A stretch of 64,000 nt of DNA from Pseudanabaena galeata CCNP1313 (lineage in GTDB: Bacteria > Cyanobacteriota > Cyanobacteriia > Pseudanabaenales > Pseudanabaenaceae): positions 4,330,501-4,394,500 of the forward strand of contig NZ_CP112874.1 in assembly GCF_029910235.1 (NCBI RefSeq), given 5' to 3'. The translations under genes and the position numbers were made by a program. This document shows positions 1 through 64,000 of this stretch, piece by piece. Each line of letters starts with the position of its first letter. Position 1 is the first letter of the stretch. The notes under the pieces were generated by a model. That model saw only the letters and a program-made list of their open reading frames with translations, did no database searches and was not told the DNA's origin.

Positions 1-1
1 A

Positions 2-235
2 ACCTTAGGCTTGGAAAATGAGTACGATGTTCTGGTTAATGCCCATGGTGGCGGTGTGACTGGTCAAGCGGATGCAATTCGTTTGGGCGTAGCTCGTGCT
101 TTGGTAGAACTTGCTCCTGAAAATCGTAAGCCTCTCAAGGTTGAAGGTTACTTAACCCGCGATCCTCGTTCTAAGGAACGTAAGAAATACGGACTTAAGA
201 AAGCTCGTAAGGCTCCTCAATACTCGAAACGGTAA
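2..235 (+). CDS. rpsI: 30S ribosomal protein S9, C-terminal part (5' end outside window)
   Basis: Structural protein of the 30S subunit whose C-terminal tail reaches the ribosomal P site. The open frame enters from the left edge (reading T-L-G-L-E-N-E-Y), so the gene is truncated by the window. An internal TTG at 11 is not a believable start. Visible family marks are the [12 protein letters not shown] segment, the [14 protein letters not shown] segment and the invariant basic tail ending in QYSKR. A strong intrinsic terminator follows 14 bp after the stop, so this is the last gene of its (probably ribosomal protein) operon. Confidence 0.97.
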
Positions 236-248
236 TCATTTACCTCAC

Positions 249-279
249 AAAAAAGCCTCGCATTGCGAGGCTTTTTTTA
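249..279 (+). terminator. Intrinsic terminator of rpsI
   Basis: A GC-rich stem AGCCTCGCA/TGCGAGGCT flanked by an A-run on the left and a T-run on the right lies 14 bp after the rpsI stop. This is a classic rho-independent terminator and could work in both directions. Confidence 0.9.
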
Positions 280-283
280 TTTT

Positions 284-318
284 AAACATAGGATAGCGCG
301 AAGCACTATCCTATGTTT
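284..318. terminator. Palindromic terminator at the end of the 311-877 gene
   Basis: The 13-bp arms AAACATAGGATAG and CTATCCTATGTTT enclose a CGCGAAGCA-type loop. The TAG stop of the minus-strand gene (311-313) lies inside the right arm. It is one of many hairpins in the window with a GCGAAGC-like centre, and probably terminates the minus-strand transcript. Confidence 0.7.
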
Positions 319-877
319 TTTCAATGCCATGATCTAAAACTTCGTAGTAAAGAGGTAAATATCCTGACTTGATGCCACCTTCCTCTTTAGCTTTATCCAA
401 GTTACCGCGCAAAGTATGGCTGTTATGAACGCTGTAGATTTCGTAGCGATCGCCTATAAACACATAGTCAGCAACATCGGTAAACTCTTCACCTTTAACT
501 AGTTGCCAGCGATCGTCTACATAGACAAAATGATAATCTGCTAGATCTGGGCTTGAGGATGGTCGTTCGACCGCCGCCGAGATTTCGGCAGTGTAATGGG
601 CATTTTTATCGTTAGGTGGGATAACTTTACTGGTAACGTTGCGATAGTAACAGCTCTCGTTATAGCAAAATCTTAGTTTTGCCATTTTGTTTTTGATAAT
701 CTCAAAGCGCTCGATGATCTGAGTTGAAGAAAGCTCACTTGCTGCGGAAACATTTGGCACAAGCGTGTTAGCAAAGGTTATGCCAAGGCAAATTACACAA
801 ATTAAAAAAATATTGGCAAGCGATCGCCATTTCTTACTGGTCATAAAGTTTATAGTTCTTAAAACTATATTATCCAT
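311..877 (-). CDS. Hypothetical exported or membrane-anchored protein
   Basis: A 188-residue protein of unrecognised family. From the chosen ATG (877) there is a basic N-terminus, then a hydrophobic segment (IFLICVICLGITF) followed by VSA-like residues, consistent with a signal peptide or anchor. The rest is a soluble domain with two Cys in FCYNESCYY. The open frame extends upstream to 940, but those codons lie in the right end of the tnpB element and are not believed. ATG at 844 is an alternative start. Neither start has a clear ribosome-binding site. The IS insertion may have replaced its native upstream region. Confidence 0.6.
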   Translation of the reverse strand: MDNIVLRTINFMTSKKWRSLANIFLICVICLGITFANTLVPNVSAASELSSTQIIERFEIIKNKMAKLRFCYNESCYYRNVTSKVIPPNDKNAHYTAEISAAVERPSSSPDLADYHFVYVDDRWQLVKGEEFTDVADYVFIGDRYEIYSVHNSHTLRGNLDKAKEEGGIKSGYLPLYYEVLDHGIEKT

Positions 878-885
878 GGATAAGA

Positions 886-1060
886 GTGAACTACCAGACG
901 CTGACCGCTTAGGCGGTACAGAGCTGGCTTCCTGATTCAACGGGGATAGCGTCCAACAAAACCGAAGTTTTACCAGATCGACTTACATCTCCTCCACAGG
1001 CAGACTCGCTAGTTCCTAACGAGATAACTCGTACTGAGCCGAGTCGAAGTATCCGCAAGG
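886..1060 (-). ncRNA. Candidate omegaRNA (reRNA) at the tnpB 3' end and right end
   Basis: In characterised TnpB elements the guide RNA covers the 3' end of tnpB plus the right end and reads into flanking DNA. The matching interval here holds the terminal 50 codons of tnpB and the ACCGC/GCGGT hairpin (904-917). Assignment is by position and family knowledge only. The guide would be the sequence just below 886, inside the neighbouring 311-877 gene. Confidence 0.4.
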
Positions 1061-2126
1061 CTTCATTTCTAATGTTTATCGCTGCATTTACATCACGGTC
1101 ATGGTGAGTACCACAATGCTTACAAGTCCATGCCCTAACATCAAGAGTGAGGTTATCAACTCGATTTAGGCATACATGGCAAGTTTTAGAGCTAGGGAAC
1201 CATCGATCAATCTCGATATATTGCCTTCCTTCACTTTCAGCCTTGTATTTGAGCATTGTGCAGAACATACCCCAGCCAACATCGCTAATCGCTTTGGCTA
1301 GATTATGATTTTTGACCATGCCCTTGACATTGAGATTTTCTACTGCAATAACTTGGTTTTCGTTTACTATCTTGCGGGACAGCTTGTGCAGAAAATCTTC
1401 GCGACATCTGGCAATTTTGGAGTGAACTTTTGCCACAGCCAATCTTGCTTTTTTACGGTTTTGGCTACCCTTCTTTTTCTTGGATAGCTTTTGCTGTTTA
1501 CGCTTTAAGTTGCGTTGATGTTTGATAAAAAATCTAGGATTATCAAATTTAGAGCCGTCACTGGTAATCGCAAAATGGGTTAATCCCACATCAATACCAA
1601 TAGCTTTATCCACTGGCATTAATTCAGGATTACCTTTGCCATCGTCAACCAAGACGGAAACAAAATGTTTACCATCGGGATTGCGAGAAACAGTGACAGT
1701 TTTAATAGTTCCATCAAAGCCACGATGGCGCTGACAGTGGACTAATCCAATCTTAGGTAAACTAATCTTGTCACCGTCAAACTTGACGTTTTGGGGATAA
1801 CTAATTGACTGCTTACCATGCTTTGACTTGAATTTAGGCAGCATTGCCCGTTTGTCAAAGAAATTTTTGTAGGCAGTGGATAGATTCAATGCGACTACTT
1901 GCAAGCATTGAGAATACGGCTCGGTTAACCATTCGTATTCCTTCTTGAGTGCAGGGAGTAAGCCTTGTATATACCCTCTAGTTAACCCCTTGACAGTATT
2001 TTTATAGGTTTCTTGGCATAGGTTTAAGGCATAGTTCCAGAACCATCTCGCACAGCCAAAAGACTTTGCAAGCAAGGTTTCTTGCTCACTTGTGGGATAG
2101 ATTCTGTACTTGTACGCCTTATACAT
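909..2126 (-). CDS. tnpB: TnpB, RNA-guided nuclease of an IS200/IS605 element
   Basis: A 405-residue TnpB, the ancestor-type of Cas12 nucleases. It carries an N-terminal DNA/RNA-binding region (1-170) and a split RuvC domain with all three acidic residues in place: D179 in AIGIDVG, E263 in AVENLNV and D345 in HDRDVNAAIN. A zinc ribbon lies between the last two (C316-x2-C319 and C335-x2-C338). A lysine-rich linker spans 206-227. The length is normal and there is no frameshift, so it is probably functional. It stands alone without tnpA. The C-terminal tail after residue 360 is variable in the family and overlaps the presumed omegaRNA. ATG 2126 is the only sensible start (MYKAYKYRIYP is typical). 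Confidence 0.93.
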   Translation of the reverse strand: MYKAYKYRIYPTSEQETLLAKSFGCARWFWNYALNLCQETYKNTVKGLTRGYIQGLLPALKKEYEWLTEPYSQCLQVVALNLSTAYKNFFDKRAMLPKFKSKHGKQSISYPQNVKFDGDKISLPKIGLVHCQRHRGFDGTIKTVTVSRNPDGKHFVSVLVDDGKGNPELMPVDKAIGIDVGLTHFAITSDGSKFDNPRFFIKHQRNLKRKQQKLSKKKKGSQNRKKARLAVAKVHSKIARCREDFLHKLSRKIVNENQVIAVENLNVKGMVKNHNLAKAISDVGWGMFCTMLKYKAESEGRQYIEIDRWFPSSKTCHVCLNRVDNLTLDVRAWTCKHCGTHHDRDVNAAINIRNEALRILRLGSVRVISLGTSESACGGDVSRSGKTSVLLDAIPVESGSQLCTA

Positions 2127-2220
2127 TTATCAAGATTGTAGAATACTGATAAGCTAATTATAGCATAGATAACTTCTATTGATTCGAGAATCGCTCAATT
2201 TGTTTCTGGCTCACTTTCAT

Positions 2221-2254
2221 CCCGTCACTCATCCTTGTAAACGGATAGAGTGCG
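2221..2254. repeat. Left-end subterminal hairpin of the tnpB element
   Basis: The arms CCCG-CACTC-ATCC and GGAT-GAGTG-CGGG pair with small bulges around a TTGTAAAC loop, about 100 bp upstream of the tnpB start. This is the expected left-end imperfect palindrome recognised by TnpA(REP/Y1) enzymes. Confidence 0.65.
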
Positions 2255-2274
2255 GGACTTCTCGTTCGCGTTAG

Positions 2275-2658
2275 TTAAATTTTTTTCTGGACTGACAGCG
2301 TTGCTGATTTTTCGTGAATAAATAGCTCCACAGCCTGTATTTCCCCGAACATATCATTAATAATCTCCAGAGCTTTTTCCTGATCGTGCGCTTGATCTAG
2401 TTTTTCAAGTTGTCCTGCCAAGGTCTGGATTCGTAAAGCCCCCACATTCGCACTAGAACCTTTGAGATGATGTGCTTCACCCATAATTTTTGACCAATCA
2501 TCTCTAGTAATTGCATCATGAATCTTTTCAATACGCTGCGAGACATCTTCAACATAAACATGCAAAACCTCAATCTCAAACTCGATATCTCCTTCTGATA
2601 TTTGGTTAAGTTGTTCTAAGTTAACAGGTGAGTCTGGTGGTTGCTGATTCATATACAT
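2275..2658 (-). CDS. HPt (histidine phosphotransfer) domain protein
   Basis: A single-domain phosphorelay protein of 127 residues (125 if the second Met is used). The HPt signature AHHLKGSSANVGA is clear, with the phospho-accepting residue most likely H63, inside a predicted four-helix bundle from about 15 to 118. Such stand-alone HPt proteins shuttle phosphate between a hybrid histidine kinase and a response regulator; no kinase or regulator is adjacent, so its partners are unknown. The tnpB element begins within about 15 bp of its stop codon, so the original C-terminus may have been altered by the insertion. Confidence 0.88.
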   Translation of the reverse strand: MYMNQQPPDSPVNLEQLNQISEGDIEFEIEVLHVYVEDVSQRIEKIHDAITRDDWSKIMGEAHHLKGSSANVGALRIQTLAGQLEKLDQAHDQEKALEIINDMFGEIQAVELFIHEKSATLSVQKKI

Positions 2659-2736
2659 AAAAGCCTTACAGCGATTAGCTAGGCTACCTTAGCTTGTATC
2701 TGGCTAAACTACCATGTATACAATCCAAAAATCCAG

Positions 2737-2841
2737 TAAGTAGCTAGGTATAAGTAAACTAAAAAACTAGAAAGCTGCCCCGCTCGCGTAGCGGGCGGGG
2801 CAGCTTTCTAGTTTTAGGTTTTCAGTATGGTGAGCTACTTA
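2737..2841. repeat. TAAGTAGCT palindromic element, copy A
   Basis: A 105-bp element bounded by inverted TAAGTAGCT/AGCTACTTA ends, with a 19-bp perfect stem in the centre (2763-2781 with 2797-2815). Flanking blocks (GGTATAAGTAAACTA on the left, TATGGTGAGCTACTTA on the right) recur in copy B at 10069-10167, although part of the stem differs. It lies in the 358-bp gap between the HPt and ArsA genes, in which no coding frame is visible. Confidence 0.75.
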
Positions 2842-3016
2842 ACTAAAAAAGCTATTCAAAAGCATTTCAGGCGATCGCGATATCGATGTTAGAATGAGAA
2901 GCAATTGTAAAGATTTGCAACATCAACTATTTATTCAAAATTTATTGGATTTGGCGAGGCTTAGCCTTGTCAACCCTAATCTCATCAAAATTTAAACAAG
3001 ACGAGTCATATTGACC

Positions 3017-4198
3017 ATGCGTATCATTTTAATGACAGGAAAAGGCGGAGTGGGCAAAACTTCTGTCGCCGCAGCCACAGGTTTACGCTGTGCTGAATTG
3101 GGTTATAAAACTTTAGTCTTGAGTACCGATCCTGCTCACTCTCTTGCTGATAGTTTTATGGTCGAATTGGGGCATGATCCTAAAGAAGTCCGTCCCAACC
3201 TCTGGGGAGCGGAGTTAGATGCATTAAGAGAGCTAGAAGGCAACTGGGGTGCTGTCAAGCGTTACATTAGTGAAGTTCTTCAAGCGAGGGGTCTGGAGGG
3301 AGTTCAAGCTGAAGAATTGGCGATCTTACCTGGAATGGACGAGATTTTTGGTTTAGTGCGTGTTAAACGTCACTATGATGAAAAGGAATATGATGTTTTG
3401 GTAATTGACTCTGCACCCACGGGGACAGCCCTGAGACTGTTGTCTCTACCAGAAGTAGCAGGTTGGTATATGCGGAAGTTTTATAAGCCATTACAGGGAA
3501 TGGCACAGGTTCTGAGTCCTGTATTTGAGCCTATTTTTAAGCGTGTGACTGGCTTCTCTTTGCCAAACAAAGAAGTAATGGATGCACCCTATGAGTTTTA
3601 TGAAGAATTAGAAGCTCTAGAAAAAATCCTCACAGATAACACCACCACAACCGTCAGACTGGTGACTAATCCTGAAAAGATGGTGATTAATGAGTCCTTG
3701 AGAGCGCATTCCTATCTCAGTCTTTACAATGTTGCCACAGATATGGTGATTGCCAATCGGATTATTCCTGAAGAAGTGCAAGATCCATTCTTTAAGGCAT
3801 GGAAAGACAATCAGAAGCAATATTGCGAACAAATTCATCGAGATTTCCATCCTCTGCCAATTAAGCAGATTCCACTTTATGCTGAAGAGATGTGTGGGAT
3901 TGCTGCCCTAGAGCGCTTAAAAGAGACTCTATATGGCAATGAAGATCCTTCGCAAGTCTATTACAAAGAAAATACAATGCGCGTTGTTGAGGAGAATAAG
4001 CAGTATCGTTTAGAGTTGTATTTACCAGGTGTACCGAAAGAAAAGATTGAGCTAACTAAGACTGGTGATGAGCTAAACATCCGCATTGGCAATCATCGCC
4101 GTAATTTAGTATTACCTCAAGCTCTATCAGTTCTCCAAACCTCTGGGGCGAAAATGGAAGATGATTATCTGAAAATACGTTTTTCTACTCCTGTATAG
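3017..4198 (+). CDS. ArsA/Get3-family P-loop ATPase with C-terminal Hsp20-like domain
   Basis: A 393-residue ATPase of the ArsA/GET3 (anion-pump/tail-anchor) family. It shows the deviant Walker A GKGGVGKT near the N-terminus, the switch I block [10 protein letters not shown] and switch [15 protein letters not shown]. Residues ~320-393 resemble a small heat-shock (alpha-crystallin/CS) fold ([17 protein letters not shown]), a fusion common in cyanobacterial ArsA-like proteins. No ArsB, ArsR or arsenate genes adjoin it, so an arsenite pump role is unlikely; chaperone-like membrane targeting is the better guess. The start was set at ATG 3017; TTG 3011 is two codons upstream in frame. Confidence 0.88.
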
Positions 4199-4255
4199 GC
4201 GATTGTATAGTAGCCCCAGAGCTTTTCGCTTATTCGCAAACCTAAGGTTCTAAAG

Positions 4256-4487
4256 TTAACGTGAGTTTGACGAACTTTAGAACTCAGAATCTTTATAAAT
4301 CAATAGTCTTGGGATCTAAGCATACAAGCAAATCCAAATTATTATTGAAAATAAAGTCAATAGACTGCAAATCTGTGATTTATTGACTCCATTCTCAACA
4401 GGTTTGAACACTTTTATACAACACGATTCCTTGTAATCTTTATTAGGCAAGGACTACAGCCATCAAAATTCATCGAACTGACGTTAA
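4256..4487. repeat. 232-bp MITE-like element with AACGTSAG ends
   Basis: The left end TTAACGTGAGTTTGACGAA and the inverted right end TTAACGTCAGTTCGATGAA match at 16 of 19 positions. The same end sequences bound the double-hairpin elements at 6702, 34919 and 54501, but the interior here is AT-rich and unrelated. The left end also sits in the loop of a GTTCTAAAGTT/AACTTTAGAAC stem (4248-4284). No coding frame is visible. The element fills most of the 350-bp gap between the ArsA gene and fcl. Confidence 0.6.
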
Positions 4488-4550
4488 AACCAAAAAGATA
4501 AGTGGCGGCGCGAAGCGCCGCCACTTATCTTTTTGGTTTTGATTTGTCCT
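4486..4550. repeat. 26-bp perfect hairpin with GAA loop and conserved right flank
   Basis: The arms 4486-4511 and 4515-4540 pair perfectly around a GAA triloop, with GGCGGCGC/GCGCCGCC at the tip. Its right flank GATTTGTCC and the following CTATCTATCTCTTGCGTTGC run is identical to the flank at 32699-32730. It lies just past the fcl stop and probably acts as the terminator of gmd-fcl. Confidence 0.8.
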
Positions 4551-5526
4551 ATCTATCTCTTGCGTTGCTATAGATAGCATGTTGGCGATACCAAGCGATC
4601 GTCTGATTTAAACCTTCACGGAAACCTACCTGTGCAGTGAAACCAAAAGCTTGTTTAGCTCTTTCCACATCGAGACAACGGCGAGGTTGTCCATTGGGTT
4701 TGTCCGTTTCCCAGACAATTTCGCCATCGTATCCCATTAATTCACAAATCAAATGGATCAAGTCCTTGATCGAAATCTCCGAGCCAGTACCAATATTTAC
4801 AGGATCTGACTCGTTATAAGTCGCCGATGCCATAACGATTCCTCTGGCAGCATCTTCAGAATAGACAAATTCTCTAGTTGGTGTGCCATCACCCCATACC
4901 GAAATTTGGCGATCGCCTTTTTGTTGAGCCTCATAAACCTTACGAATCAGTGCAGGAATTACATGGGAGCTACGCGGATCAAAGTTATCTTCTGGCCCAT
5001 AAAGATTAACGGGCAGTAGGTAAATACCATTAAATCCATACTGTTGACGATAGGACTGTAACTGCACTAGCAAAGCTTTTTTGGCGACCCCATAGGGAGC
5101 ATTTGTGACTTCAGGATAGCCATTCCAGAGATCTTCTTCTTTAAATGGTATGGGTGTAAAGTTGGGATAGGCGCAGATTGTGCCAACACAGACAAATTTT
5201 TGGACGTTAGCTTGATAGGCGGCATGGATTAACTGCACACCCATCATTAGGTTGTCATAAAAAAGTTCGGCAGGTTTTTCACGGTTGAGTCCAATGCCGC
5301 CGACATGAGCCGCAAGGTGAATGATTAAGTCTTGATCTTGAACGACTTTTTCACAGACGGCAAGCGATCGCAAATCATCATCTTTTGATCTAGGTACAGT
5401 GATCAAATCTTGGTTGGCTCCTGCGGCGATCAGTTGGGCAATTACCTGCTTTCCTAAAAAGCCAGCACCACCAGTTACCAAAATCTTTTGATCTTTGAAT
5501 TGTAGTTTTGATTGATTGTCTATCAT
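4549..5526 (-). CDS. fcl: GDP-L-fucose synthase
   Basis: An NADPH-dependent epimerase/reductase that converts GDP-4-keto-6-deoxymannose to GDP-L-fucose in the cytoplasm. It has 325 residues, an extended-SDR Rossmann motif TGGAGFLGK near residue 18 and the catalytic YxxxK (YGVAKK, about residue 143). It lies 59 bp downstream of gmd on the same strand, the usual operon for the two consecutive steps. The last residues (SNARDR and the stop) are encoded by sequence identical to the flank of an intergenic repeat at 32.7 kb, so the native C-terminus seems to have been rewritten by a repeat. Confidence 0.95.
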   Translation of the reverse strand: MIDNQSKLQFKDQKILVTGGAGFLGKQVIAQLIAAGANQDLITVPRSKDDDLRSLAVCEKVVQDQDLIIHLAAHVGGIGLNREKPAELFYDNLMMGVQLIHAAYQANVQKFVCVGTICAYPNFTPIPFKEEDLWNGYPEVTNAPYGVAKKALLVQLQSYRQQYGFNGIYLLPVNLYGPEDNFDPRSSHVIPALIRKVYEAQQKGDRQISVWGDGTPTREFVYSEDAARGIVMASATYNESDPVNIGTGSEISIKDLIHLICELMGYDGEIVWETDKPNGQPRRCLDVERAKQAFGFTAQVGFREGLNQTIAWYRQHAIYSNARDR

Positions 5527-5550
5527 AAAAATTTCTTCAGTAAAGTACGA

Positions 5551-5589
5551 GTAGATTAAAAGCCCTGCTGTGCAGGGCTTTTAATCTAC
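5551..5589. terminator. 18-bp perfect palindrome between gmd and fcl
   Basis: The arms GTAGATTAAAAGCCCTGC and its exact complement enclose a TGT loop. The gmd TAG stop lies in the right arm. It may attenuate transcription into fcl or protect the upstream message. Confidence 0.7.
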
Positions 5590-6656
5590 CAAGTCGATGC
5601 TTGTCCAATATTTCTCAATGTGGCAATATCCTCAGAATGCGTGCCTTTAGGATTTGGCAAGCCCAATGCTTCTAAATCTGCATCTACCATTAGCTCAACT
5701 AAAGCCTTGAAGGTAACTTTAGGCTCCCAGCCTAGCTTTTGTTTTGCCTTAGTCGAGTCACCTAATAACAAATCCACTTCAGCAGGACGAAAATAGCGCG
5801 GATCAATCTCTACATAGTCTTCCCACTTGAGATTGACATATGCAAAAGCCTCTTCTAAAAACTCGCGTACTGAATGCGTTTCCCCCGTAGAGATTACATA
5901 GTCATCGGGCTTTTCCTGTTGCAGCATCAACCACATTGCCTCTACATAGTCTTTGGCATAGCCCCAATCCCTTTTAGAATCCAAATTACCTAAGTACAGT
6001 TTTTTCTGCTGATTAGCAACAATACGAGCGATCGCCCTTGTGATCTTTCGGGTGACAAAGGTTTCGCCGCGACGAGGCGACTCGTGATTAAACAAAATGC
6101 CATTACAAGCAAATAGCCCATAGGATTCGCGGTAATTAATCGTTTGCCAATGAGCATATACCTTGGCACAGGCATAGGGGCTACGTGGGTAAAAAGGAGT
6201 GTCTTCATTTTGGGGTACGGCTTGCACCAAGCCATACATCTCCGATGAGCCTGCTTGATAAAAACGAATTTCGCGAGTGTTGCGTTGTTGATAGTCACGC
6301 AATGCTTCTAGTAAACGTAAAGTTCCCATCCCCACTGCATCAACCGTATATTCAGGTGAGTCAAAACTAACGCGCACATGGGACTGAGCGCCGAGATTAA
6401 ATACTTCGTGAGGTCGAACTGCTTCTAATATTCGACCTAAAGTTGTGCCGTCAGTCAAATCGCCATAGTGCAGGAATAATTTAGTTTCTGGTAGATGTGG
6501 ATCTTGATACATATGATCAAGGCGATCGGTATTAATCGTCGAAGATCGACGAATGATGCCGTGGACTTCATATCCTTTATCCAATAGAAGTTCCGATAGA
6601 TAAGATCCATCTTGACCAGTAATACCTGTGATTAAGGCACGTTTAGATTTACTCAT
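5586..6656 (-). CDS. gmd: GDP-mannose 4,6-dehydratase
   Basis: Converts GDP-D-mannose to GDP-4-keto-6-deoxy-D-mannose, the first step to GDP-fucose, colitose or rhamnose. It has 356 residues, an NADP-binding motif [11 protein letters not shown] at the N-terminus, the family block [13 protein letters not shown], the active-site SSEMYG segment and the catalytic tyrosine in SPYACAK (about residue 157). It is first in the two-gene operon with fcl. The product probably feeds the exopolysaccharide operon that starts at 54.9 kb, but that link is an inference. Confidence 0.97.
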
Positions 6657-6701
6657 GAAGTTGGTATTAAAAGGACTCAGATAAAAGTTTATATCATTAA
6701 T

Positions 6702-6799
6702 AAAACGTGAGTTCTATATAGCCATTAGCGTCGTGCGAAGCACGACGTTAATGGCGAAAAATGGTAAGAATCGCAAAGCGATTCTTACCATTTTTCGCC
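6702..6799. repeat. Double-hairpin MITE, copy 1 (right end missing)
   Basis: It begins AAACGTGAGTTCTATATA, then carries hairpin A (GCCATTAGCGTCGTGC with its complement around GAA) and hairpin B (GCGAAAAATGGTAAGAATCGC with its complement). The holB stop codon follows 4 bp later. Copies 2 (34919) and 3 (54501) keep hairpin B almost unchanged while the arms of hairpin A differ but stay complementary. Confidence 0.8.
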
Positions 6800-6802
6800 T
6801 TC

Positions 6803-7756
6803 TTAGATCTTTCCTGCAATTTGGAGAAGAGTTACTTCCCAAACTAGTCGTGGTTGCACATAACGCGAGATTAATTCCCTTGCTTTATCGAGATGTTGCA
6901 AAACTGACTTCGATCTTTGCTGCTCCCAAAAATAATTTTGCAAATAATCAATCAGCCATAATTGCAAATCCACCTCTAGCTCCTTGGTGATTTGTTTGGC
7001 GATCGCCATGGCACTTTTGGCATCCTTAGGAATTTGACGTACTGAAGTTAATAGCTCGATGGGAATACTCTTAAAGCGATCAAAGGACTCGATCGCCTGA
7101 CCTGCCGATCCTTGCGCCAAGGCAACTACTTCGGGCGGAATATCTGTATGACCTTCGCGGGTGAGGACTTCCTGCATTTGCGCTTGATTTAGTCTTGTGA
7201 AGGGGATACGTTGGCAGCGCGAAACTAGAGTTGGCAAAATCGAACCAGCATCGGGAACGATCAAAATTATGGTGGCATACAGCGGTTCTTCGAGGGTCTT
7301 GAGCAGACTATTAGCGGCAGACTCTGCCATCGATTGCGCTTCTTCGAGAATCACTACCGATCGCTGACATTCGAGGGGCGATCGGCTGACAAACTCGCTG
7401 ATTTCGCGGACTTGCTCGATCCTGATCTGAGGCAAAGCGCGTCGCTTGAGTCCTGCTGCGTCGGCTTCCTTTGCCGTGAGCATTTTGCCTTTGTCTAAAT
7501 AGGTCGGCTCTACCCACAGCAAATCGGGATGATTGCGATCGCTTAATCGATGAGCAGATTTGCGATCGCCTAATAAAATTTCGGCAAACGCGGATGCAGT
7601 TTTACTACGCCCCACGCCACTCGTACCCGCAAATAAGTAAGCAGGAGCAATGCGATTACGTTGAATCGCAGCCTTTAATAAGGCGATCGCTTGACTTTGA
7701 CCAACGACCGCATCAAAGGGCGAATTTATGGGTAGCGGCAAATTTGGGAGTGACAC
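6803..7756 (-). CDS. holB: DNA polymerase III delta' subunit
   Basis: Clamp-loader subunit of the replicase. A 317-residue AAA+ protein with a P-loop region FAGTSGVGRSKTA (a degenerate Walker A, as usual for delta'), the LEEAQSMAESAANSLLKTLEEP region and the sensor-1 SRC motif (LVSRCQRI). The C-terminal collar helices are present. The start is GTG (7756), only 2 bp after the stop of the upstream 7759-8241 gene, so the two are translationally coupled. A MITE lies immediately after its stop codon. Confidence 0.9.
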   Translation of the reverse strand: MSLPNLPLPINSPFDAVVGQSQAIALLKAAIQRNRIAPAYLFAGTSGVGRSKTASAFAEILLGDRKSAHRLSDRNHPDLLWVEPTYLDKGKMLTAKEADAAGLKRRALPQIRIEQVREISEFVSRSPLECQRSVVILEEAQSMAESAANSLLKTLEEPLYATIILIVPDAGSILPTLVSRCQRIPFTRLNQAQMQEVLTREGHTDIPPEVVALAQGSAGQAIESFDRFKSIPIELLTSVRQIPKDAKSAMAIAKQITKELEVDLQLWLIDYLQNYFWEQQRSKSVLQHLDKARELISRYVQPRLVWEVTLLQIAGKI

Positions 7757-7758
7757 CT

Positions 7759-8241
7759 CTAGTCATTCCACTGATCTTGTAATGATCTTTGGGCGCTGAC
7801 TCCTACTGGGTAGCGACGATGACGCTGCCCTGAATCAAGCGAATCAACATTGCGTCGTCTCAGCCACCATCGAATCGCTTCATCGACGATCGCCGCAGGG
7901 TTGTTGGATATTTCCAGTAGCTCAGTTAGTAATTCTGGGGCAATGTCCACTTTATAGACGAGTTCATCGGTGAGATCGATGGCTGGTGGATTGGCTTGAT
8001 TAGTCTCGGTGATGGATTCTGATGCAGATGGCAAAGGTTGATTAATGGGTTCGGAGAGAGTCTGACTAAGATTTATTTCACTATTAGCTGAATCATTTGC
8101 TACTGCATCAGTTGAATTCAGATTATTTTTGTTTACTTGGAGTTTGCTCATATTGAGGATCGTGAACATCATGAGGATAAGTCCGAACTGAAAAAGTCCA
8201 ATCATCAAGAGCAGTTTGTCTGGAGACCAAAATTCATCCAT
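7759..8241 (-). CDS. Conserved hypothetical membrane protein, paralogue of the 8274-8552 protein
   Basis: 160 residues. It has an N-terminal transmembrane segment (KLLLMIGLFQFGLILMMFTI), a low-complexity acidic/Asn-rich linker and a C-terminal helical domain (about 95-130). The helix DIAPELLTELLEISNNP ending in AIRWWLRRR closely matches the 92-residue protein encoded just upstream, and both end in WND. It is 2 bp from the holB start and in the same operon. No function was recognised; the shared domain looks like a short helical protein-interaction module. Confidence 0.65.
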   Translation of the reverse strand: MDEFWSPDKLLLMIGLFQFGLILMMFTILNMSKLQVNKNNLNSTDAVANDSANSEINLSQTLSEPINQPLPSASESITETNQANPPAIDLTDELVYKVDIAPELLTELLEISNNPAAIVDEAIRWWLRRRNVDSLDSGQRHRRYPVGVSAQRSLQDQWND

Positions 8242-8273
8242 AAATTTTTGGGATCAGCTTATTAGCCTTTTTC

Positions 8274-8552
8274 CTAATCATTCCACTCGCCGCGAGGTGG
8301 CACAACGGGATTCATCGTTAGGGGACGGGAGCGATCTGCTTCTTTGATCGCTCGACGCTGCAACCATTGACGGATCGCCGTATCGATCGCCTGTTCAGGA
8401 TCATTGGTGACTTCACCAAGCTCAGCAAGTAAAGCAGGATCGATGTCTATACTCTTTAGCACCTCATTAAATACTGCTTCATTAGCCGATTGGTTTATTT
8501 GCGGTTCGTTAGCGTTATCTTCTGGCATATGAGTTTTTAAATTAACTGGCAC
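8274..8552 (-). CDS. Conserved hypothetical protein, soluble paralogue of the 7759-8241 protein
   Basis: 92 residues without a membrane segment. The segment from DIDPALLAELGEVTNDP to AIRQWLQRR aligns with the C-terminal domain of the downstream 160-residue protein; the tail PRGEWND resembles that protein's DQWND end. The ORF lies 32 bp upstream of its paralogue on the same strand, suggesting tandem duplication followed by gain or loss of a membrane anchor. Function unknown; ATG at 8531 is an alternative start. Confidence 0.6.
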   Translation of the reverse strand: MPVNLKTHMPEDNANEPQINQSANEAVFNEVLKSIDIDPALLAELGEVTNDPEQAIDTAIRQWLQRRAIKEADRSRPLTMNPVVPPRGEWND

Positions 8553-8640
8553 TAAATTTACTTGACACTATCCAGATTTTACCCAGATTTGTTACCTTCT
8601 GAATGTGCAGAGCGATCACAATCGTAGTTTTGCAATGATA

Positions 8641-8693
8641 AAACCCAAGCAGTGATTAGCGGCGTGGTGTGTCGTCAATCACTGCTTGAGTTT
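8641..8693. repeat. 17-bp inverted repeat upstream of hisS
   Basis: AAACCCAAGCAGTGATT pairs with AATCACTGCTTGAGTTT (one mismatch) around a 19-nt GC-rich loop. It sits between the start of the 8274-8552 gene and hisS, possibly a terminator-like or regulatory stem. Confidence 0.6.
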
Positions 8694-8794
8694 TGGATCT
8701 GCAAGACTTTGCATAGAATATGGGGTTTTGATGACCAAAAACTATGTATTCTGGAATAACATTACAGTCTCCTGTTTATCACCCGTTAGCATCC

Positions 8795-10075
8795 ATGTCT
8801 TCACTTCAGGTCACACGCGGTACTCGCGATATCCTTGCTCCCGAAATTTATTATTGGCAGCAGTTAGAGACAACTGCGCGTCAAATCCTTGCCCAAGCCG
8901 CCTATACCGAGATTCGCACACCCATTTTTGAAGCAACTGAGCTATTTGCGCGGGGCATCGGTGAAGCTACAGATATTGTCGGCAAGGAAATGTATACCTT
9001 TAACGATCGCGGCGATCGCTCTCTGACTTTGCGACCTGAAGGCACGGCAGGAGTGGCGCGATCCTATATCGAAAATAAGTTATTTGCTCAAGGTGGCGTA
9101 CAGCGTCTTTGGTACATGGGCGCAATGTTTCGCTATGAGCGTCCGCAAGCAGGTCGTCAGCGTCAATTTCACCAGTTGGGTGTTGAAGTATTAGGTAGCG
9201 CCGATCCGCGTGCCGATGCTGAAGCGATCGCGATCGCCAGTGATTTTTTGCAAGCTGTCGGGTTAACCGATCTTGTGGTGGATCTTAACTCGGTGGGCAG
9301 TGCGGAAGATCGGGTTGTCTATCGTCAATCCCTAGTGGATTATTTCACGCCTTTTGTGGATGAAATTGATGCTGATTCTCGCGATCGCCTGACTCGCAAT
9401 CCTTTACGAATTCTCGATAGCAAAGATAAGCGCACCCAAGAAATTTCCCAAGATGCACCGAGCATTCTCGATTATTTAAGCCCTGAATCGCAACAACACT
9501 TTGAGAAAGTCAAAAGTCTATTAACGGATTTGCAGATTTCCTATCGCATCAATTCGCGTCTAGTGCGTGGCTTAGACTATTACACTCGTACCGCCTTTGA
9601 AATTCAATCCAATCAGTTGGGCGCACAGTCAGCAGTCTGTGGTGGTGGACGTTACGATCGCCTAATTGCAGAACTTGGCGGCGCGGATGTGCCTGCGGTA
9701 GGTTGGGCGATCGGTCTAGAGCGTTTGGTCATTCTCATGCAGCAGGTTGCTGAACAAAAACAAGCGGCGATCGATTTCTATGTGATTTCGCGAGGCGACC
9801 AAGCAGAAGCTAAGTCTCTATCCATTGCTCAAATTCTCCGTAAAGCAGGATTTACAGTAGAACTTGATGTTAGTGGTGCGAAGTTTGACAAACAATTCAA
9901 ACGGGCAAGTAATGCCAATGCTAAAGCCGCTATTGTTATCGGTGATAGCGAAATCGAAGCAGGGCAAGTCCAAATCAAATGGCTAGAGTCTGGCGAACAG
10001 GAAGCGATCGCGATCGCTGATCTAAGTGACAGTTTTGAGGTGTTAAGACAAAAGTTAAAGATTATTACTAAGTAG
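8795..10075 (+). CDS. hisS: Histidyl-tRNA synthetase
   Basis: Class II aminoacyl-tRNA synthetase charging tRNA-His. The start was set at ATG 8795, giving the usual N-terminus SLQVTRGTRDILAPE; the open frame runs upstream to 8744 but those residues are atypical. From 8795 it is 426 residues, normal for the family. Visible are motif 2 (FRYERPQAGRQRQFHQ), the HisA loops (LVRGLDYYTRTAFE and GGGRYD), motif 3 (GWAIGLERL) and the C-terminal anticodon-binding domain. The last codons, AAG TAG, lie inside the left end of the element at 10069-10167. Confidence 0.97.
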   Translation: MSSLQVTRGTRDILAPEIYYWQQLETTARQILAQAAYTEIRTPIFEATELFARGIGEATDIVGKEMYTFNDRGDRSLTLRPEGTAGVARSYIENKLFAQGGVQRLWYMGAMFRYERPQAGRQRQFHQLGVEVLGSADPRADAEAIAIASDFLQAVGLTDLVVDLNSVGSAEDRVVYRQSLVDYFTPFVDEIDADSRDRLTRNPLRILDSKDKRTQEISQDAPSILDYLSPESQQHFEKVKSLLTDLQISYRINSRLVRGLDYYTRTAFEIQSNQLGAQSAVCGGGRYDRLIAELGGADVPAVGWAIGLERLVILMQQVAEQKQAAIDFYVISRGDQAEAKSLSIAQILRKAGFTVELDVSGAKFDKQFKRASNANAKAAIVIGDSEIEAGQVQIKWLESGEQEAIAIADLSDSFEVLRQKLKIITK

Positions 10076-10167
10076 CTCACCATAATTAAAACCTAGAAAG
10101 CTGTGCCACCCGCTACGCGGATGGCACAGCTTTCTAGGTTTTTAGTTTACTTATGCCTAGCTACTTA
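10069..10167. repeat. TAAGTAGCT palindromic element, copy B, between two convergent genes
   Basis: A 99-bp element with TAAGTAGCT at 10069 and AGCTACTTA at 10159, a long central stem and the same flanking blocks as copy A (2737-2841) in opposite orientation. Each terminal repeat supplies the final AAG-TAG of one gene: hisS from the left and the 10161-11369 gene from the right. It probably acts as a bidirectional terminator. Confidence 0.8.
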
Positions 10168-11369
10168 TTGCTTGACCTAATCCATAACCTAATCAATAAA
10201 GTCCCCAGCGTAACCACACCACATAAAATCGCCAAAATCCAATTCTTAGGGGTCCAGTCTACCGCACCAAGATAATTGGAACCGATCGCAATGGTATGTA
10301 CTGAAGCTAGTACCAAAGCAGGAACCGAGAGCAAATGCACATAGCGCCAAGATTTACCTAGTTTCGCCATCATCCAATCAGAGCTAGTGAGAGCAGCAGG
10401 AGCCATCAGTGCGATCGCGATCGCGCCAATCCAGATCGAGATTTGGTGCTGCGGAATCATGAAGGATAAAGCATCAAAGTTCCATTGAAAAGTATGCTCA
10501 ATCTTATGGAAAGTATGGGCAAGGGATAGAACAAATGCACCAACACCGATCGCTCGACGATAGGTCATTAAAACTGAACCAGCTTTACAAATATGTCTGA
10601 GAGGACGGGCGGCAAGGGCAAGGATCAGTAAAATCAAACCTGCATGACCCGTGTAGTCCACCATGTCACTAGTTCGCAATAGCGTTAAGATCCCAATAGT
10701 GAGAGTAATCCAGCCACCCATGCGAAATAACTGACTGCGGCGATCTCGGCTCAACAATCCTGCAAAGACACCCATACCGAGCATTGATGGCAAAGTTCCT
10801 AATCCAAATGCCAACATCGTCAGAGCCCCCTGCATCATATCGCCAGTTTCCGCCGCCTTAATCTGAGCCGTGTAGAGAAAACCACAGGGAATCAATCCCC
10901 ATGTCATGCCGAGTAAAGCTGGAGTTAATGGATGGGAATGCAGCGATAGTTTCATCATCGCGGAGCTAAGACGTTGATGCAGTCCCGCTAGAGCCATAGG
11001 ATTGATAAATGGAAGAGTAGGCAAACCTTCTGGCTTAATCTGGACAAGTCCCATCCATACCAAAAGCACACCTGTCAAAATCGCAAGCCAACGCCGCAGA
11101 TCGCTTTCTAAACCTGCTAACTGTCCACTAGCCACTAGCACCGAACCGATCGCACCAATGGCAGCTCCCGCGATCGCATAGCTGAAGATCCTGCCAATGT
11201 TCAGCAATGTATGAAAGTACAAGTACTGTTGCCAAGCTTGAGGATGATTTTGGGAGTTGCTATCTTTGCCTGAAAGTGAAAAAGCGACGGTCAATGGACC
11301 ACACATCCCCACACAATGACCGAAACTCCCTAAAAAACCTAAAGCAGCAACAAGCAATAAATCTAGCAT
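10161..11369 (-). CDS. TauE/SafE (UreH-like) membrane protein fused to a ferric-reductase-like haem domain
   Basis: A 402-residue polytopic protein. Residues 1-~245 form a six-helix UreH/COG2836-type domain, starting with the characteristic GHCVGMCGP cysteine motif. Residues ~265-400 resemble a ferric-reductase/MsrQ-like domain with spaced His residues (LAHTFHKIEH, RYVHLL, ASVHTIAIG) that could bind haem. A thiol or metal transporter coupled to transmembrane electron transfer is plausible but inferred. It heads a same-strand cluster with a small unknown protein, Cu/Zn SOD and cytochrome c6, which suggests periplasmic redox or copper biology. The stop codon is supplied by repeat copy B. Confidence 0.78.
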   Translation of the reverse strand: MLDLLLVAALGFLGSFGHCVGMCGPLTVAFSLSGKDSNSQNHPQAWQQYLYFHTLLNIGRIFSYAIAGAAIGAIGSVLVASGQLAGLESDLRRWLAILTGVLLVWMGLVQIKPEGLPTLPFINPMALAGLHQRLSSAMMKLSLHSHPLTPALLGMTWGLIPCGFLYTAQIKAAETGDMMQGALTMLAFGLGTLPSMLGMGVFAGLLSRDRRSQLFRMGGWITLTIGILTLLRTSDMVDYTGHAGLILLILALAARPLRHICKAGSVLMTYRRAIGVGAFVLSLAHTFHKIEHTFQWNFDALSFMIPQHQISIWIGAIAIALMAPAALTSSDWMMAKLGKSWRYVHLLSVPALVLASVHTIAIGSNYLGAVDWTPKNWILAILCGVVTLGTLLIRLWIRSSNK

Positions 11370-11503
11370 TCTTTATTTATAGCGCTTTGCGCTGAATTAT
11401 TTTTAAAACCAGTGTTACTACGTAGAACAAAGATAGTCATCATGTTTCCATGTCATCCTGCAAGAAGATTTGAAGACCAAATCCCTACATTATTGCAATG
11501 GTA

Positions 11504-11524
11504 GGGGCTTGGTCTCCAAGCCCC
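11504..11524. terminator. Short GC hairpin
   Basis: GGGGCTTGG and CCAAGCCCC pair around a TCT loop, in the gap between the 151-residue gene and the membrane protein gene. The GTAGGGGC-type stem is common between cyanobacterial genes. Confidence 0.5.
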
Positions 11525-11576
11525 AATCGCTACTCTCAAAAAATCTCTTGATTTTGGCTTGAGCGCAAATTGATAT

Positions 11577-12032
11577 CTATCTACCCACATTAGTCGTAAA
11601 GGTTAATTCAAAGGGGGAGAAGTCTGCTCCTTCCGTTGGGGAACCACTCAAGTGCAGTTCATATCTTCCTACTTGGGGAAATATGACTTCCATACTCGGT
11701 AATCCCAAATAGCGCTCAATAATTGACAAAGGATTAGCCACCGTAAATTTGATGTTGCGATCGGTCAGCGATCGCACTTCTAACCGACAATTGCATTTTC
11801 CGTAAGGGATAAGCTCGCCACCGCGTCTGGTGAGCGCAATCCAGATTCTCGATTTTTTACCCGCAACAGGGCGATCATTTGGTTCGATATGGATTGTGCC
11901 GCCTACCCCTTGAGAAGTTTTGACTTCATGGGCAATGCGAACAGGCGATGAAAATTTGGCTAGGTGAGAACCGTTGATATTAGAAGCAGTAGATAAATGC
12001 AAGTTGAATAGGATAGAAGCTACTTCAAACAT
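11577..12032 (-). CDS. Conserved hypothetical protein with beta-rich (YtkA/FixH-like?) domain
   Basis: 151 residues. It begins with a weakly hydrophobic stretch (MFEVASILFNLHLSTAS) and continues as a beta-rich domain: GTIHIEPNDRPVAGKKS, a paired CNC motif, then FPQVGRYELHLSGSP. The pattern (an ND-P-V-AG turn early, FP-VG-YEL late) resembles YtkA/FixH-like periplasmic immunoglobulin-type folds involved in metal handling; this is a weak resemblance. It is 20 bp downstream of sodC on the same strand, so probably cotranscribed with it. Confidence 0.6.
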   Translation of the reverse strand: MFEVASILFNLHLSTASNINGSHLAKFSSPVRIAHEVKTSQGVGGTIHIEPNDRPVAGKKSRIWIALTRRGGELIPYGKCNCRLEVRSLTDRNIKFTVANPLSIIERYLGLPSMEVIFPQVGRYELHLSGSPTEGADFSPFELTFTTNVGR

Positions 12033-12052
12033 TGATTAATGATAATTCTTAA

Positions 12053-12697
12053 TTATTGAGGTTTGACAACGCCACAAGCAATCCGAGTTTTATAGTCAAC
12101 ATTGGGAATTGTTGATTTTCCATTTGCACCTGCATGAATGACGATCGCAGTGCCGCCTTGCTTTAGTAAAGAGTTACGCCCCGTACCCAGTGTTAATTCT
12201 GGCAGGGTCGCCGTCAAAGTTCCTGACCCATCCTGCTTAACCATGATATTTGGCAAATCACCCGCAGGCTTATGTTGATCAGATCCATGCTTCATATCCT
12301 CATGTTTGTAATGAGTATGATGATGATGTTTGTTATGCATATGATGAAGACTGCGATCATGGGAATCATCCACGGGCGATCGCTTGGGATCAAAATGATG
12401 TCCTGCTGACTTAAAGTCTGGCGCTTCACATTTACCATTTTCATGTAAATGCACCATATGCTCTCCCTGAGCGAGTTTTTGAACTTGCAGAGTTACCTTC
12501 ACGCCTGAAGCAGATTGAGTAAAAGTCGCAGTTCCTACAAGTTCGCCCTTAGCATTAAAAATCTGTGAGTTAGCGCTGGGTTTCAAAGTTTTAGAAATAG
12601 CTGGACTAGTCAGAGTTGCCATTGTGATTAGAGGCAGAAAAACTACGAACTTAGAAGCAAATTTAGCTTGAAATTGATACTTATTTAAATGAATCAT
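12053..12697 (-). CDS. sodC: Cu/Zn superoxide dismutase with His-rich insertion
   Basis: Periplasmic superoxide dismutase of 214 residues with an N-terminal signal sequence (hydrophobic core about 17-33). Copper ligands are visible as H83/H85 in VHLHENGKC, H100 or H101 in SAGHHFDP, and H188 in IVIHAGANG. The disulfide pair is C90 and C208, and the GDLPN zinc-loop motif is present. Between 113 and 142 an unusually His-rich insert (HHMHNKHHHHTHYKHED) could load or buffer copper. It is followed closely by the 151-residue gene. Cu/Zn SOD is not universal in cyanobacteria, which makes this cluster noteworthy. Confidence 0.93.
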   Translation of the reverse strand: MIHLNKYQFQAKFASKFVVFLPLITMATLTSPAISKTLKPSANSQIFNAKGELVGTATFTQSASGVKVTLQVQKLAQGEHMVHLHENGKCEAPDFKSAGHHFDPKRSPVDDSHDRSLHHMHNKHHHHTHYKHEDMKHGSDQHKPAGDLPNIMVKQDGSGTLTATLPELTLGTGRNSLLKQGGTAIVIHAGANGKSTIPNVDYKTRIACGVVKPQ

Positions 12698-12737
12698 ACG
12701 ATCTACTTTCCCTCACCTTAAAATATGAATTGTTTGA

Positions 12738-12766
12738 AGTTAAGCCGCGTATTGCGCGGCTTAACT
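12738..12766. terminator. Terminator-like hairpin between petJ and sodC
   Basis: AGTTAAGCCGCG and CGCGGCTTAACT pair around a short TATTG loop, just past the petJ stop (minus strand). Confidence 0.7.
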
Positions 12767-12773
12767 CACTTCT

Positions 12774-13115
12774 TTATGCTTTTGGCCAACCGTTCTGAGA
12801 TTGTTCGAGTACATAGTTAGCAACTAGACTAATTTCTTCATCCTTAAGTTTTTTCCCAAAGGCAGGCATTGCACCTTTACCCTTAACAACTTGCAGAGAA
12901 ATAGCTTCAACCGTGTTCTTGCCATATTTTTCCAAGGCATCTGCTTTCAAGGTTTTTGCAGCAACTACGTTGTTTTTGCCACCTGCATGACATTGAGCGC
13001 AATTATTGTTAAAGATTTTTGCACCTGCGGACACTTCCGCAAAAGCTGGTTGACCGAAAGCAAGACTCACCAAAATTGTTAAGGCGATCGCGAGAATAGA
13101 AAAAATGCGTTTCAT
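12774..13115 (-). CDS. petJ: Cytochrome c6 (cytochrome c553)
   Basis: Lumenal haem protein carrying electrons from cytochrome b6f to photosystem I or oxidase, the alternative to plastocyanin when copper is scarce. 113-residue precursor: signal peptide with cleavage near AFA-E (about residue 26), haem-binding CAQCH (C39, C42, H43), axial methionine in GAMPAFG (M83), and the C-terminal NYVLEQSQNGW typical of the family. It lies upstream of sodC in the same direction, separated by a terminator-like hairpin. Confidence 0.95.
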   Translation of the reverse strand: MKRIFSILAIALTILVSLAFGQPAFAEVSAGAKIFNNNCAQCHAGGKNNVVAAKTLKADALEKYGKNTVEAISLQVVKGKGAMPAFGKKLKDEEISLVANYVLEQSQNGWPKA

Positions 13116-13435
13116 AGTTATTTAGTCCTTAAATATTCACGAAAAATAAGGGCAAAGCTATAGCTGATGCCCTACGCGGCTTAGCCGCAAAGTCGAGTTG
13201 AATTTTAGTCTGAATGTATGATGACGGTATTTGCTCTAGCCGTCAAAAGACAGTCCGTCAAACAAAGCTCCAAAAGAAAATGGCGGCGCTTCGCGCCGCC
13301 ATTTTCTTTTGGGTTTATTGCTATAGCGCACCGTCTCTAGACGGCTAACCCTACCTCAATCTTAGGTAGGATCAACAATTGCAGTGGGATCGCTGTGATA
13401 AGCTAACAATGTTAGTGTCATTAACACGAATAAAC
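13116..13435. repeat. Divergent petJ/clpR intergenic region with 20-bp hairpin
   Basis: A 320-bp non-coding gap that must hold the promoters of petJ and clpR. It contains a perfect 20-bp stem with TTC loop (13270-13289 with 13293-13312, GGCGGCGC tip), a small GCGGC/GCCGC stem near 13176, CCGTC/GACGG inverted pairs on both sides of the hairpin, and a TTGCTATAG block right of the hairpin that recurs beside other hairpins of the family. No small ORF looks real. Confidence 0.65.
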
Positions 13436-14137
13436 ATGGATCGACCTTCTCGCTCTGTTCCCCAAGCCGCACAAGCCGCCTATTCAGGGGATTCGTCATA
13501 CGGACGCACACCGCCGCCTGACTTACCTTCGCTACTGCTAAAAGAGCGGATTATTTACTTTGGGTTGCCTCTTGTATCTCCCGACGAATACAAACAGCAG
13601 CTTGGTGTCGATGTTACAGAATTGCTCATCGCCCAACTTTTATATTTACAATACGAAGATCCCGAAAAACCGATTTTCCTGTATATCAACTCCACAGGGA
13701 CTTCTTGGTACACAGGTGATGCGATCGGGTTTGAAACCGAAGCTTTTGCCATCTGTGACACACTCAACTATATTAAGCCTCCCGTCCATACCATCTGCCT
13801 TGGACAAGCCATGGGGACAGCCGCAATGATCCTCGCCTGCGGAACTAAAGGTTTCCGAGCGAGCTTGCCTAATGCCACGATTGTCCTCCACCAAGCTCGC
13901 CGCCAAACCAGAGGACAAGCCTCTGACTTGCAGATTCAAGCTAAGGAAGTACTGACCAATCGCGAAGCAATGCTGAGAATCCTGTCTCGGACTACAGGTA
14001 AGTCACCTGAGGTACTTACCAAAGATATGGATCGGATGTTTTATATGACTCCTGAGCAAGCTAAAGAATACGGGTTAATTGATCGCGTACTCGAAAGTAC
14101 TAAAGATTTGCCTAAAGCAGTTCCAGCACTTGTTTAA
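13436..14137 (+). CDS. clpR: ClpR, catalytically inactive Clp protease subunit
   Basis: ClpP homologue of cyanobacteria and plastids. The active-site segment, AASMG in ClpP3, reads GQAMGTAAM here, so the nucleophilic serine is lost; a His remains in VLHQARRQTRGQASD. From ATG 13436 it is 233 residues; the frame is open back to 13379. A ClpR-specific insertion is visible (NSTGTSWYTGDAIGFETEAF, where ClpP has NSPGGS). It is followed on the same strand by clpP3, and the two subunits form the mixed ClpP3/R core that works with ClpC/ClpS. Confidence 0.93.
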   Translation: MDRPSRSVPQAAQAAYSGDSSYGRTPPPDLPSLLLKERIIYFGLPLVSPDEYKQQLGVDVTELLIAQLLYLQYEDPEKPIFLYINSTGTSWYTGDAIGFETEAFAICDTLNYIKPPVHTICLGQAMGTAAMILACGTKGFRASLPNATIVLHQARRQTRGQASDLQIQAKEVLTNREAMLRILSRTTGKSPEVLTKDMDRMFYMTPEQAKEYGLIDRVLESTKDLPKAVPALV

Positions 14138-14140
14138 GCA

Positions 14141-14262
14141 ATTAGCTGTTAGCAATTAGCTGTTAGCTGTTAGCTGTTAGCTCAGTTAATTTTACAGTCC
14201 ATAGCTAAAAGCTAAAAGCCAAAAGCCAAAAGCTAAAAGCTAAAAGCTAAAAGCCAAAAGCC
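14141..14262. repeat. Heptanucleotide short tandem repeats (STRR) between clpR and clpP
   Basis: Two blocks of 7-nt repeats: GTTAGCT-type units at 14141-14182 and AAAGCTA/AAAGCCA-type units at about 14203-14262. Heptamer STRRs are a known feature of filamentous cyanobacteria. The two blocks are roughly complementary (TTAGCT versus AGCTAA), so an RNA stem within the clpR-clpP3 message is conceivable. Confidence 0.8.
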
Positions 14263-14288
14263 AACCAATTACCAATTACCAAAAACCT

Positions 14289-14888
14289 ATGCCTATCGGT
14301 GTTCCTAGAGTTCCCTATCGCTATCCTGGTGACTCATATACGCAGTGGATTAGCATCTACGAGCGCCTGTCAATGGAGCGAATTATTTTCCTGAGTGGAG
14401 AAGTTTCGGATGGGATGGCAAATTCGATCATTGCTCGATTGCTCTACTTTGATTCTGAAGACCAATCCAAAGATATCTACATGTATATCAACTCTCCTGG
14501 TGGCTCAGTTTCCGCAGGATTGGCAATTTTCGACACGATGCAGCATATTAAGGCTGATGTAACCACCATTTGTGTTGGACTGGCAGCTTCAATGGGTTCA
14601 TATCTATTGATGGCTGGAGCTAAGGGTAAGCGTTACGCTCTGCCCAATGCTCGAATTATGATTCATCAGCCGTCAGGTGGGACTCGTGGTCAAGCGTCCG
14701 ACATTGAGATTGAGGCACGAGAAATCATTCGGATTCGCCATAAGCTGAATGGAGAATATGCTAAGCGGACAGGACAGCCCCTAGAGAAGATCGAGCGTGA
14801 TATGAATCGCGACTATTACATGTCTTCAGAAGAATCTCTTGCCTACGGATTGATCGATCGCGTTCTTGATTCACCACAATCAGTTTAA
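14289..14888 (+). CDS. clpP: ATP-dependent Clp protease proteolytic subunit (ClpP3 type)
   Basis: Serine peptidase subunit of 199 residues with the full catalytic triad: S101 in GLAASMGS, H126 in MIHQPSGG and D175 in MNRDYYMS. The handle-region sequence [12 protein letters not shown] is present. It lies 151 bp downstream of clpR on the same strand, separated by heptamer repeats, and is followed at once by a 22-bp perfect palindrome acting as terminator. The clpR partner makes this the ClpP3-type subunit. Confidence 0.96.
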
Positions 14889-14892
14889 TGAA

Positions 14893-14939
14893 AACAAAAA
14901 AGATGTAATGATGCGTAGCATCATTACATCTTTTTTGTT
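14893..14939. terminator. 22-bp perfect palindromic terminator after clpP
   Basis: The arms 14893-14914 and 14918-14939 pair perfectly around GTA; the A-run on one side and the T-run on the other make it a bidirectional terminator candidate serving clpP and the convergent 14966-15307 gene. Confidence 0.8.
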
Positions 14940-14965
14940 AAGGCAGAGTGCAGTAATTATTTTTT

Positions 14966-15307
14966 CTATTGGAATACAATCGGATCATCTAGATTTTGAC
15001 AGAAGTCGATAAATGATGGCGCACTTTCGCTACCATCGGCAAATTCAGCCTTAATCCATTGTTTGCACAATTGATTGTCAGTGGAACTGTCCCAAACCAT
15101 CTTGGCATTCTCCCCTGAACCAATGCCTGAGCCAATATCAAACTGTCCCCAAGTCTTTTCTGGCTCACCCACCATCAACTTTTTGATTGTCGAATTGCTA
15201 TTATTCTTAACGTAGAAATACCATTGATCAGCAGAAGCAGAAGAAACATTTGCCACTAGACTCAAGGCAAGTACACTAGCAGAAATCAAAAAACTTTGTT
15301 TAACCAC
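14966..15307 (-). CDS. Hypothetical secreted protein
   Basis: A 113-residue protein with a clear Sec signal peptide (basic start, hydrophobic SASVLALSLVANV, cleavage near ASA-D at about 26). The mature part is about 87 residues with two Cys (C80 and C103 approximately) that could form a disulfide, and an Asn/Ser-rich beta-like start (YFYVKNNSNSTIKKL). No family was recognised; similar small periplasmic proteins of unknown role are common in cyanobacteria. It is convergent with clpP. Confidence 0.65.
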   Translation of the reverse strand: MVKQSFLISASVLALSLVANVSSASADQWYFYVKNNSNSTIKKLMVGEPEKTWGQFDIGSGIGSGENAKMVWDSSTDNQLCKQWIKAEFADGSESAPSFIDFCQNLDDPIVFQ

Positions 15308-15418
15308 TGTCTTAAACTCTCTAAAGAAGCTCTTACTAAGAATATAAACTATAAAATCTGATTTGCAACATACACTGAGATTCTTATAACTTTTTATAAC
15401 TTTTGATGTGGTTTAGCT

Positions 15419-16438
15419 ATGACTTTTATAGTTCAATCAATCCAATATCAGCCTTATCAATTGGCTTTCCGCGAACCCTTTCAAACTGCGACGGGTATAC
15501 TTCTAAATCGTGAAGGTTTTGTGATTGAGATTCGCGATCGCCGATCTGATTATCAAGTTCAGCATATTGGCTTAGGTGAGTCTGCGCCACTTTATGGTTT
15601 CGGAATGGAATCTTTGCGCGAGACAGAACAAGTCTTAAAAGAAGCTCAGCGATCGCTGATTAATGCAGAAATCAAAAACCTCAAAGATATTGAGAATGTA
15701 CTTGCAAAATATGTTTGCACTCCTGCGGCAAAACATGGAATTGAATTAGCATTACTCAATTTATTATCACAAGTGCAAGGTATTTCCATTTCTCAATTGT
15801 TAGCTAATTCTTTTTCGGGAATAGTGCGAGATCAAGTTACAGTTAATGCGGTGATTGGAGCGATCTCTCCTGAATTAGCTGCCACAAAAGCAAGGGAATA
15901 TATAGAACAAGGTTATCACTGTCTCAAAATCAAGGTGGGAACACAGGATTTTGAAATGGATTTGCAAAGAGTAGAAGCAGTGCGATCGCAGATTGGGAAT
16001 GATATCCAAATTCGGATTGATGCGAATCAAGGATGGTTAGTCGAGGAGGCGATCGCTAATTTAAAAAAACTGGAATTTTTACAAATCGAATATGTCGAGC
16101 AACCTGTTGTTGCTTCCGATTTGGCAGGTATGGCGGTGGTCAGGCGATCTCAATCAATTCCCATTGCGGCTGATGAATCTGTCAATAATCTTGCCCAATT
16201 GCAGCAAGTGATTAAGTCTCAGGCTGCGGATATTATTATTCTCAAGCCTATGGCGTTAGGCGGAATTATCACGGCAAATCGTGCAGCAGCGATCGCTTTC
16301 CAAGCTGGCTTAGATGTAGTGGTAACAACAACTATCGACGGAGCGATCGCTCGACAAGCTGCCTATGACCTAGCTGCCGCTTTGCCAATTCAACGAGCTT
16401 GCGGTTTGGCTACAGGACATTTGTTAATAGAGAATTAG
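15419..16438 (+). CDS. menC: o-Succinylbenzoate synthase (enolase superfamily)
   Basis: 339 residues of the muconate-lactonising subgroup of the enolase superfamily. Active-site features: KIKVG (acid/base Lys), RIDANQGW (metal ligand Asp), EYVEQPV (metal ligand Glu), AADES (metal ligand Asp) and ILKPMALGG (second catalytic Lys). In cyanobacteria this gene makes OSB for phylloquinone (vitamin K1), the photosystem I cofactor; a dipeptide epimerase is the main alternative because motifs overlap. The final codons ATA-GAG-AAT-TAG belong to the arm of the palindrome 16426-16460. Confidence 0.85.
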   Translation: MTFIVQSIQYQPYQLAFREPFQTATGILLNREGFVIEIRDRRSDYQVQHIGLGESAPLYGFGMESLRETEQVLKEAQRSLINAEIKNLKDIENVLAKYVCTPAAKHGIELALLNLLSQVQGISISQLLANSFSGIVRDQVTVNAVIGAISPELAATKAREYIEQGYHCLKIKVGTQDFEMDLQRVEAVRSQIGNDIQIRIDANQGWLVEEAIANLKKLEFLQIEYVEQPVVASDLAGMAVVRRSQSIPIAADESVNNLAQLQQVIKSQAADIIILKPMALGGIITANRAAAIAFQAGLDVVVTTTIDGAIARQAAYDLAAALPIQRACGLATGHLLIEN

Positions 16439-16460
16439 CGCGAAGCGCTAATTCTCTATT
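16426..16460. terminator. Palindrome spanning the menC stop codon
   Basis: AATAGAGAATTAGCGC pairs perfectly with its complement around a GAA loop. The menC stop TAG (16436-16438) is in the left arm, and the convergent 16461-16826 gene ends right after the right arm. Confidence 0.8.
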
Positions 16461-16826
16461 TTATTTGTCACTTCGAGATGTGCCAGACTCTTGGAAAATC
16501 TGAATAGCATTGAGCGGATCGCTGCTAAAAGTACCAGAGCGATTAACTTTCTGGGGAGAAGCGTTGTAATTACCAGGGATAACGGGTTGGATCTCTTCAA
16601 CGTCAAAATTAATATTTTGAATCTTGAGATTAGAGTTTGGTAAATCTCTTTCTATCGAAAACTGATCAGTATTGGTGGGCGAAATCGGCTGACCTTGGGC
16701 AGGACGTAAGCGATCGGCATCGCCTAGTTGAGGCTGTTGTGCCGAGACTGGACTAATTGCAGTGCTGGCGATCGCTAAAAAGGCGATCGCTGAAAATTGA
16801 GAAATGCGTTGATAATGTCTGTTCAT
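16461..16826 (-). CDS. Hypothetical exported protein
   Basis: 121 residues with a signal peptide (SAIAFLAIASTAISPVSAQ, cleavage after SAQ or VSA) and a polar, probably disordered, Gln/Asn/Pro-rich mature region with no recognised domain. It is convergent with menC, the stop codons being separated by the palindrome. Codon use with GCGATCGC sites in the signal region matches the host. Confidence 0.6.
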   Translation of the reverse strand: MNRHYQRISQFSAIAFLAIASTAISPVSAQQPQLGDADRLRPAQGQPISPTNTDQFSIERDLPNSNLKIQNINFDVEEIQPVIPGNYNASPQKVNRSGTFSSDPLNAIQIFQESGTSRSDK

Positions 16827-16881
16827 AAATTCCTCGCATTAGCAGTCAGAGACGTTAACTACAATAATTGCTCATTATATT

Positions 16882-16945
16882 GGACAAATCAAAACTCGAA
16901 TAGGTTGCGGCGGGGCGAAGCCCCGCCGCAACCTATTCGGTTTTT
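16882..16945. repeat. Hairpin with GGACAAATC flank
   Basis: A 21-bp perfect stem around GAA (CGAATAGGTTGCGGCGGGGC in the left arm), preceded by GGACAAATCAAAAC, the same flank seen beside the hairpins at 4486, 32644 and 32754. It lies downstream of the DUF3593 gene on the minus strand. Confidence 0.75.
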
Positions 16946-16969
16946 AAAGATACGCTTAAATTGCCAGCT

Positions 16970-17251
16970 CTAATCTTTAGGTTTAAGCGCATTTTTAAAG
17001 CCTAAAACCAGCAAAATATTGGTCATTGTTAAAAACGACTCTGCACTTCCATGTAACCAATCAACATTAGCTAAGGCTTCGTTATATTGTGTCTGAGCAT
17101 AAATCCCTGCGGGAATCGTAATCGCCACAAAAACTAACGTGCCATAAAATCCCCAAAGTCCCAGTTTAGGAAATTGCTTTGATTTAGTAGCAAACCAGAG
17201 AAAAGCAAGATAGGGGAAAAGAGACAATCCAAATAAGGCTTCTTTGGGCAT
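16970..17251 (-). CDS. DUF3593 family membrane protein
   Basis: 93 residues with about three hydrophobic segments (LFGLSLFPYLAFLWFA, LWGFYGTLVFVAITIPAGI and ILLVLGF) and the conserved LHGSAESFLTMTN stretch. This is the DUF3593 family of cyanobacteria and plants, function unknown. A DUF2499 gene of the same strand lies at 19968-20267; these two families are normally neighbours, and here a three-gene plus-strand operon separates them. Confidence 0.8.
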   Translation of the reverse strand: MPKEALFGLSLFPYLAFLWFATKSKQFPKLGLWGFYGTLVFVAITIPAGIYAQTQYNEALANVDWLHGSAESFLTMTNILLVLGFKNALKPKD

Positions 17252-17470
17252 CGGTTCTGGTTAGATAAGCTTAGGTAATCAAGATTAGAATAAATTTAGT
17301 GACAGAATTATTAGATCTCAGCAATAATGTTCCTGTCACACCAACAAAGTGATTGTCAATAAAACCACTAAAGATTGAAAACTTGCACAAATCACTAAAT
17401 TTTCATATAGCACCTAATTAATACTTCTTTCTAAATTTACCTAGTCTGCAAGAAAGTATTTGCTTACACT

Positions 17471-17580
17471 TCACACTCTATTTCACACTACTGTGCTATG
17501 TTGAAAATAATAAATATTGGGTAATATATTTCTACCCATTGGTCTAAGTGTGATCGTTTTTTCTAAAAATTTTAAGAAGG
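17471..17580 (+). promoter_or_regulatory. Promoter/operator region of the 17.6-19.9 kb operon
   Basis: The 338-bp AT-rich gap before the operon has no believable ORF. It holds two direct TCACACT copies (17471-17477 and 17483-17489) and one inverted AGTGTGA (17547-17553) around a TTGAAA (17501) / TATATT (17525) promoter-like pair with an 18-bp spacer. A purine-rich AAGAAGG ribosome-binding site precedes the GTG start. The repeats could be operators for the HTH protein of the operon; this is inference. Confidence 0.4.
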
Positions 17581-17589
17581 ATGTAACCA

Positions 17590-18393
17590 GTGGTTACCTT
17601 TAATCCATTTACTGCACCACCACCTGAAGAAGTGCCATTAAAGGATGCACCTCTTATTCGAGTAATTGCACAGGTGAGATTTCCACCTATTCTCTCTATA
17701 GAGAAGAGAGATTTTGTTGGGGCATTTCAAGAGTCAATTCGCGATAACTACCCCATTCTACAACCAGAACAAACTAAAGGATTTGCTTTTGATGACCAAG
17801 GCGTTGTTCCAATCATTCCTCAATTAACTTGGCGTTTTGTAGACGTAGTAGATAACTGGAATTGGAGAGTTTCGCTTGCACCTAGTTTTGTCGCACTTGA
17901 AACAACTGCTTATTTAAGTCGCTATGATTTTTTAAAGCGTCTACAAAGTGTACTTATTGCTCTTAATGAAAATTTTAAGCCCGCAAGTATTGATCGATTT
18001 GGGTTGCGATATATCGATAGAGTTGTTGGTCAAAATTTGCAAGATATATCCTTACTTGTAAAGCCTCAGATAGCTGGAATGATATCTACTGATTTTAGAG
18101 AGTACATCTATCAAACTATCAATGAATCTTTGTTAATTAGTCCAGATAGCGGTGAACAAATTGTTGCAAGATGGGGATCTTTACCTAGTGGAGTGACTTT
18201 TGATCCTAGTGCAATTGCCCCCATTGCTGAACCCAGCTGGATTCTTGATTTGGATATGTCACTTTCAAAAAATCGAGGGTTTAATATTGAATCTTTGATA
18301 CTTGAAGGACAGAATTTCTCTGAAAGAATTTATACTTTTTTCCGATGGGCAGTAAATAATGATTTTTTGAGGCGTTTTGGAGGTGAATTATGA
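17590..18393 (+). CDS. TIGR04255-like family protein
   Basis: 267 residues matching from memory the sporadically distributed TIGR04255 family: an N-terminal block of the form LIRVIAQVRFPPILSIEKR, a middle WNWRVSLAPSFVALETTAY, and FGLRYIDRVV. It has no signal peptide or membrane segment. The start is GTG 17590, 10 bp after an AAGAAGG ribosome-binding site. It overlaps the next gene by ATGA, so both are coupled. The family has no established function; its patchy occurrence and pairing with an HTH gene suggest a defence or toxin-antitoxin-like module. The whole operon lacks HIP1 sites, consistent with horizontal gain. Confidence 0.75.
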   Translation: MVTFNPFTAPPPEEVPLKDAPLIRVIAQVRFPPILSIEKRDFVGAFQESIRDNYPILQPEQTKGFAFDDQGVVPIIPQLTWRFVDVVDNWNWRVSLAPSFVALETTAYLSRYDFLKRLQSVLIALNENFKPASIDRFGLRYIDRVVGQNLQDISLLVKPQIAGMISTDFREYIYQTINESLLISPDSGEQIVARWGSLPSGVTFDPSAIAPIAEPSWILDLDMSLSKNRGFNIESLILEGQNFSERIYTFFRWAVNNDFLRRFGGEL

Positions 18394-19067
18394 CTATTAT
18401 GTTAAGGGAGAATCCCGAGCTACTATCAGTTACCTCTGCGCTTGAAACTATAAGACAAGAAAAAAATTATTACTCTAGAGCTTTTATATTTCATTCTGGC
18501 ACAACTGCTTGTACCGTAACCGCCGAGCAAAATCTTCTAGCTACGGTAGAGATGACAACTAGCGGGATAAGCTTGCCATCAACCACTTCGCCAGAAGCCA
18601 CACAAAAATCTCTTAGCGAATTGCGAAGATTAAGTGGGCTAACTTGGGATCAGCTTGCCAAACTTTTTAATGTTTCACGCAGAAGTCTTCATTTTTGGGC
18701 AAGTGGGCAACCTCTATCTAGCTTTAACGAAGAGCATCTGAATCGCCTATTAAGTACCATCCAATACATTGATCGAGGAAGTGCCAGTCTTAATCGGACT
18801 TTGTTAATGAAACCTGACAATAATGGTAATCTACTTTTTGATCTTTTAATTGCAGGTCAATACGAAAAATTCAAGCAGATCGTTGGTACTAATAATGCGC
18901 CCCAAAAAGCACAATTAGGCTCTTTATCAAGGAATGTTTATAAAGCACGTATGCCTCAGAATCCAGCAGATCTGGTTGATGCTCTTCAAGATCCTATCCA
19001 TCGTGAAGTTGGAGAATATAGAATCGCTAGAGTTGCAAGGAGCCGAAAAAATAGTAGTGGTCAATGA
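18390..19067 (+). CDS. HTH (XRE/Cro-like) DNA-binding protein of the accessory operon
   Basis: 225 residues. A helix-turn-helix lies at about 70-115: SLSELRRLSGLTWDQLAKLF, then NVSRRSLHFWASGQPLSS, which is an XRE-type arrangement. The N-terminal 65 residues and the C-terminal part (FDLLIAGQYEKFKQIVG onward) are unrecognised. The start codon overlaps the stop of the TIGR04255-like gene (ATGA) and its 3' end overlaps the next gene. It is probably an autoregulator or antitoxin-like partner of the flanking genes. Confidence 0.75.
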   Translation: MTIMLRENPELLSVTSALETIRQEKNYYSRAFIFHSGTTACTVTAEQNLLATVEMTTSGISLPSTTSPEATQKSLSELRRLSGLTWDQLAKLFNVSRRSLHFWASGQPLSSFNEEHLNRLLSTIQYIDRGSASLNRTLLMKPDNNGNLLFDLLIAGQYEKFKQIVGTNNAPQKAQLGSLSRNVYKARMPQNPADLVDALQDPIHREVGEYRIARVARSRKNSSGQ

Positions 19068-19893
19068 GCATGAAGTTTGGGTTCAGGCAGTAGATTTTGC
19101 TCTGAGAGATTGGAGTCAAGGTGATTGTGTAATTGGCGAACAATGGTTTGTTTTTCGATTCAATCCTCAATGTCCTTTGACTCCTGAATCTATTGATGTA
19201 GCACAAGAGGATGCTGATCTTACAGAATCCAAGGTTAAAGGGCTGGTTGTAGTCACACAAACTTGTGATATTGTCCGTTCTTGCAAAGAGAGACCATTTG
19301 TTGAGGTTGTACCTCTAGTAGAAGTTGGAACGCAACTTTTGTCCGAGATTAAGCGAATTAGACGACCTCGATATGCTTACATTCCAGGGGTTGAAGAGTT
19401 TAATCTTGTCGCTGACTTAGATCTCGTAATGACAGTAGAGAAAGGAGTTGTAGCACAGTGGAACCGCAAACTGGGTTGTCCTACCGATGATGATGTTAGA
19501 TCATTTGGACAAGCTCTGGCACGGAAGCGCAGTAGATTTGCATTCCCCGATGACTTTAATGATTTTGCCAAGAAACTTCAAACCCGTCTAAGAGATAAAC
19601 ATAGCAAAGCTACAGATGAAGGCGAAGCGCTTCGTGCTTTACGGGAGATTAGAGTACGTGCAGAACCTTCTTGGAGTGACTCTCAAGTTCATTTGCTGTT
19701 TTGGTTTATTCGTCATGAAGATCAGATACAGTTTAAAGGAATAGAATGGAATCAGCTTCTTAAACAGTGGTTAAAATTAATTCCTGATACTGGAAGATTC
19801 TATGTAGACGGTTTGGTAGTGGCTTTAGAAGACATGACAGCGAAAGATTATATTGAGAGTGATTCGCTTGATCTAGATCATTTATCCTCATAA
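19057..19893 (+). CDS. Unknown protein with VTQTCDIV motif, third gene of the accessory operon
   Basis: About 278 residues from the chosen GTG at 19057, which overlaps the end of the HTH gene and follows an AAGGAG at 19037; the open frame extends to 18934 and the true start is uncertain. The central motif LVVVTQTCDIVRSCKERPF, then EVVPLVEV, recalls a group of uncharacterised proteins with a Q-x-C-D-[IL]-V core. A charged C-terminal half (KLQTRLRDKHSKATDEGEAL) follows. No catalytic family was recognised. Context: last gene of a tight HIP1-free operon, so a candidate effector or enzyme. Confidence 0.65.
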   Translation: MVNEHEVWVQAVDFALRDWSQGDCVIGEQWFVFRFNPQCPLTPESIDVAQEDADLTESKVKGLVVVTQTCDIVRSCKERPFVEVVPLVEVGTQLLSEIKRIRRPRYAYIPGVEEFNLVADLDLVMTVEKGVVAQWNRKLGCPTDDDVRSFGQALARKRSRFAFPDDFNDFAKKLQTRLRDKHSKATDEGEALRALREIRVRAEPSWSDSQVHLLFWFIRHEDQIQFKGIEWNQLLKQWLKLIPDTGRFYVDGLVVALEDMTAKDYIESDSLDLDHLSS

Positions 19894-19967
19894 TGTAAAG
19901 AATATAATTTTTTTACATAAAAATATCGGAATTAGATGGCATAATATTAAGCAAAAATCGATAGACA

Positions 19968-20267
19968 CTAATCTGATCGCGCAACTTTCCAAATAAAATA
20001 GGCAGCGATCGCCAAAGTACTATTGCCGATTAAGGTTAAAGCAGCTTGTACCGTCACTAGCCATTCTAACGAATCAGCATTATCAAAAAAGTGCCAAGTC
20101 ACCGCACACATGGCGCTAACCAAAGCAGGAAACATCGCCCATGCTAAGTTGCGCCATCCGCGATCGGGATTTTGCTTGTCATATTGCCAAATGAGCCAAA
20201 TGGCTAGAGTCCATTCGATCACGCTAGAAATATGGATGACCCATGTGGGTAAAGACAAAGAGTGCAT
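19968..20267 (-). CDS. DUF2499 family membrane protein (Ycf49-like)
   Basis: 99 residues from ATG 20267, giving the usual N-terminus MHSLSLPTWVIHISSVIEW; the frame is open to 20291. About three membrane helices are visible. This family is conserved in cyanobacteria and photosynthetic eukaryotes and has no assigned function. Its usual neighbour, DUF3593, lies 2.7 kb away on the same strand, separated by the inserted TIGR04255/HTH operon. Confidence 0.8.
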   Translation of the reverse strand: MHSLSLPTWVIHISSVIEWTLAIWLIWQYDKQNPDRGWRNLAWAMFPALVSAMCAVTWHFFDNADSLEWLVTVQAALTLIGNSTLAIAAYFIWKVARSD

Positions 20268-20288
20268 GGTGATTCTATAAATTTTTTG

Positions 20289-20315
20289 CATAGGCGGCGC
20301 AAAGCGCCGCCTATG
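20289..20315. terminator. 12-bp hairpin downstream of the fructokinase gene
   Basis: CATAGGCGGCGC and its complement enclose AAA, 3 bp past the fructokinase stop (minus strand). Confidence 0.7.
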
Positions 20316-20318
20316 GGG

Positions 20319-21296
20319 TTAATGTTTTGCTTCGCGCATGGTTAGAAATTCGCGAATTTGCCGATCGCTTGGTTGAGCAGAGATTGCTCCCATATCTAAG
20401 GTGGTTAAGGCACCTGCGGCACAGGCATAAGCAATCACTTCATTGGCAAATTTAGGATCGAGCAAATTGGTCAGAGGACGGTGATAGATTTTATGAATGA
20501 ATGCGGCTAAAAAAGCATCGCCTGCGCCAGTTGTATCGATTGAATGAACTGGATAAACAGCATGTTTACCCTGCTTTTCACCTAAGTAGTAACGACAATC
20601 TTGATCGCCATTAGTGATCAAAATTCCTTCTAGATGGCTATAGGCTTGGGCGATCGCGGCGGGACTAGTTAACCGAAATAGTAGCTTTGCCTCATCCTCA
20701 GTCATTTTCAGAAAATCAGTGTATTTCAGTAAAACTGGCAAGAGTTTAGCTACCTGCTCAGGATTTTTCCAGAACATCGCTCGCCAATTAACATCAACTA
20801 CTACCTTTACAAAATTTTCCTCGGCAAGTTTTAGCGCTCGACCGATCGCCCTTGATGTCTGTGGATTTGCTAAACCCAATGTCCCTAATACTAAAAATTT
20901 AGCATCCGCAAATAAATGCTCAGGCAAATGCTCCGCAGACATCAAGGTGTCGGCAAATACCGTATTCGCATCACCATTGAAGCGATCAAAACTGCGATCG
21001 CCATGAGCATCACGGGTGACATAAACCTCACGGGTAGTAGATTCAGGATGCACTTGCACGCCTGAAGTTTCTACACCTGCGGCCCCCAATTGTTTGAGTA
21101 AATCAGTTCCTGCGGCATCTTGACCAACGCAGCTAATCAAACTGACAGGAGTGCCTAGCTTAGCTAAGCCACAGGCGACATTAGCAGGCGCTCCACCAAA
21201 ATATGGTTTCCAAGAACTGACTTGGTCATAGGGAACCCCAATATCTTCAGCTATTTGATCAATTAAAACTTCGCCAAGGCAAATTACACGCGGCAT
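20319..21296 (-). CDS. PfkB-family carbohydrate kinase, probably fructokinase
   Basis: 325 residues of the ribokinase/PfkB fold. It shows the N-terminal GEVLIDQIAED, the FGGAPANVACGLAKLG signature with GG substrate contact, and the C-terminal DTTGAGDAFLAAF anion-hole/catalytic-base motif. The GDPH-type insert typical of fructokinases (DGDRSF-like: DAHGDRSFDRFNGDANTVF region) supports fructose as substrate, phosphorylated to fructose-6-phosphate from sucrose turnover. It lies 9 bp downstream of cphA on the same strand, which may be a simple read-through arrangement. Confidence 0.85.
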   Translation of the reverse strand: MPRVICLGEVLIDQIAEDIGVPYDQVSSWKPYFGGAPANVACGLAKLGTPVSLISCVGQDAAGTDLLKQLGAAGVETSGVQVHPESTTREVYVTRDAHGDRSFDRFNGDANTVFADTLMSAEHLPEHLFADAKFLVLGTLGLANPQTSRAIGRALKLAEENFVKVVVDVNWRAMFWKNPEQVAKLLPVLLKYTDFLKMTEDEAKLLFRLTSPAAIAQAYSHLEGILITNGDQDCRYYLGEKQGKHAVYPVHSIDTTGAGDAFLAAFIHKIYHRPLTNLLDPKFANEVIAYACAAGALTTLDMGAISAQPSDRQIREFLTMREAKH

Positions 21297-21305
21297 AGGC
21301 GGACT

Positions 21306-23897
21306 TTACGAGGACAGTTTGGACTTTCGCGATTCAATGATAGCAATAGCTGCATCCACTTTATCGGGAAATACCACAACTAAACTACTTTGAGGGGCGC
21401 TATCCAAGGCGGCTGTGATAGCTTCCGATTCGTCAAGAATTGTAATACAGGGGATATTACTATCCACTTCTTCGACTCCTTGACGCAACAGGTCGGCAAC
21501 CACACGAGGGGTACGTCCCCGCAAATCCTTGTCTTCTTTAATAAAAATGCGACTAAACATGGTTGCCGCTAGTTGTCCTAGCTCAATGATGTCTTCATCG
21601 CGGCGATCGCCTGGTGCGCCAATCACACCGATCGCTTCACCTTCCCATTTTTGAATAAAATCGGCGATCGCTTTAAATCCCGCAGGATTATGCGCGTAAT
21701 CAACCAGCGCGTGATACTTGCCCAAGTCAAACAAATTCATCCGTCCAGGGGTCTGCTCACTAGAAGCTACAAAGGTGGCTAAACCTTGACGAATCTGCTC
21801 GATCTGCACATCCTGAGCAAAGGCAGCTAAACTTGCAGCGAGTGAATTTTGAATATTAAAGGCAGCACGTCCACCAAGGGTAAGAGGCACGTTTACCGCC
21901 TTTTCAATCCGCAATTTCCAATCACCCTTCAAAATTGTCAGAAACTCGTCTTCATAGACTGCGGCAAGTCCACCTTCAGCAATATGGGACTTAATCAATG
22001 GGTTCTCAGGATTCATACTGAAATACGCAACCTTGGACTGTAGCTCTTGAGCCATGGCAACCACCAAGGGATCATCCGCATTCAGTACTGCATAGCCGCT
22101 CGGTAGAGCTGTCTTCACAACTACGCTCTTGAGTTGGGCAAGGTCTTCAATTGTGTCAATGTCACCAATACCAAGGTGATCGGCGGCGACGTTCATCACT
22201 ACACCGACATCGCAGCCATCAAAGCCTAAACCCGATCGCAAGATGCCACCTCTAGCGGTTTCTAAGATCGCCACTTCAACCGTGGGATCGCGAAGAATGA
22301 CTTGAGCGCTATAGGGACCAGTCGTATCGCCTTTCTCGACTAAGCATTCACCGATGTAGATCCCGTCGGTAGTGGTGTAGCCAACTCGCTTACCAGTCTG
22401 CTTGAAGATATGAGCAATTAGGCGCGTGGTAGTGGTTTTGCCATTTGTCCCTGTGATCGCAACGATGGGAACACGGGTAGGCGATCCCGATGGGAACAGC
22501 ATATCAATAACAGGTGCAGCCACATTGCGCGGTGTGCCAATACTTGGCGCGGTATGCATTCTGAACCCAGGTGCAGCATTTACCTCCACGATCGCCCCAT
22601 CAGTTTGGCGCACAGGCAAGGAAATATCTTCAGTGACCATATCGATCCCCGCAATATCCAAACCAATAATTCTTGCCACGCGCTCGGCTAGCCAGATGTT
22701 TTCAGGATGAATCTCATCGGTGCGATCAACTGATACACCACCTGTACTTAAGTTGGCAGTTGCCTTGAGATAACAGATTTGTCCCTTGGGTGGTACAGAT
22801 TCTAGCGTAAATCCTTGCCTGACAAGAATATCCATGCTGGTGCGATCAATCTCGATACGGGTCAAGACGTTATCATGCCCATCACCACGGCGGGGGTCTT
22901 GGTTGGTAATTTCGATTAATTGTGAGATCGTAGAGACTCCATCACCTGTGATGTTGGCAGGAACGCGCTCAGCAACGGCGACGAATTTGCCATCGATCAC
23001 CAGTATGCGATGATCGCGACCTGTGTGGAAGCGCTCAATAATTACTTCTTCGGAAACTTCTTGCGCCATGTCAAAGGCGGCGATCGCTTCTTTAACGGTA
23101 CGCACATCAATAGTGATCCCGCGTCCATGATTGCCATTTAAGGGCTTGATTACAATCGGAAAGCCGCCAACTTCAGCGATCGCATCTTCTAGATATTTAG
23201 GCGATCGGATCGTTGTTCCCCTTGGCACAGGTATTCCCGAAGCCCGCAAAATGCTCTTTGTGCCTTCCTTATCACAGGCTAGCTCTACCGCTAAGATCCC
23301 CGTTTTATTAGATAAAGTAGCCTGAATCCGACTCTGATAGACCCCATAGCCCAGTTGGATCATGGCACGACTACCAAGCTCTAACCAAGGGATATTTCTT
23401 GCCTTGGCTTCAGCGACAATTGACTCAGTGCTTGGACCCAATTGACCATCAAGGCGAATATCCCTTAAATCCTTGAGATCCTCTTGTAGCTCAGTAGTTG
23501 CATAGGTTCCCGTTTCTAAGATACTGGTGCAAATCCGTATGGCTGCACGGGCGGCATATCTTCCTGCGCCCTCGGTCTGATATTCAAATACGACTTGACA
23601 GACATTTTTTTCAACAGTCTGTCTAATTGCTCCGAAATCGACCTTCATCCCCACATAGCCTTGAAGTGCGATCGCAATATCTTTAACAATTTCTGCTAAA
23701 AAATCAGCGTCACCAATATCTGATCGATGAGCTATATCTTTCCCCGCAAGGCTTGGCAACACTTTGCATAAATTTTGATAAAAGCTAGCTCGTTGTACTT
23801 GAAAATCCTCTAAATCTAATCGTACAACTACAAGCTGATGTCGTTGGATACTCCAATAATTTGGACCACGTAATGTCTGGATTTTGAGAATTTTCAT
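21306..23897 (-). CDS. cphA: Cyanophycin synthetase
   Basis: 863-residue enzyme that polymerises Asp and Arg into cyanophycin (multi-L-arginyl-poly-aspartate), the cyanobacterial nitrogen reserve. It has an N-terminal cyanophycin-specific domain (1-~160), an ATP-grasp domain (~215-470, with IVIKPLNGNHGRG and VEVNAAPGFRMH), and a Mur-ligase domain with P-loop GTNGKTTTT near residue 490 and the DYAHNPAGF motif near 740. The start at ATG 23897 gives MKILKIQTLRGPNYWS, the common N-terminus. No cphB (cyanophycinase) gene is adjacent; the 260 bp upstream contain no gene. Confidence 0.97.
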   Translation of the reverse strand: MKILKIQTLRGPNYWSIQRHQLVVVRLDLEDFQVQRASFYQNLCKVLPSLAGKDIAHRSDIGDADFLAEIVKDIAIALQGYVGMKVDFGAIRQTVEKNVCQVVFEYQTEGAGRYAARAAIRICTSILETGTYATTELQEDLKDLRDIRLDGQLGPSTESIVAEAKARNIPWLELGSRAMIQLGYGVYQSRIQATLSNKTGILAVELACDKEGTKSILRASGIPVPRGTTIRSPKYLEDAIAEVGGFPIVIKPLNGNHGRGITIDVRTVKEAIAAFDMAQEVSEEVIIERFHTGRDHRILVIDGKFVAVAERVPANITGDGVSTISQLIEITNQDPRRGDGHDNVLTRIEIDRTSMDILVRQGFTLESVPPKGQICYLKATANLSTGGVSVDRTDEIHPENIWLAERVARIIGLDIAGIDMVTEDISLPVRQTDGAIVEVNAAPGFRMHTAPSIGTPRNVAAPVIDMLFPSGSPTRVPIVAITGTNGKTTTTRLIAHIFKQTGKRVGYTTTDGIYIGECLVEKGDTTGPYSAQVILRDPTVEVAILETARGGILRSGLGFDGCDVGVVMNVAADHLGIGDIDTIEDLAQLKSVVVKTALPSGYAVLNADDPLVVAMAQELQSKVAYFSMNPENPLIKSHIAEGGLAAVYEDEFLTILKGDWKLRIEKAVNVPLTLGGRAAFNIQNSLAASLAAFAQDVQIEQIRQGLATFVASSEQTPGRMNLFDLGKYHALVDYAHNPAGFKAIADFIQKWEGEAIGVIGAPGDRRDEDIIELGQLAATMFSRIFIKEDKDLRGRTPRVVADLLRQGVEEVDSNIPCITILDESEAITAALDSAPQSSLVVVFPDKVDAAIAIIESRKSKLSS

Positions 23898-24159
23898 AGT
23901 CAAGCGTTTTTAAAGGTGCATCCAATGCCTAAATGTCCAGTATCTAATCCTAGCGATCTTGTGGATCTTCATTTTGTATAAATTGAACCAAAATTAGATC
24001 AGTTAACAATAACTTCATTAAGTCTTTAGGTGAGGTTTTATTAGTATATTTTGCTAAGGAAAATCACAATTCACTATTCAAACTCTGCCAAGAAAGCAGT
24101 TTCAATTATGAATCTGTGCCCCGATTACTGAAGCTAAGTCAAGCAATCGAGCCTCACAA

Positions 24160-25335
24160 CTAAATAGACTCATCTGTATGTTGATGCTGCTGTGGTAAAG
24201 TCTCAATCCGACCGGGAATCGGCTTTTGCGTTGGCTGCAAACCCGACAACATGCGTGAGAGTTGTAAACCATCGAGGACAGGTTTTGTCTCCCGAATCTT
24301 ATGCCAAACTGAACGCGCCATCAGCAAGGAATGTCCTTGACGTTGGGCATGAATACTTTCTAAGTAATCTTCACGTTCGGGTTGATAATCAGCAGAAGAT
24401 AGTTGGAGACTGACCTGCTCAGATAATTTATCAGAAGATTGCTTCGTGACAATTCGTGCAATTTGTGAAGTTAGCTCTGGATAAAGCCATGTGTAGGCGG
24501 GATGAACCGTAAGTTGGCAATGATGAACTAGTTTTTCATTGGTTTGATTAACGGTTGGGCGCTGCAATAGCAGATAAAAGTAACCGATCGCCGCTTTGCG
24601 CTGTGGCTCATAGACATAGCCTGACACGTCCTGCAAATGATTAATTAGCAAGGAACTGTGATTAACCAGTTTGTCGATCGTTTTTGCCCGAAAATCATCA
24701 ACATTGAGATCGTAAACTTGGCGAATATGTGGAGGCATTGCGGCGGTATCAAGTTGATAAAGCAAGCTAGCATCCGCATTACTGACGGGCATTAAATTTG
24801 GCAGATCTGGAGAATGTTGGGCGAGTTCGTGCAGACTTGCTGTATCAATTTCCCAATCAGTAAATTGGGCGAGGGGCTGAAAGCCATTCTGACGATAGAG
24901 GGCGATCGTATCTTTTTGGTTAATGTCAACCTGCAATACCCAAGTTCTTGCCTCTAGGCAGGATTCGAGGCAATAGCGAATCAGTTGTGTCCCGACGTTG
25001 TGTTGACCATTCTGAGCTTCAGGCAGAACCACAACGCGATCAATCTGCCAAGTACTACTGTTGTTATTAAAAGGGGAAACCCGAATAAAGCCTTGGATGA
25101 TGCCATTACATTCGGAGACATAGGCTCTCACATAGGGCTTGAGCAGGGTTTGCACAGGCGCAGGTAACCAACTGGCTAGCTGGTGTAAGCTGATTTTTTG
25201 GCGGCTGCGACAACCGCTAAGATCGCTGACCGCAATCTGTTCGAGATCATTGGGCGATGCAAATCGCTGAATAAACTCTAAGTCGCGATGTTGTAGCGGA
25301 CGGATCGTGTTACCAAGCACTGGAAAAGGTTGCAT
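24160..25335 (-). CDS. GNAT-family N-acetyltransferase
   Basis: 391-residue protein. The N-terminal half (8-~165) has a GNAT fold: WQIDRVVVLPEAQNGQHNVG carries the acetyl-CoA-binding loop in degenerate form, and NQKDTIALYRQNGFQPL is motif B. The C-terminal half (~175-360) looks like a second, more diverged GNAT-like domain. The substrate is unknown. The ORF stands alone between hairpins and is monocistronic by spacing. The family is common in cyanobacteria. Confidence 0.8.
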   Translation of the reverse strand: MQPFPVLGNTIRPLQHRDLEFIQRFASPNDLEQIAVSDLSGCRSRQKISLHQLASWLPAPVQTLLKPYVRAYVSECNGIIQGFIRVSPFNNNSSTWQIDRVVVLPEAQNGQHNVGTQLIRYCLESCLEARTWVLQVDINQKDTIALYRQNGFQPLAQFTDWEIDTASLHELAQHSPDLPNLMPVSNADASLLYQLDTAAMPPHIRQVYDLNVDDFRAKTIDKLVNHSSLLINHLQDVSGYVYEPQRKAAIGYFYLLLQRPTVNQTNEKLVHHCQLTVHPAYTWLYPELTSQIARIVTKQSSDKLSEQVSLQLSSADYQPEREDYLESIHAQRQGHSLLMARSVWHKIRETKPVLDGLQLSRMLSGLQPTQKPIPGRIETLPQQHQHTDESI

Positions 25336-25515
25336 AGCTGCTTATGCCAGAGAAAGAATTGATAAAGCCTAGGGATATGAGCTTGAAATATGAGGATCTA
25401 GCTTGGGATCGCTTTAAAAACCAGAACAACCCATTGCTTACGATTTTAATACATATTTTATAAACATCGCCCAAAAAGAAAAGGCGGTACTTTACTTTCG
25501 TGAATTAGTATTACT

Positions 25516-25564
25516 CCCAAGAAATAGTGGTGCGGCGCGAAGCGCCGCACCACTATTTCTTGGG
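25516..25564. terminator. 23-bp perfect hairpin downstream of the nitrilase-family gene
   Basis: The arms 25516-25538 and 25542-25564 pair perfectly around GAA, with a GCGGCGC tip. It lies 25 bp past the stop of the minus-strand nitrilase gene, in the 254-bp gap before the GNAT gene. Confidence 0.8.
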
Positions 25565-25589
25565 TTTTGATGCTTTACATCGCCTTTTC

Positions 25590-26426
25590 TTAAGAACAGG
25601 AAAAGGTGCGATGTTGTAGAGATGGCATCTGGCGGCGAATTTGGTCAAGGCGTGAGGGCTGGATTTCGGCGATCGCCACCCCAATGTGATCTCCTGCATC
25701 GGCGAGAACAATGCCCCAAGGATCGACAATCATCGCGTGACCATGGGACTGACGACGAGGCGTATGCATCCCCACTTGAGCAGGTGCAATCACATAGCAA
25801 GTATTTTCAATGGCTCTAGCTTGCAATAAAACTTGCCAATGATCTTTACCAGTAAAAGCAGTAAAAGCCGCAGGAACAAATAATATGTTTGCGCCATTTT
25901 GGGAAAGGTGGCGATAAAGCTCTGGGAACCTCACGTCATAGCAAACTGATAGTCCCAAGTTGCCATATTTCTCAGAAACATAGACAGGCGGCGATTCACT
26001 ACCTGCTAACACAGTCGCAGATTCCTGATAGGTGTTGCCATCAGGCAGATTAACATCAAACAAATGCATCTTGCGATAACGAGCTAGCTCCTCACCTTCA
26101 CGACCAATCAGTAGAGCCGTGTTGTACATTTTGCCCTGATTGCCATTGTTGCTATCAGTAACAGGCACAGGAAAGCCGCCACCAAGTAACAGGATTTGAT
26201 AGCGTTGAGCGATCGTAATTAAAAATTTCTCGCTCTTTTCTGCAATTTCTGTAGAAAGCCTTGTCTTTTCGCTCTCGTCACCTAAAAACGAGAAATTTTC
26301 AGGTAAGCAAACTAGTTCTGCACCTCGATTCACAGCCAGTTGGATCAAATCTTCTGCTTGAGCAAGATTTTTATCTACATCAGAGACACTGGTCATTTGT
26401 ACGGCAGCCGCCAAATATGACTTCAT
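25590..26426 (-). CDS. Carbon-nitrogen hydrolase (nitrilase superfamily, Nit1/Nit2-like)
   Basis: 278 residues with the nitrilase Glu-Lys-Cys triad: E in LVCLPENFSF (about residue 43), K in RYRKMHLFDV (about 120) and C in LSVCYDVRFPELYR (about 161). Close sequence features of Nit1/Nit2 omega-amidase or deaminated-glutathione amidases suggest metabolite repair; a carbamoylputrescine amidase is less likely. ATG 26426 gives the usual KSYLAAAVQMTS start. It is monocistronic. Confidence 0.88.
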   Translation of the reverse strand: MKSYLAAAVQMTSVSDVDKNLAQAEDLIQLAVNRGAELVCLPENFSFLGDESEKTRLSTEIAEKSEKFLITIAQRYQILLLGGGFPVPVTDSNNGNQGKMYNTALLIGREGEELARYRKMHLFDVNLPDGNTYQESATVLAGSESPPVYVSEKYGNLGLSVCYDVRFPELYRHLSQNGANILFVPAAFTAFTGKDHWQVLLQARAIENTCYVIAPAQVGMHTPRRQSHGHAMIVDPWGIVLADAGDHIGVAIAEIQPSRLDQIRRQMPSLQHRTFSCS

Positions 26427-26516
26427 TTCAATCCTTAAAACTTTCCCACATAAATTCAGATGTGCCTTACGGCACTTAACTTAGATTACCTTGCGATCGC
26501 GCTATAAAAAACTAGA

Positions 26517-26550
26517 AAATAAAAAAAGGCGCATTGCACCTTTTTTATTT
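26517..26550. terminator. Terminator of phoU
   Basis: AAATAAAAAAAGG and CCTTTTTTATTT flank a GCATTGC core, 21 bp past the phoU stop. A small GTGCC/GGCAC stem lies nearby at 26462-26475. Confidence 0.75.
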
Positions 26551-26570
26551 ATGCAAACATTGATGCAAAC

Positions 26571-27242
26571 TTAGCCAAGTTTGCCAGTAACAATATACGC
26601 AACGCGAAGCCCGACATTAGTTGCATGATCAGCCATGCGTTCCAAGTGATGAATTGCTAATACCATCAACATGACAGGTTCCATTGGTTCGCCAAATAGC
26701 CTTTGAGAAGCGAGAAGGCTATAGATTTGCTTATAGTCATCGTCAACTGCATCATCTTTCGCTTTAATTTGTAAACCAATATTTTCATCAAGATTGGCTA
26801 AGGCTTCTAAACTCATAGCAAGCATGGCTCGACAGCGATTAGACATGACTTGCAATTCCCCTAGATAGGGGGACGGGGGATAGGGAAAAAGCTTAATGGC
26901 AATATCGCCTAAGTTTTCAGCATAGTCACCAATGCGCTCTATATCACGGATTAGCTGCATCAGAGCGCTCAAAAGCCTGAGATCACGAGCAACTGGAGAT
27001 TGTAAAGCGATCAGACTAATGCAATCGATTTCTATTTGGCGATAGATTCGATCAATTTGTTTGTCTTGAGGATCAATACGGGTAGCTGATTCAAGATCTC
27101 TCTCAAATAGGGCGGCATGAGCTAAAAGGAAGGAGTTTTCGACAAGTGCGCCCATTCGCAAAGAATCTTGTTCTAGGCGATGCAATTGGCGTTCAAATTC
27201 GCTCCTTGTCCGTTTCTGGCTTTGAGATGAAGTTTCGATCAT
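26571..27242 (-). CDS. phoU: Phosphate-signalling protein PhoU
   Basis: About 223 residues (from ATG 27242; the frame is open to 27260) forming two PhoU three-helix repeats. Typical stretches are FERQLHRLEQDSLRMGALVE at the start, DLRLLSALMQLIRDIERIGDYAENLGD in the middle and HHLERMADHATNVGLRVAYI at the end; the acidic/His residues bind metal clusters. PhoU links the Pst phosphate transporter to the SphS/PhoR sensor kinase and lowers Pho regulon expression when phosphate is plentiful. No pst or sphS genes are visible here. Confidence 0.93.
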   Translation of the reverse strand: MIETSSQSQKRTRSEFERQLHRLEQDSLRMGALVENSFLLAHAALFERDLESATRIDPQDKQIDRIYRQIEIDCISLIALQSPVARDLRLLSALMQLIRDIERIGDYAENLGDIAIKLFPYPPSPYLGELQVMSNRCRAMLAMSLEALANLDENIGLQIKAKDDAVDDDYKQIYSLLASQRLFGEPMEPVMLMVLAIHHLERMADHATNVGLRVAYIVTGKLG

Positions 27243-27376
27243 TGGCTCCCAACACATCAAATGGGATCAAAAGAAAACGACAGATATTTCATGTACTTAT
27301 CTTACATCGTTACATAGGTGATAAGTTTTGACAGTATTTACAAATACTATTATCAAATCCGAAATCAGAGGAAGGA

Positions 27377-27847
27377 TTAGACAACCGTTACTTGATTTCG
27401 GACAGAGGTTGTAAGTTGCCGATCGCTACTACAATCCCTATTGAATAAAACCAGAGTGCTTGAAGAATTTTGCTCAAAGCCAATCTGTTCGTAAAATTTT
27501 TGCTGATGAGTCGTCATTAAATAAACCCGCTCAACATCGCAAACATTAGGATGAGATAGCACCGTTTGGACTAACTTCCGACCTAAGCCTGAGCCGCGAT
27601 AGTCAGGATCGATCACCACATCCCAAATTGTCGCTCGATAAATGCCATCACTAGTAGCGCGAGCATGTCCAATCAATCGATCTCCATCCCACACAGTTAC
27701 GACTGGCTTGGAGTTAGAAATAGCGATCGCTAGTCCCGCCAAGGTGCGCTCCTTTGCCCAAAAGGCTCCCAATCGAAATAATCCTTGCAACTGTTCTAAA
27801 TCAATTTCTTCGTGGCGATCGCTAAAGCGAATGTGGCGATGATCCAT
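27377..27847 (-). CDS. GNAT acetyltransferase, cyanobacterial SNAT/NSI-like
   Basis: 156 residues from ATG 27847. The core fits the GNAT fold: WDVVIDPDYRGSGLGRKLV is the acetyl-CoA motif A with R-G-x-G-L-G, and YLMTTHQQKFYEQIGF is motif B. The arrangement FWAKERTLAGLAIAISNS, then VVTVWDGDRLIGHARATSDG is shared with cyanobacterial relatives of plastid serotonin/lysine acetyltransferases. The substrate is not certain. It is monocistronic, with its own promoter region. Confidence 0.85.
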   Translation of the reverse strand: MDHRHIRFSDRHEEIDLEQLQGLFRLGAFWAKERTLAGLAIAISNSKPVVTVWDGDRLIGHARATSDGIYRATIWDVVIDPDYRGSGLGRKLVQTVLSHPNVCDVERVYLMTTHQQKFYEQIGFEQNSSSTLVLFNRDCSSDRQLTTSVRNQVTVV

Positions 27848-27936
27848 ATGCTTACATTCCCGCATCTATTAACCCATTTTAGGACTAGGTTTACATACTA
27901 CTGATCCCGTCAATGTATCTATTTTTGCTAGATTCT

Positions 27937-27971
27937 AAAAAAGAAAGGGCGCTTAGCGCCCTTTCTTTTTT
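27937..27971. terminator. Bidirectional terminator of desC
   Basis: AAAAAAGAAAGGGCGC and GCGCCCTTTCTTTTTT enclose TTA; it overlaps the last codons of desC (minus strand). Confidence 0.85.
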
Positions 27972-28833
27972 ATTTAGCTTGCCAAGGCTCAGGTATATAA
28001 ACTTTCTTCGCCAAACCAACTGCTTGCAGCAGATTGATTACACCCCAAGTTGGATCGATTTCCCACCACTTCAAACCAGAACGCGCAGACTTAGGAAATG
28101 CATGGTGATTGTTGTGCCAGCCTTCGCCATAGGTCAAAATTGCTGCCCACCAAAGGTTTGTGGAATGGTCAGGGGTTTCCGCAAAATTCTTGTATCCCCA
28201 TTTGTGACAAGCAGAGTTAATCAACCAAGTGCTATGCCATAGAGCTACGGAGCGTACAGCCACGCCATACACCAAGAACGATGTACCTAGCCCAGAGAAA
28301 ACCTTTTCACCAATTACATAAAGTAATGCTGCGAGGGGGATTTGCAATAATAGGAAGTAGATATCTAAAAACTTGTAGTAAGGATCGTTAGCAAGATCAG
28401 GTGCAAATTTGCTGTAGTTTGAACGCTGAAAATGCTCAGGCTTGGAGTACATGATCCACATCATGTGGCTCCACCAAAAACCTTTATTTGCCGAGTAGGG
28501 ATCTTTTTGATTGTCTTCTGTAAAACCGTGATGCTGGCGATGTCCGCCCACCCAAAATACGGGACCGCCTTGAAGTGCTAATGCTCCAATTGTGGCGATG
28601 ATGTATTCCAACCACTGAGGCACTTGAAAACTACGATGGCTAAGCAAGCGATGATATCCTAAAGTGATGCCGATGCTGCCAAATAACCAGTGCAAGAAAA
28701 CTGTAAGGATTACAGCTTGCCACGAGAAGTAAAAAGGCGCAGCTAGGGCAGCGAGATGAAAAGCACTGAAGAAGGCAACATTTGTCCAGTTCAGGTTTTG
28801 TTCTTTTGAGATGGCTTCAGTAGTGACGGTCAT
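27970..28833 (-). CDS. desC: Acyl-lipid delta-9 fatty acid desaturase
   Basis: 287 residues from ATG 28833 (MTVTTEAISKEQN); the frame is open to 28875, but that region contains an operator. The three histidine boxes for the di-iron centre are intact: HRLLSHRSF, HRQHH and HNNHHAFP. Several membrane helices are present. It introduces the first double bond into C18/C16 acyl chains of membrane lipids and thereby sets fluidity. It is divergent from the TetR-recombinase fusion gene, with two palindromic operators between them, so it is probably that regulator's target. Confidence 0.95.
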   Translation of the reverse strand: MTVTTEAISKEQNLNWTNVAFFSAFHLAALAAPFYFSWQAVILTVFLHWLFGSIGITLGYHRLLSHRSFQVPQWLEYIIATIGALALQGGPVFWVGGHRQHHGFTEDNQKDPYSANKGFWWSHMMWIMYSKPEHFQRSNYSKFAPDLANDPYYKFLDIYFLLLQIPLAALLYVIGEKVFSGLGTSFLVYGVAVRSVALWHSTWLINSACHKWGYKNFAETPDHSTNLWWAAILTYGEGWHNNHHAFPKSARSGLKWWEIDPTWGVINLLQAVGLAKKVYIPEPWQAK

Positions 28834-28863
28834 GAAATAATAACTTAAGGGGTGGTGAGGAGA

Positions 28864-28880
28864 TGCAAGTATCACTTACA
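28864..28880. promoter_or_regulatory. Operator-like inverted repeat O2 (desC side)
   Basis: TGCAAGT-ATC-ACTTACA, a 17-bp inverted repeat with one mismatch, 31 bp upstream of the desC start. The second copy lies 51 bp away at 28915. Confidence 0.75.
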
Positions 28881-28914
28881 GTTATGCTAAGTCTAACTGT
28901 TTTTTAAGTAATAA

Positions 28915-28931
28915 TGCAAGTATCACTTGCA
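28915..28931. promoter_or_regulatory. Operator-like inverted repeat O1 (regulator side)
   Basis: TGCAAGT-ATC-ACTTGCA, a perfect 17-bp inverted repeat with a 3-bp spacer, 10 bp upstream of the TetR-fusion ATG. The size and symmetry fit a TetR-dimer operator. Confidence 0.8.
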
Positions 28932-28941
28932 AATCATCTCA

Positions 28942-30198
28942 ATGGTACATGCGCTCATGTCTGTATCTCGAATTCCTACTCGTCAACGCATAGTCAATAC
29001 AGCTCTAGAGTTGTTTGCTAGCAAAGGAATCACCGAGACAACTACCCGCCAAATTGCTGACTTTGCTCAGGTTAATGAAGTAACTTTATTTCGTCATTTT
29101 GGAAATAAACATGGGTTATTGCTAGCCGTATTGCAAGAATGTCTGCAAAAATATCTGGTGTTGGCGCAAGTGGGAGAGTCGCTCATGGTGTCAGATATCT
29201 CTAGTCAGAGTGATTTGCGGAGATTTCTCAAATATTACATTCAGAGTTCTTTGCGGGCGCTCGAAAGTGTGCCTGAGTTGGTGCGATCGCTAGTTGGGGA
29301 GGCAGGACAATATCCCCTAGAGAGTCGTCAAGCACTCGCCCAAGGTATTAATCAAGTCAATCAGACGATCGCTACAGCCATCCATGATGTGTTGATTAAT
29401 TCGCGTTTGCAATATTCTTTGCCGCCAATTAAGCTGGCTAACTTATTAAATACTTGTATTTTGGGTTACGCAGTGATCACTTTAACCAGTGATGTCCAGA
29501 CGATTTGGAGCGATCGCGATGAGTTTGTGAGTACATTGGTGGATATGTTTGTTCAAGAAGTCATCCCCATCTCTCAAGCCAAACCAATTATTGATATCCC
29601 TGCGGAGATTGTCCGCGAAATCCTATTGCAAGCTAAGAAATGTGGGGTAAATGACTACGCGATCGCCTATCTATTATTTGGATCAGGAATCACTGCGCTG
29701 GATATTACGCGCTTGGGTCTAACTGACTACCAGCATCATGCTAATCATGGAATTTTACGAACTAGGGATAAAGCTGGTAATGAGAGATCTGTACCACTCA
29801 ATCAAAAAATTCTTGGTCATCGTTATGGTTCAGCAACCAATAACCCCCTCAGTGCCTATCTCAAGACTCGTAAGAACGAACTTAAGCATGATTTAAAAGA
29901 GCTGCAAAATATTGACAATATCGAGTTTTTGTTTTTCAGTAGTGATCGCCAACCCTTGTCGTTAGAAGAAATCGAACAAATGTGGGATCGTTGGACACAG
30001 CCCTATCGCAATCTCGATGGCTCAACTTTAACTATCGATCAAGCCCGTCATACTTGGTGTATCGAAATGTTATCTCGTGGCATTGATGTTGATAGCTTTA
30101 GCATCATTAGCGGCATCAAGCCCAAAGAAATGCAAGCTTATCAAATCCGCCTTAATCAAAAGTTAGCGATCGATAAAGCGATCGCCCTTGATTCTTAA
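28942..30198 (+). CDS. TetR-family regulator fused to a degenerate tyrosine-recombinase domain
   Basis: 418 residues from ATG 28942; TTG 28927 and ATG 28957 are other starts. Residues ~10-60 are a TetR HTH (RQRIVNTALELFASKGITETTTRQIADFA, VTLFRHFGNK) followed by a TetR ligand domain to ~210. Residues ~225-410 follow the layout of a phage-integrase catalytic domain: LLFGSGITALDITRLGLTDY, TRDKAGNERSVPL, FLFFSSDRQPLSLEEIEQMW and QARHTWCIEMLSRGIDV. Key residues are degraded: Thr replaces the first Arg (T251), Asp replaces the His of HxxR (D366, R369 kept), and the later LGH motif is lost. K277 and Y400 remain. It probably binds DNA without recombining it, and is divergent from desC with shared operators. 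Confidence 0.85.
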   Translation: MVHALMSVSRIPTRQRIVNTALELFASKGITETTTRQIADFAQVNEVTLFRHFGNKHGLLLAVLQECLQKYLVLAQVGESLMVSDISSQSDLRRFLKYYIQSSLRALESVPELVRSLVGEAGQYPLESRQALAQGINQVNQTIATAIHDVLINSRLQYSLPPIKLANLLNTCILGYAVITLTSDVQTIWSDRDEFVSTLVDMFVQEVIPISQAKPIIDIPAEIVREILLQAKKCGVNDYAIAYLLFGSGITALDITRLGLTDYQHHANHGILRTRDKAGNERSVPLNQKILGHRYGSATNNPLSAYLKTRKNELKHDLKELQNIDNIEFLFFSSDRQPLSLEEIEQMWDRWTQPYRNLDGSTLTIDQARHTWCIEMLSRGIDVDSFSIISGIKPKEMQAYQIRLNQKLAIDKAIALDS

Positions 30199-30233
30199 AA
30201 GTAAAAACGACCCTTTGGGTCGTTTTTACTTTT
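30197..30233. terminator. Terminator of the TetR-fusion gene
   Basis: The 17-bp arms AAAAGTAAAAACGACCC and GGGTCGTTTTTACTTTT enclose TTT. It starts at the stop codon. Confidence 0.85.
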
Positions 30234-30300
30234 TTAGCTATTTTCACCAAGTTAATAAACTTAGTGTATAATTCGGGCGTTTAATGTACTTAAAAAATTG

Positions 30301-30337
30301 AGTGCATTGTATCAAACGTTCTCAGTGCATTAGATAC
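30301..30337. promoter_or_regulatory. Direct repeat upstream of zipN
   Basis: AGTGCATTGTATC (30301) and AGTGCATTAGATAC (30324) are near-identical 13-14-mers 23 bp apart, about two helical turns, in the zipN upstream region. They could be a regulator site. Confidence 0.35.
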
Positions 30338-30426
30338 GGAGCATCTTTGATTTGAGAGGCAAACAGGTTGGTATTATCGGAGTTCAGATCGGCATTTTCA
30401 ATTGAAGTTTCGGGTAGAAAAGTAAA

Positions 30427-32565
30427 GTGAGAGTTCCCCTAGACTGTTACCGAATCCTTGGTTTAACACACCTGTCAGGGCTAGATAAAATCCATCAAGC
30501 CCATCGCGATCGCCTGCTCTCTATGCCAAGGCGTGAATATTCTGATGCGGCGATCGCCTCTCGCAAGCGCATTATTGACAAAGCTTATGAAACTCTGACT
30601 GAACGCGCAATTCCTGCGGAAGCAAATGATCTATTAGAGGCAGATAGCGATCGCCCAGTTTTAACATTGCCGCCTCAGATTGAAGCTGACGAAAAAGACT
30701 TTGCAGGGCTACTACTGATTTTGTACGAACTCGGCGAATCCGATAAGGTTTTATCCCTTGCTAAACCCTATTACGACCCCGAAGAAGCCGAGTATCAGTC
30801 CGCTAGAATTTCTCCCCATGATCCAGATCTTTTGCTATCTGTATCTTTGTCCTATCTAGATCTCGGTCGTGAATATTGGAAACAGGGGCAGTATGAGTCA
30901 GCGGCTTCATCTTTAGAATCTGCTCAAGAAATTTTATTGCGGGAAGGATTATTCCTCAGTATTCGCAGTGAAATCCAAGCCGATCTATTCCGTCTGCGCC
31001 CCTATCGCATTCTCGAATTGTTAGCATCACCTGACAATCACACCAATGAACATCGCAAAGGTATGTCGCTTTTGCAAGAGATGCTGGATGCAAGGCGAGG
31101 CATTGATGGTTCGGGTAATGACTATTCTAGTCTCGGTATTGATGATTTCTTGCGGTTTATCCAGCAACTACGTAGCTATATGACGGCGATCGAGCAGCAA
31201 ACCCTGTTTGAGGAAGAAGCGCGTCGTCCATCTTCTGTCGCAACCTATCTCGCTGTATATGCCTTAATTGCCCGTGGATTTTCTCAGCGTCAGCCAGCCT
31301 TGATCCGTCGTGCTAAGGGGCTGCTAGTCAAACTCAGTGCTAAGCAAGATATTTATCTGGAAAAAGCGGTATGTGCTTTGTTGCTAGGGCAGACCGAAGA
31401 AGCAAGTGCGGCGATCGACAATAGTGCGGAAGAGGATCAAATTGCTTTCATCCGTCAAAATTCTGAAGGTGCGCCTGATCTTTTGCCTGGGCTATGTCTC
31501 TATAGCGAACGTTGGCTCCAAGAAGAGGTCTATCCACATTTCCGCGATCTGATGAGTCAAATCGTCTCGCTCAAGGATTATTTTGCCGACGAACAAGTGC
31601 AAGCATACCTAGAAGAATTACCGAATACTGGCGCAATGTCATCGGAATGGACTTCGCCTGTGGGTGGCGATCGCTTATCTGCGATGTCTTCTCTTGATGA
31701 TTCGCCAACTGTAAATCGTGATTTTGATCTAAATCCTGCGAAAAGTACTGTTGCAGAACCAAAACTTTCTAACTATGCCCCTGAAACTCCTAACCGTTTT
31801 CAGCGATCGGCGACTCCCGTAATTGAGCGACCTGCCTATGTCAATGCCAATGGCACGGGTAATGCAGCGCGAGGCTTACCTAGCTCTCGCCGTACTAGTA
31901 ACGTACCACCAACAAGAAACGTTAATGAGCCGATCAGGGAAATCAAACGTCCATCTCAAGTTCACACATCTCCTCCAAAACGTAAGTTTAATGTTGGTCG
32001 TTTAGTTACGGTAATTGTGGTGGCGATCGCCTTATTGGTTGGCAGTATTAGTTTAGTTGTTTGGGCTGTTCGAGCCTTAAGTGGTTCTACACAACCACAG
32101 CCTGTAACTCTAGAAAAACCGATCACAACTCTAGTCCAAGCCCTCAAAGAAACTAATGCTGCACCAATTGCTCAACCAGGACCCTTAGACAAAGAAACTG
32201 CTACCAAACTCATCGAAACATGGCAAGCAACTAAAGCTAAGGCTTTGGGCAAAGATTATGAGGACAATCTTTTAGAAGAAGTTTTAGTTGATCCTGCCCT
32301 TAGCGACTGGAAAGGACGCGCTAAAGAACTTAAATCTACCAACTCTTATTTGCAGTATCAAACCAAATCTAGTGAAGTTGATAGTGTCGCCCCTGATGGT
32401 GATAGCAAAGCCAAAGTAATCGCTAAAATATCAGAGTCAAGAAATTATTTCTATAACGGTGATCTTGATCGCAGTGCATCAAAGGATGATGCTAGCTATA
32501 CGGTTGAGTATGACTTAGTAAAGAAAGATAATAAATGGCTAATTAGGGAAATGTTAGTCTTTTAA
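30427..32565 (+). CDS. zipN: Cell division protein ZipN/Ftn2 (ARC6 homologue)
   Basis: 712-residue divisome protein, cyanobacterial counterpart of plastid ARC6, which tethers FtsZ to the inner membrane. The GTG start gives the diagnostic MRVPLDCYRILGLTHLSG and a degenerate J-like N-terminal region (HRDRLLSMPRREYSDAAIASRK). A helical repeat region runs to ~400, a polar linker to ~515, one membrane segment lies at about 518-540 (LVTVIVVAIALLVGSISLVV), and the C-terminal ARC6-type IMS domain (DUF4101; LIETWQATKAKALGKDY) ends the protein. Monocistronic; its stop is inside the 32561 terminator. Confidence 0.95.
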   Translation: MRVPLDCYRILGLTHLSGLDKIHQAHRDRLLSMPRREYSDAAIASRKRIIDKAYETLTERAIPAEANDLLEADSDRPVLTLPPQIEADEKDFAGLLLILYELGESDKVLSLAKPYYDPEEAEYQSARISPHDPDLLLSVSLSYLDLGREYWKQGQYESAASSLESAQEILLREGLFLSIRSEIQADLFRLRPYRILELLASPDNHTNEHRKGMSLLQEMLDARRGIDGSGNDYSSLGIDDFLRFIQQLRSYMTAIEQQTLFEEEARRPSSVATYLAVYALIARGFSQRQPALIRRAKGLLVKLSAKQDIYLEKAVCALLLGQTEEASAAIDNSAEEDQIAFIRQNSEGAPDLLPGLCLYSERWLQEEVYPHFRDLMSQIVSLKDYFADEQVQAYLEELPNTGAMSSEWTSPVGGDRLSAMSSLDDSPTVNRDFDLNPAKSTVAEPKLSNYAPETPNRFQRSATPVIERPAYVNANGTGNAARGLPSSRRTSNVPPTRNVNEPIREIKRPSQVHTSPPKRKFNVGRLVTVIVVAIALLVGSISLVVWAVRALSGSTQPQPVTLEKPITTLVQALKETNAAPIAQPGPLDKETATKLIETWQATKAKALGKDYEDNLLEEVLVDPALSDWKGRAKELKSTNSYLQYQTKSSEVDSVAPDGDSKAKVIAKISESRNYFYNGDLDRSASKDDASYTVEYDLVKKDNKWLIREMLVF

Positions 32566-32601
32566 AACAAAAGGGGCGCTTTGCGCCCCTTTTGTTTTAA
32601 A
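32561..32601. terminator. 19-bp palindrome spanning the zipN stop
   Basis: TTTAAAACAAAAGGGGCGC and its complement enclose TTT. The TAA stop of zipN lies in the left arm. Confidence 0.85.
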
Positions 32602-32604
32602 ACA

Positions 32605-32825
32605 GTTATCGATTAAACGAACCATAAGTTTTGCTTAGGACATAAAACCAAAAAGATGAGTGGCGGCGCTTCGCGCCGCCACTCATCTTTTTGGTTTTGA
32701 TTTGTCCTATCTATCTCTTGCGTTGCTATAGTTACCTGTATCAGGACAAATCAAAAAACCAAATAGTGTGAGTCGGCGCGAAGCGCCGACTCACACTATT
32801 TGGTTTTTATGTCCTAGCAAGAATG
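32605..32825. repeat. Composite head-to-head hairpin elements between zipN and recA
   Basis: Two members of the fixed-loop hairpin family lie in inverted orientation: a 26-bp stem with TTC loop (32644-32669 with 32673-32698) and a 26-bp stem with GAA loop (32754-32779 with 32783-32808). Each has GGACAT on one side and GATTTGTCC (or its complement) on the other, so the block is a larger imperfect inverted repeat. Arm sequences differ between the two. Nothing codes here. Confidence 0.85.
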
Positions 32826-32846
32826 GCGACAGCTATATAAAAAGTT

Positions 32847-33986
32847 TTAGAAATCTTCTGGAGGGACATCGTCGTCTTCTGGCTCAATTTCTTCAGGCAC
32901 AACCTTAGTTGCTGAAACTGCGACACCTGCGGATAACTTTTCACGGACTTGGCGTTCCACATCTTGAGCAAATTCTGGTTTGTCTTCCATGTATTTGATC
33001 GTGTTGTCTCTACCCTGTCCAATGTTGTCGCCTTGGTAGCTATACCATGCACCCTTACGCACGATGATGCTCATTTCTTCAGCTAGGTCTACTAGACAGC
33101 CAACGGTAGAAATACCTTTACCGAAAATAATGTCAAATTCAGCAATACGGAAAGGTGGTGCAACTTTATTTTTAGCAACCTTGACCTTAGCTCGAATACC
33201 AAATTCTTCTGTACCTTTTTTGAGGGTTTGGATACGGCGAATATCTAGACGTACTGAAGCATAAAACTTTAGCGCTGTTCCACCTGTTGTGACTTCAGGG
33301 CTACCGTAGGATACGCCGATTTTTTGGCGTAACTGGTTTAGAAAAATGACGATGCAATTGGATCTACCAACATTAGCCGTGATTTTACGGAGGGCTTGGC
33401 TCATCAAACGAGCTTGCAAACCAACATGGGATGCACCCATTTCACCTTCGATTTCAGCACGGGGGACGAGGGCGGCTACTGAGTCGATCGCAATGATATC
33501 TACTGCCATTGATCGCACGAGGTTATCGACAATTTCTAGCGCCATTTCCCCTGAGTCTGGCTGGGAAATCAACAAGTTATCAATATCAACACCCACAGCC
33601 GCCGCATAAGTTGGATCTAATGCATGTTCAGCATCGACGAATGCAGCAATGCCACCGCGCTTTTGGACTTCAGCGATCGCGTGCAGTACTAAAGTAGTTT
33701 TACCTGAGCTTTCTGGCCCGTAGACTTCGATGACCCGTCCTTTGGGCAATCCACCACCAAGGGCAAGATCGAGGGGTAATGCGCCGCTAGGGATGGTTTC
33801 GACGCGCATATTTGTGGCATCGCCGAGACGCATGATCGAGCCTTTGCCATGATCTTTCTCGATCTTTTGCATGATCGCATCAAGCGCCTTTTTTTTCTCA
33901 GGACTGATGTTAGCCTTTGCTGCTTGGGCGATCGGTGTAGCCTTGTCAACTTGACTATTTGCCGTTGCAGAAGAATTTTTCGCCAT
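32847..33986 (-). CDS. recA: RecA recombinase
   Basis: 379-residue DNA strand-exchange protein and LexA co-protease. It shows Walker [10 protein letters not shown], the [12 protein letters not shown] segment, Walker [21 protein letters not shown], loop L2 [20 protein letters not shown] and an acidic C-terminus ([15 protein letters not shown]). The N-terminus before the core is about 25 residues longer than in enterobacteria, as usual for cyanobacteria. It is transcribed alone, away from the NYN nuclease gene, from the 361-bp gap at 33987-34347. I saw no clear LexA box there. Confidence 0.98.
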
Positions 33987-34347
33987 TGCCGTTCGAGGTT
34001 TAGTTCGTTTAATAAGTCTGCCTCATTATGACACTAAGCTCTTGATTTTGAGGGGGTAAACTTATCCTGAGATTTAAGTGATTGCTTTACTACTAGTGGA
34101 ATTTAGATATTTGTACATATTTTTACTCAAAGAATCGCAACATTTAGATGGCAACATGTACAAAGTCTTTGAACTCAGATCATGTTCAGCCTTCACGCTA
34201 ACCGTAGTCCCTATTATTTAATGCTCGAATAGGATGGCGGCGCTTCGCGCCGCCATCCTATTCGAGCATTGCTATAAAAGAAACGCAACATTTGTAAAGT
34301 CTAATGTCAGAATTGAAATAAGTAATTCTATCTAGCGGTCTACCATT
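33987..34347. other. recA/NYN divergent intergenic region with 24-bp hairpin
   Basis: Non-coding 361 bp holding the recA promoter and that of the plus-strand gene. The only clear structure is a perfect hairpin (34220-34243 with 34247-34270, TTC loop, GGCGGCGC tip) followed by TTGCTATAA, the block seen near other hairpins of the family. Confidence 0.6.
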
Positions 34348-34893
34348 ATGTCTTCGGAACATCCACCAGTTATGTTGGTGGACGCTTATAACGTGATTGG
34401 ACTGTGGCGGCATTTGCAGGAAATGAGAGATCTGCAAGGGTTTGACATTGCCCGATCGCATTTAACCGAGATAATGGTCAACTTTAGTGCCTATCACGGC
34501 TATAAAACGACATTGGTTTTTGATGCCTATGTACAGGCGACACCCGCTAAAGCTGAAAAAATAACGAAAAATCTTAGGCTGTATTTTACTGATCATAACG
34601 AAACTGCGGATACTTATATTGAGCGTCAATGTGGCAAATACCGACGTGATCCGCTTAGACATTTAAAAAGGATTATTGTCGTCACTTCCGATCGCGCTCA
34701 GCAGCTTACCGCAGTGGGCTTTGGAGCTGAGTGGCTATCGGCAACAGCATTAGAACAGGAAGTGGAAGCAACTCTGCGATCGGTACAAAGTCGGCAAAAA
34801 CCACAAAAGGCTAATACGAGTAATCTTTTGGGCAATCGGATTGATAGTGAGACTAAAGCTCAATTAGCGAAGTGGCGTAATAGCCTGAGTTAG
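34348..34893 (+). CDS. NYN-domain (YacP-like) ribonuclease
   Basis: 181 residues of the NYN/PIN-like nuclease group related to YacP/Rae1. Acidic metal-binding positions are visible in MLVDAYNVIG (D12), LVFDAYVQAT (D52), ETADTYIERQ and VTSDRAQQL. YacP proteins cleave mRNA or process RNA on ribosomes; the plastid relatives act in RNA metabolism. The C-terminal basic helix is typical. ATG 34348 is the first start and gives a normal N-terminus. It is followed by MITE copy 2. Confidence 0.85.
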   Translation: MSSEHPPVMLVDAYNVIGLWRHLQEMRDLQGFDIARSHLTEIMVNFSAYHGYKTTLVFDAYVQATPAKAEKITKNLRLYFTDHNETADTYIERQCGKYRRDPLRHLKRIIVVTSDRAQQLTAVGFGAEWLSATALEQEVEATLRSVQSRQKPQKANTSNLLGNRIDSETKAQLAKWRNSLS

Positions 34894-34918
34894 CTATGAT
34901 AGAAGGATTCTATTCTTT

Positions 34919-35040
34919 AATTAACGTCAGTTTGACGAAAGCGAAAAATGGTAAGAATCGCTTAGCGATTCTTACCATTTTTCGCCATTTGCGGCGTGCG
35001 AAGCACGCCGCAAATGGCTATATCGAACTCACGTTTAATT
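34919..35040. repeat. Double-hairpin MITE, copy 2 (complete)
   Basis: About 122 bp bounded by TTAATTAACGTCAGTTTGA and the inverted counterpart TCGAACTCACGTTTAATTA. It contains hairpin B (GCGAAAAATGGTAAGAATCGC stem) and hairpin A (GCCATTTGCGGCGTGC stem, GAA loop). This is the most complete of the three copies and shows terminal inverted repeats on both sides. It lies between the NYN gene and the WD40 gene. Confidence 0.85.
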
Positions 35041-35139
35041 AGCGCCGCTAAGCCTCTCTAGGAGGTAGTTTGAAATTAACCCGATCCGAGGTTTCTTTAG
35101 TTTTGGTACTAGTGGCGATCGCTAAAGTCCACTTTTTAC

Positions 35140-38100
35140 TCACACATTACTTAACTGTCGCCAATAGTCTTCTAACCATACTTCCCCTTGCCTAATGAGA
35201 TGGGTAAGGTCAAAATTCCACAGCCCGATCGCATTGCTGCCATGACCAGAAACAAAGCCATAACCATCAGGTCGGAAGCATAAACTAATGGGGGTATGAT
35301 CGGGACAAGATAGGGTTTGTAGCTCTTTGCCATCAAGGTTCCAGAGCTTAATTGTATTGTCGCTACTGCCTGAAATAATATTGCGTCCATCGGGACTAAA
35401 CCCAACCGCCCATACAACTGCCTCATGTCCTCTAAAGGTATGGATTAGCTCACCCGCTAAATTCCATAGTTTAAGCGTATTGTCGCTACTACCCGATAGC
35501 ACTAGTTCGCCATCGGGACTAAAACAGGCACTCCAGACTGCGCCGCGATGATCGCGGAGAGTAGCCAATTCGTGACCGTCAAGACTCCATAATTTAATTG
35601 TGTCATCACCGCTACCCGATAATACTCTTTGACCATCGGGGCTAAATTTAACAGTCCAGATCGTGGAGCGATGTCCTGAGAGTGAACATAGCTCTACACC
35701 ATTCCCCGTGCCGTCAATTTGCCATATTTTTACCAATTTGTCCCCACTGCCAGAGACAACCTGTTGTCCGTTGGGGCTAATATCCACTGTCCATACTGCT
35801 GTGCTGTGACCCACTAGACTTTGTTTTAGTTGCGGATTTGTTCCCATTGACCAAAGGGCGATCGCATTATCGCCACTACCGATCGCAAGGGTTTGACCAT
35901 CAGGACTAAAGCTGACACTTAAAATATCATGTTCACATTCTATGGTTTGGCACAGATTACCCTGCATATCCCAAATTTTGATGCACTTATCTAAGCTGCC
36001 CGAAACAAAGGTTTGACCATCGGGGCTAATTGCCACAGTTCGTACCGCCGCACTATGTCCATCCCAAAGCTGTTGTACACGATTATTGATTTCCCATAGA
36101 CGCACTGTGCAGTCGAGACTGGCTGAGAGCAGGTTTTTTCCATCAGGGCTAAAGCTGACCGATCGCACCGCCTCGTCATGTCCTTTGAGGGTTTGCAGTT
36201 CGTGACCTTGCAAATCCCAAAGCTTAATATTTTTATCGGCGCTTCCTGATGCCAGAATGTTACTGTCTGGACTAAAGCTAAGGCTGCGAATAGCGCTGGT
36301 ATGCCCTTGAATTGAGAATATTTCTGTAGCTTGCAAGTTCTGAAGATCCGAGTCGGCTCCCTTTTCCATTTGCCAGATTTTCAGCATATTATCGCCACTG
36401 CCAGAGGCGATTAGCATTCCATTGGCGCTGAGGCTCAGACATCGGATATCTGCAGTATGTCCTTTGAGAGTTTGTAATATTGTGCCATCTAGTGACCAGA
36501 TCATAATGTTTTTGTCAGAGCCGCCCGAAATGATCAATTCTCCATTAGGGCTGAATAGCACATTTCGCACATCGCCGCGATGTCCACTCAGGGTCTGGAT
36601 TTCAGTACCGTCAAGTTGCCAAAGTTTGATGGTTTTGTCAGCGCTGCCCGAAACGATGAGATTACCATCGTTATTAAATCTGGCGCTCCAGACGGCTCCT
36701 GTATGCCCTGTAAATGTATGCAGGCGATCGCCTTGGAGATTCCAAAGCCCAATAGTTTTATCGCTACTACTAGAGAGAATCATCTGTCCATCGGGACTAA
36801 AGGAAGCGCTGCGAATTGCGCCTGTATGCCCAATTAGTTCGCCGATCTGCGTTCCATTTGCTTGCCAAATTTTAATCTTATTGTCTAGTCCACCAGTGAC
36901 AAATAACGAAGCATCGGCATTATATTCCGCACTCCATACCCCTTCTAAATGGGAATTGATGCGATTCTTTTCTTTGATTTCATAAATAGCGCGGTAAATA
37001 GTACTAGTTAATTGCCAGCGCGTCTCTGAAGCGATCGCTTGAATCTCTGGCAGCCATTTAGTCGCCATCCGTATGGCTTTAGATAGTTCACTGAGGTCGA
37101 GGAGTCGGTTCGATAGCAAACTGTTCAACCCCAAACTATCGGCGATCGCCTGTGAGTTTTTGAGGGAACTTTCTAGTTGGCGCACCGTTTGCCGTAATTC
37201 AGTTTGGGTTTTCTCTAGTTCCTTTTGCAGCTTTTGCAGTTCAGGTGACTGTGATTTGCGGATGATTACGGCTAAATAGTCATGGACTAGCTGACAGCGA
37301 TTAGTGGTTGCTTCAGGAATCAGCACTACCAACCCCGAACCAATGAGAATCTGTAAAACCAATTCGATCTTGTCAAGATCGAATTCACTGTGTTTATCAG
37401 AATCTGGTGCTTCCTGATCATCAGCATTGCCAAGAAAGCTGGAAATGGTTTGTCCTTGTTCTCGCACTTCACGATCAAGATTGTATAGTTCTCTCTCCAG
37501 ATCACCATAGGTTTTCAATGGTCTTGTGCCTTTTTCATCGGTCAGCAAATACAAAATCAAATTAGTGAGGCGATAGTTTTCTTTACCGCAATCACAAACC
37601 ACACTATCTAGATAGCGCTGCACTAACTTTTCCGTAGGATGACTACCCAGTTTTTGGTATTGCTTGATCGTACTAATTTGATCCTGCTGTAGTTGTGCGC
37701 CCACAATTTGTAGCTCAATCGGGCGCACTTCATCCTGTTCATTGGTTAGATCTCGCACCAATAGATCAATTAATTGCGGTTCTAGATAAAATTGCGCTCT
37801 CTCCGTCAATGTCCTAATCGTGGAATGGGCGGCGGCTGTGGAGAAATTACCCATTTGATAGAGAACATTTTTGCTGAGAATGTCATTGTCGATCGCACTC
37901 ATATTGGCAATACGATTGCCCTCTAGTAGATAATGAATATAGTCTTCACGCAGGGATAGAACTACTTTGAGAGACGATAAATATTGGAAGTCACTGAGCA
38001 AACTGCCTAAAAATTCAAAAAAGCGCTGCCGTTCTGAAACTTGATATTGATGGACAAAAAAGAACTCTTCAAATTGATCAAATATTAAGACCGAACGGAA

Positions 38101-40050
38101 ATTATGGGATTCATTCCAGCGCAACTGTTCGATAATGCGATCGCATAGTGAGTGCTTATCTGATGTGGCGGGGTCAATCGGATTAGCGAGCAACGGTGCA
38201 GAATTTAGTTGCAACAATTCTAATGAATCGATCAATAGATCGGTGATTTCCTGATCCCAACTGGTGTAAACCCTTTGAAATATAGGAATTACCGTGCGTC
38301 CACCATAGGTAGTTTGTTGCAAAGCGGGCATTAGCCCTGCATTTACAAAGGAACTTTTACCAACCCCAGAGTTACCATGTAAAACGATCAATTTGTAACG
38401 GGGTTCACTAATACGCCTAGTTAGTTCATCTAAATCTTGTTTGCGTCCTGACGCATAGATTTCGGGAGAGATAATGAATCGATTTTTTTGACCAGAAAAG
38501 CTCGAATATTCTTCGAGACAGGACTGCAATTGTCCTGCACCGATAAAAGCGCGATATCCATAGCGCTGCTCGATTGCGAGGCGTTCTTGTTTAGTTTGGA
38601 AAGCTTCTAAATATCTTCCCTGTACAAAATATAAATCCCGTAATTGATTCAAAATGCGAATGTACATGTGGGGATGTCCACAATGGCTACGCTTGCGGGC
38701 TTTAAGCAGGTTTTCTAAGGCAGTTTCATGGTTGTTTAGCTGGATTTGTGCTTCTGCTAGATAACACCAATACAAACCATAGAGCCAATGATAGGTATTA
38801 GGGGTTTGGGACAGTAGTGAGAGCGCTTGCTCAGCATATTCCTGTGCTATTTGCCATTGTTGTTGAGCGAGGGCGACTTCGGCAAGGAAGCCATAGTCAG
38901 CAGCGAGGTAATGGGTCTGTTCTTGATGTACCGATAAAGCTTTGTGAGAGAGAGCTTTTAATTCTGTCCAAGATTGGAGGTGGTGCAGAGTGCGTTGTAA
39001 TTGCAGATAGCATTCGGACATTAGATCGGGGCGATCGGCAATCTCAAAACAAGCAAGACTGCGGAAAAACAAATCTTGAACCGTTTGCCAGTTCTCTTCA
39101 TGGGAATGCTTTTCTAATTTAGTTAGGTGATAGCGCCGCCGCCCAATTTGATAGAGAAGTAATCCTTGTCGCTCAAAGTTTTGGATCGATTCCCAATATT
39201 GATAACTGGCTTGCAAGTAGGACAGGGAAGTACTAAATTCGGCGGTATTCATGCCGCGAATGAAGTCTAGCCCTGCTTTTAGAGCGGGGGCGATCGCCTG
39301 TCCTTGGTTCCGTAAATCTCGCAAAGCTAGATCTAACTCCGATAGATAAATGCCACCTAAATGCGATATGCGCCCAAGGCTATAGCTAGGATCGATCAAT
39401 TTGGCACTAAGAGCCATGTTAAACAGGGCTTCTGTCCCTGAATATAATGATTCCTTAAGATCATTACCTGCGATCGCCAATTCAATGGTTGTTGTCCAAC
39501 TCTCAAAGTCAGGTGCAACCCGAATCATCCGCTTCAGGACATCATCATTAATCCACAGTACAATCGGGAAATGGCAATTTTTACGAAACTCTTCGCGGAT
39601 TTGGTTCAGACTCTTGACTAGTCCATCGACATTACCGCTAAGCTCAATCCCTGTCACCATTATGGATGTAGTTGCCGTCGAGCCTTCTGGTTGAATCAAC
39701 TGATAAATTGATGATGTCGTTGCCTCAATGCCCACTTGACGGATTGGCATAGAACTAATCTCACATAGTCTAGCGATCGCGCGATCGCGCAGATTTGCAT
39801 AGTTGCACCTTGCTAGCAGCAATGTAAACGTATTCTCATAGATGTCCAAAAGCAAAGATAGCTCTTGGATTGCATCTTCCATTTCTGAGGAGATATTAAA
39901 GGAACTCACCAAATCACTTTGATAGCGATCCTGTTGCGAGGTCATGGTCTGGATTGCTTGCTCAGTCTCTGGAGAAAAGTAAAAGACGGTTACATCTTCG
40001 CGGGATTGAGATTGCTTATAGTTGGCATTATCGGCATTATCATTTTGCAT
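35140..40050 (-). CDS. STAND NTPase with TPR-like region and 14 WD40 repeats
   Basis: A 1636-residue multidomain protein. Residues 1-~215 resemble the non-catalytic STAND-like module often found in cyanobacterial conflict proteins (PIVLWINDDVLKRM, then APDFESWTTTIE). A TPR-like helical region follows to ~510. An nSTAND1-type NTPase has Walker A HGNSGVGKSS near 560 and Walker B LIFDQFEEFF near 652. A coiled coil lies at ~935-970. Fourteen WD40 units (GSxDxxIKLW endings) run from ~1030 to the end, enough for two seven-bladed propellers. STAND-WD40 proteins are sensors that oligomerise on ligand binding. It is encoded 13 bp after the ATPase gene at 40064, so the two form a pair. No nuclease or other effector domain was recognised. 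Confidence 0.85.
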   Translation of the reverse strand: MQNDNADNANYKQSQSREDVTVFYFSPETEQAIQTMTSQQDRYQSDLVSSFNISSEMEDAIQELSLLLDIYENTFTLLLARCNYANLRDRAIARLCEISSMPIRQVGIEATTSSIYQLIQPEGSTATTSIMVTGIELSGNVDGLVKSLNQIREEFRKNCHFPIVLWINDDVLKRMIRVAPDFESWTTTIELAIAGNDLKESLYSGTEALFNMALSAKLIDPSYSLGRISHLGGIYLSELDLALRDLRNQGQAIAPALKAGLDFIRGMNTAEFSTSLSYLQASYQYWESIQNFERQGLLLYQIGRRRYHLTKLEKHSHEENWQTVQDLFFRSLACFEIADRPDLMSECYLQLQRTLHHLQSWTELKALSHKALSVHQEQTHYLAADYGFLAEVALAQQQWQIAQEYAEQALSLLSQTPNTYHWLYGLYWCYLAEAQIQLNNHETALENLLKARKRSHCGHPHMYIRILNQLRDLYFVQGRYLEAFQTKQERLAIEQRYGYRAFIGAGQLQSCLEEYSSFSGQKNRFIISPEIYASGRKQDLDELTRRISEPRYKLIVLHGNSGVGKSSFVNAGLMPALQQTTYGGRTVIPIFQRVYTSWDQEITDLLIDSLELLQLNSAPLLANPIDPATSDKHSLCDRIIEQLRWNESHNFRSVLIFDQFEEFFFVHQYQVSERQRFFEFLGSLLSDFQYLSSLKVVLSLREDYIHYLLEGNRIANMSAIDNDILSKNVLYQMGNFSTAAAHSTIRTLTERAQFYLEPQLIDLLVRDLTNEQDEVRPIELQIVGAQLQQDQISTIKQYQKLGSHPTEKLVQRYLDSVVCDCGKENYRLTNLILYLLTDEKGTRPLKTYGDLERELYNLDREVREQGQTISSFLGNADDQEAPDSDKHSEFDLDKIELVLQILIGSGLVVLIPEATTNRCQLVHDYLAVIIRKSQSPELQKLQKELEKTQTELRQTVRQLESSLKNSQAIADSLGLNSLLSNRLLDLSELSKAIRMATKWLPEIQAIASETRWQLTSTIYRAIYEIKEKNRINSHLEGVWSAEYNADASLFVTGGLDNKIKIWQANGTQIGELIGHTGAIRSASFSPDGQMILSSSSDKTIGLWNLQGDRLHTFTGHTGAVWSARFNNDGNLIVSGSADKTIKLWQLDGTEIQTLSGHRGDVRNVLFSPNGELIISGGSDKNIMIWSLDGTILQTLKGHTADIRCLSLSANGMLIASGSGDNMLKIWQMEKGADSDLQNLQATEIFSIQGHTSAIRSLSFSPDSNILASGSADKNIKLWDLQGHELQTLKGHDEAVRSVSFSPDGKNLLSASLDCTVRLWEINNRVQQLWDGHSAAVRTVAISPDGQTFVSGSLDKCIKIWDMQGNLCQTIECEHDILSVSFSPDGQTLAIGSGDNAIALWSMGTNPQLKQSLVGHSTAVWTVDISPNGQQVVSGSGDKLVKIWQIDGTGNGVELCSLSGHRSTIWTVKFSPDGQRVLSGSGDDTIKLWSLDGHELATLRDHRGAVWSACFSPDGELVLSGSSDNTLKLWNLAGELIHTFRGHEAVVWAVGFSPDGRNIISGSSDNTIKLWNLDGKELQTLSCPDHTPISLCFRPDGYGFVSGHGSNAIGLWNFDLTHLIRQGEVWLEDYWRQLSNV

Positions 40051-40063
40051 GTTTGTTCATGAC

Positions 40064-41419
40064 CTATCCGCTAAATTCGGGAGCATTGGCAAGCACAGGA
40101 TTGACCTCAAACCAAGAACCGTTCTCATCTTGATATTCGTAGACATACATACTTCTAATCAAGGTTTGATAGCCCGTATCGCCAACCACTTTCTTGGTGG
40201 CGTTGACCTGACGCAATAACTTCCATTCTTCATCATCTATGGATAGAGTTAGTTCATTGCGGCGTTTACGGATTGTATCTTCTAACACGTCAGCCGTTAC
40301 TGGCAGCCCTCTTTGTTTGCGAAGTGCATCGTTCAACAAGCGCATGATATTTCGCACATGACCACCACTAGCGAAACAGAGGCGATCGAGGGTTTGTATG
40401 CTATCAAATATTTGATCGATCGCTGCTAAGCGTTGATCATCACTCTGATCTGGCATCACCCGCGATAGAACCATCTGCCGTAACAATGCCAAACCTTCTG
40501 CATGGGGATGACCATTACGGCGGACTACAGGAACCATTGGCAAGACAATCGGATCGGTCATAAATCTGGCGGTCAGGGTTCCATAATCCCGCGAAAATCT
40601 CAATGCGAGGGGCATGGTATAGACCAAATGGCATTGCAATTTGCGAAGTTGTTCGGCGCGATCAACAAATAGATATTCGGTTTGTGGTCGCCCCCAAGGT
40701 TTCGGCGAATCATCCACGCGATCGAGGTTATCGACAATTACCACCAGCCCTTCTTTGCCCAATTTTTTTAAATCAGCGATTCCAGGCAAAAGAATTTCTT
40801 GATTGATTAAATCTAGCAAACCATTGGTTTTTGGTTCCATGTAGCCCCGTAGCTTACTTCGCATATCGGGGCTATCTTTAGTTTTTGCCGATAGCTTACC
40901 AATACCCAAAGACAGCGAAAATTCGCCACTGGTACTCGCTTCCACCTTGCCAACCCCCGGTACATCAGCTTCTGCCGACAGTTCTATTTCTGTTTGCAAA
41001 ATCTTAACCGCCCCATTGAGCATAGCGCGAAAGCCCTTTGCTTCAGTTTTAACCTTGGCAGTTTCGAGGCTATCCACCACACGGCGGGCGATCGCCAATA
41101 AAATATCACTGAGGTCAACATCGCCCATTTCCATATCTTGACTGGACTCGAAATAGACCACATGGAAGCCTTCGGCTTCTAATTTTTGTTTTAGTTGCAA
41201 AATTTCCGTAGACTTGCCACAACCAATATGTCCTGTAAAGAGTTGACAGGTAGGCTGTCCATCGGAAAATAAAGAAATATTATCTTTTAGGTCTTCGACA
41301 ACCTGACCACCACGTACTGTGGAAAAGTCAATGTAATATTTTTTATCCTCTTCGTCATCGGCTCTCAACGTTCGACTAGGATCTGTCGCCTTAAAAAACT
41401 TCTTGTAATCTACGCTCAT
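40064..41419 (-). CDS. P-loop ATPase paired with the STAND-WD40 protein
   Basis: 451 residues. Walker A GHIGCGKST at 63-71, Walker B LVVIVDNLDRVDD near 226, and a C-terminal helical region (CFASGGHVRNIMRLL) as in KAP/AAA-like STAND ATPases. A Gly/Ala-rich middle (~110-185) is unusual. It is the first gene of the pair; the WD40 gene begins 13 bp after its stop. Similar ATPase-plus-repeat-protein pairs occur in cyanobacteria and have been proposed as conflict (defence) systems; a partner role is inferred, not shown. Confidence 0.8.
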   Translation of the reverse strand: MSVDYKKFFKATDPSRTLRADDEEDKKYYIDFSTVRGGQVVEDLKDNISLFSDGQPTCQLFTGHIGCGKSTEILQLKQKLEAEGFHVVYFESSQDMEMGDVDLSDILLAIARRVVDSLETAKVKTEAKGFRAMLNGAVKILQTEIELSAEADVPGVGKVEASTSGEFSLSLGIGKLSAKTKDSPDMRSKLRGYMEPKTNGLLDLINQEILLPGIADLKKLGKEGLVVIVDNLDRVDDSPKPWGRPQTEYLFVDRAEQLRKLQCHLVYTMPLALRFSRDYGTLTARFMTDPIVLPMVPVVRRNGHPHAEGLALLRQMVLSRVMPDQSDDQRLAAIDQIFDSIQTLDRLCFASGGHVRNIMRLLNDALRKQRGLPVTADVLEDTIRKRRNELTLSIDDEEWKLLRQVNATKKVVGDTGYQTLIRSMYVYEYQDENGSWFEVNPVLANAPEFSG

Positions 41420-41495
41420 GGGTCATCTCATTCCTCTTTTGCTGAGACCATTATAGCGACATATAGCGATCGCTGATTATTCCCGCTAAACAACA

Positions 41496-41530
41496 ATAGG
41501 CTGTAGCGCAACGCGCTACAGCCTATTGGG
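41496..41530. terminator. Hairpin downstream of dnaK
   Basis: CAATAGGCTGTAGCGC pairs with its complement around AAC. A second small AGCGC/GCGCT stem lies at 41538-41550, next to the dnaK stop. Confidence 0.7.
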
Positions 41531-41553
41531 AAAATCAGCGCATCGCGCTATTA

Positions 41554-43458
41554 CTATTTCGACTCAGTGAAGTCAGCATCGATCACATCATCATCACCGC
41601 TTGCCGCATCACGAGTGCTATCTTCAGGAGCCGCACCACTTTGATCGGCTTCCGCACCACCCTGTTGATAAACCGAGGAGCTAAGGGCATAGAGCGCTTG
41701 CTTCAGTTCTTCAGCTTGAGCAGTGATCGCTTCGTGGTCATCCTTAGCGATAGATTCACGCAGAGTCTTCACCAAGCCTTCAATCTTGGTTTTGTCCGCA
41801 TCAGGAACCTTGTCGCCGAGATCCTTAATTTGTTTCTCAGCTTGGTATGCGAGAGAGTCAGCTTGGTTCTTCTCTTCAATGCGATCGCGCTTCTCTTTAT
41901 CAGCAGCAGAATTACGCTCAGCTTCATTAACCATGCGCTCCACCTCATCCTTAGGCAAGGTCGAAGCACCAGAAATCGAGATGGTTTGGACTTTACCAGT
42001 TCCCTTGTCCTTTGCGGTTACGGATAGTAAACCGTTAGCATCGATATCGAAGGTAACCTCGATTTGAGGTACGCCACGAGGTGCAGGAGGAATTCCATCA
42101 AGACGGAAGGTTCCCAAGCTCTTGTTGTCATTGGACATTTCCCGCTCACCTTGGAGAACATGAATTTCTACATTGCTTTGTCCATCAACGGCTGTGGAGA
42201 ACACTTCTGATTTCTTGGTAGGAACGGTGGTGTTTCTCGGAATAATCTTCGTCATGACACCGCCCAAGGTTTCCACACCGAGGGAGAGGGGGGTAACGTC
42301 AAGCAAGAGAATGTCCTTAACTTCACCAGCCAATACCCCCGCTTGGACGGCTGCACCGATCGCCACGACTTCATCGGGGTTCACACTTTGGTTGGGGTCT
42401 TTGCCAAGAATCTTCTTAACAACTTCTTGCACCGCAGGAATGCGGGTCGAACCGCCAACAAGCACAACTTCATCAATCTTCGACTTGTCGATCTTGGCAT
42501 CACGAATCGCTTGCTCTACGGGAATGCGACAGCGATCAATCAGATCAGAGCAAAGCTCTTCAAACTTAGCACGGGTCAAGGTGGTATCTAAGTGCTTAGG
42601 TCCATCTTGAGTTGCGGTGATGAAGGGAAGGTTAATTTCAGTTTGAGTAACACTAGAAAGTTCAATCTTTGCCTTTTCCGCAGCTTCAGTTAACCTTTGT
42701 AAAGCTTGTTTATCTTTGCGGAGGTCAATCCCTTCAGATGATTGGAACTGGTTAGCAAGAAAGTCTACGATCTTCTTGTCAAAGTCATCACCACCGAGGT
42801 GGGTGTCTCCACTGGTGGACATTACTTCAAATACGCCATCGCCAACTTCGAGGATAGATACGTCAAATGTACCGCCACCAAGGTCAAATACAAGAATAGT
42901 TTCGTTAGTTTTGCTATCAAGCCCATAGGCTAGAGCGGCAGCAGTAGGCTCGTTAATAATCCGCAGAACTTCAACACCTGCAATCTTACCAGCGTCTTTA
43001 GTTGCTTGACGCTGAGAGTCATTGAAATATGCAGGAACTGTGATAACTGCTTGGGTGACGGTTTCGCCTAAATATTTGCTAGCGTCATCAACTAGCTTGC
43101 GTAGTACTTGGGCAGAGATTTCTTCGGGGGCAAATTGTTTGCTAGCCGCAGGTGCATCAATTTTAACGTTTTCGCCCACCTTCATAACTTTGTAAGCGAC
43201 TTGCTTAGATTCGCCGCTAACTTCGTCATAACGTCTGCCGATAAAGCGCTTTACTGAATAAAATGTGTTTTCAGTATTCATCACAGCTTGACGCTTAGCA
43301 ATTTGTCCAACTAAGCGATCGCCATTTTTGGCATAAGCGACAACTGAGGGCGTGGTACGGAAGCCTTCGGCGTTTGCAATCACCGTTGGCTTGCCCCCTT
43401 CCATGACGGCGACGACTGAGTTTGTCGTACCTAAGTCGATTCCAACTACTTTAGCCAT
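41554..43458 (-). CDS. dnaK: Molecular chaperone DnaK (Hsp70)
   Basis: 634-residue Hsp70. ATPase domain with [17 protein letters not shown] at the start, the [17 protein letters not shown] segment and [16 protein letters not shown]-type phosphate loop (here [13 protein letters not shown]); linker DVTPLSLG; substrate domain; and an acidic C-terminal tail ending [13 protein letters not shown], as in the DnaK2 type that works with DnaJ/GrpE under heat stress. No dnaJ or grpE adjoins it. The 231-bp upstream gap contains no CIRCE element that I could see. Confidence 0.97.
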
Positions 43459-43647
43459 AAGGCTTCTAACTCCTAAGTTTTGTTAATCTTTAATCTCATA
43501 CAAGATTAACCACTTTTCCCGATTAGCACATCAGGGGGACTCTACCTAATCTGGTAGGGTTTCCCGTACAATCCTTAAAAGTAGAGGCGATCGCGACGCT
43601 CTGCTTATACTTTTTGGCACATCAACATTTCAAATGAGCCACAATGG

Positions 43648-43686
43648 ATTTTTGGAAAGTTTTGCGAAGCACCAACTTCCAAAAAT
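43648..43686. terminator. Imperfect hairpin at the end of the pentapeptide gene
   Basis: ATTTTTGGAAAGTT and AACTTCCAAAAAT pair around a GCGAAGC-type centre, 2 bp past the stop of the minus-strand gene. Confidence 0.65.
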
Positions 43687-43689
43687 CTC

Positions 43690-44457
43690 TTAGTTTAGTT
43701 TTGAAAGCTTAGCGCTATATGACAAGAGTGCTTTAGGAACATTTTGAGCATTCTTTAATCCAATCACACTATTCCAATTAGTATCATGTCCTTTGACATT
43801 TTTTCCCCAACAGATTTTATGAAGATTTGCGCCTTCCATATTTGCCCCACTCAAATTCACATCACGCAAATCAGCCCAACTTAAATCAGCATCACGCAGA
43901 TTTGCTCCGCTTAAGTCTGCGCCACTAAAATCGGTGTTTTGTAATTGCGATCGCTCTAAATTAGCACAGTAAAACTTGGTATTCCACAAAATTGCATTGC
44001 TTAAATCAGTGCCTTTTAAATTAGCTTGCCAAAATATGGCATGACTGGCATTGATATTTTGTAAATTAGCTTTTTCGAGGTTGGTGCTATTAAAGTTTGC
44101 ACTGATCGCATTAGATCTTTGTAAATTGCTATGACTGAGATCGGCAAAAGTAAAAATAGTGCTGTATAGATTCGCATCACTAAGATTGGCATGATGCAGA
44201 GAACCTGTCGCGATCGCCCCATTTAAAGTCGCTTTAGCTAGGTTTGCATATTCTAAGTTCGCCTCGATTAAGTTAGCGTGATATAAATCTGCACCTTCGA
44301 GATTTGCCATACTTAAGTTGGCATAGCGCAAATCAGCAATGCTAAGGGCTGCATTGTCTAAGGCGATAGCTGCATCTGGATCGATCTTTCGCCAATGATT
44401 CCAGCCCTTTATCCCTTTCGCTAGTAGTTGCAATTGTTGTATATCAGACATACTCAC
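43690..44457 (-). CDS. Pentapeptide-repeat protein
   Basis: 255 residues made mostly of A(D/N)LxX pentapeptides (for example LSMANLEGADLYHANLIEAN) between ~40 and 215, which fold as a right-handed quadrilateral beta-helix. A short N-terminal helix (QQLQLLAKGIKGWNHWRK) and a non-repeat C-terminal piece flank it. Such proteins are abundant in cyanobacteria and mostly lack a known function; the helix resembles DNA in size in MfpA/Qnr proteins. No transmembrane segment or signal is visible. Confidence 0.88.
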   Translation of the reverse strand: MSMSDIQQLQLLAKGIKGWNHWRKIDPDAAIALDNAALSIADLRYANLSMANLEGADLYHANLIEANLEYANLAKATLNGAIATGSLHHANLSDANLYSTIFTFADLSHSNLQRSNAISANFNSTNLEKANLQNINASHAIFWQANLKGTDLSNAILWNTKFYCANLERSQLQNTDFSGADLSGANLRDADLSWADLRDVNLSGANMEGANLHKICWGKNVKGHDTNWNSVIGLKNAQNVPKALLSYSAKLSKLN

Positions 44458-44677
44458 CTCTCAATGCAGGAACGCAAATTAAATAACATATGAAAGGAGG
44501 GGCGATTTTAATCGCTAATTAGACCATGAATCGTAAGTTTATCAGTAGAAACCATCCCTGTAGCAGACGATGATTTTAATAAATTCTCAGTCCCAAGAAT
44601 AAAAAAACAAAAAATGTCACCAAAGTTCTTAAATCTCTCTCTAAATTTAACGTGAATTAGATATCCTTAAGGACCCT

Positions 44678-46321
44678 ATGAGTGAATTACCCGTAAATCC
44701 AGCAATTTCGGTATGGAATCGCCTCCGCAACCAAGAGATTAGTTGCGAAGATGCACTTCAGCAATTAGTTGATAAACGAGGTGGGCTGCGAATTGACTTA
44801 CTGGATGAAGATGTGAACTATCGATTTTTTCATCACTTCGACGATCGCAAATCATTACCTCCTATTATTCCCTTATTGCTGTGGCATGGCTATTTTTATT
44901 TAGGCTCACCCCATCCCCTAACCAGCGATGAGATAAAAAAGATAAGTAACGTAACACTAACAGGAGTCAAAAATATATCTATTTCTCCTGAAAGTTATCT
45001 GTTATGGTTCCTCAGACAAAATCTCCCTGAAACCGACAATATTGCCGCACCAATTATCAATCCCCTCACAGGGGCAAATGAAGAAGCTCACTTAGATGAG
45101 ATCTCTGAAATTTACCTCTCTCAAGCCCTTGATCAAACCCATCGAATCAACGCCCTAATTTCTGTGGCTTTGCAACATCGTGCTAGTGACATTCACTTAG
45201 AACCTACCGAGTCAGGCTTGCGTGTACGCTATCGCATTGATGGTATCTTGCGGACAACCCGCATCTTACCTCCCGAAATAAGTCGCAAAACAATCGTGGC
45301 TCTTAAGGTAATGAGTAATATGAACATCGGCGAAAGCCGCCGTCCGCAAGATGGTCGAGTTACTCAACATTATATTACTGCTGATAATCTTGATTTAGAT
45401 TTAGACATGCGGGTTAGCACATTTCCTTGTGTGGGCGGGGAAAAGGCGGTAATTCGACTATTGCCACGTCACAAGATGCTGACAACAACCCTCGAAGATG
45501 TGGGCTTCACAGCACAAGCATTAACAATTTATCGCAGTTGGATATCGCAACCCCAAGGCTTAATCATCGTTACTGGACCAACGGGATCGGGTAAAACTAG
45601 TACTCTATACGCCACTCTGCAATTGTTAGCAACTGATAAAGTTAACATCGTTACGATGGAAGATCCCGTTGAATATAATTTATCAAATATCACCCAAGGA
45701 CAAGTGCAGGAAGTCGGAGGATTAACCTTTGCTTCTGGGCTAAGGTCAATTTTGCGTCAAGATCCTGACATCATTATGGTGGGAGAGATTCGAGATTTGG
45801 AAACTGCGGAAATTACAATTCGAGCGGCGATGACAGGGCATTTAGTGCTATCTACAATGCATACTAATGATGCAGTGAGTACCGTAGCACGATTAAAGGA
45901 TTTGGGGCTGCATCCCAGTTTGATTGCCGAATCTTTGTTAGGAGTTGTCGCACAAAGATTAGTAAGGAAAATCTGCTCCTTCTGTTCTGAATCTTATGTA
46001 CCCACAAAAGCAGAACTAAAGTTTCTCAATGTGACAGTACAGGAGGTTAAATATCAGGATTGGCGAACTGGAAGAGGATGTGAACATTGTTTTGGCTCAG
46101 GTTATTTGGGACGTGAGGCGATATTTGAATTACTCGATGTTACCCCTCAAGTACGCAAAATCATCACTGAAGGAACTCAATCGCAACTAGTTGAATACTT
46201 GGCAGGTCATGGTTATGAACCTTTTTATCATAGTGTGCGTAAGAAAATTTCCACAGGAGTAACCACATTGGAAGAATCCCTACGGGTACTACCCCGTCAA
46301 ATGTTTGATACAGAAACATAA
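44678..46321 (+). CDS. GspE/PilB-family secretion or pilus ATPase
   Basis: 547-residue hexameric ATPase. Walker A GPTGSGKTSTLY near 301, Asp box TMEDPVEYNLSNITQGQVQ, Walker B LRQDPDIIMVGEIRD and His box HLVLSTMHTNDA are intact, as are the tetracysteine zinc motif CSFC...CEHC in the C-terminal domain. The N-terminal 160 residues are diverged from standard PilB/MshEN. Cyanobacteria often carry a second PilB/GspE besides the pilus one; which system this drives is not shown. No pilT/pilC or gspF adjoin it. The gene is monocistronic with its own terminator. Confidence 0.88.
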   Translation: MSELPVNPAISVWNRLRNQEISCEDALQQLVDKRGGLRIDLLDEDVNYRFFHHFDDRKSLPPIIPLLLWHGYFYLGSPHPLTSDEIKKISNVTLTGVKNISISPESYLLWFLRQNLPETDNIAAPIINPLTGANEEAHLDEISEIYLSQALDQTHRINALISVALQHRASDIHLEPTESGLRVRYRIDGILRTTRILPPEISRKTIVALKVMSNMNIGESRRPQDGRVTQHYITADNLDLDLDMRVSTFPCVGGEKAVIRLLPRHKMLTTTLEDVGFTAQALTIYRSWISQPQGLIIVTGPTGSGKTSTLYATLQLLATDKVNIVTMEDPVEYNLSNITQGQVQEVGGLTFASGLRSILRQDPDIIMVGEIRDLETAEITIRAAMTGHLVLSTMHTNDAVSTVARLKDLGLHPSLIAESLLGVVAQRLVRKICSFCSESYVPTKAELKFLNVTVQEVKYQDWRTGRGCEHCFGSGYLGREAIFELLDVTPQVRKIITEGTQSQLVEYLAGHGYEPFYHSVRKKISTGVTTLEESLRVLPRQMFDTET

Positions 46322-46351
46322 ACGAAGGCGGCGCTCTACACCGCTTTCGTT
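46319..46351. terminator. Terminator after the GspE/PilB gene
   Basis: AAACGAAGGCGG and CCGCTTTCGTTT form an imperfect stem right at the stop codon. Confidence 0.65.
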
Positions 46352-46357
46352 TAATTG

Positions 46358-46500
46358 ACTGATGTTACTTGGAACCCTCACCCCCCAGCCCCCTCTCCCA
46401 TCAAGGGAGAAGGGGAGTAAGACTAATTTCTTGTTCCCCTCTCCCCTTTTGGGAGAGGGGCTAGGGGTGAGGGTCTTGGAAACTTCCACATAACATCAGT
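46358..46500. mobile_element. 143-bp MITE with perfect terminal inverted repeats and target duplication
   Basis: The ends ACTGATGTTA and TAACATCAGT are perfect 10-bp inverted repeats, flanked on both sides by the direct repeat AATTG (46353-46357 and 46501-46505), a likely target-site duplication. The interior is a C/G-rich inverted repeat (CCCTCACCCCCCAGCCCC on the left, GGGGCTAGGGGTGAGGG on the right) of a type common in many bacteria; read as protein it gives the familiar spurious LTPSPSP-type ORF. It lies 8 bp past the GST-like gene stop. Confidence 0.8.
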
Positions 46501-46508
46501 AATTGATT

Positions 46509-47720
46509 TCACGAAGAGAGAGAAGTAAAGTTAGTAGGATCTTGATCGCGCCGATGTCTGACGAGAATAGGTGGACTTTGCCGATCGCCTGCTAAAGCCG
46601 CAGTTTTCTCAAGTGATTCTCTGAGACGCTTTGCCGCATAAATCGACATGTCACGAGGTACGCTAATGCGATCGCGCAAATACCTCAAAGCAATATCAGA
46701 ATGAGGTGGTGGCGCACAATCTTCCCCAGTCATCATATTGGTTAAAGCACAACGTAGAGCTTCATCAAATAATTTATTATCTTCAGGATTGACTTTAATG
46801 ATATTGGCTCGATGTTTGATCACTCGGTGCAGTGCTTCTTGACGAGAGTTATTAGGTTCTGCATAAGTTACGTCGGGCAGTCCAAACCAAGAACCATGAT
46901 CCACTCGTTCCTTATTGATGAGCATCTGTGGTTCACCATTTTCATAGCAACCTCCCATTTGTGGTGGTAAGTCATGGGCATGGGTATGGAAGTCACTCTG
47001 AGTACCGCGATAGGTCAGACGACTTTCCATCGCATCAAACCAAGCTGACATGCGCGGATTAACTTCACGCATGGAGTAGCCTTTGTAATAGTAGAGGCTA
47101 GCATTCATCCGCTCAACATAGGGCGTAAAAATCACATCAGCAGTACCAAAGTCTCCCAGAAAATAGGGGCTAGGCGTACTTCCCAATACCGCTTCTACCT
47201 GCTGCATGACTTCAATAAACTGTTGACGATGGCGCTGCTCTTGAGCAGCAGAACTGACAGGACGACAGAGCCATTCACACCAAGCTCGAAATAGAATTCT
47301 TTCTAATCGTCTGACGGGAATTACTTGAGCATCAAGCATACCGTGCCTGAGAGAGCCAAACACCTTCTCTAAGGCAATCAAGATATCATCGCTTTCAGTA
47401 ATGATTTTTCCATCTAAGGCGATCGCAGGTAACATTCCTGAAGGCACAATCTGTTTGTACCACCTTTCCTTTTCGCCATAGCAAAACATAGTTACTTTTT
47501 CGATGCGATAGGGAATCTGTTTTTCCTCTAACCAGAGCCAAATCTTTTGACAGTAAGGACACCATGCATGATTGTCGCGATATAGTGTCACCCGTACATC
47601 GGCTTCGGTATGTCCAAATAGTCGTAGCCGTGCTTGTGAGTTAGTAGAACCATTGACAGTATCTATGTGGAAATCTGTAAGGGATTCTAATTCTGTCCAG
47701 TTTAGCGGAGCAATAGTCAT
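46509..47720 (-). CDS. Glutathione S-transferase-like protein with glutaredoxin-type CPYC
   Basis: 403 residues from ATG 47720 ([14 protein letters not shown]); the frame is open to 47816, but the extra N-terminus is unlikely. A thioredoxin-fold domain (~20-105) has CPYC in [11 protein letters not shown] and the cis-Pro loop in [12 protein letters not shown], followed by an all-helical GST C-terminal domain (~120-235) and a long extra C-terminal region of unknown fold (~240-403). The cyanobacterial GST-like proteins of this length are thought to act in redox/detoxification; the substrate is not known. It is convergent with the GspE gene. Confidence 0.85.
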
Positions 47721-47856
47721 AGAAACAGGCGTGATGATTGGGCAGGGTTTTAATCCATCATAGTGCCATAAATTGCGATCGCGACACTCACAGTCCTTTG
47801 CGCCAAAAATACACACTATAAAACTAAGCCCAATCAGATTAAATTGAAGCGGTTGC

Positions 47857-48018
47857 TCATAGCCGAGAAATTACCAAAGCAGGATGGTTGGCGATCGCAA
47901 TCTTGTAATTGGGACGATAGCGGATGCCATTGAGCATCAGTTTTTCCTGCATGGCGAGGGCGCTGGCGATCGTGTTGAAGTTTAGAGTACAATCAACCTT
48001 AGGATGACGCTTATGCAT
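47857..48018 (-). CDS. Small hypothetical ORF (53 aa)
   Basis: A 53-codon frame on the minus strand from ATG 48018 to TGA 47857, missed by long-ORF calling. Composition looks coding: [20 protein letters not shown], then [19 protein letters not shown], with GCGATCGC in frame. It overlaps the unused 5' extension of the 48046 antitoxin gene on the other strand. It may be a genuine small protein or a relic; no family was recognised. Confidence 0.35.
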
Positions 48019-48045
48019 CTTACTTTTTCGCTATTGAGTAAAATT

Positions 48046-48354
48046 ATGGCAAAGCTAACAGTTGACTTAGCAACTTCAGCAGATGTTTTGGGAACTACGC
48101 CCGATCGCTTTTTGGCATGGTTAAAGCGTGAATATTTGCATAGTTTGCTCTATTTCAACGATACGCCGCAGATTTCCATTTTTACGCTGGCAAAGATTCT
48201 GGATACTACGCCTAGAGAATTGGTTGATTTTTTAGAAGAAACCGACTTAGAGGATAGATTGGATTTACAGGATGCTCTAGAGGCGATCGCTGAGGCAGAA
48301 AGGTTAGGGGATCAACCAATTCCTTGGAACTCATTGGTGGGAGAGTTAGTTTAG
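48046..48354 (+). CDS. Antitoxin-like protein, partner of a truncated RelE toxin
   Basis: 102 residues from ATG 48046; the frame is open to 48004. An N-terminal DNA-binding-like half (DVLGTTPDRFLAWLKREYL, and IFTLAKILDTTPRELVDFL) and an acidic C-terminal tail ending in IPWNSLVGELV, as expected for the toxin-binding tail of a type II antitoxin. A RelE-like toxin begins in the next codon (48355) but is truncated after 33 residues. It is therefore probably an orphan antitoxin. Confidence 0.6.
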   Translation: MAKLTVDLATSADVLGTTPDRFLAWLKREYLHSLLYFNDTPQISIFTLAKILDTTPRELVDFLEETDLEDRLDLQDALEAIAEAERLGDQPIPWNSLVGELV

Positions 48355-48456
48355 ATGTCCTATGAAGTGCAAATATTGCCAAAGGCGGCACGACAAATAA
48401 AAGCTTTATCGATTAAAGCACGTCAGGATATATCACTTAAGATTCGATTATTTTAA
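48355..48456 (+). pseudogene. Truncated RelE/ParE-type toxin
   Basis: Starts immediately after the antitoxin stop (ATG 48355). The 33 residues begin MSYEVQILPKAARQIKALSI, the N-terminus of a RelE/ParE toxin, then meet a stop at 48454. The remaining two thirds of the family are absent. The break lies where the minus-strand 48437-49321 gene ends (20-bp overlap), so foreign DNA probably replaced the rest of the toxin. Confidence 0.7.
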
Positions 48457-49321
48457 GTAGAAGATCAGCAACTACAAGTTTCAATAGACGAGTAAGTTCT
48501 TCAAAATTTTTGATTCCAGATGGAAAAGGATGTTCGTCACTGGAACCATTATGTACGAGCTTATTGCGTACCTTATAGCAGGAAGTTACAAATTCACTTG
48601 GATATGAAATCCCCTTTTCAGTCAAATAGGCATATTCTTTGCCATCAAGATGAGTCTTAACAAGTTCTGCTACTGCTTCAGTAATAGTCTGTTTTTTCAA
48701 CTCTTGCGATAGGCGTTCTGAGATTGATTTTTTTTCAATATCAGAAATTGTGTCTGAATTCATGACAAATTGTTTAAGCTGATCTATTACATCACTTATA
48801 TTTTTAGATAATTTCTTTTTTTTAATAAGACTCTCTATTGCCGTTATTAATGTAAGAAACTGAGCGCGTACAGAATACTCGTAGTATGAATTACCGTAAA
48901 GCTCTAAAGCTAGTCTTTGCTTATCACTGAGTTTAGGATTTAAGTTCATGATAGAATCTAATTCATCTCTAAAGATCTCAATGGATCTAGATGCTAAATA
49001 AGTCGCACTTTTGAAACCAACATTTAGAACTATTGCGTCAGTTGCAACTACATCTACTTTACTTACTTTGACACCTATTCTCCATTTTGCTCCAAGCATT
49101 AATAAACAGTCTTTGAGGATATGACTTTCTTTTTGCGCTTCATCTTTATCCTCAAATTTGCCTACAGTTATTGCAAATTCATTAATCTGGTCTAAAGAGT
49201 CTTTTTTTAGACTTTCAAAAGATAAGAATTTACCTTTCAAGAAATTGAATTTTTGACAATCTAAATTATTCTCAAATATATTTGGACTATCAGTATGAAA
49301 AACAATACAGATTTTATACAT
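48437..49321 (-). CDS. HEPN-domain protein, ApeA-like (candidate defence RNase)
   Basis: 294 residues. The C-terminal half has a HEPN-like helical bundle: a helix near 150 (VRAQFLTLITAIESLIKK) and, near 252, RNKLVH, which fits the R-x4-H ribonuclease motif of HEPN toxins. The N-terminal ~130 residues are not recognised. The layout resembles ApeA-type abortive-infection proteins, where an N-terminal sensor controls a C-terminal HEPN nuclease. No GCGATCGC site was seen in this gene or the next one, and A+T is high, unlike its neighbours, so it is probably acquired. Its 3' end cuts a RelE toxin gene. Confidence 0.65.
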   Translation of the reverse strand: MYKICIVFHTDSPNIFENNLDCQKFNFLKGKFLSFESLKKDSLDQINEFAITVGKFEDKDEAQKESHILKDCLLMLGAKWRIGVKVSKVDVVATDAIVLNVGFKSATYLASRSIEIFRDELDSIMNLNPKLSDKQRLALELYGNSYYEYSVRAQFLTLITAIESLIKKKKLSKNISDVIDQLKQFVMNSDTISDIEKKSISERLSQELKKQTITEAVAELVKTHLDGKEYAYLTEKGISYPSEFVTSCYKVRNKLVHNGSSDEHPFPSGIKNFEELTRLLKLVVADLLLKIIES

Positions 49322-49418
49322 CCCTATCCTCTTAGGCTATTTTAGTTTTTATTAAATAAAGAATAATTTTTATTGTCTAATATTTTTCGTTTAAAAATCG
49401 AACTGATGCTTATCATCA

Positions 49419-49784
49419 TTACTTCAGTTGAGGATTATGATATTTTATCAATTCGTCACCCCATAGATGCAAGCCATATTTTTTCATATTCAAATCTCTA
49501 AGCTTTTTAAACTCTGGTGAGATTGGGCTTAAATGACCCAGCTTGTCAAAAGTCTCCTTCCCAGAATCATTTTCACACATAAAAAGCAGACCCAAATAAG
49601 CTTTTTGTATAGTTTTATTCTGACGAAGAAACCAATTTTTTTCAGCAATATTTACATCGAATCTTGCTTGAAGTACAACAAACTTGACAAAATCTTTTTC
49701 CCTAAAAAATAGTTCATCTTCGATATAGCGTTCTATCTCACTACGGTTGTCTTCACCAAAAAGCTTAGCGATAAAATCAAACAT
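49419..49784 (-). CDS. Hypothetical protein next to the HEPN gene
   Basis: 121 residues, basic and aromatic-rich (FDFIAKLFGEDNRSEIERYI, FFREKDFVKFVVLQARFDV), predicted mostly helical. It has no signal, membrane segment or recognised motif. It lies 97 bp upstream of the HEPN gene on the same strand, and both are HIP1-free and AT-rich, so they may be one acquired unit in which this is a partner or antitoxin. This is inference from position only. Confidence 0.5.
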   Translation of the reverse strand: MFDFIAKLFGEDNRSEIERYIEDELFFREKDFVKFVVLQARFDVNIAEKNWFLRQNKTIQKAYLGLLFMCENDSGKETFDKLGHLSPISPEFKKLRDLNMKKYGLHLWGDELIKYHNPQLK

Positions 49785-49874
49785 GAAGTATACCTACTTG
49801 ATTCAAAAACCAGATATTTCCTTTATTTTATTACAAAATCTTTAAATATGTTAATCCAAGACTTTAATATGAAT

Positions 49875-50093
49875 CGGGTTTGTGGGTGATGAGGGACGAT
49901 CGCTGTTCGATTTGAGGGAATAGGCGATCGGGTTTGTGGGTGGTGATTGGCGATGCTGTTTGATTTGAGAGAATAGGCAAGAGGGTTTTGTGGGTGACGA
50001 GGGGCGATCTCTGTTTGGGGTGGGGATTTAGGCGATCGGGTGTTGGGTGATGAGGGGCGATCGCAGTTTGAGGTGAGGGAATAGGCGATTATT
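49875..50093. repeat. 54-nt HIP1-rich repeat cluster R1 (4 units)
   Basis: Four tandem units of 53-55 nt. The consensus is CGGGTTTGTGGGTGGTGA, then GGGGCGATCGCTGTTTGATT, then GAGGGAATAGGCGAT. Unit starts are at 49875, 49929, 49982 and 50037. Each unit carries two GCGAT(CG) cores. It fills the gap between the 121-residue gene and the RelE locus. Confidence 0.85.
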
Positions 50094-50096
50094 CAT

Positions 50097-50357
50097 CTAA
50101 TCATAAATTTCTCTACGATGTCCGACCTGATGAATAATGACACTTTTTTGTGATTGGGCGATCGCATAAATAACCCGATAATCTCCAACACGCAGCTTAA
50201 AAAAGCTTGATAAATTGCCAGAAAGAGATAGAGGCGTAATTTGTTCAAAATTCTCGCCTAACCACTTAATTTTACGAGCTATCCGTATTTGATTAGTGCG
50301 ATCAATTTTCGCAAGATCCGCGATCGCCTCAGAAGTAAAATCAATGCTATAGCTCAT
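50097..50357 (-). CDS. RelE/ParE-family toxin
   Basis: 86-residue RelE-fold toxin: YSIDFTSEAIADLAKI at the N-terminus and LRVGDYRVIYAIAQSQKSVI toward the C-terminus, ending HQVGHRREIYD. Such toxins cleave mRNA at the ribosome or block gyrase (ParE); which one is not decidable here. The start overlaps the antitoxin 3' end by 11 bp. It belongs to the TA island. Confidence 0.85.
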   Translation of the reverse strand: MSYSIDFTSEAIADLAKIDRTNQIRIARKIKWLGENFEQITPLSLSGNLSSFFKLRVGDYRVIYAIAQSQKSVIIHQVGHRREIYD

Positions 50358-50556
50358 CCCAATTCAGCCCCAATGATTGCATAGTTTGAGCCGCAGGAAT
50401 AACAGTCGGTTGATGTTGTTGTCGTAATAAACGTTCCACAACCGATGCTTTTAACTTCTTACCTTCATCTAGATCGATATATTCTTCTAGCACTTCAATT
50501 ACAACTTCACGAACTAGTAAACGAAACTGTTCGGTAGTGAGTTCTTTTATCTGCAT
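50347..50556 (-). CDS. Antitoxin of the RelE locus
   Basis: 69 residues, helical and acidic, ending QSLGLNWDEL, typical of small cyanobacterial RelE antitoxins. It is upstream of and overlaps the toxin, the normal order (antitoxin first). The family is not otherwise identified. Confidence 0.75.
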   Translation of the reverse strand: MQIKELTTEQFRLLVREVVIEVLEEYIDLDEGKKLKASVVERLLRQQHQPTVIPAAQTMQSLGLNWDEL

Positions 50557-50611
50557 AGCACTAAGGATCTACTACTTGGGTTTAACTAATTTTAACTTAG
50601 CCGTCAATATA

Positions 50612-50682
50612 ATCGCTGTTTGATTTGAGATTTAGGCAATCGGGTTTTGTAGGTGGTGAAAAGAGCGATCGCTTTATTCTTG
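50612..50682. repeat. 54-nt repeat cluster R2 (about 1.5 units)
   Basis: AATCGCTGTTTGATTTGAG, then GGCAATCGGGTTTTGTAGG and GAGCGATCGC between the RelE and HicAB loci; it runs into the hicA 3' end. Confidence 0.8.
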
Positions 50683-50904
50683 TAGTAATTTGAAAAAAGT
50701 CTCTTTATCCACATCAATATCTTGAATCATTCCCATCAAAGTACCTTGTTTGATATCTTTCCCAGAATGAATTGGAACAACAACTCTTTTTCCCTGAATA
50801 TTTTTATAGATAGCATGACTCCCTTTTTGGCGATCGAAATGAAACCCCAACTTTTCGATAACTCTGATAAACTCCTTAGCCTTAACACTTGGAAAGTTGC
50901 TCAT
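50674..50904 (-). CDS. hicA: HicA toxin, copy 1
   Basis: 76-residue mRNA interferase of the double-stranded RNA-binding fold. The catalytic His sits in KGSHAIYKN (H30), followed by VVVPIHSGKDIKQGTL. It overlaps hicB by ATGA. It differs from copy 2 (53625) at only two residues (H22/Y22 and Q53/H53). Confidence 0.9.
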   Translation of the reverse strand: MSNFPSVKAKEFIRVIEKLGFHFDRQKGSHAIYKNIQGKRVVVPIHSGKDIKQGTLMGMIQDIDVDKETFFKLLQE

Positions 50905-51137
50905 ACCAAAACACTCAGAGGCTTAACAATTAAGTTTTCTCTAGGGATAGGCTGACTATCAGCTATTAAACTTTCAATATATAGCTCAATAGCTTCCGTA
51001 ATATTAGCGATCGCTTCTTCAAAAGTATCCCCCTGAGAATGACAACCTCTGAGAATAGGACAAAAAGCGTGATAACCTCCATCTTCTTCCTTTTCTAGAA
51101 GCACCGTATAGTTATATGCTTTTTTGCTGTTTTTCAT
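50901..51137 (-). CDS. hicB: HicB antitoxin, copy 1
   Basis: 78 residues with the partial RNase H fold of HicB: YTVLLEKEEDGGYHAFCPIL, GCHSQGDTFEEAIANITEAI. There is no C-terminal DNA-binding domain, so it is the short form. It is upstream of and coupled to hicA. Its protein sequence is identical to that of copy 2 at 53852-54088. Confidence 0.9.
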   Translation of the reverse strand: MKNSKKAYNYTVLLEKEEDGGYHAFCPILRGCHSQGDTFEEAIANITEAIELYIESLIADSQPIPRENLIVKPLSVLV

Positions 51138-51204
51138 ATATTCTTGAATTTTTTAAGATATCAATCTCTATATTTCATCTACTCGATCATAATTGATTTT
51201 TGTT

Positions 51205-51355
51205 GATTTAGGCGATCAGGTTTGGTGGGTGGTGAGTGGCGATCGCTGTTTGATGTGGGAAATAGGCGATCGGGTCTTGTGGGTGGTGATTGGCGATCGC
51301 AGTGTGGGGTGAGGAAAAGGCGATCGGGTGTTGGGTGATGAGGGGCGATCGCTAA
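51205..51355. repeat. 54-nt repeat cluster R3 (3 units)
   Basis: Three units starting near 51217, 51271 and 51325 (period exactly 54), between HicAB copy 1 and the MazEF locus. Confidence 0.85.
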
Positions 51356-51356
51356 C

Positions 51357-51680
51357 TTACAAACTTAAATCCATCGAAAAAATAATTGCTTTCTTGATTT
51401 GCGACATTACATCACTCGGCAAATCTCCCAACTTGCGTTCTAACCTTGCGGTAGGAATAGAAGCAATACCCTGAACATTAGCTATAGATGATTGATTGAG
51501 AAACTTCAAGTTAGGAAGTACGACCTCATACTCACTATTTCTATACTGAGTCGTCAATGGAACATAAATCACTAAAACTCTTGGAGGATTTGCATCATAA
51601 CGAGAAACAATGACAACAGGACGAGTCTTTGCAGCTATCCCTAAATCTGCTAACCAAACTTCACCCTGTTTAATATTCAT
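51357..51680 (-). CDS. MazF/PemK-family toxin
   Basis: 107-residue endoribonuclease of the MazF/CcdB fold: QGEVWLADLGIAAKTRPVVI, RYDANPPRVLVIYVPLTTQY and an SIPTARLERKLGDLPSD block. The start ATG overlaps the last codons of the 58-residue antitoxin by 11 bp. It acts by cleaving mRNA. Confidence 0.9.
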   Translation of the reverse strand: MNIKQGEVWLADLGIAAKTRPVVIVSRYDANPPRVLVIYVPLTTQYRNSEYEVVLPNLKFLNQSSIANVQGIASIPTARLERKLGDLPSDVMSQIKKAIIFSMDLSL

Positions 51681-51846
51681 CCAGCAAATCCAATACTTCC
51701 TGCTCCACAGAACGCGATCGCAAAATATCTAACGCATCCTGATCAGCTAAGTCAATTATTTCCAAAATGAACTGTCTCGCCAATTCAGCAACATCTGGCT
51801 GCCATCTGGCTAACTTTACATTTAATGTTTCCACCAAAGTATCCAT
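51670..51846 (-). CDS. MazE-like antitoxin (58 aa, below usual ORF cut-off)
   Basis: A 58-codon ORF from ATG 51846 to TAA 51670, immediately upstream of and overlapping mazF. Sequence features: VETLNVKLARWQPDVAELAR, then LEIIDLADQDALDILRSRS and an acidic tail VLDLLDEY. The position, size and acidic tail fit a MazF antitoxin; the fold is not a standard MazE AbrB barrel by eye. Confidence 0.75.
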   Translation of the reverse strand: MDTLVETLNVKLARWQPDVAELARQFILEIIDLADQDALDILRSRSVEQEVLDLLDEY

Positions 51847-51899
51847 TTTTACCTTTGCATAATGCGTCAGTTTAACCTAGATTAGCATATTTGTTAGTA

Positions 51900-52044
51900 T
51901 GCTATCGCTGTTTGGTGTTGAGGGAAATAGGCGATCGGGTTTGTGGATAGAGAGAGGCGATCGCTGTTTGATGTGGAGATTTAGGCGATCGGGTTTATGG
52001 GTGATGAGGGGCGATCGCTGTTTGATTTGGAGAAATAGGCGATA
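51900..52044. repeat. 54-nt repeat cluster R4 (about 2.5 units)
   Basis: Units start near 51936 and 51990 (period 54), preceded by a half unit. It separates MazEF from Phd-ParE; its minus-strand translation is the repetitive HKPDRL-type ORF. Confidence 0.85.
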
Positions 52045-52139
52045 GAGCGATAGATCTTTATGAAGAATCATAGAAATTGCGATCGCTAAGAAAGATCAGC
52101 TATCATTAAATTAGATCCGAATTAAGTGCTTTGACAACT

Positions 52140-52493
52140 ATGATCGAGCTAAAAAATATCCATTCCCTCAGCGACTTCAAGCGCAACGCCAAAGAATTTA
52201 TCGAACGCATTAAATCAACACAATCGCCTATGGTTCTAACCGTTAACGGTAAAGCTGAAGTCGTTGTCCAAGATGCTCATGCCTTTCAAGCAATATGCGA
52301 TCGGGCAGAGCAAGCCGAAGCCGAACTTCGCGCCCTGAAACTCGCAACACTACAACAAGACATTAACCTCGGAATTGCACAACTCAAAAATGGTGATTAC
52401 ACCGAATACGATTCGGACACATTACCCAATCTATTAGAAAACATTAAAAATCGTGGTCAAAAACGCCTAGCTAATAAAAATGAATCGATTTAA
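52140..52493 (+). CDS. Phd/YefM-family antitoxin
   Basis: 117 residues from ATG 52140 (TTG 52131 also in frame). The N-terminal Phd/YefM DNA-binding domain is clear (HSLSDFKRNAKEFIERIKS, MVLTVNGKAEVVVQDAHAFQ); the C-terminal tail is the toxin-binding part. The 14-bp overlap with the ParE toxin gives translational coupling. HIP1 sites in and near it match host DNA. Confidence 0.9.
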   Translation: MIELKNIHSLSDFKRNAKEFIERIKSTQSPMVLTVNGKAEVVVQDAHAFQAICDRAEQAEAELRALKLATLQQDINLGIAQLKNGDYTEYDSDTLPNLLENIKNRGQKRLANKNESI

Positions 52494-52767
52494 GATATCC
52501 CGACAAGCAGATCGTGACCTTGAGGATATGTGGGTATATCTTGCTCAAAATGATTCCCTAGCAGCCGATTTATTACTAGCAAAAGTCCTAGACAAGTTTC
52601 CTATGCTTGCACAGTTTCCAGAGATGGGTAGAGGCAGAAAAGAGCTTTCAGAAGAACTGCGTAGTTTCCCAGTTAAGCCATACATTATCTTCTACAAAAG
52701 AATGGAAACTTACATTGAAATTGTGCGTATTCTGCATCAGTCTAGAGATATTGAAAATCAGTTCTAA
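52480..52767 (+). CDS. ParE/RelE-family toxin of the Phd-ParE pair
   Basis: 95 residues with the ParE pattern: ISRQADRDLEDMWVYLAQND, then LDKFPMLAQFPEMGRGRKEL and YIIFYKRMETYIEIVRILHQ. ParE toxins poison DNA gyrase. The stop overlaps the 3' end of the convergent HEPN gene by 26 bp. Confidence 0.9.
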   Translation: MNRFKISRQADRDLEDMWVYLAQNDSLAADLLLAKVLDKFPMLAQFPEMGRGRKELSEELRSFPVKPYIIFYKRMETYIEIVRILHQSRDIENQF

Positions 52768-53167
52768 TACTTGAGTAAAATTCAAGTGTTTTTTTGGATG
52801 GAAAGAAAAGGCGATCGCTAGAAATAAAAGTTTGAGCGTTAGCGATCGCATTTTTCGCCATTTCCTCATTCTCAGTCATATCAGATTCATAATCACAAGC
52901 TTGTCTAGCATCGTAAGCCTCTCTCAGTAAGTCTGCAACACTTGGAGTTATTTTCCCTGTTTTCACAAAATGTAGACTAAGCATCTTAAGAACTCCTTTG
53001 TGAGTAGAAGTATCCAATCCTTCAGAGAGAAGTAAATATTGAGTCATATAAAACATGGCATAGTAAGCACGCGATATAGCCGAACGATAACGTCCACAAT
53101 CGCATAATAATTGAGCAGTTTCCAAATCGTCATTGGATAATAGCAAGAACTTTGCTAATTCATTCAT
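52742..53167 (-). CDS. HEPN-domain protein of an MNT-HEPN pair
   Basis: 141 residues: a PF05168-type HEPN four-helix bundle with RSAISRAYYAMFYMTQYLLL as the signature. The second residue pattern for an active RNase (R-x4-6-H) is not obvious, so its toxicity is unsure; the nucleotidyltransferase partner may modify it. It overlaps the MNT gene by ATGA and the ParE gene tail to tail. Confidence 0.85.
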   Translation of the reverse strand: MNELAKFLLLSNDDLETAQLLCDCGRYRSAISRAYYAMFYMTQYLLLSEGLDTSTHKGVLKMLSLHFVKTGKITPSVADLLREAYDARQACDYESDMTENEEMAKNAIANAQTFISSDRLFFPSKKTLEFYSSIRTDFQYL

Positions 53168-53499
53168 ACCTCAATACCTTCACGCCTAACCACTCTCAGA
53201 AAAGAAATTTCACCCGCTAAAAACCGAGATTTTGATATTGGGATAATTGAGATTAGTTCATCATATTCCCTCAAGAAGTACCAAAAAAGACTAGACATTC
53301 TTGATCTCTCCTCAACTGCGTTAACAGGATCTGCCAAAACTACCATCACATCAATATCTGATTCAGAAGTAGCCTCTCCTCTTGCATGAGAACCAAAAAG
53401 AATCACCGAAAACAATCTGTCTCCATAGAGTTTCACCAGACTAGACTTTAGCTCGTTTAACAAAACAAATAATTGCTTGTTCTTAATAGTTGTAATCAT
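53164..53499 (-). CDS. Minimal nucleotidyltransferase (MNT), HEPN partner
   Basis: 111 residues with the pol-beta active site: GSHARGEATSESDIDVMV has G36-S37, D48 and D50. In MNT-HEPN (type VII) modules the MNT inactivates the HEPN toxin by adding AMP to it. It is the upstream gene of the pair, with an ATGA overlap. Confidence 0.9.
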   Translation of the reverse strand: MITTIKNKQLFVLLNELKSSLVKLYGDRLFSVILFGSHARGEATSESDIDVMVVLADPVNAVEERSRMSSLFWYFLREYDELISIIPISKSRFLAGEISFLRVVRREGIEV

Positions 53500-53559
53500 A
53501 GGTTTAAGGCTAAAGCAAGCATTATCAACACTATTCTAATCTAGGATCATTAACATGAA

Positions 53560-53632
53560 GAGGAGATCGCTGTTTGGTGGGGAAATAGGCGATCGGGTTT
53601 ATGGGTGGTGAGAGTGTGATCGCTTTATTCTT
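53560..53632. repeat. 54-nt repeat cluster R5 (about 1.5 units)
   Basis: GAGATCGCTGTTTGGTGGGG, then GGCGATCGGGTTTATGGGTG just before HicAB copy 2; it mirrors R2 in front of copy 1. Confidence 0.8.
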
Positions 53633-53855
53633 GCAATAATTTGAAAAAAGTCTCTTTGTCAACATCAATATCTTGAATCATTCCCATCAAAGTACCGTGT
53701 TTAATATCTTTTCCAGAATGAATTGGAACAACAACTCTTTTTCCCTGAATATTTTTGTAAATAGCATGACTTCCTTTTTGGCGATCGAAATAAAACCCCA
53801 ACTTTTCGATAACCCTTATAAACTCCTTAGCCTTAACGCTTGGAAAGTTGCTCAT
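53625..53855 (-). CDS. hicA: HicA toxin, copy 2
   Basis: 76 residues, identical to copy 1 except Y22 and H53. It keeps the KGSHAIYKN catalytic His. Same ATGA overlap with its hicB. The two loci lie exactly 2951 bp apart and include matching flanks, so they are a recent duplication. Confidence 0.9.
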   Translation of the reverse strand: MSNFPSVKAKEFIRVIEKLGFYFDRQKGSHAIYKNIQGKRVVVPIHSGKDIKHGTLMGMIQDIDVDKETFFKLLQE

Positions 53856-54088
53856 ACCAAAACACTCAAAGGTTTGACAATTAAATTTTCTCTAGGGATA
53901 GGCTGACTATCAGCTATTAAACTTTCAATATATAGCTCAATTGCTTCCGTAATATTAGCGATCGCTTCTTCAAAAGTATCCCCCTGAGAATGACAACCTC
54001 TGAGAATAGGACAAAAAGCGTGATAACCTCCATCTTCTTCCTTTTCTAGAAGCACCGTATAGTTATATGCTTTTTTGCTGTTTTTCAT
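53852..54088 (-). CDS. hicB: HicB antitoxin, copy 2
   Basis: 78 residues, identical in protein sequence to copy 1 (50901-51137). With identical antitoxins the two loci must cross-neutralise each other's HicA. Upstream flanks also match copy 1 (AGGCGATCAGGTTTGGTGGG in both). Confidence 0.9.
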   Translation of the reverse strand: MKNSKKAYNYTVLLEKEEDGGYHAFCPILRGCHSQGDTFEEAIANITEAIELYIESLIADSQPIPRENLIVKPLSVLV

Positions 54089-54154
54089 ATATTCTTGATT
54101 ATTTTAAGGCATCAATTTTTAGGTTTCATCTCTTTGATCATAATTGATTTTTGC

Positions 54155-54290
54155 TGAGTTAGGCGATCAGGTTTGGTGGGTGGTGAGGGGCGATCGCTGT
54201 TTGATTTGAGAGAATAGGCGATTGGATTTTGGGTATGGTGAGAGGGCGATCGCTGTTTGATAGAAAAAATGGGCGATTGTGTATTAAGGA
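54155..54290. repeat. 54-nt repeat cluster R6 (about 2.5 units)
   Basis: Units start near 54168 and 54223, ending in a diverged GGGCGATTG. This is the last cluster; the island ends here and palindromic elements follow. Confidence 0.8.
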
Positions 54291-54338
54291 TGATCTAGGT
54301 TCGCCACTCTTATCTCTGACATCTCTGGATTTATACTA

Positions 54339-54440
54339 CAGCAATTGCCGATCAAACGAGCCACAAGAAAAACTTTGAAAGCGTTTTCTTGCAACGCTTT
54401 CAAAGTTTTTCTTGGTTTGGATTTGAGCGCAAAGCGCTGT
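54339..54440. repeat. Long palindrome in the 54.1-54.9 kb gap
   Basis: CCACAAGAAAAACTTTGAAA... pairs with its complement (54361-54385 with 54393-54415) around TTCTTGC. The left flank CTACAGCAATTGCCGATCAA resembles the block before the hairpin at 32.6 kb, and GCGCTGTAG follows on the right. It is probably a larger element of the same hairpin family. Confidence 0.7.
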
Positions 54441-54500
54441 AGTAATAAATTTTTCCTCATTTTTGGCTTATTCCTTGCCTTTGGCTTATTATTTTACCCT

Positions 54501-54599
54501 GCCATTTGCGGCGTGCTTCGCACGCCGCAAATGGCGAAAAATGGTAAGAATCGCTTAGCGATTCTTACCATTTTTCGCTTTCGTCGAACTGACGTTAAA
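54501..54599. repeat. Double-hairpin MITE, copy 3 (left end missing)
   Basis: Hairpin A (GCCATTTGCGGCGTGC stem, TTC loop), hairpin B (GCGAAAAATGGTAAGAATCGC stem) and the right end TCGTCGAACTGACGTTAA, in the opposite orientation to copy 2. Confidence 0.85.
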
Positions 54600-54629
54600 T
54601 GAAGGTGGTGCTTTGCACCGCCTTCATTT
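54597..54629. repeat. Small hairpin next to MITE copy 3
   Basis: AAATGAAGGTGGTGC and GCACCGCCTTCATTT enclose TTT (one mismatch). Confidence 0.6.
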
Positions 54630-54888
54630 ATTTGAGTTTTATCTCCCAATCGAAACTTAGATTGCTAAGCATAGTTGTAATATTTTATGCTGAGTGAATA
54701 ATAGGTACAATCTGCTAAACTTATTTAAAGAAATGCAAATCTATTTCTGATCCAATCAAATTTAAATCAAATTTAGAAATTCAAGAGTTTTACGATCAAG
54801 AGATAGGACTTAAAAAATTGCGAGACTGAATATATGCCAAGTCTCATCCAAGCAAATACATAGCTAAACAAATGGGGAGCATTAATTT
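54630..54888. other. Upstream region of the exopolysaccharide operon
   Basis: 259 AT-rich bases with no ORF or hairpin. It must contain the promoter and leader of the operon that starts at 54889; no clear riboswitch or operator was recognised. Confidence 0.5.
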
Positions 54889-57042
54889 ATGATACTTGTT
54901 ACAGTCGGGACTGAGCAGTATCCATTCAATTCATTAATGGATTGGATTAGTTTGTTGATCAAGGAGGGGATAATTAATGAAGAAGTTGTCATTCAGTATG
55001 GGGCTTCAACACGCTTACCTGACGATGTAAAAATTAGTAAAATAATTCCAGAAACGCAATTTAAGCGACTGGTTGAGCAAGCAAGCGCAGTAATTGCCCA
55101 CTGTGGTGAGGGTAGTACCCTGTTGCTTGAAGAATTTGATAAGCCTTATATCTTAGTACCACGCACAGTTAAATTCCATGAACATGTGGACGATCATCAG
55201 CTAGAAATGGCTGAGGATTTAGAAAACCAAGGCGTACTCATTGCCCGATCGCCAGCCGATTTAGTGAAGTTTTTGAAGTTAGTGACTATTCCTCGGAGTC
55301 CTCTTAGCTTTAGTGAAGACAAAGCACTATGTGAATATTTAAGCGATCGCTATCCTAGCCAAGACTATCAAAAAATTCTCTTAGTATGCTCATCAGGTGG
55401 GCACTTCAAGGGAATGCAAGGATTAAGCGAATATTGGCAAACCATTCCGCAAAGAACTTGGATTACCTTTAAAACAGGGACAACACAGACCGAGTTAAGT
55501 GCCGAAAAGACTTTCTGGGCCTATAGTCCTACTAATCGCAATATTCCTAACTTTATCCGCAACTTGTATTTAGCAATAGATGTCCTAAGGAAAGAAAGAC
55601 CTCAGCTCGTGATGTCTACTGGAGCTGGTGTCGCTGCACCCTTTTTATTAGCTGCTAAGTATTTGTTTAAGAGTAAAGTAATTTTCATTGAGTCAAAAAC
55701 GCGCATCCGCGACCTGAGTCTGTCGGCTAAATTATTGCGATCGTGTAAAGCTTTGGACTTGTTGGTTGTTCGGTCTGAAGACATTGCAAGTCTCTATCCT
55801 GAAGCAGTCTATATCCCAACCAATAGTGAGCAGCAATCCTTGAGGTTTGGTTTAAATGATGTACAGATGACTAATTTTTATGACACGGTTTTGATCAGCA
55901 CACCTAAAAATATATTTAACCCTGAAGCACGCAAATTAAAGGAAGACTTTCACCAGTTGTGTCAAGAGGAAGAAAGCTTTCGCAAGATTATCATCGATAT
56001 GTCTCATACTGAGTTCATTGATAGCTCAGGTGTTGGTGCGTTGGTATCTTGTTTAAAAGTTTTGCGTCAAACAGATATTCAGTCAGGTAAATCAGAACCA
56101 ACAGAACTGGCTCTCTGGAGTGTCAATTCTCAAGTGTTATCAATTTTAAAAATGACCAAGCTTGAGCATGTTTTTTATATTGAGCCAGCAAGTCGTACCA
56201 ATCGTTTACCAAATCCATACAATGGTCGATCGCACAGCAAATCTAATCTACTGTCAAGAATTTTACATCGAATCTATGAATTTTTTGTTGGTATTCCCAT
56301 CTTCTGTGTGATTGCCTATGTGATGTATTTTTTCTACCCTGCGATCGAGCTAGATCCTTCTCTAACAGTGCATCCATCGGTTCGTAGTTTCCCCAAGCGG
56401 TTGATCGATATTTTCGGTGCTTTGGTGGGGTTGAGTTTTACAGCAATTTTGTTTGTGCCAATTGCGATCGCGATCAAACTGGAGAGCCGTGGTTCGATTC
56501 TCTTTAAGCAAAAACGCGCAGGACTGATGAGCAAACCCTTTGGGATTTGGAAATTTCGCTCTATGGTCAAAAATGCGGAAATGTTAAAGCAAAAGGTTAC
56601 CAATGAGATCGCTAATTCCACTGATGGCACACCTAAAAATAGTGATAGCGGTAAATTTTTTAAAAACAGTAACGATCCACGCGTTACTAAAGTCGGTAAA
56701 TTCCTGCGTAAAACTAGCCTTGATGAGTTTCCCCAATTCTGGAATATTCTTACAGGCGATATGAGTCTGATTGGCACAAGACCACCAACCTTCGGTGAAG
56801 TGGGGCTGTATGAGCTAGAGAACGAATATACCGATGAAAAAATGACCGAATGGAGTCGGCTCGATGTCAAACCAGGACTCAGTGGTGTCTGGCAAGTAAG
56901 TGGACGCTCGACGGTCAGAAGCTTTGAAGAGGTGATGGGCTTTGACCTTACCTATAAACGCAATTGGAGTCTAAAATATGATCTATGGCTGATCTGGAGA
57001 ACTATTGCAGTTTTATTTGAACGGAACAATGGCGCAGTCTAA
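54889..57042 (+). CDS. Four-domain polysaccharide-initiating protein: Alg13-like, Alg14-like, STAS and sugar transferase
   Basis: 717 residues. 1-~150: Alg13/PssE-like GT28 domain (ILVTVGTEQYPF, IAHCGEGSTLLLEEF). ~160-310: Alg14/PssD-like partner (LLVCSSGGHFKGM, STGAGVAAPFLLA). ~325-435: STAS domain with the phosphorylatable Ser region (IDMSHTEFIDSSGVGALVS). ~455-485: a membrane segment, then ~500-717 a polyprenyl-phosphate sugar-1-phosphate transferase (KRLIDIFGALVG, FKQKRAGLMSKPFGIWKFRS, TSLDEFPQFWNIL, GTRPPTFGEV and VKPGLSGVWQVSGR). It would add the first sugar to undecaprenyl phosphate and also the next one, with the STAS domain as a possible switch. The first gene of the operon; its 3' end overlaps the export gene by 14 bp. 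Confidence 0.9.
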   Translation: MILVTVGTEQYPFNSLMDWISLLIKEGIINEEVVIQYGASTRLPDDVKISKIIPETQFKRLVEQASAVIAHCGEGSTLLLEEFDKPYILVPRTVKFHEHVDDHQLEMAEDLENQGVLIARSPADLVKFLKLVTIPRSPLSFSEDKALCEYLSDRYPSQDYQKILLVCSSGGHFKGMQGLSEYWQTIPQRTWITFKTGTTQTELSAEKTFWAYSPTNRNIPNFIRNLYLAIDVLRKERPQLVMSTGAGVAAPFLLAAKYLFKSKVIFIESKTRIRDLSLSAKLLRSCKALDLLVVRSEDIASLYPEAVYIPTNSEQQSLRFGLNDVQMTNFYDTVLISTPKNIFNPEARKLKEDFHQLCQEEESFRKIIIDMSHTEFIDSSGVGALVSCLKVLRQTDIQSGKSEPTELALWSVNSQVLSILKMTKLEHVFYIEPASRTNRLPNPYNGRSHSKSNLLSRILHRIYEFFVGIPIFCVIAYVMYFFYPAIELDPSLTVHPSVRSFPKRLIDIFGALVGLSFTAILFVPIAIAIKLESRGSILFKQKRAGLMSKPFGIWKFRSMVKNAEMLKQKVTNEIANSTDGTPKNSDSGKFFKNSNDPRVTKVGKFLRKTSLDEFPQFWNILTGDMSLIGTRPPTFGEVGLYELENEYTDEKMTEWSRLDVKPGLSGVWQVSGRSTVRSFEEVMGFDLTYKRNWSLKYDLWLIWRTIAVLFERNNGAV

Positions 57043-58153
57043 AAGATCGCATAGATCTCACAAACAATGCAAAATCAGGTGGTTAAGTTTAGTTTTACCG
57101 CTTAATTTGGGACGTTTAATCTTGGCAATGATTGCGATCGCTGTTAGCAACGTCCAGCCCCTAGCCGCTTTACCCCTATCCCCAGGCGATCGTATTCGCA
57201 TACTGATTCCCGAAGGCGAATTATTCAACGGCGTATATGAAGTCAATACCGATGGAACCATTTCTATTCCCTATTTAGCGCCTCTGTCTGTAGTTGGATT
57301 GGATCTGCCCACCATTCAAGATTTAATTCAGATTCAACTGATTGAGAGGAAATATTTTCAACCGCAATTCCTGCAAATTTCAGTGTTGCCTCTGGCGCTT
57401 GCCCCGATCGCTGTGAATGTTTCGGGGGAAACCTTTCAAACGGGGCGAGTGCTGATCAATAATCGCAGTGCCGAAGTTCGCGCCCAGCAACTGACGCAAT
57501 CATCGGGTGACTATGCTCCTGATAGGTTTTTAACTTCGGCTTTGCGGGGTGCGGGAGGCGTAACACCTAATGCCGATATCACCAAAATCAGCATAATTCG
57601 CCAAAATAAGCAGTTAACCGTGGATTTGTCAGGAATTTTCACAGGGGAGCCAGTGGAAGATATTCCCCTGATCGCGGGTGATACGATCATCGTTCCCAAA
57701 AGAGACACCATCGATCCGCGCATTGTACGCCCCTCCCAAATTACTCCCCCTGGAATTACGGTTTTTCTATCGAACTTAACCGTACCTGCTAGTAGTAACG
57801 CTTCTTCAGCGATCGGCAAGGATTCATCTAGCTTTCCCTATGGTTCCCGTTTTTCGCAGGCGGTATTTGCCGCCAACTGTGTCGGTGGGACTACACCCAC
57901 AAACGTTCCACGCCGTGCGGTGCTAGTGCGAACCGATCGCCCTTCAGGAGAAACTGTTGCAATTGATCGCTCCGTTGAAGATTTAATCCGCAATTCTAAG
58001 GATCAGATTACGAATCCATTTTTAATGCCGCAGGATAGCGTCGCCTGTTATGACTCCACTGTAACGGAAGTGAGAGGTGTTTTAAATTTTGTGGGGGATA
58101 TTCTCAATCCGATCAAGCTGATTCGCGATATTTTCGGCGGGAGCGGTCAATGA
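57029..58153 (+). CDS. Polysaccharide export protein (Wza/OPX-like, periplasmic part)
   Basis: 374 residues from ATG 57029 (TTG 57005 also in frame). An N-terminal signal/anchor (LILAMIAIAVSN...LAALPLS) is followed by a polysaccharide-export domain (SPGDRIRILIPEGELF, GTISIPYLAPLSVVGLDLPT) and a SLBB-like part. No C-terminal outer-membrane helix is obvious, so it may need another outer-membrane partner. ATGA overlap (58150) with the next gene. Confidence 0.85.
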   Translation: MAQSKRSHRSHKQCKIRWLSLVLPLNLGRLILAMIAIAVSNVQPLAALPLSPGDRIRILIPEGELFNGVYEVNTDGTISIPYLAPLSVVGLDLPTIQDLIQIQLIERKYFQPQFLQISVLPLALAPIAVNVSGETFQTGRVLINNRSAEVRAQQLTQSSGDYAPDRFLTSALRGAGGVTPNADITKISIIRQNKQLTVDLSGIFTGEPVEDIPLIAGDTIIVPKRDTIDPRIVRPSQITPPGITVFLSNLTVPASSNASSAIGKDSSSFPYGSRFSQAVFAANCVGGTTPTNVPRRAVLVRTDRPSGETVAIDRSVEDLIRNSKDQITNPFLMPQDSVACYDSTVTEVRGVLNFVGDILNPIKLIRDIFGGSGQ

Positions 58154-59631
58154 GTAAGGAATCTCCTCCTGAAACTATTGATTTGACCGAGCCTAAGCGA
58201 TCGCCTCGCTTTGGGTGGTGGATCTATGTTTTCATGGGATTAGCCCTAAATGCGATCATCTGGGGAGGAGCCTTGACCTATCTCAAAAGGACAAAGCCTA
58301 AATTTGTGAGCAAAATGGCAATCATTTTGCCTGGGGGCAATGTGGGAGCAAATGTGAACTTACCGAGTATTGGTCAAGCTTCCTCTTCGAGTACTTCGGC
58401 TTCAGGCGGATCTTCTCTTGATCCCCGCGCAAATTATCAATATATCCTCAATGATGAGCCAGTTTTAAAAGAAGCGGCGGAATCTCTAAATATCAAGACT
58501 TCAGAATTAGGAAAGCCTAAAAGTAAATTAATCGATAATACTTCCATTTTGCAAGTGGAAATTGAGGGTCCAAGCGCAAAAGAGGCTCAAGAGCGGGGAT
58601 TTGCGCTTTACAATACGCTTATGCGAAAGGTGAGTAAGCTGCGTAAAGATGAAATCGCGCGGCGGGATGATGGCACACAGGCGACTCTGGACATGGCAAA
58701 GATTAAATTAGCGGAATCCCAAAAGAAATTGGCTGCCTATAAAAGTCAGTCGGGGCTGAGTACCAGCGATCAAGTGAAAGAAGTGGCGGTGAGTTTGGAG
58801 CAGTTGCGGAAACAGAGGGCGGAAATGTTAGCGCAGGATATCTTAATTAGCGATCGCCTTCAGCAATTATCAAGTAGCCTCGGTTTAAGCGTCGATGAGG
58901 CAAGCGCCGCCTTTACTTTGCAGTCCGATCCGATTTATCAACAAAATCTCAGGGATTTTAGTGAATCATCGGCGACCTTGACGACTTTAAGTTCTAAATG
59001 GGGCGAAAATCACCCTAATGTGGTCAGAGAAGCCGCAAGACAAAAGAATGCTGGTGCGGCGATTAGCGATCGCGCCAGTTTCTTATTAAAACGTCCCCTG
59101 AGTTTGCAAGATTTGGCAAGGATCAATTTAAACGTGACGGGCAGTGCAGGCAAAGAAAGTCTATATCGGGATTTGGTGGCTGTCCAAGCAGAACAGAGTG
59201 GCATCGCTGGACAAGCCGAAGAATTGGGTCGCCAAATTGAAAATTTTGACGATCGCTTGCGGGATTTGACCCAAAAGCAATTGGAACTGGATCGCCTCCA
59301 ACGTGATGCTCAGGTTGCCGAAGCGGTCTTCGCTTCTTCCCTCGCCAAAATTGACCTGAGCAAATCAGATATTTTTACCGCCTATCCCTTAGCCCAATTA
59401 GTTTCGCCCCCTAGTTTGGCAGATGAGCCAGCATCGCCCCAACCAAAACTCGTAATGGCTGGTGCTTTTATCGGTTCGCTTTTCGTAACCACAGGCGTAT
59501 TTTTGTTGTGGAAGCGCAAGTCGATGGGTCAAAAGTCAAAACAGGAAGTGGAACTTTCTGAGGTGGCGGAGTTACCGACTTTACGCGCTATTCCCAACAG
59601 CGATCGCAGTAAAACAGGTCAATCGCGATGA
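58150..59631 (+). CDS. Wzz-like polysaccharide copolymerase (chain-length regulator)
   Basis: 493 residues with two membrane segments, ~22-44 (WWIYVFMGLALNAIIWGGAL) and ~448-470 (LVMAGAFIGSLFVTTGVFLL), flanking a long periplasmic coiled-coil region. This is the PCP/Wzz plan without the C-terminal tyrosine kinase of Wzc. A serine-rich stretch at ~80-90 is low complexity. It is coupled by ATGA overlaps on both sides. Confidence 0.85.
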   Translation: MSKESPPETIDLTEPKRSPRFGWWIYVFMGLALNAIIWGGALTYLKRTKPKFVSKMAIILPGGNVGANVNLPSIGQASSSSTSASGGSSLDPRANYQYILNDEPVLKEAAESLNIKTSELGKPKSKLIDNTSILQVEIEGPSAKEAQERGFALYNTLMRKVSKLRKDEIARRDDGTQATLDMAKIKLAESQKKLAAYKSQSGLSTSDQVKEVAVSLEQLRKQRAEMLAQDILISDRLQQLSSSLGLSVDEASAAFTLQSDPIYQQNLRDFSESSATLTTLSSKWGENHPNVVREAARQKNAGAAISDRASFLLKRPLSLQDLARINLNVTGSAGKESLYRDLVAVQAEQSGIAGQAEELGRQIENFDDRLRDLTQKQLELDRLQRDAQVAEAVFASSLAKIDLSKSDIFTAYPLAQLVSPPSLADEPASPQPKLVMAGAFIGSLFVTTGVFLLWKRKSMGQKSKQEVELSEVAELPTLRAIPNSDRSKTGQSR

Positions 59632-61013
59632 ATATATTCAAATTTTTGCAAACCCCTGAACATTTTAAGATTACACCCGAAAATCTCGAAGAGAAGTTGG
59701 TGTGGTACTCGATCGTTTGGACTTTTGCCATTTATTTCATTGGCGGTTTATATGTATTAGGCGCGATTTTGCCTTGGCTCCTATTTGGCATATTGTGTTG
59801 GCGGTGGTGGCAGCAAGATCCAGAGACCCCGTTAAAAGATCGGATTCGTATTCCCATTGGCATTTGGATGTGGGTTGGCGGCATGGTGTTTATGCAGGTG
59901 TCGCTGATCATGGGTCATCTGGACTATTACCTAGAGATGGGACAGATTATTAAATCATCCATCGGTTGGGCAAAAGGATGGGCGATCTTAGCGCTATTTC
60001 CGATGGCGGGATGTTTACCAATTCGCCCAAAACTGCTATACAGAGCGGCGGCGCTGGTTTGTACGATGGTGCTTTTGTTCTCTCCCATCTTTATAGCTGC
60101 GTACTATGCCAGATTACCCGCACAATTATTTGTCTCTCCATTACGGGCGATCGGCGGGCCTGGTCCCGAATTTTTTGAATTCCGTCTCTATGAAATTGAC
60201 CCTGGAGATAATTCACCTCGTTGGCGACTATTTACACCTTGGGCTCCCGCATTAGGATTTGTGGCAAATATTTACTTCTTTATGATTTTGCGCGAACCTT
60301 GCAAAAAATGGAAATACATGGGAATTGCAGGTTGTATCATGATGTGTCAAATTTCCAAATCCCGATTAGCCCTGCTCTGTTTGCCAGTAGTATGGATTTT
60401 GGTAGAGGTATTGTCGAGGATTTCACGACCGATCGCGCTGATGATTACGGGGTTTATCGCCAGCACAGGAGGGGTGACTTTACCAATATTAATGGATGGA
60501 TTAGAAAGCTTTTCCGCGCAGTTTGCTGCCGCCCGTAAAGACTCCTCGCGAGTACGCGCCGCCCTTGGTCGAATTGCGGTTTATCGCTGGCAAACGGAAG
60601 CGCCCATCTGGGGGCATGGTATTGTCGAAAATGGTCCGCACATGGTGGAATATATGCCCATTGGTTCCCATCACACTTGGTATGGACTGCTTTTTGTGAA
60701 AGGGATCGTGGGCTTCGCGGCTCTAGCAGTACCGATGATCTATAGCTTGGTGGATTTGCTGATTAAGTCACAACGCAATGATACCGCTAAACTCGGATTA
60801 ACGATGTTGTTGGTTATCTTTCTCTATACCTTTGGCGAAAATCTGGAAATTTTAGCCTATCTGTTCTGGCCTGGGCTAATCGTGATCGGTATGGGATTTC
60901 TAGAACTTCCTAATGAAGATGAGATAGAAGCTAGACCAGCTTTGCCAATGGCAACGATCGCGCAAACAGAAAATCAAAATACTAATCAAAATAAGGAGGA
61001 GATTACATCATGA
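59628..61013 (+). CDS. O-antigen-ligase/Wzy-like polymerase
   Basis: 461-residue integral membrane protein with about ten helices. A long loop follows IGGPGPEFFEFR, and the AYRWQTEAPIWGHGIVENGP-like stretch (VYRWQTEAPIWGHG) is the WaaL/Wzy signature region. It polymerises or ligates repeat units at the outer leaflet. It is coupled to the genes before and after by ATGA overlaps. Confidence 0.8.
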   Translation: MNIFKFLQTPEHFKITPENLEEKLVWYSIVWTFAIYFIGGLYVLGAILPWLLFGILCWRWWQQDPETPLKDRIRIPIGIWMWVGGMVFMQVSLIMGHLDYYLEMGQIIKSSIGWAKGWAILALFPMAGCLPIRPKLLYRAAALVCTMVLLFSPIFIAAYYARLPAQLFVSPLRAIGGPGPEFFEFRLYEIDPGDNSPRWRLFTPWAPALGFVANIYFFMILREPCKKWKYMGIAGCIMMCQISKSRLALLCLPVVWILVEVLSRISRPIALMITGFIASTGGVTLPILMDGLESFSAQFAAARKDSSRVRAALGRIAVYRWQTEAPIWGHGIVENGPHMVEYMPIGSHHTWYGLLFVKGIVGFAALAVPMIYSLVDLLIKSQRNDTAKLGLTMLLVIFLYTFGENLEILAYLFWPGLIVIGMGFLELPNEDEIEARPALPMATIAQTENQNTNQNKEEITS

Positions 61014-62026
61014 CATCAACAATAAATGCCCAAGAACGTAAGCCCAAAATTTTGCATCTACTCAGCGATCGCAATGTGGGCGGTATCAAAAGTACCAGTG
61101 GTAGCCTCACTAATTCGCGTCTCAAAGAAAAATTTGAGTTTCTCTTTCTCTCCGAAAGTGAAGCCCTCAACAATTTATCGACAATTAAACCTGATGTGGT
61201 GATTTGGCATGATCCCTGTTCTTGGCGATCGCTATGGCGATTATTAAAACTCAGGTTCGCGACCAAATTACTCATTCATGAGCATCACTATTCTGAAAGC
61301 TTTGAACAGTGGAAAGTGCGATCGCCTTGGCGGTTTCATTTAATGCTGCGTTTTGCCTATGGACTAGCCCATAAAGTTGTCGCAATTTCCCAAGGACAGA
61401 GAAAATGGATGCGATCGCATCGCCTTGTAAATCCAAGGAAACTTAGCACTATTCAGCAATGTCGAACTTTAGATGAATTTCTGACCTTACCTCTTAAATC
61501 CATTGACACAACTCTGATATTAGGAGCCTATGGTCGATTTGATCAGCAAAAGGGATTTGACACCTTACTGAGAGCAATGCAAAAAGTCCAAAATCCTCAA
61601 ATCCAATTGCTAGTAGGTGGCTATGGAGAGCAGGAAGAATTGTTGAAATCCTTAGCTGGTGATGATCCACGTATTCATTTTCTGGGTTCTATTTCTGATG
61701 TGCCATCTTTTCTCGCAAAATGCGATGCAATCATCATTCCTTCTAATTGGGAACCTTGGGGCAATGTCTGCTTAGAATCTAAAGCCGCAGCCAAAGCGGT
61801 AATTGTCTCGAAAGTAGATGGATTAACGGAACAGGTAAATGATTGCGGCGTACTAGTTCCTGCTAATAATCCTGATGCTCTAGCCGCAGCGATCGATCAA
61901 GTTTGTGAGATGCCGCGATCGCAACTGGAATCATGGGGCTTACAAGGTCGCATGGATGTGCAGAATTCTTGGGAAGAATATATGACGGCATGGGAGGCGC
62001 TGCTATCAGATCTATGCAAAAACTAA
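61010..62026 (+). CDS. GT4-type glycosyltransferase
   Basis: 338 residues of the GT-B fold. The C-terminal half has LGAYGRFDQQKGFDTLLRAM, PSNWEPWGNVCLESKAAA with the conserved E-x7-E nucleotide-sugar motif. The N-terminal half (LLSDRNVGGIKSTSGSL) is the acceptor domain. It would transfer a sugar from an NDP-donor to the growing lipid-linked repeat unit; the sugar is unknown. Its 3' end overlaps the flippase start. Confidence 0.88.
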   Translation: MTSTINAQERKPKILHLLSDRNVGGIKSTSGSLTNSRLKEKFEFLFLSESEALNNLSTIKPDVVIWHDPCSWRSLWRLLKLRFATKLLIHEHHYSESFEQWKVRSPWRFHLMLRFAYGLAHKVVAISQGQRKWMRSHRLVNPRKLSTIQQCRTLDEFLTLPLKSIDTTLILGAYGRFDQQKGFDTLLRAMQKVQNPQIQLLVGGYGEQEELLKSLAGDDPRIHFLGSISDVPSFLAKCDAIIIPSNWEPWGNVCLESKAAAKAVIVSKVDGLTEQVNDCGVLVPANNPDALAAAIDQVCEMPRSQLESWGLQGRMDVQNSWEEYMTAWEALLSDLCKN

Positions 62027-63294
62027 TTCAGTCAGTAATTGGCTTCATTCAGAAAAAACTAGCGAATCGCTTTGCCCGTAATATTGGCTGGTTAGGCTTA
62101 TCAGAAATTCTTATCCGCATCTCGCGATTGGCTGCTACGGTGGTCTTAGCACGATGGCTGTCGGAATATGACTATGGTTTAGCGGCGCTAGTGCTAACTA
62201 CCAATGAGTTTGTGAATGTGTTCACGCGCAATGGCATTTTCGATAAGCTAATCCAAGCCCAAGAAGAAGACATTGAAGAGCTATCCCAAACAGCCTATTA
62301 CATTAATTGGTTTATTTGCGGTGGCTTATTTCTCATTCAATGTCTGATTGCTTTGCCGATGTCATGGATTTATAAGGACAGCCAAGTAATTTTACCGATC
62401 TGTGCGATGGGCTTGGTTTATCTGATGCTACCGATGGGACTAATCCAAGCGGCGCGATCGCAGCGTGAAAACCGCCTCCATGTCTCGGCTTTAGCCAATG
62501 CTTTACAGATTTCCACCGACAACATTTTGACGATGATTCTGGCTTGGCAAGGCTTTGGAATGTGGGCGATCGTCTTGCCAAAAGTAATCGTTGCCCCAAT
62601 TTGGGTAATCGTCCATCGCTCCAATAATCCTTGGCGATCAACCAAATCCTTTACGCTCCATCGTTGGCAAGAGATTATCCATTTTGGGCGCAGTATTCTT
62701 GGTATCCAAATGCTGGCAACCCTCCGCAATAATCTCGATTATTTAATCGCAGGGCATTTCTTAGGGATTAAAGCCCTTGGTTTATATTACTTTGCCTTCA
62801 ATGCAGGGCTAGGGATTAGCCTCAGTTTCATTACCGCCGTTGATGCGGCGCTCTATCCGCACCTATGCGAAGCCAGAAGTGACCCTGCACAATTTCGCGA
62901 TCGCTATCTCCAGAGTTTCCAATCCATCACCAAAGTAATTATTCCCATTGTCTTAGCACAGGTATTACTTGCACCGATTTATGTTCCTTTAGTATTTGGA
63001 CAGAAATGGATTCCCGCAATTCCCATATTGATTCTCATTTGTCTATCGGCAATCCCGCGCCCCTATGCAAATGCAGCATCCAAAGCACTTTGGGCTTTGG
63101 ACAAACCAAGTTGGGATTTGATTTGGAATGTGCTGTTTACAATCATTTTTGCGATCGCGATTTGTATAGGTACAATCTGGCAAATCACAGGTGTAGCGGC
63201 ATCGGTGATGCTTATTCATTGGGGGGCTATTCCCATATTTGTAATGTGGGTGAAGAAATACATCACCAAGCCTAATCTTCAGGAACAAACCTAA
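62014..63294 (+). CDS. Wzx-like oligosaccharide flippase
   Basis: 426 residues from ATG 62014 (MQKLIQSVIGFIQKK); the frame is open to 61933 inside the previous gene. About 12 helices of the PST/MATE-like polysaccharide transporter family: RNIGWLGLSEILIRISRLAA at the start and LRNNLDYLIAGHFLGIKALG in the middle. It moves lipid-linked repeat units to the periplasmic face for the Wzy protein. The 13-bp overlap with the GT4 gene indicates the same transcript. Confidence 0.88.
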   Translation: MQKLIQSVIGFIQKKLANRFARNIGWLGLSEILIRISRLAATVVLARWLSEYDYGLAALVLTTNEFVNVFTRNGIFDKLIQAQEEDIEELSQTAYYINWFICGGLFLIQCLIALPMSWIYKDSQVILPICAMGLVYLMLPMGLIQAARSQRENRLHVSALANALQISTDNILTMILAWQGFGMWAIVLPKVIVAPIWVIVHRSNNPWRSTKSFTLHRWQEIIHFGRSILGIQMLATLRNNLDYLIAGHFLGIKALGLYYFAFNAGLGISLSFITAVDAALYPHLCEARSDPAQFRDRYLQSFQSITKVIIPIVLAQVLLAPIYVPLVFGQKWIPAIPILILICLSAIPRPYANAASKALWALDKPSWDLIWNVLFTIIFAIAICIGTIWQITGVAASVMLIHWGAIPIFVMWVKKYITKPNLQEQT

Positions 63295-63295
63295 T

Positions 63296-63344
63296 TTAAT
63301 TTGTGATTTGTGTCGCACTTTGCGCGGAACAAATCACAAATTAA
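63296..63344. repeat. Hairpin between the flippase and GT2 genes
   Basis: TTAATTTGTGATTTGT and ACAAATCACAAATTAA enclose a 17-nt loop. It may be an internal transcript stabiliser or an attenuator. Confidence 0.6.
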
Positions 63345-63368
63345 GTAATTAATTATCGGTAATAAATC

Positions 63369-64000
63369 ATGGTCAAAGTATCAGTAATCGTCCCAGTTTA
63401 TAATGTTGAGCGTTTTATCGAAGAAACAGTTACATCAGTCTTAGCTCAAACATTTCATGATTTTGAATTAATCATTGTTGACGATCAATCACCCGATCGC
63501 AGTATCGAGATTTGTGAGCAGTTCAACGATCCGCGCATACGGATTGTCCATCAAAAAAATCGGGGTTTAGCAGGGGCAAGAAATACAGGAATTCGTCATG
63601 CTCAAGGCGAATATATTGCCCTGTTAGACAGCGATGATCTCTGGAGTCCTGAAAAACTGGAGAAGCATATTCATCATTTAGACTCCAACCCCAAAGTTGG
63701 TATTAGCTTCAGCCGTTCCGCCTTTATTGATGAAGACAGTAATTCTCTCGGCACATACCAAATGCCCAAGCTGACAGATATTGACGCACCACATTTACTC
63801 TGTCGTAATCCCATTGGCAACGGTTCCGCCCCTGTAATTCGTCGTGAAGCCCTTGAAGGCATTAAGTTTCAAGACAATCTTTATGGTGAAGTTGAAGACT
63901 TCTATTTTGATGATCAATTCCGTCAATCAGAAGATATTGAATGCTGGATTAGAATCGCCATTCAAACCAATTGGCAAATTGAAGGTATTCCCGAACCGCT
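63369..64000 (+). CDS. GT2-family glycosyltransferase (3' end outside window)
   Basis: The 210 visible codons show an A-type GT2 fold: VSVIVPVYNVERFIEETVTS at the start, IIVDDQSPD, and LLDSDDLW (the DxD-like metal/nucleotide motif). The start ATG 63369 follows the hairpin. It is likely a further sugar-adding enzyme of the polysaccharide operon; the C-terminus and possible extra domains lie beyond the window. Confidence 0.88.
   Translation, partial: MVKVSVIVPVYNVERFIEETVTSVLAQTFHDFELIIVDDQSPDRSIEICEQFNDPRIRIVHQKNRGLAGARNTGIRHAQGEYIALLDSDDLWSPEKLEKHIHHLDSNPKVGISFSRSAFIDEDSNSLGTYQMPKLTDIDAPHLLCRNPIGNGSAPVIRREALEGIKFQDNLYGEVEDFYFDDQFRQSEDIECWIRIAIQTNWQIEGIPEP

Follow-up and report, generated by a model that had tools for sequence, protein, structure and literature searches.

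A TetR protein fused to a tyrosine-recombinase domain with a lost active site is a candidate regulator of the desaturase gene desC in cyanobacteria

Introduction

Cyanobacteria adjust the fluidity of their membranes through fatty-acid desaturases, and in these organisms desaturase control is linked to temperature. In a 64,000-nucleotide stretch of the genome of Pseudanabaena galeata CCNP1313 (contig NZ_CP112874.1, positions 4,330,501 to 4,394,500; hereafter the window), the desaturase gene desC lies divergently to an open reading frame (ORF) whose first half resembles a TetR regulator and whose second half resembles the catalytic domain of a tyrosine recombinase. This arrangement raises the question of what a recombinase domain does in a putative transcription factor beside a desaturase gene, and whether it is a decaying remnant, a still-active enzyme or a part of the regulator that has been kept for another role. 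The genes and domains considered here are the following:

28942-30198, plus strand: regulator ORF, 418 aa
28942..29571, plus strand: TetR half, i.e. DNA-binding domain (PF00440, 2.9e-13) and predicted helical regulatory/dimer domain (nearly all-helical model)
28990-29130 (residues 17-63), plus strand: TetR DNA-binding domain (PF00440)
29587..30195 (residues 216-418), plus strand: tyrosine-recombinase catalytic domain, predicted to be inactive (PF00589, model, XerA match, lost catalytic residues)
30201..30235, plus strand: likely intrinsic terminator, an inverted repeat with a T run directly after the stop codon, read from the sequence
27970..28875, minus strand: desC, membrane fatty-acid desaturase (PF00487 FA_desaturase, 1.1e-18), divergent neighbour and predicted target

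Results

By its helix-turn-helix domain, the ORF is assigned to the TetR family. The Pfam model TetR_N (PF00440) matched residues 17-63 with an E-value of 2.9e-13 (49.8 bits against a cut-off of 24) and Phage_integrase (PF00589) matched residues 224-386, with 5.1e-9 for the whole protein and 8.7e-10 for the C-terminal piece alone, both matches exceeding the curated cut-offs. A search of the ORF against NCBIfam returned no model above its own cut-off and weak matches to the XerC and XerD models. In the N-terminal half, TetR_N was the sole Pfam match at E-values of up to 5, with no core-binding domain found. The full-length model (pLDDT 83.5) was nearly all helical over residues 91-205, a block with pLDDT values of 74-91, while its pTM of 0.54 leaves the relative arrangement of the domains uncertain. 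The window's own genome contains one match to the fused protein. Next downstream, beyond the likely terminator, stands a gene for an ARC6/Ftn2-type cell-division protein (30427-32565, plus strand; PF23468, 8.7e-55; PF13355, 1.4e-29), and a 1636-residue ORF on the minus strand (35140-40050) carries, as read from its translation, apparent TPR-like repeats, a P-loop NTPase-like region and many WD40-type repeats.

The C-terminal domain, predicted by AlphaFold with 41 homologues, reached a pLDDT of 91.3 and a pTM of 0.88. Foldseek comparison of the predicted domain with the PDB placed XerA at the top (E 7.6e-9, query TM 0.68), and all among the 50 matches listed were tyrosine recombinases and integrases. 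VIA-align likewise ranked XerA (5hxy) first, with a Z score of 20.0 and an rmsd of 3.6 over 179 residues, followed by XerH, an integron integrase and others; its matches also include the phage repressors SroF (9rgl, Z 13.0), YopR (8bpz, Z 12.0) and MrpR (8a0a, Z 11.6) as well as type IB topoisomerases. From sequence alone, a profile of the domain found an archaeal Xer protein (4a8e) at 7.9e-10. The predicted structure assigns the catalytic-domain fold of tyrosine recombinases to the C-terminal half.

Catalytic positions were assigned from an alignment with Xer proteins and counted over 151 distinct homologues (of 164 rows). At the set R, D/E, K, H, R, H/W and Y, the window copy reads T251, D254, N280, D366, R369, I392 and Y400; it thus retains the second Arg (R369) and the Tyr (Y400), and its LGH box is replaced by S-G-I (390-392). 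Among the 151 homologues, the first Arg is conserved in 4, the acidic residue in 143, the Lys in 3 (an uncertain count, as the Lys column falls in a variable loop), the His in 1, the second Arg in 46, the H/W position in 59 (all Trp) and the Tyr in 140, the remaining rows having Phe (7), Leu (2), His (1) or a gap (1) in place of the Tyr. The full seven-residue set occurs in none of the distinct rows and the maximum is five; loci L030 and L184, which reach it, are the least eroded copies seen and may help to trace the origin of the domain. The most conserved residues of the domain, e.g. Y295-G296, N301-P302, W348 and T371-W372, differ from the catalytic ones. Judged by the catalytic residues, catalysis by the recombinase half is very unlikely.

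Full-length fusions were found in 41 of 386 phylum genomes, in 35 as one piece and in 6 as two pieces, five of which realign as one. Across GTDB genomes, 330 stretches encode a relative; the TetR half lies upstream of the recombinase half in 80 of the 80 loci that were kept, and both share the same frame in 79. With these numbers, the fusion is not a chance or local accident. Relatives occur in Pseudanabaena, Nostoc, Anabaena, Calothrix, Fischerella, Scytonema, Microcoleus, Xenococcus, Spirulina, Phormidesmis and other lineages, and the two halves are joined by a linker of variable length, from under 10 to about 80 residues. One metagenome-assembled genome with the non-cyanobacterial title Tatlockia (L099) also carries the fused gene, desC and both of the operators described below; it is probably a misnamed or mixed assembly. 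A profile of the TetR half matched in 200 of 388 class genomes at E 1e-25, and among the matches listed most lie in frames near 400 residues, while some of the weakest are paralogues.

These results agree with a first, sequence-only reading of the locus in several respects. That reading had described a TetR regulator fused to a tyrosine-recombinase domain, which the two Pfam matches above cut-off and the recurrence across cyanobacteria confirm, and it had located the losses at the first Arg, the His of HxxR and the LGH box, as now found by alignment. It had also proposed comparing the predicted structure with tyrosine recombinases, from which XerA emerged as the best match and no fold unrelated to integrases turned up, and surveying cyanobacteria for the fusion, with the counts given above.

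Among 146 phylum genomes, a search with the recombinase half revealed no free-standing relative at high score: 18 genomes matched at E 1e-4, 14 of them through the fusion itself, and the other four matches were weak (E 3e-6 to 4e-5) and correspond to Xer-like recombinases with visible HxLRH and Tyr motifs. Orthologues consisting of the TetR half only are found in family f26 (8 of 8 genomes), in genome G011 (locus L042) and at one locus of the window's own family (L193), and the copy of G534, a relative of G011, looks TetR-only too but runs off its contig. In a tree of 89 TetR domains rooted on paralogues, built after removal of L188, L194, L195, L200 and 11 repeats of the same genomes, the TetR-only rows nest inside the fused rows with four changes, one of them the insecure L177; the bootstrap is unsettled, support is uneven and some branches are long. 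This nesting gives no support to the fusion as a recent gain from an older TetR-only state, and the tree is consistent with one early fusion followed by several domain losses.

In a set of 20 Pseudanabaena-type loci, dN/dS had a median of 0.030 in the TetR half and of 0.103 in the recombinase half, based on 82 pairs with usable dS of 190, which are not independent and include two loci (L004 and L069) that appear to be one contig. Both halves are under purifying selection, the recombinase half less tightly. Where the two halves lie in different frames (L171, L173, L194, L195 and partly L178), the loci were set apart unrepaired, and L074 showed a frame difference between the halves in a quick test. 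Decay of a gene fusion was rejected, because the recombinase half has a dN/dS of 0.10 and, apart from a small number of loci, shares an open frame with the TetR half. The sequence-only reading had spoken of a degraded recombinase, with its fold recruited into a transcription factor beside desC: the loss of chemistry and the recruitment hold, while degradation in the sense of decay does not agree with a dN/dS of 0.10 against 0.03 and with the presence of the domain in many lineages. That reading further suggested that the fold may serve as an added module for DNA contact or dimerisation, a role taken up in the Discussion.

The divergent neighbour is a gene that we take to be desC, encoding a Delta9 desaturase, from the pattern of its histidine boxes, which read HRLLSH, HRQHH and HNNHH in its translation, and from its label in the earlier reading. 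Its start is likelier the ATG at 28833, since the longer GTG start at 28875 runs into the operator O1. desC stands beside the regulator in 44 of 44 loci of a first set, three of them TetR-only, and is divergent from it in 79 of the 80 GTDB loci, the exception being L080, where only a desC fragment was detected; as the two sets share some genomes, these counts are not to be added.

In the intergenic region between desC and the regulator gene, two 17-bp palindromes of the form TGCAAGT-N3-ACTTGCA are predicted to act as operators:

28864..28880, unstranded: operator O1 (predicted), desC-proximal, TGCAAGTATCACTTACA, with one mismatch and a counterpart in 138 distinct operator-pair regions
28915..28931, unstranded: operator O2 (predicted), tetR-proximal, TGCAAGTATCACTTGCA, perfect outside the central three bases

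Within the window, three matches with at most three mismatches were obtained (O1, O2 and the reading of O2 on the opposite strand); 0.18 were expected, and none of 100 shuffles reached three. At least one palindrome is present in 44 of 44 loci of the 44-locus set, with a pair 44-53 bp apart in 41; the exceptions are L034, with a pair at 85 bp, and the single sites of L043 and L044. Among the GTDB loci, 79 of 80 have a pair 46-55 bp apart with at most three mismatches in each site, and in the joint set a pair 42-56 bp apart is found in 152 of 168 regions. Over 138 distinct forms the spacing is 46-47 bp in 96 and 51-53 bp in 21, the range found in Pseudanabaena. The exact palindrome occurs in 67 of 194 class genomes compared with 2 for the reversed pattern, and all 10 loci kept from the palindrome search contain the fused gene and desC, some of them in genomes already seen.

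In two genomes of one genus (G393 and G409) the regulator and desC stand in tandem, with an operator pair 48 bp apart that lies after the end of the regulator gene and before the start of desC; in both, the longest reading frame for desC extends over a site, and desC therefore probably begins further inside. G444 has a second desC on another contig (L251, C11; desC at 1054-1911) with a single exact palindrome at 2008-2024, about 97 bp upstream, and no regulator in the 4.1 kb read around it. Since the palindromes follow desC in the tandem genomes and at the second copy of G444, they can be attributed to desC, and the second copy, having a palindrome and no adjacent regulator, raises the possibility that paralogues of desC are controlled in trans.

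O2 is the sole exact TGCAAGTNNNACTTGCA in the window's genome, which further contains three sites with one mismatch, O1 among them. A single exact site points to a narrow regulon. A wider one was considered and rejected for the other one-mismatch sites, one of which precedes a gene whose DHHA1 match is sub-threshold (L136) and the other falls within a DEAD helicase gene (L137). When as many as two mismatches are allowed, this genome has 28 sites and the reversed control 12, which leaves room for weaker targets.

One or both palindromes are retained by the TetR-only orthologues, and for this reason the TetR half, not the recombinase half, most likely reads the operators. A pair is missing in 7 of 10 TetR-only rows and in 2 of 74 fused or split rows. 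A link between domain loss and a single operator was not accepted, as this difference reflects two to three independent events, on which a sign test cannot reach significance. For this count L190 was scored by hand as paired, its pair being on the other side of the gene, and of the contig-edge loci L177 was left out and L172 kept as TetR-only with a pair. L200, which is TetR-only with a short frame, does have an operator pair.

Two candidate promoter elements for desC lie beside O1, both assigned by consensus only:

28884..28889, minus strand: candidate desC -10, TAGCAT, at an offset of 3 from O1
6 bp further upstream of TAGCAT, minus strand: second candidate desC -10, TAGACT, at an offset of 9 from O1

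In 131 of 138 loci the desC strand carries a hexamer TAnnnT at a distance of 4-12 bp from O1, where shuffles gave a mean of 38 and at most 52. The regulator strand carries one 12-19 bp before O1 in 85 of the 138 loci, where shuffles gave a mean of 22 and at most 34. Both distance ranges were picked after viewing the alignments. If these hexamers are -10 elements, both transcription starts would lie at or near O1, fitting a repressor. A sigma-70 scan of the window's intergenic region found no promoter, so the promoters are what we infer from the hexamers. A conserved CGTTACAGTAG element is seen about 14 bp before O1 in many loci that do not belong to Pseudanabaena; TACAGT occurs in 54 of 138 left flanks of O1 compared with 2.5 expected by shuffling. 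This element is perhaps the -10 of the regulator gene or a site for another factor. Since it can be read as a -10 and is present also in the TetR-only locus L042, it does not clearly point to a binding site for the recombinase half.

Discussion

From this pattern we infer binding, repression, a ligand and a role for the recombinase half. It is likely, in our judgement, that the fused protein is a dedicated and self-regulating regulator of desC, most likely a repressor, in which the TetR half would act on the palindromes and the recombinase half would be non-catalytic. The TetR half would dimerise and bind O1 and O2. O1 would span the predicted transcription start of desC, and O2 would lie upstream, in the common layout close to the -35 position; the bound protein should thereby block transcription of desC and lower that of its own gene. 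If DesT, FabR and MadR are a guide, an acyl-ACP or acyl-CoA in the TetR core may then release the protein from DNA, which would couple desaturation to lipid supply or membrane state.

For the recombinase half, we prefer, as a tentative proposal, a role in pairing: ancestral subunit-contact or non-specific DNA-contact surfaces would hold the O1- and O2-bound dimers together, and the domain, tamed for this purpose in an early cyanobacterium, would link the pair of TetR dimers bound at the two operators of the desC promoter region. Hints in this direction are the narrow range of spacings and the small number of fused or split rows with a single operator (2 of 74, not significant). With 46-47 bp between the operators, roughly 4.5 turns, the dimers would sit on opposite faces of the DNA, making simple side-by-side pairing harder, and the TetR-only orthologue of G011 keeps both operators, so the operator pair does not need the recombinase domain. 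If the proposal is true, a dead recombinase-type assembly serves as a gene switch, and no metabolic (non-phage) regulator built in this way has, to our knowledge, been described before.

It is also possible, though to be held with reserve, that the recombinase half provides a further DNA-binding module that has a specific or semi-specific site of its own, between or beside the operators, and anchors the TetR dimer in the manner of MrpR. According to the accessible part of PMC10516654, MrpR uses this fold to bind DNA and shows no recombination activity. Its Tyr seems important for DNA binding, which can be set beside the Tyr retained in 140 of 151 homologues. Conserved basic residues such as R282, R310, K311 and R403 would suit such a module, as would the CGTTACAGTAG element in the subset of loci that have it. 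However, this element is readable as the regulator -10 and recurs in TetR-only L042, the conserved letters between the operators fit a desC -10, and the linker ranges from under 10 to about 80 residues while the operator spacing hardly changes.

We are more doubtful of a sensory or protein-interaction domain that would pass a second signal (e.g. temperature, redox or a partner) to the TetR half. The top-conserved residues are non-catalytic and could form a new surface, and the temperature-linked control of desaturases in cyanobacteria would give such a domain something to report, but the conserved residues could be merely structural, and no ligand site or partner was identified.

The regulator might instead activate desC. 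The TetR family includes FasR. As far as the accessible text of PMC8872791 goes, FasR is described as an activator, and O2, upstream of the predicted -10, has a possible activator position; nevertheless, an activator of desC is unlikely, because O1 overlaps the predicted transcription start, a blocking position, in nearly all loci. Least of all can the fused protein be a still-active recombinase or topoisomerase under TetR control, a reading that the Tyr in 140 of 151 homologues and the five of seven catalytic residues in L030 and L184 might invite, and that founders on the His in 1 of 151, the Lys in 3 and the first Arg in 4, on a Tyr position occupied by F, L or H in 10 rows, and on the core-binding domain not found in the N-terminal half by Pfam.

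Comparison with known systems

The preferred reading, a TetR-based desC repressor with a non-catalytic recombinase half, can be compared with three groups of proteins, the nearest in function being DesT, FabR and MadR and the nearest as a dead recombinase fold being the phage repressor MrpR. DesT of Pseudomonas aeruginosa, FabR of E. coli and MadR of mycobacteria belong to the TetR family and are known as single TetR proteins. These acyl-thioester-sensing regulators of fatty-acid desaturation or unsaturated-lipid genes are compared in the accessible part of PMC8872791, where release by an acyl thioester is described for DesT and MadR. The likeness lies in a regulator on a desaturase gene with its operator in the target promoter, which in our case is predicted from sequence; the difference is that the fused protein adds a recombinase domain of about 200 residues.

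The second group are recombinase-like phage repressors. MrpR (YopR), the master repressor of the SPbeta prophage, shares with the fused protein the recombinase fold, the loss of most catalytic residues, the retained Tyr and a place among transcription regulators; in the accessible part of PMC10516654, it is reported to have lost Arg and His residues, kept the Tyr and a Lys, and shown no recombination activity; according to the authors, the Tyr is of importance for stability and appears to be crucial when the protein binds DNA. MrpR is a prophage protein composed of a core-binding and a catalytic domain that itself binds DNA, whereas the fused protein has the catalytic domain only, with a TetR half in place of the core-binding domain, and stands beside a chromosomal desC. 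SroF of phage phi3T, a repressor by its structure title, is another structural match (9rgl, Z 13.0); it is a phage protein for which no TetR half is known, and is known here from structure titles alone. The Xer recombinases XerA, XerC and XerD, finally, have the catalytic-domain fold in common with the C-terminal half, while the fused protein has lost the active site, has a TetR half at its N-terminus and has no known recombination target.

In the accessible portions of the open-access literature (including PMC10516654, PMC8987985, PMC8872791, PMC7699953 and PMC2593844; most subscription papers lie outside this scope), neither a TetR-recombinase fusion nor a direct regulator of desC transcription in cyanobacteria is reported. 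The present analysis names a candidate desC regulator with exact predicted operators in many cyanobacterial lineages, which makes it directly testable. Desaturase regulators and dead-recombinase repressors are each known separately; their combination in one protein, its target and its conservation appear to be new.
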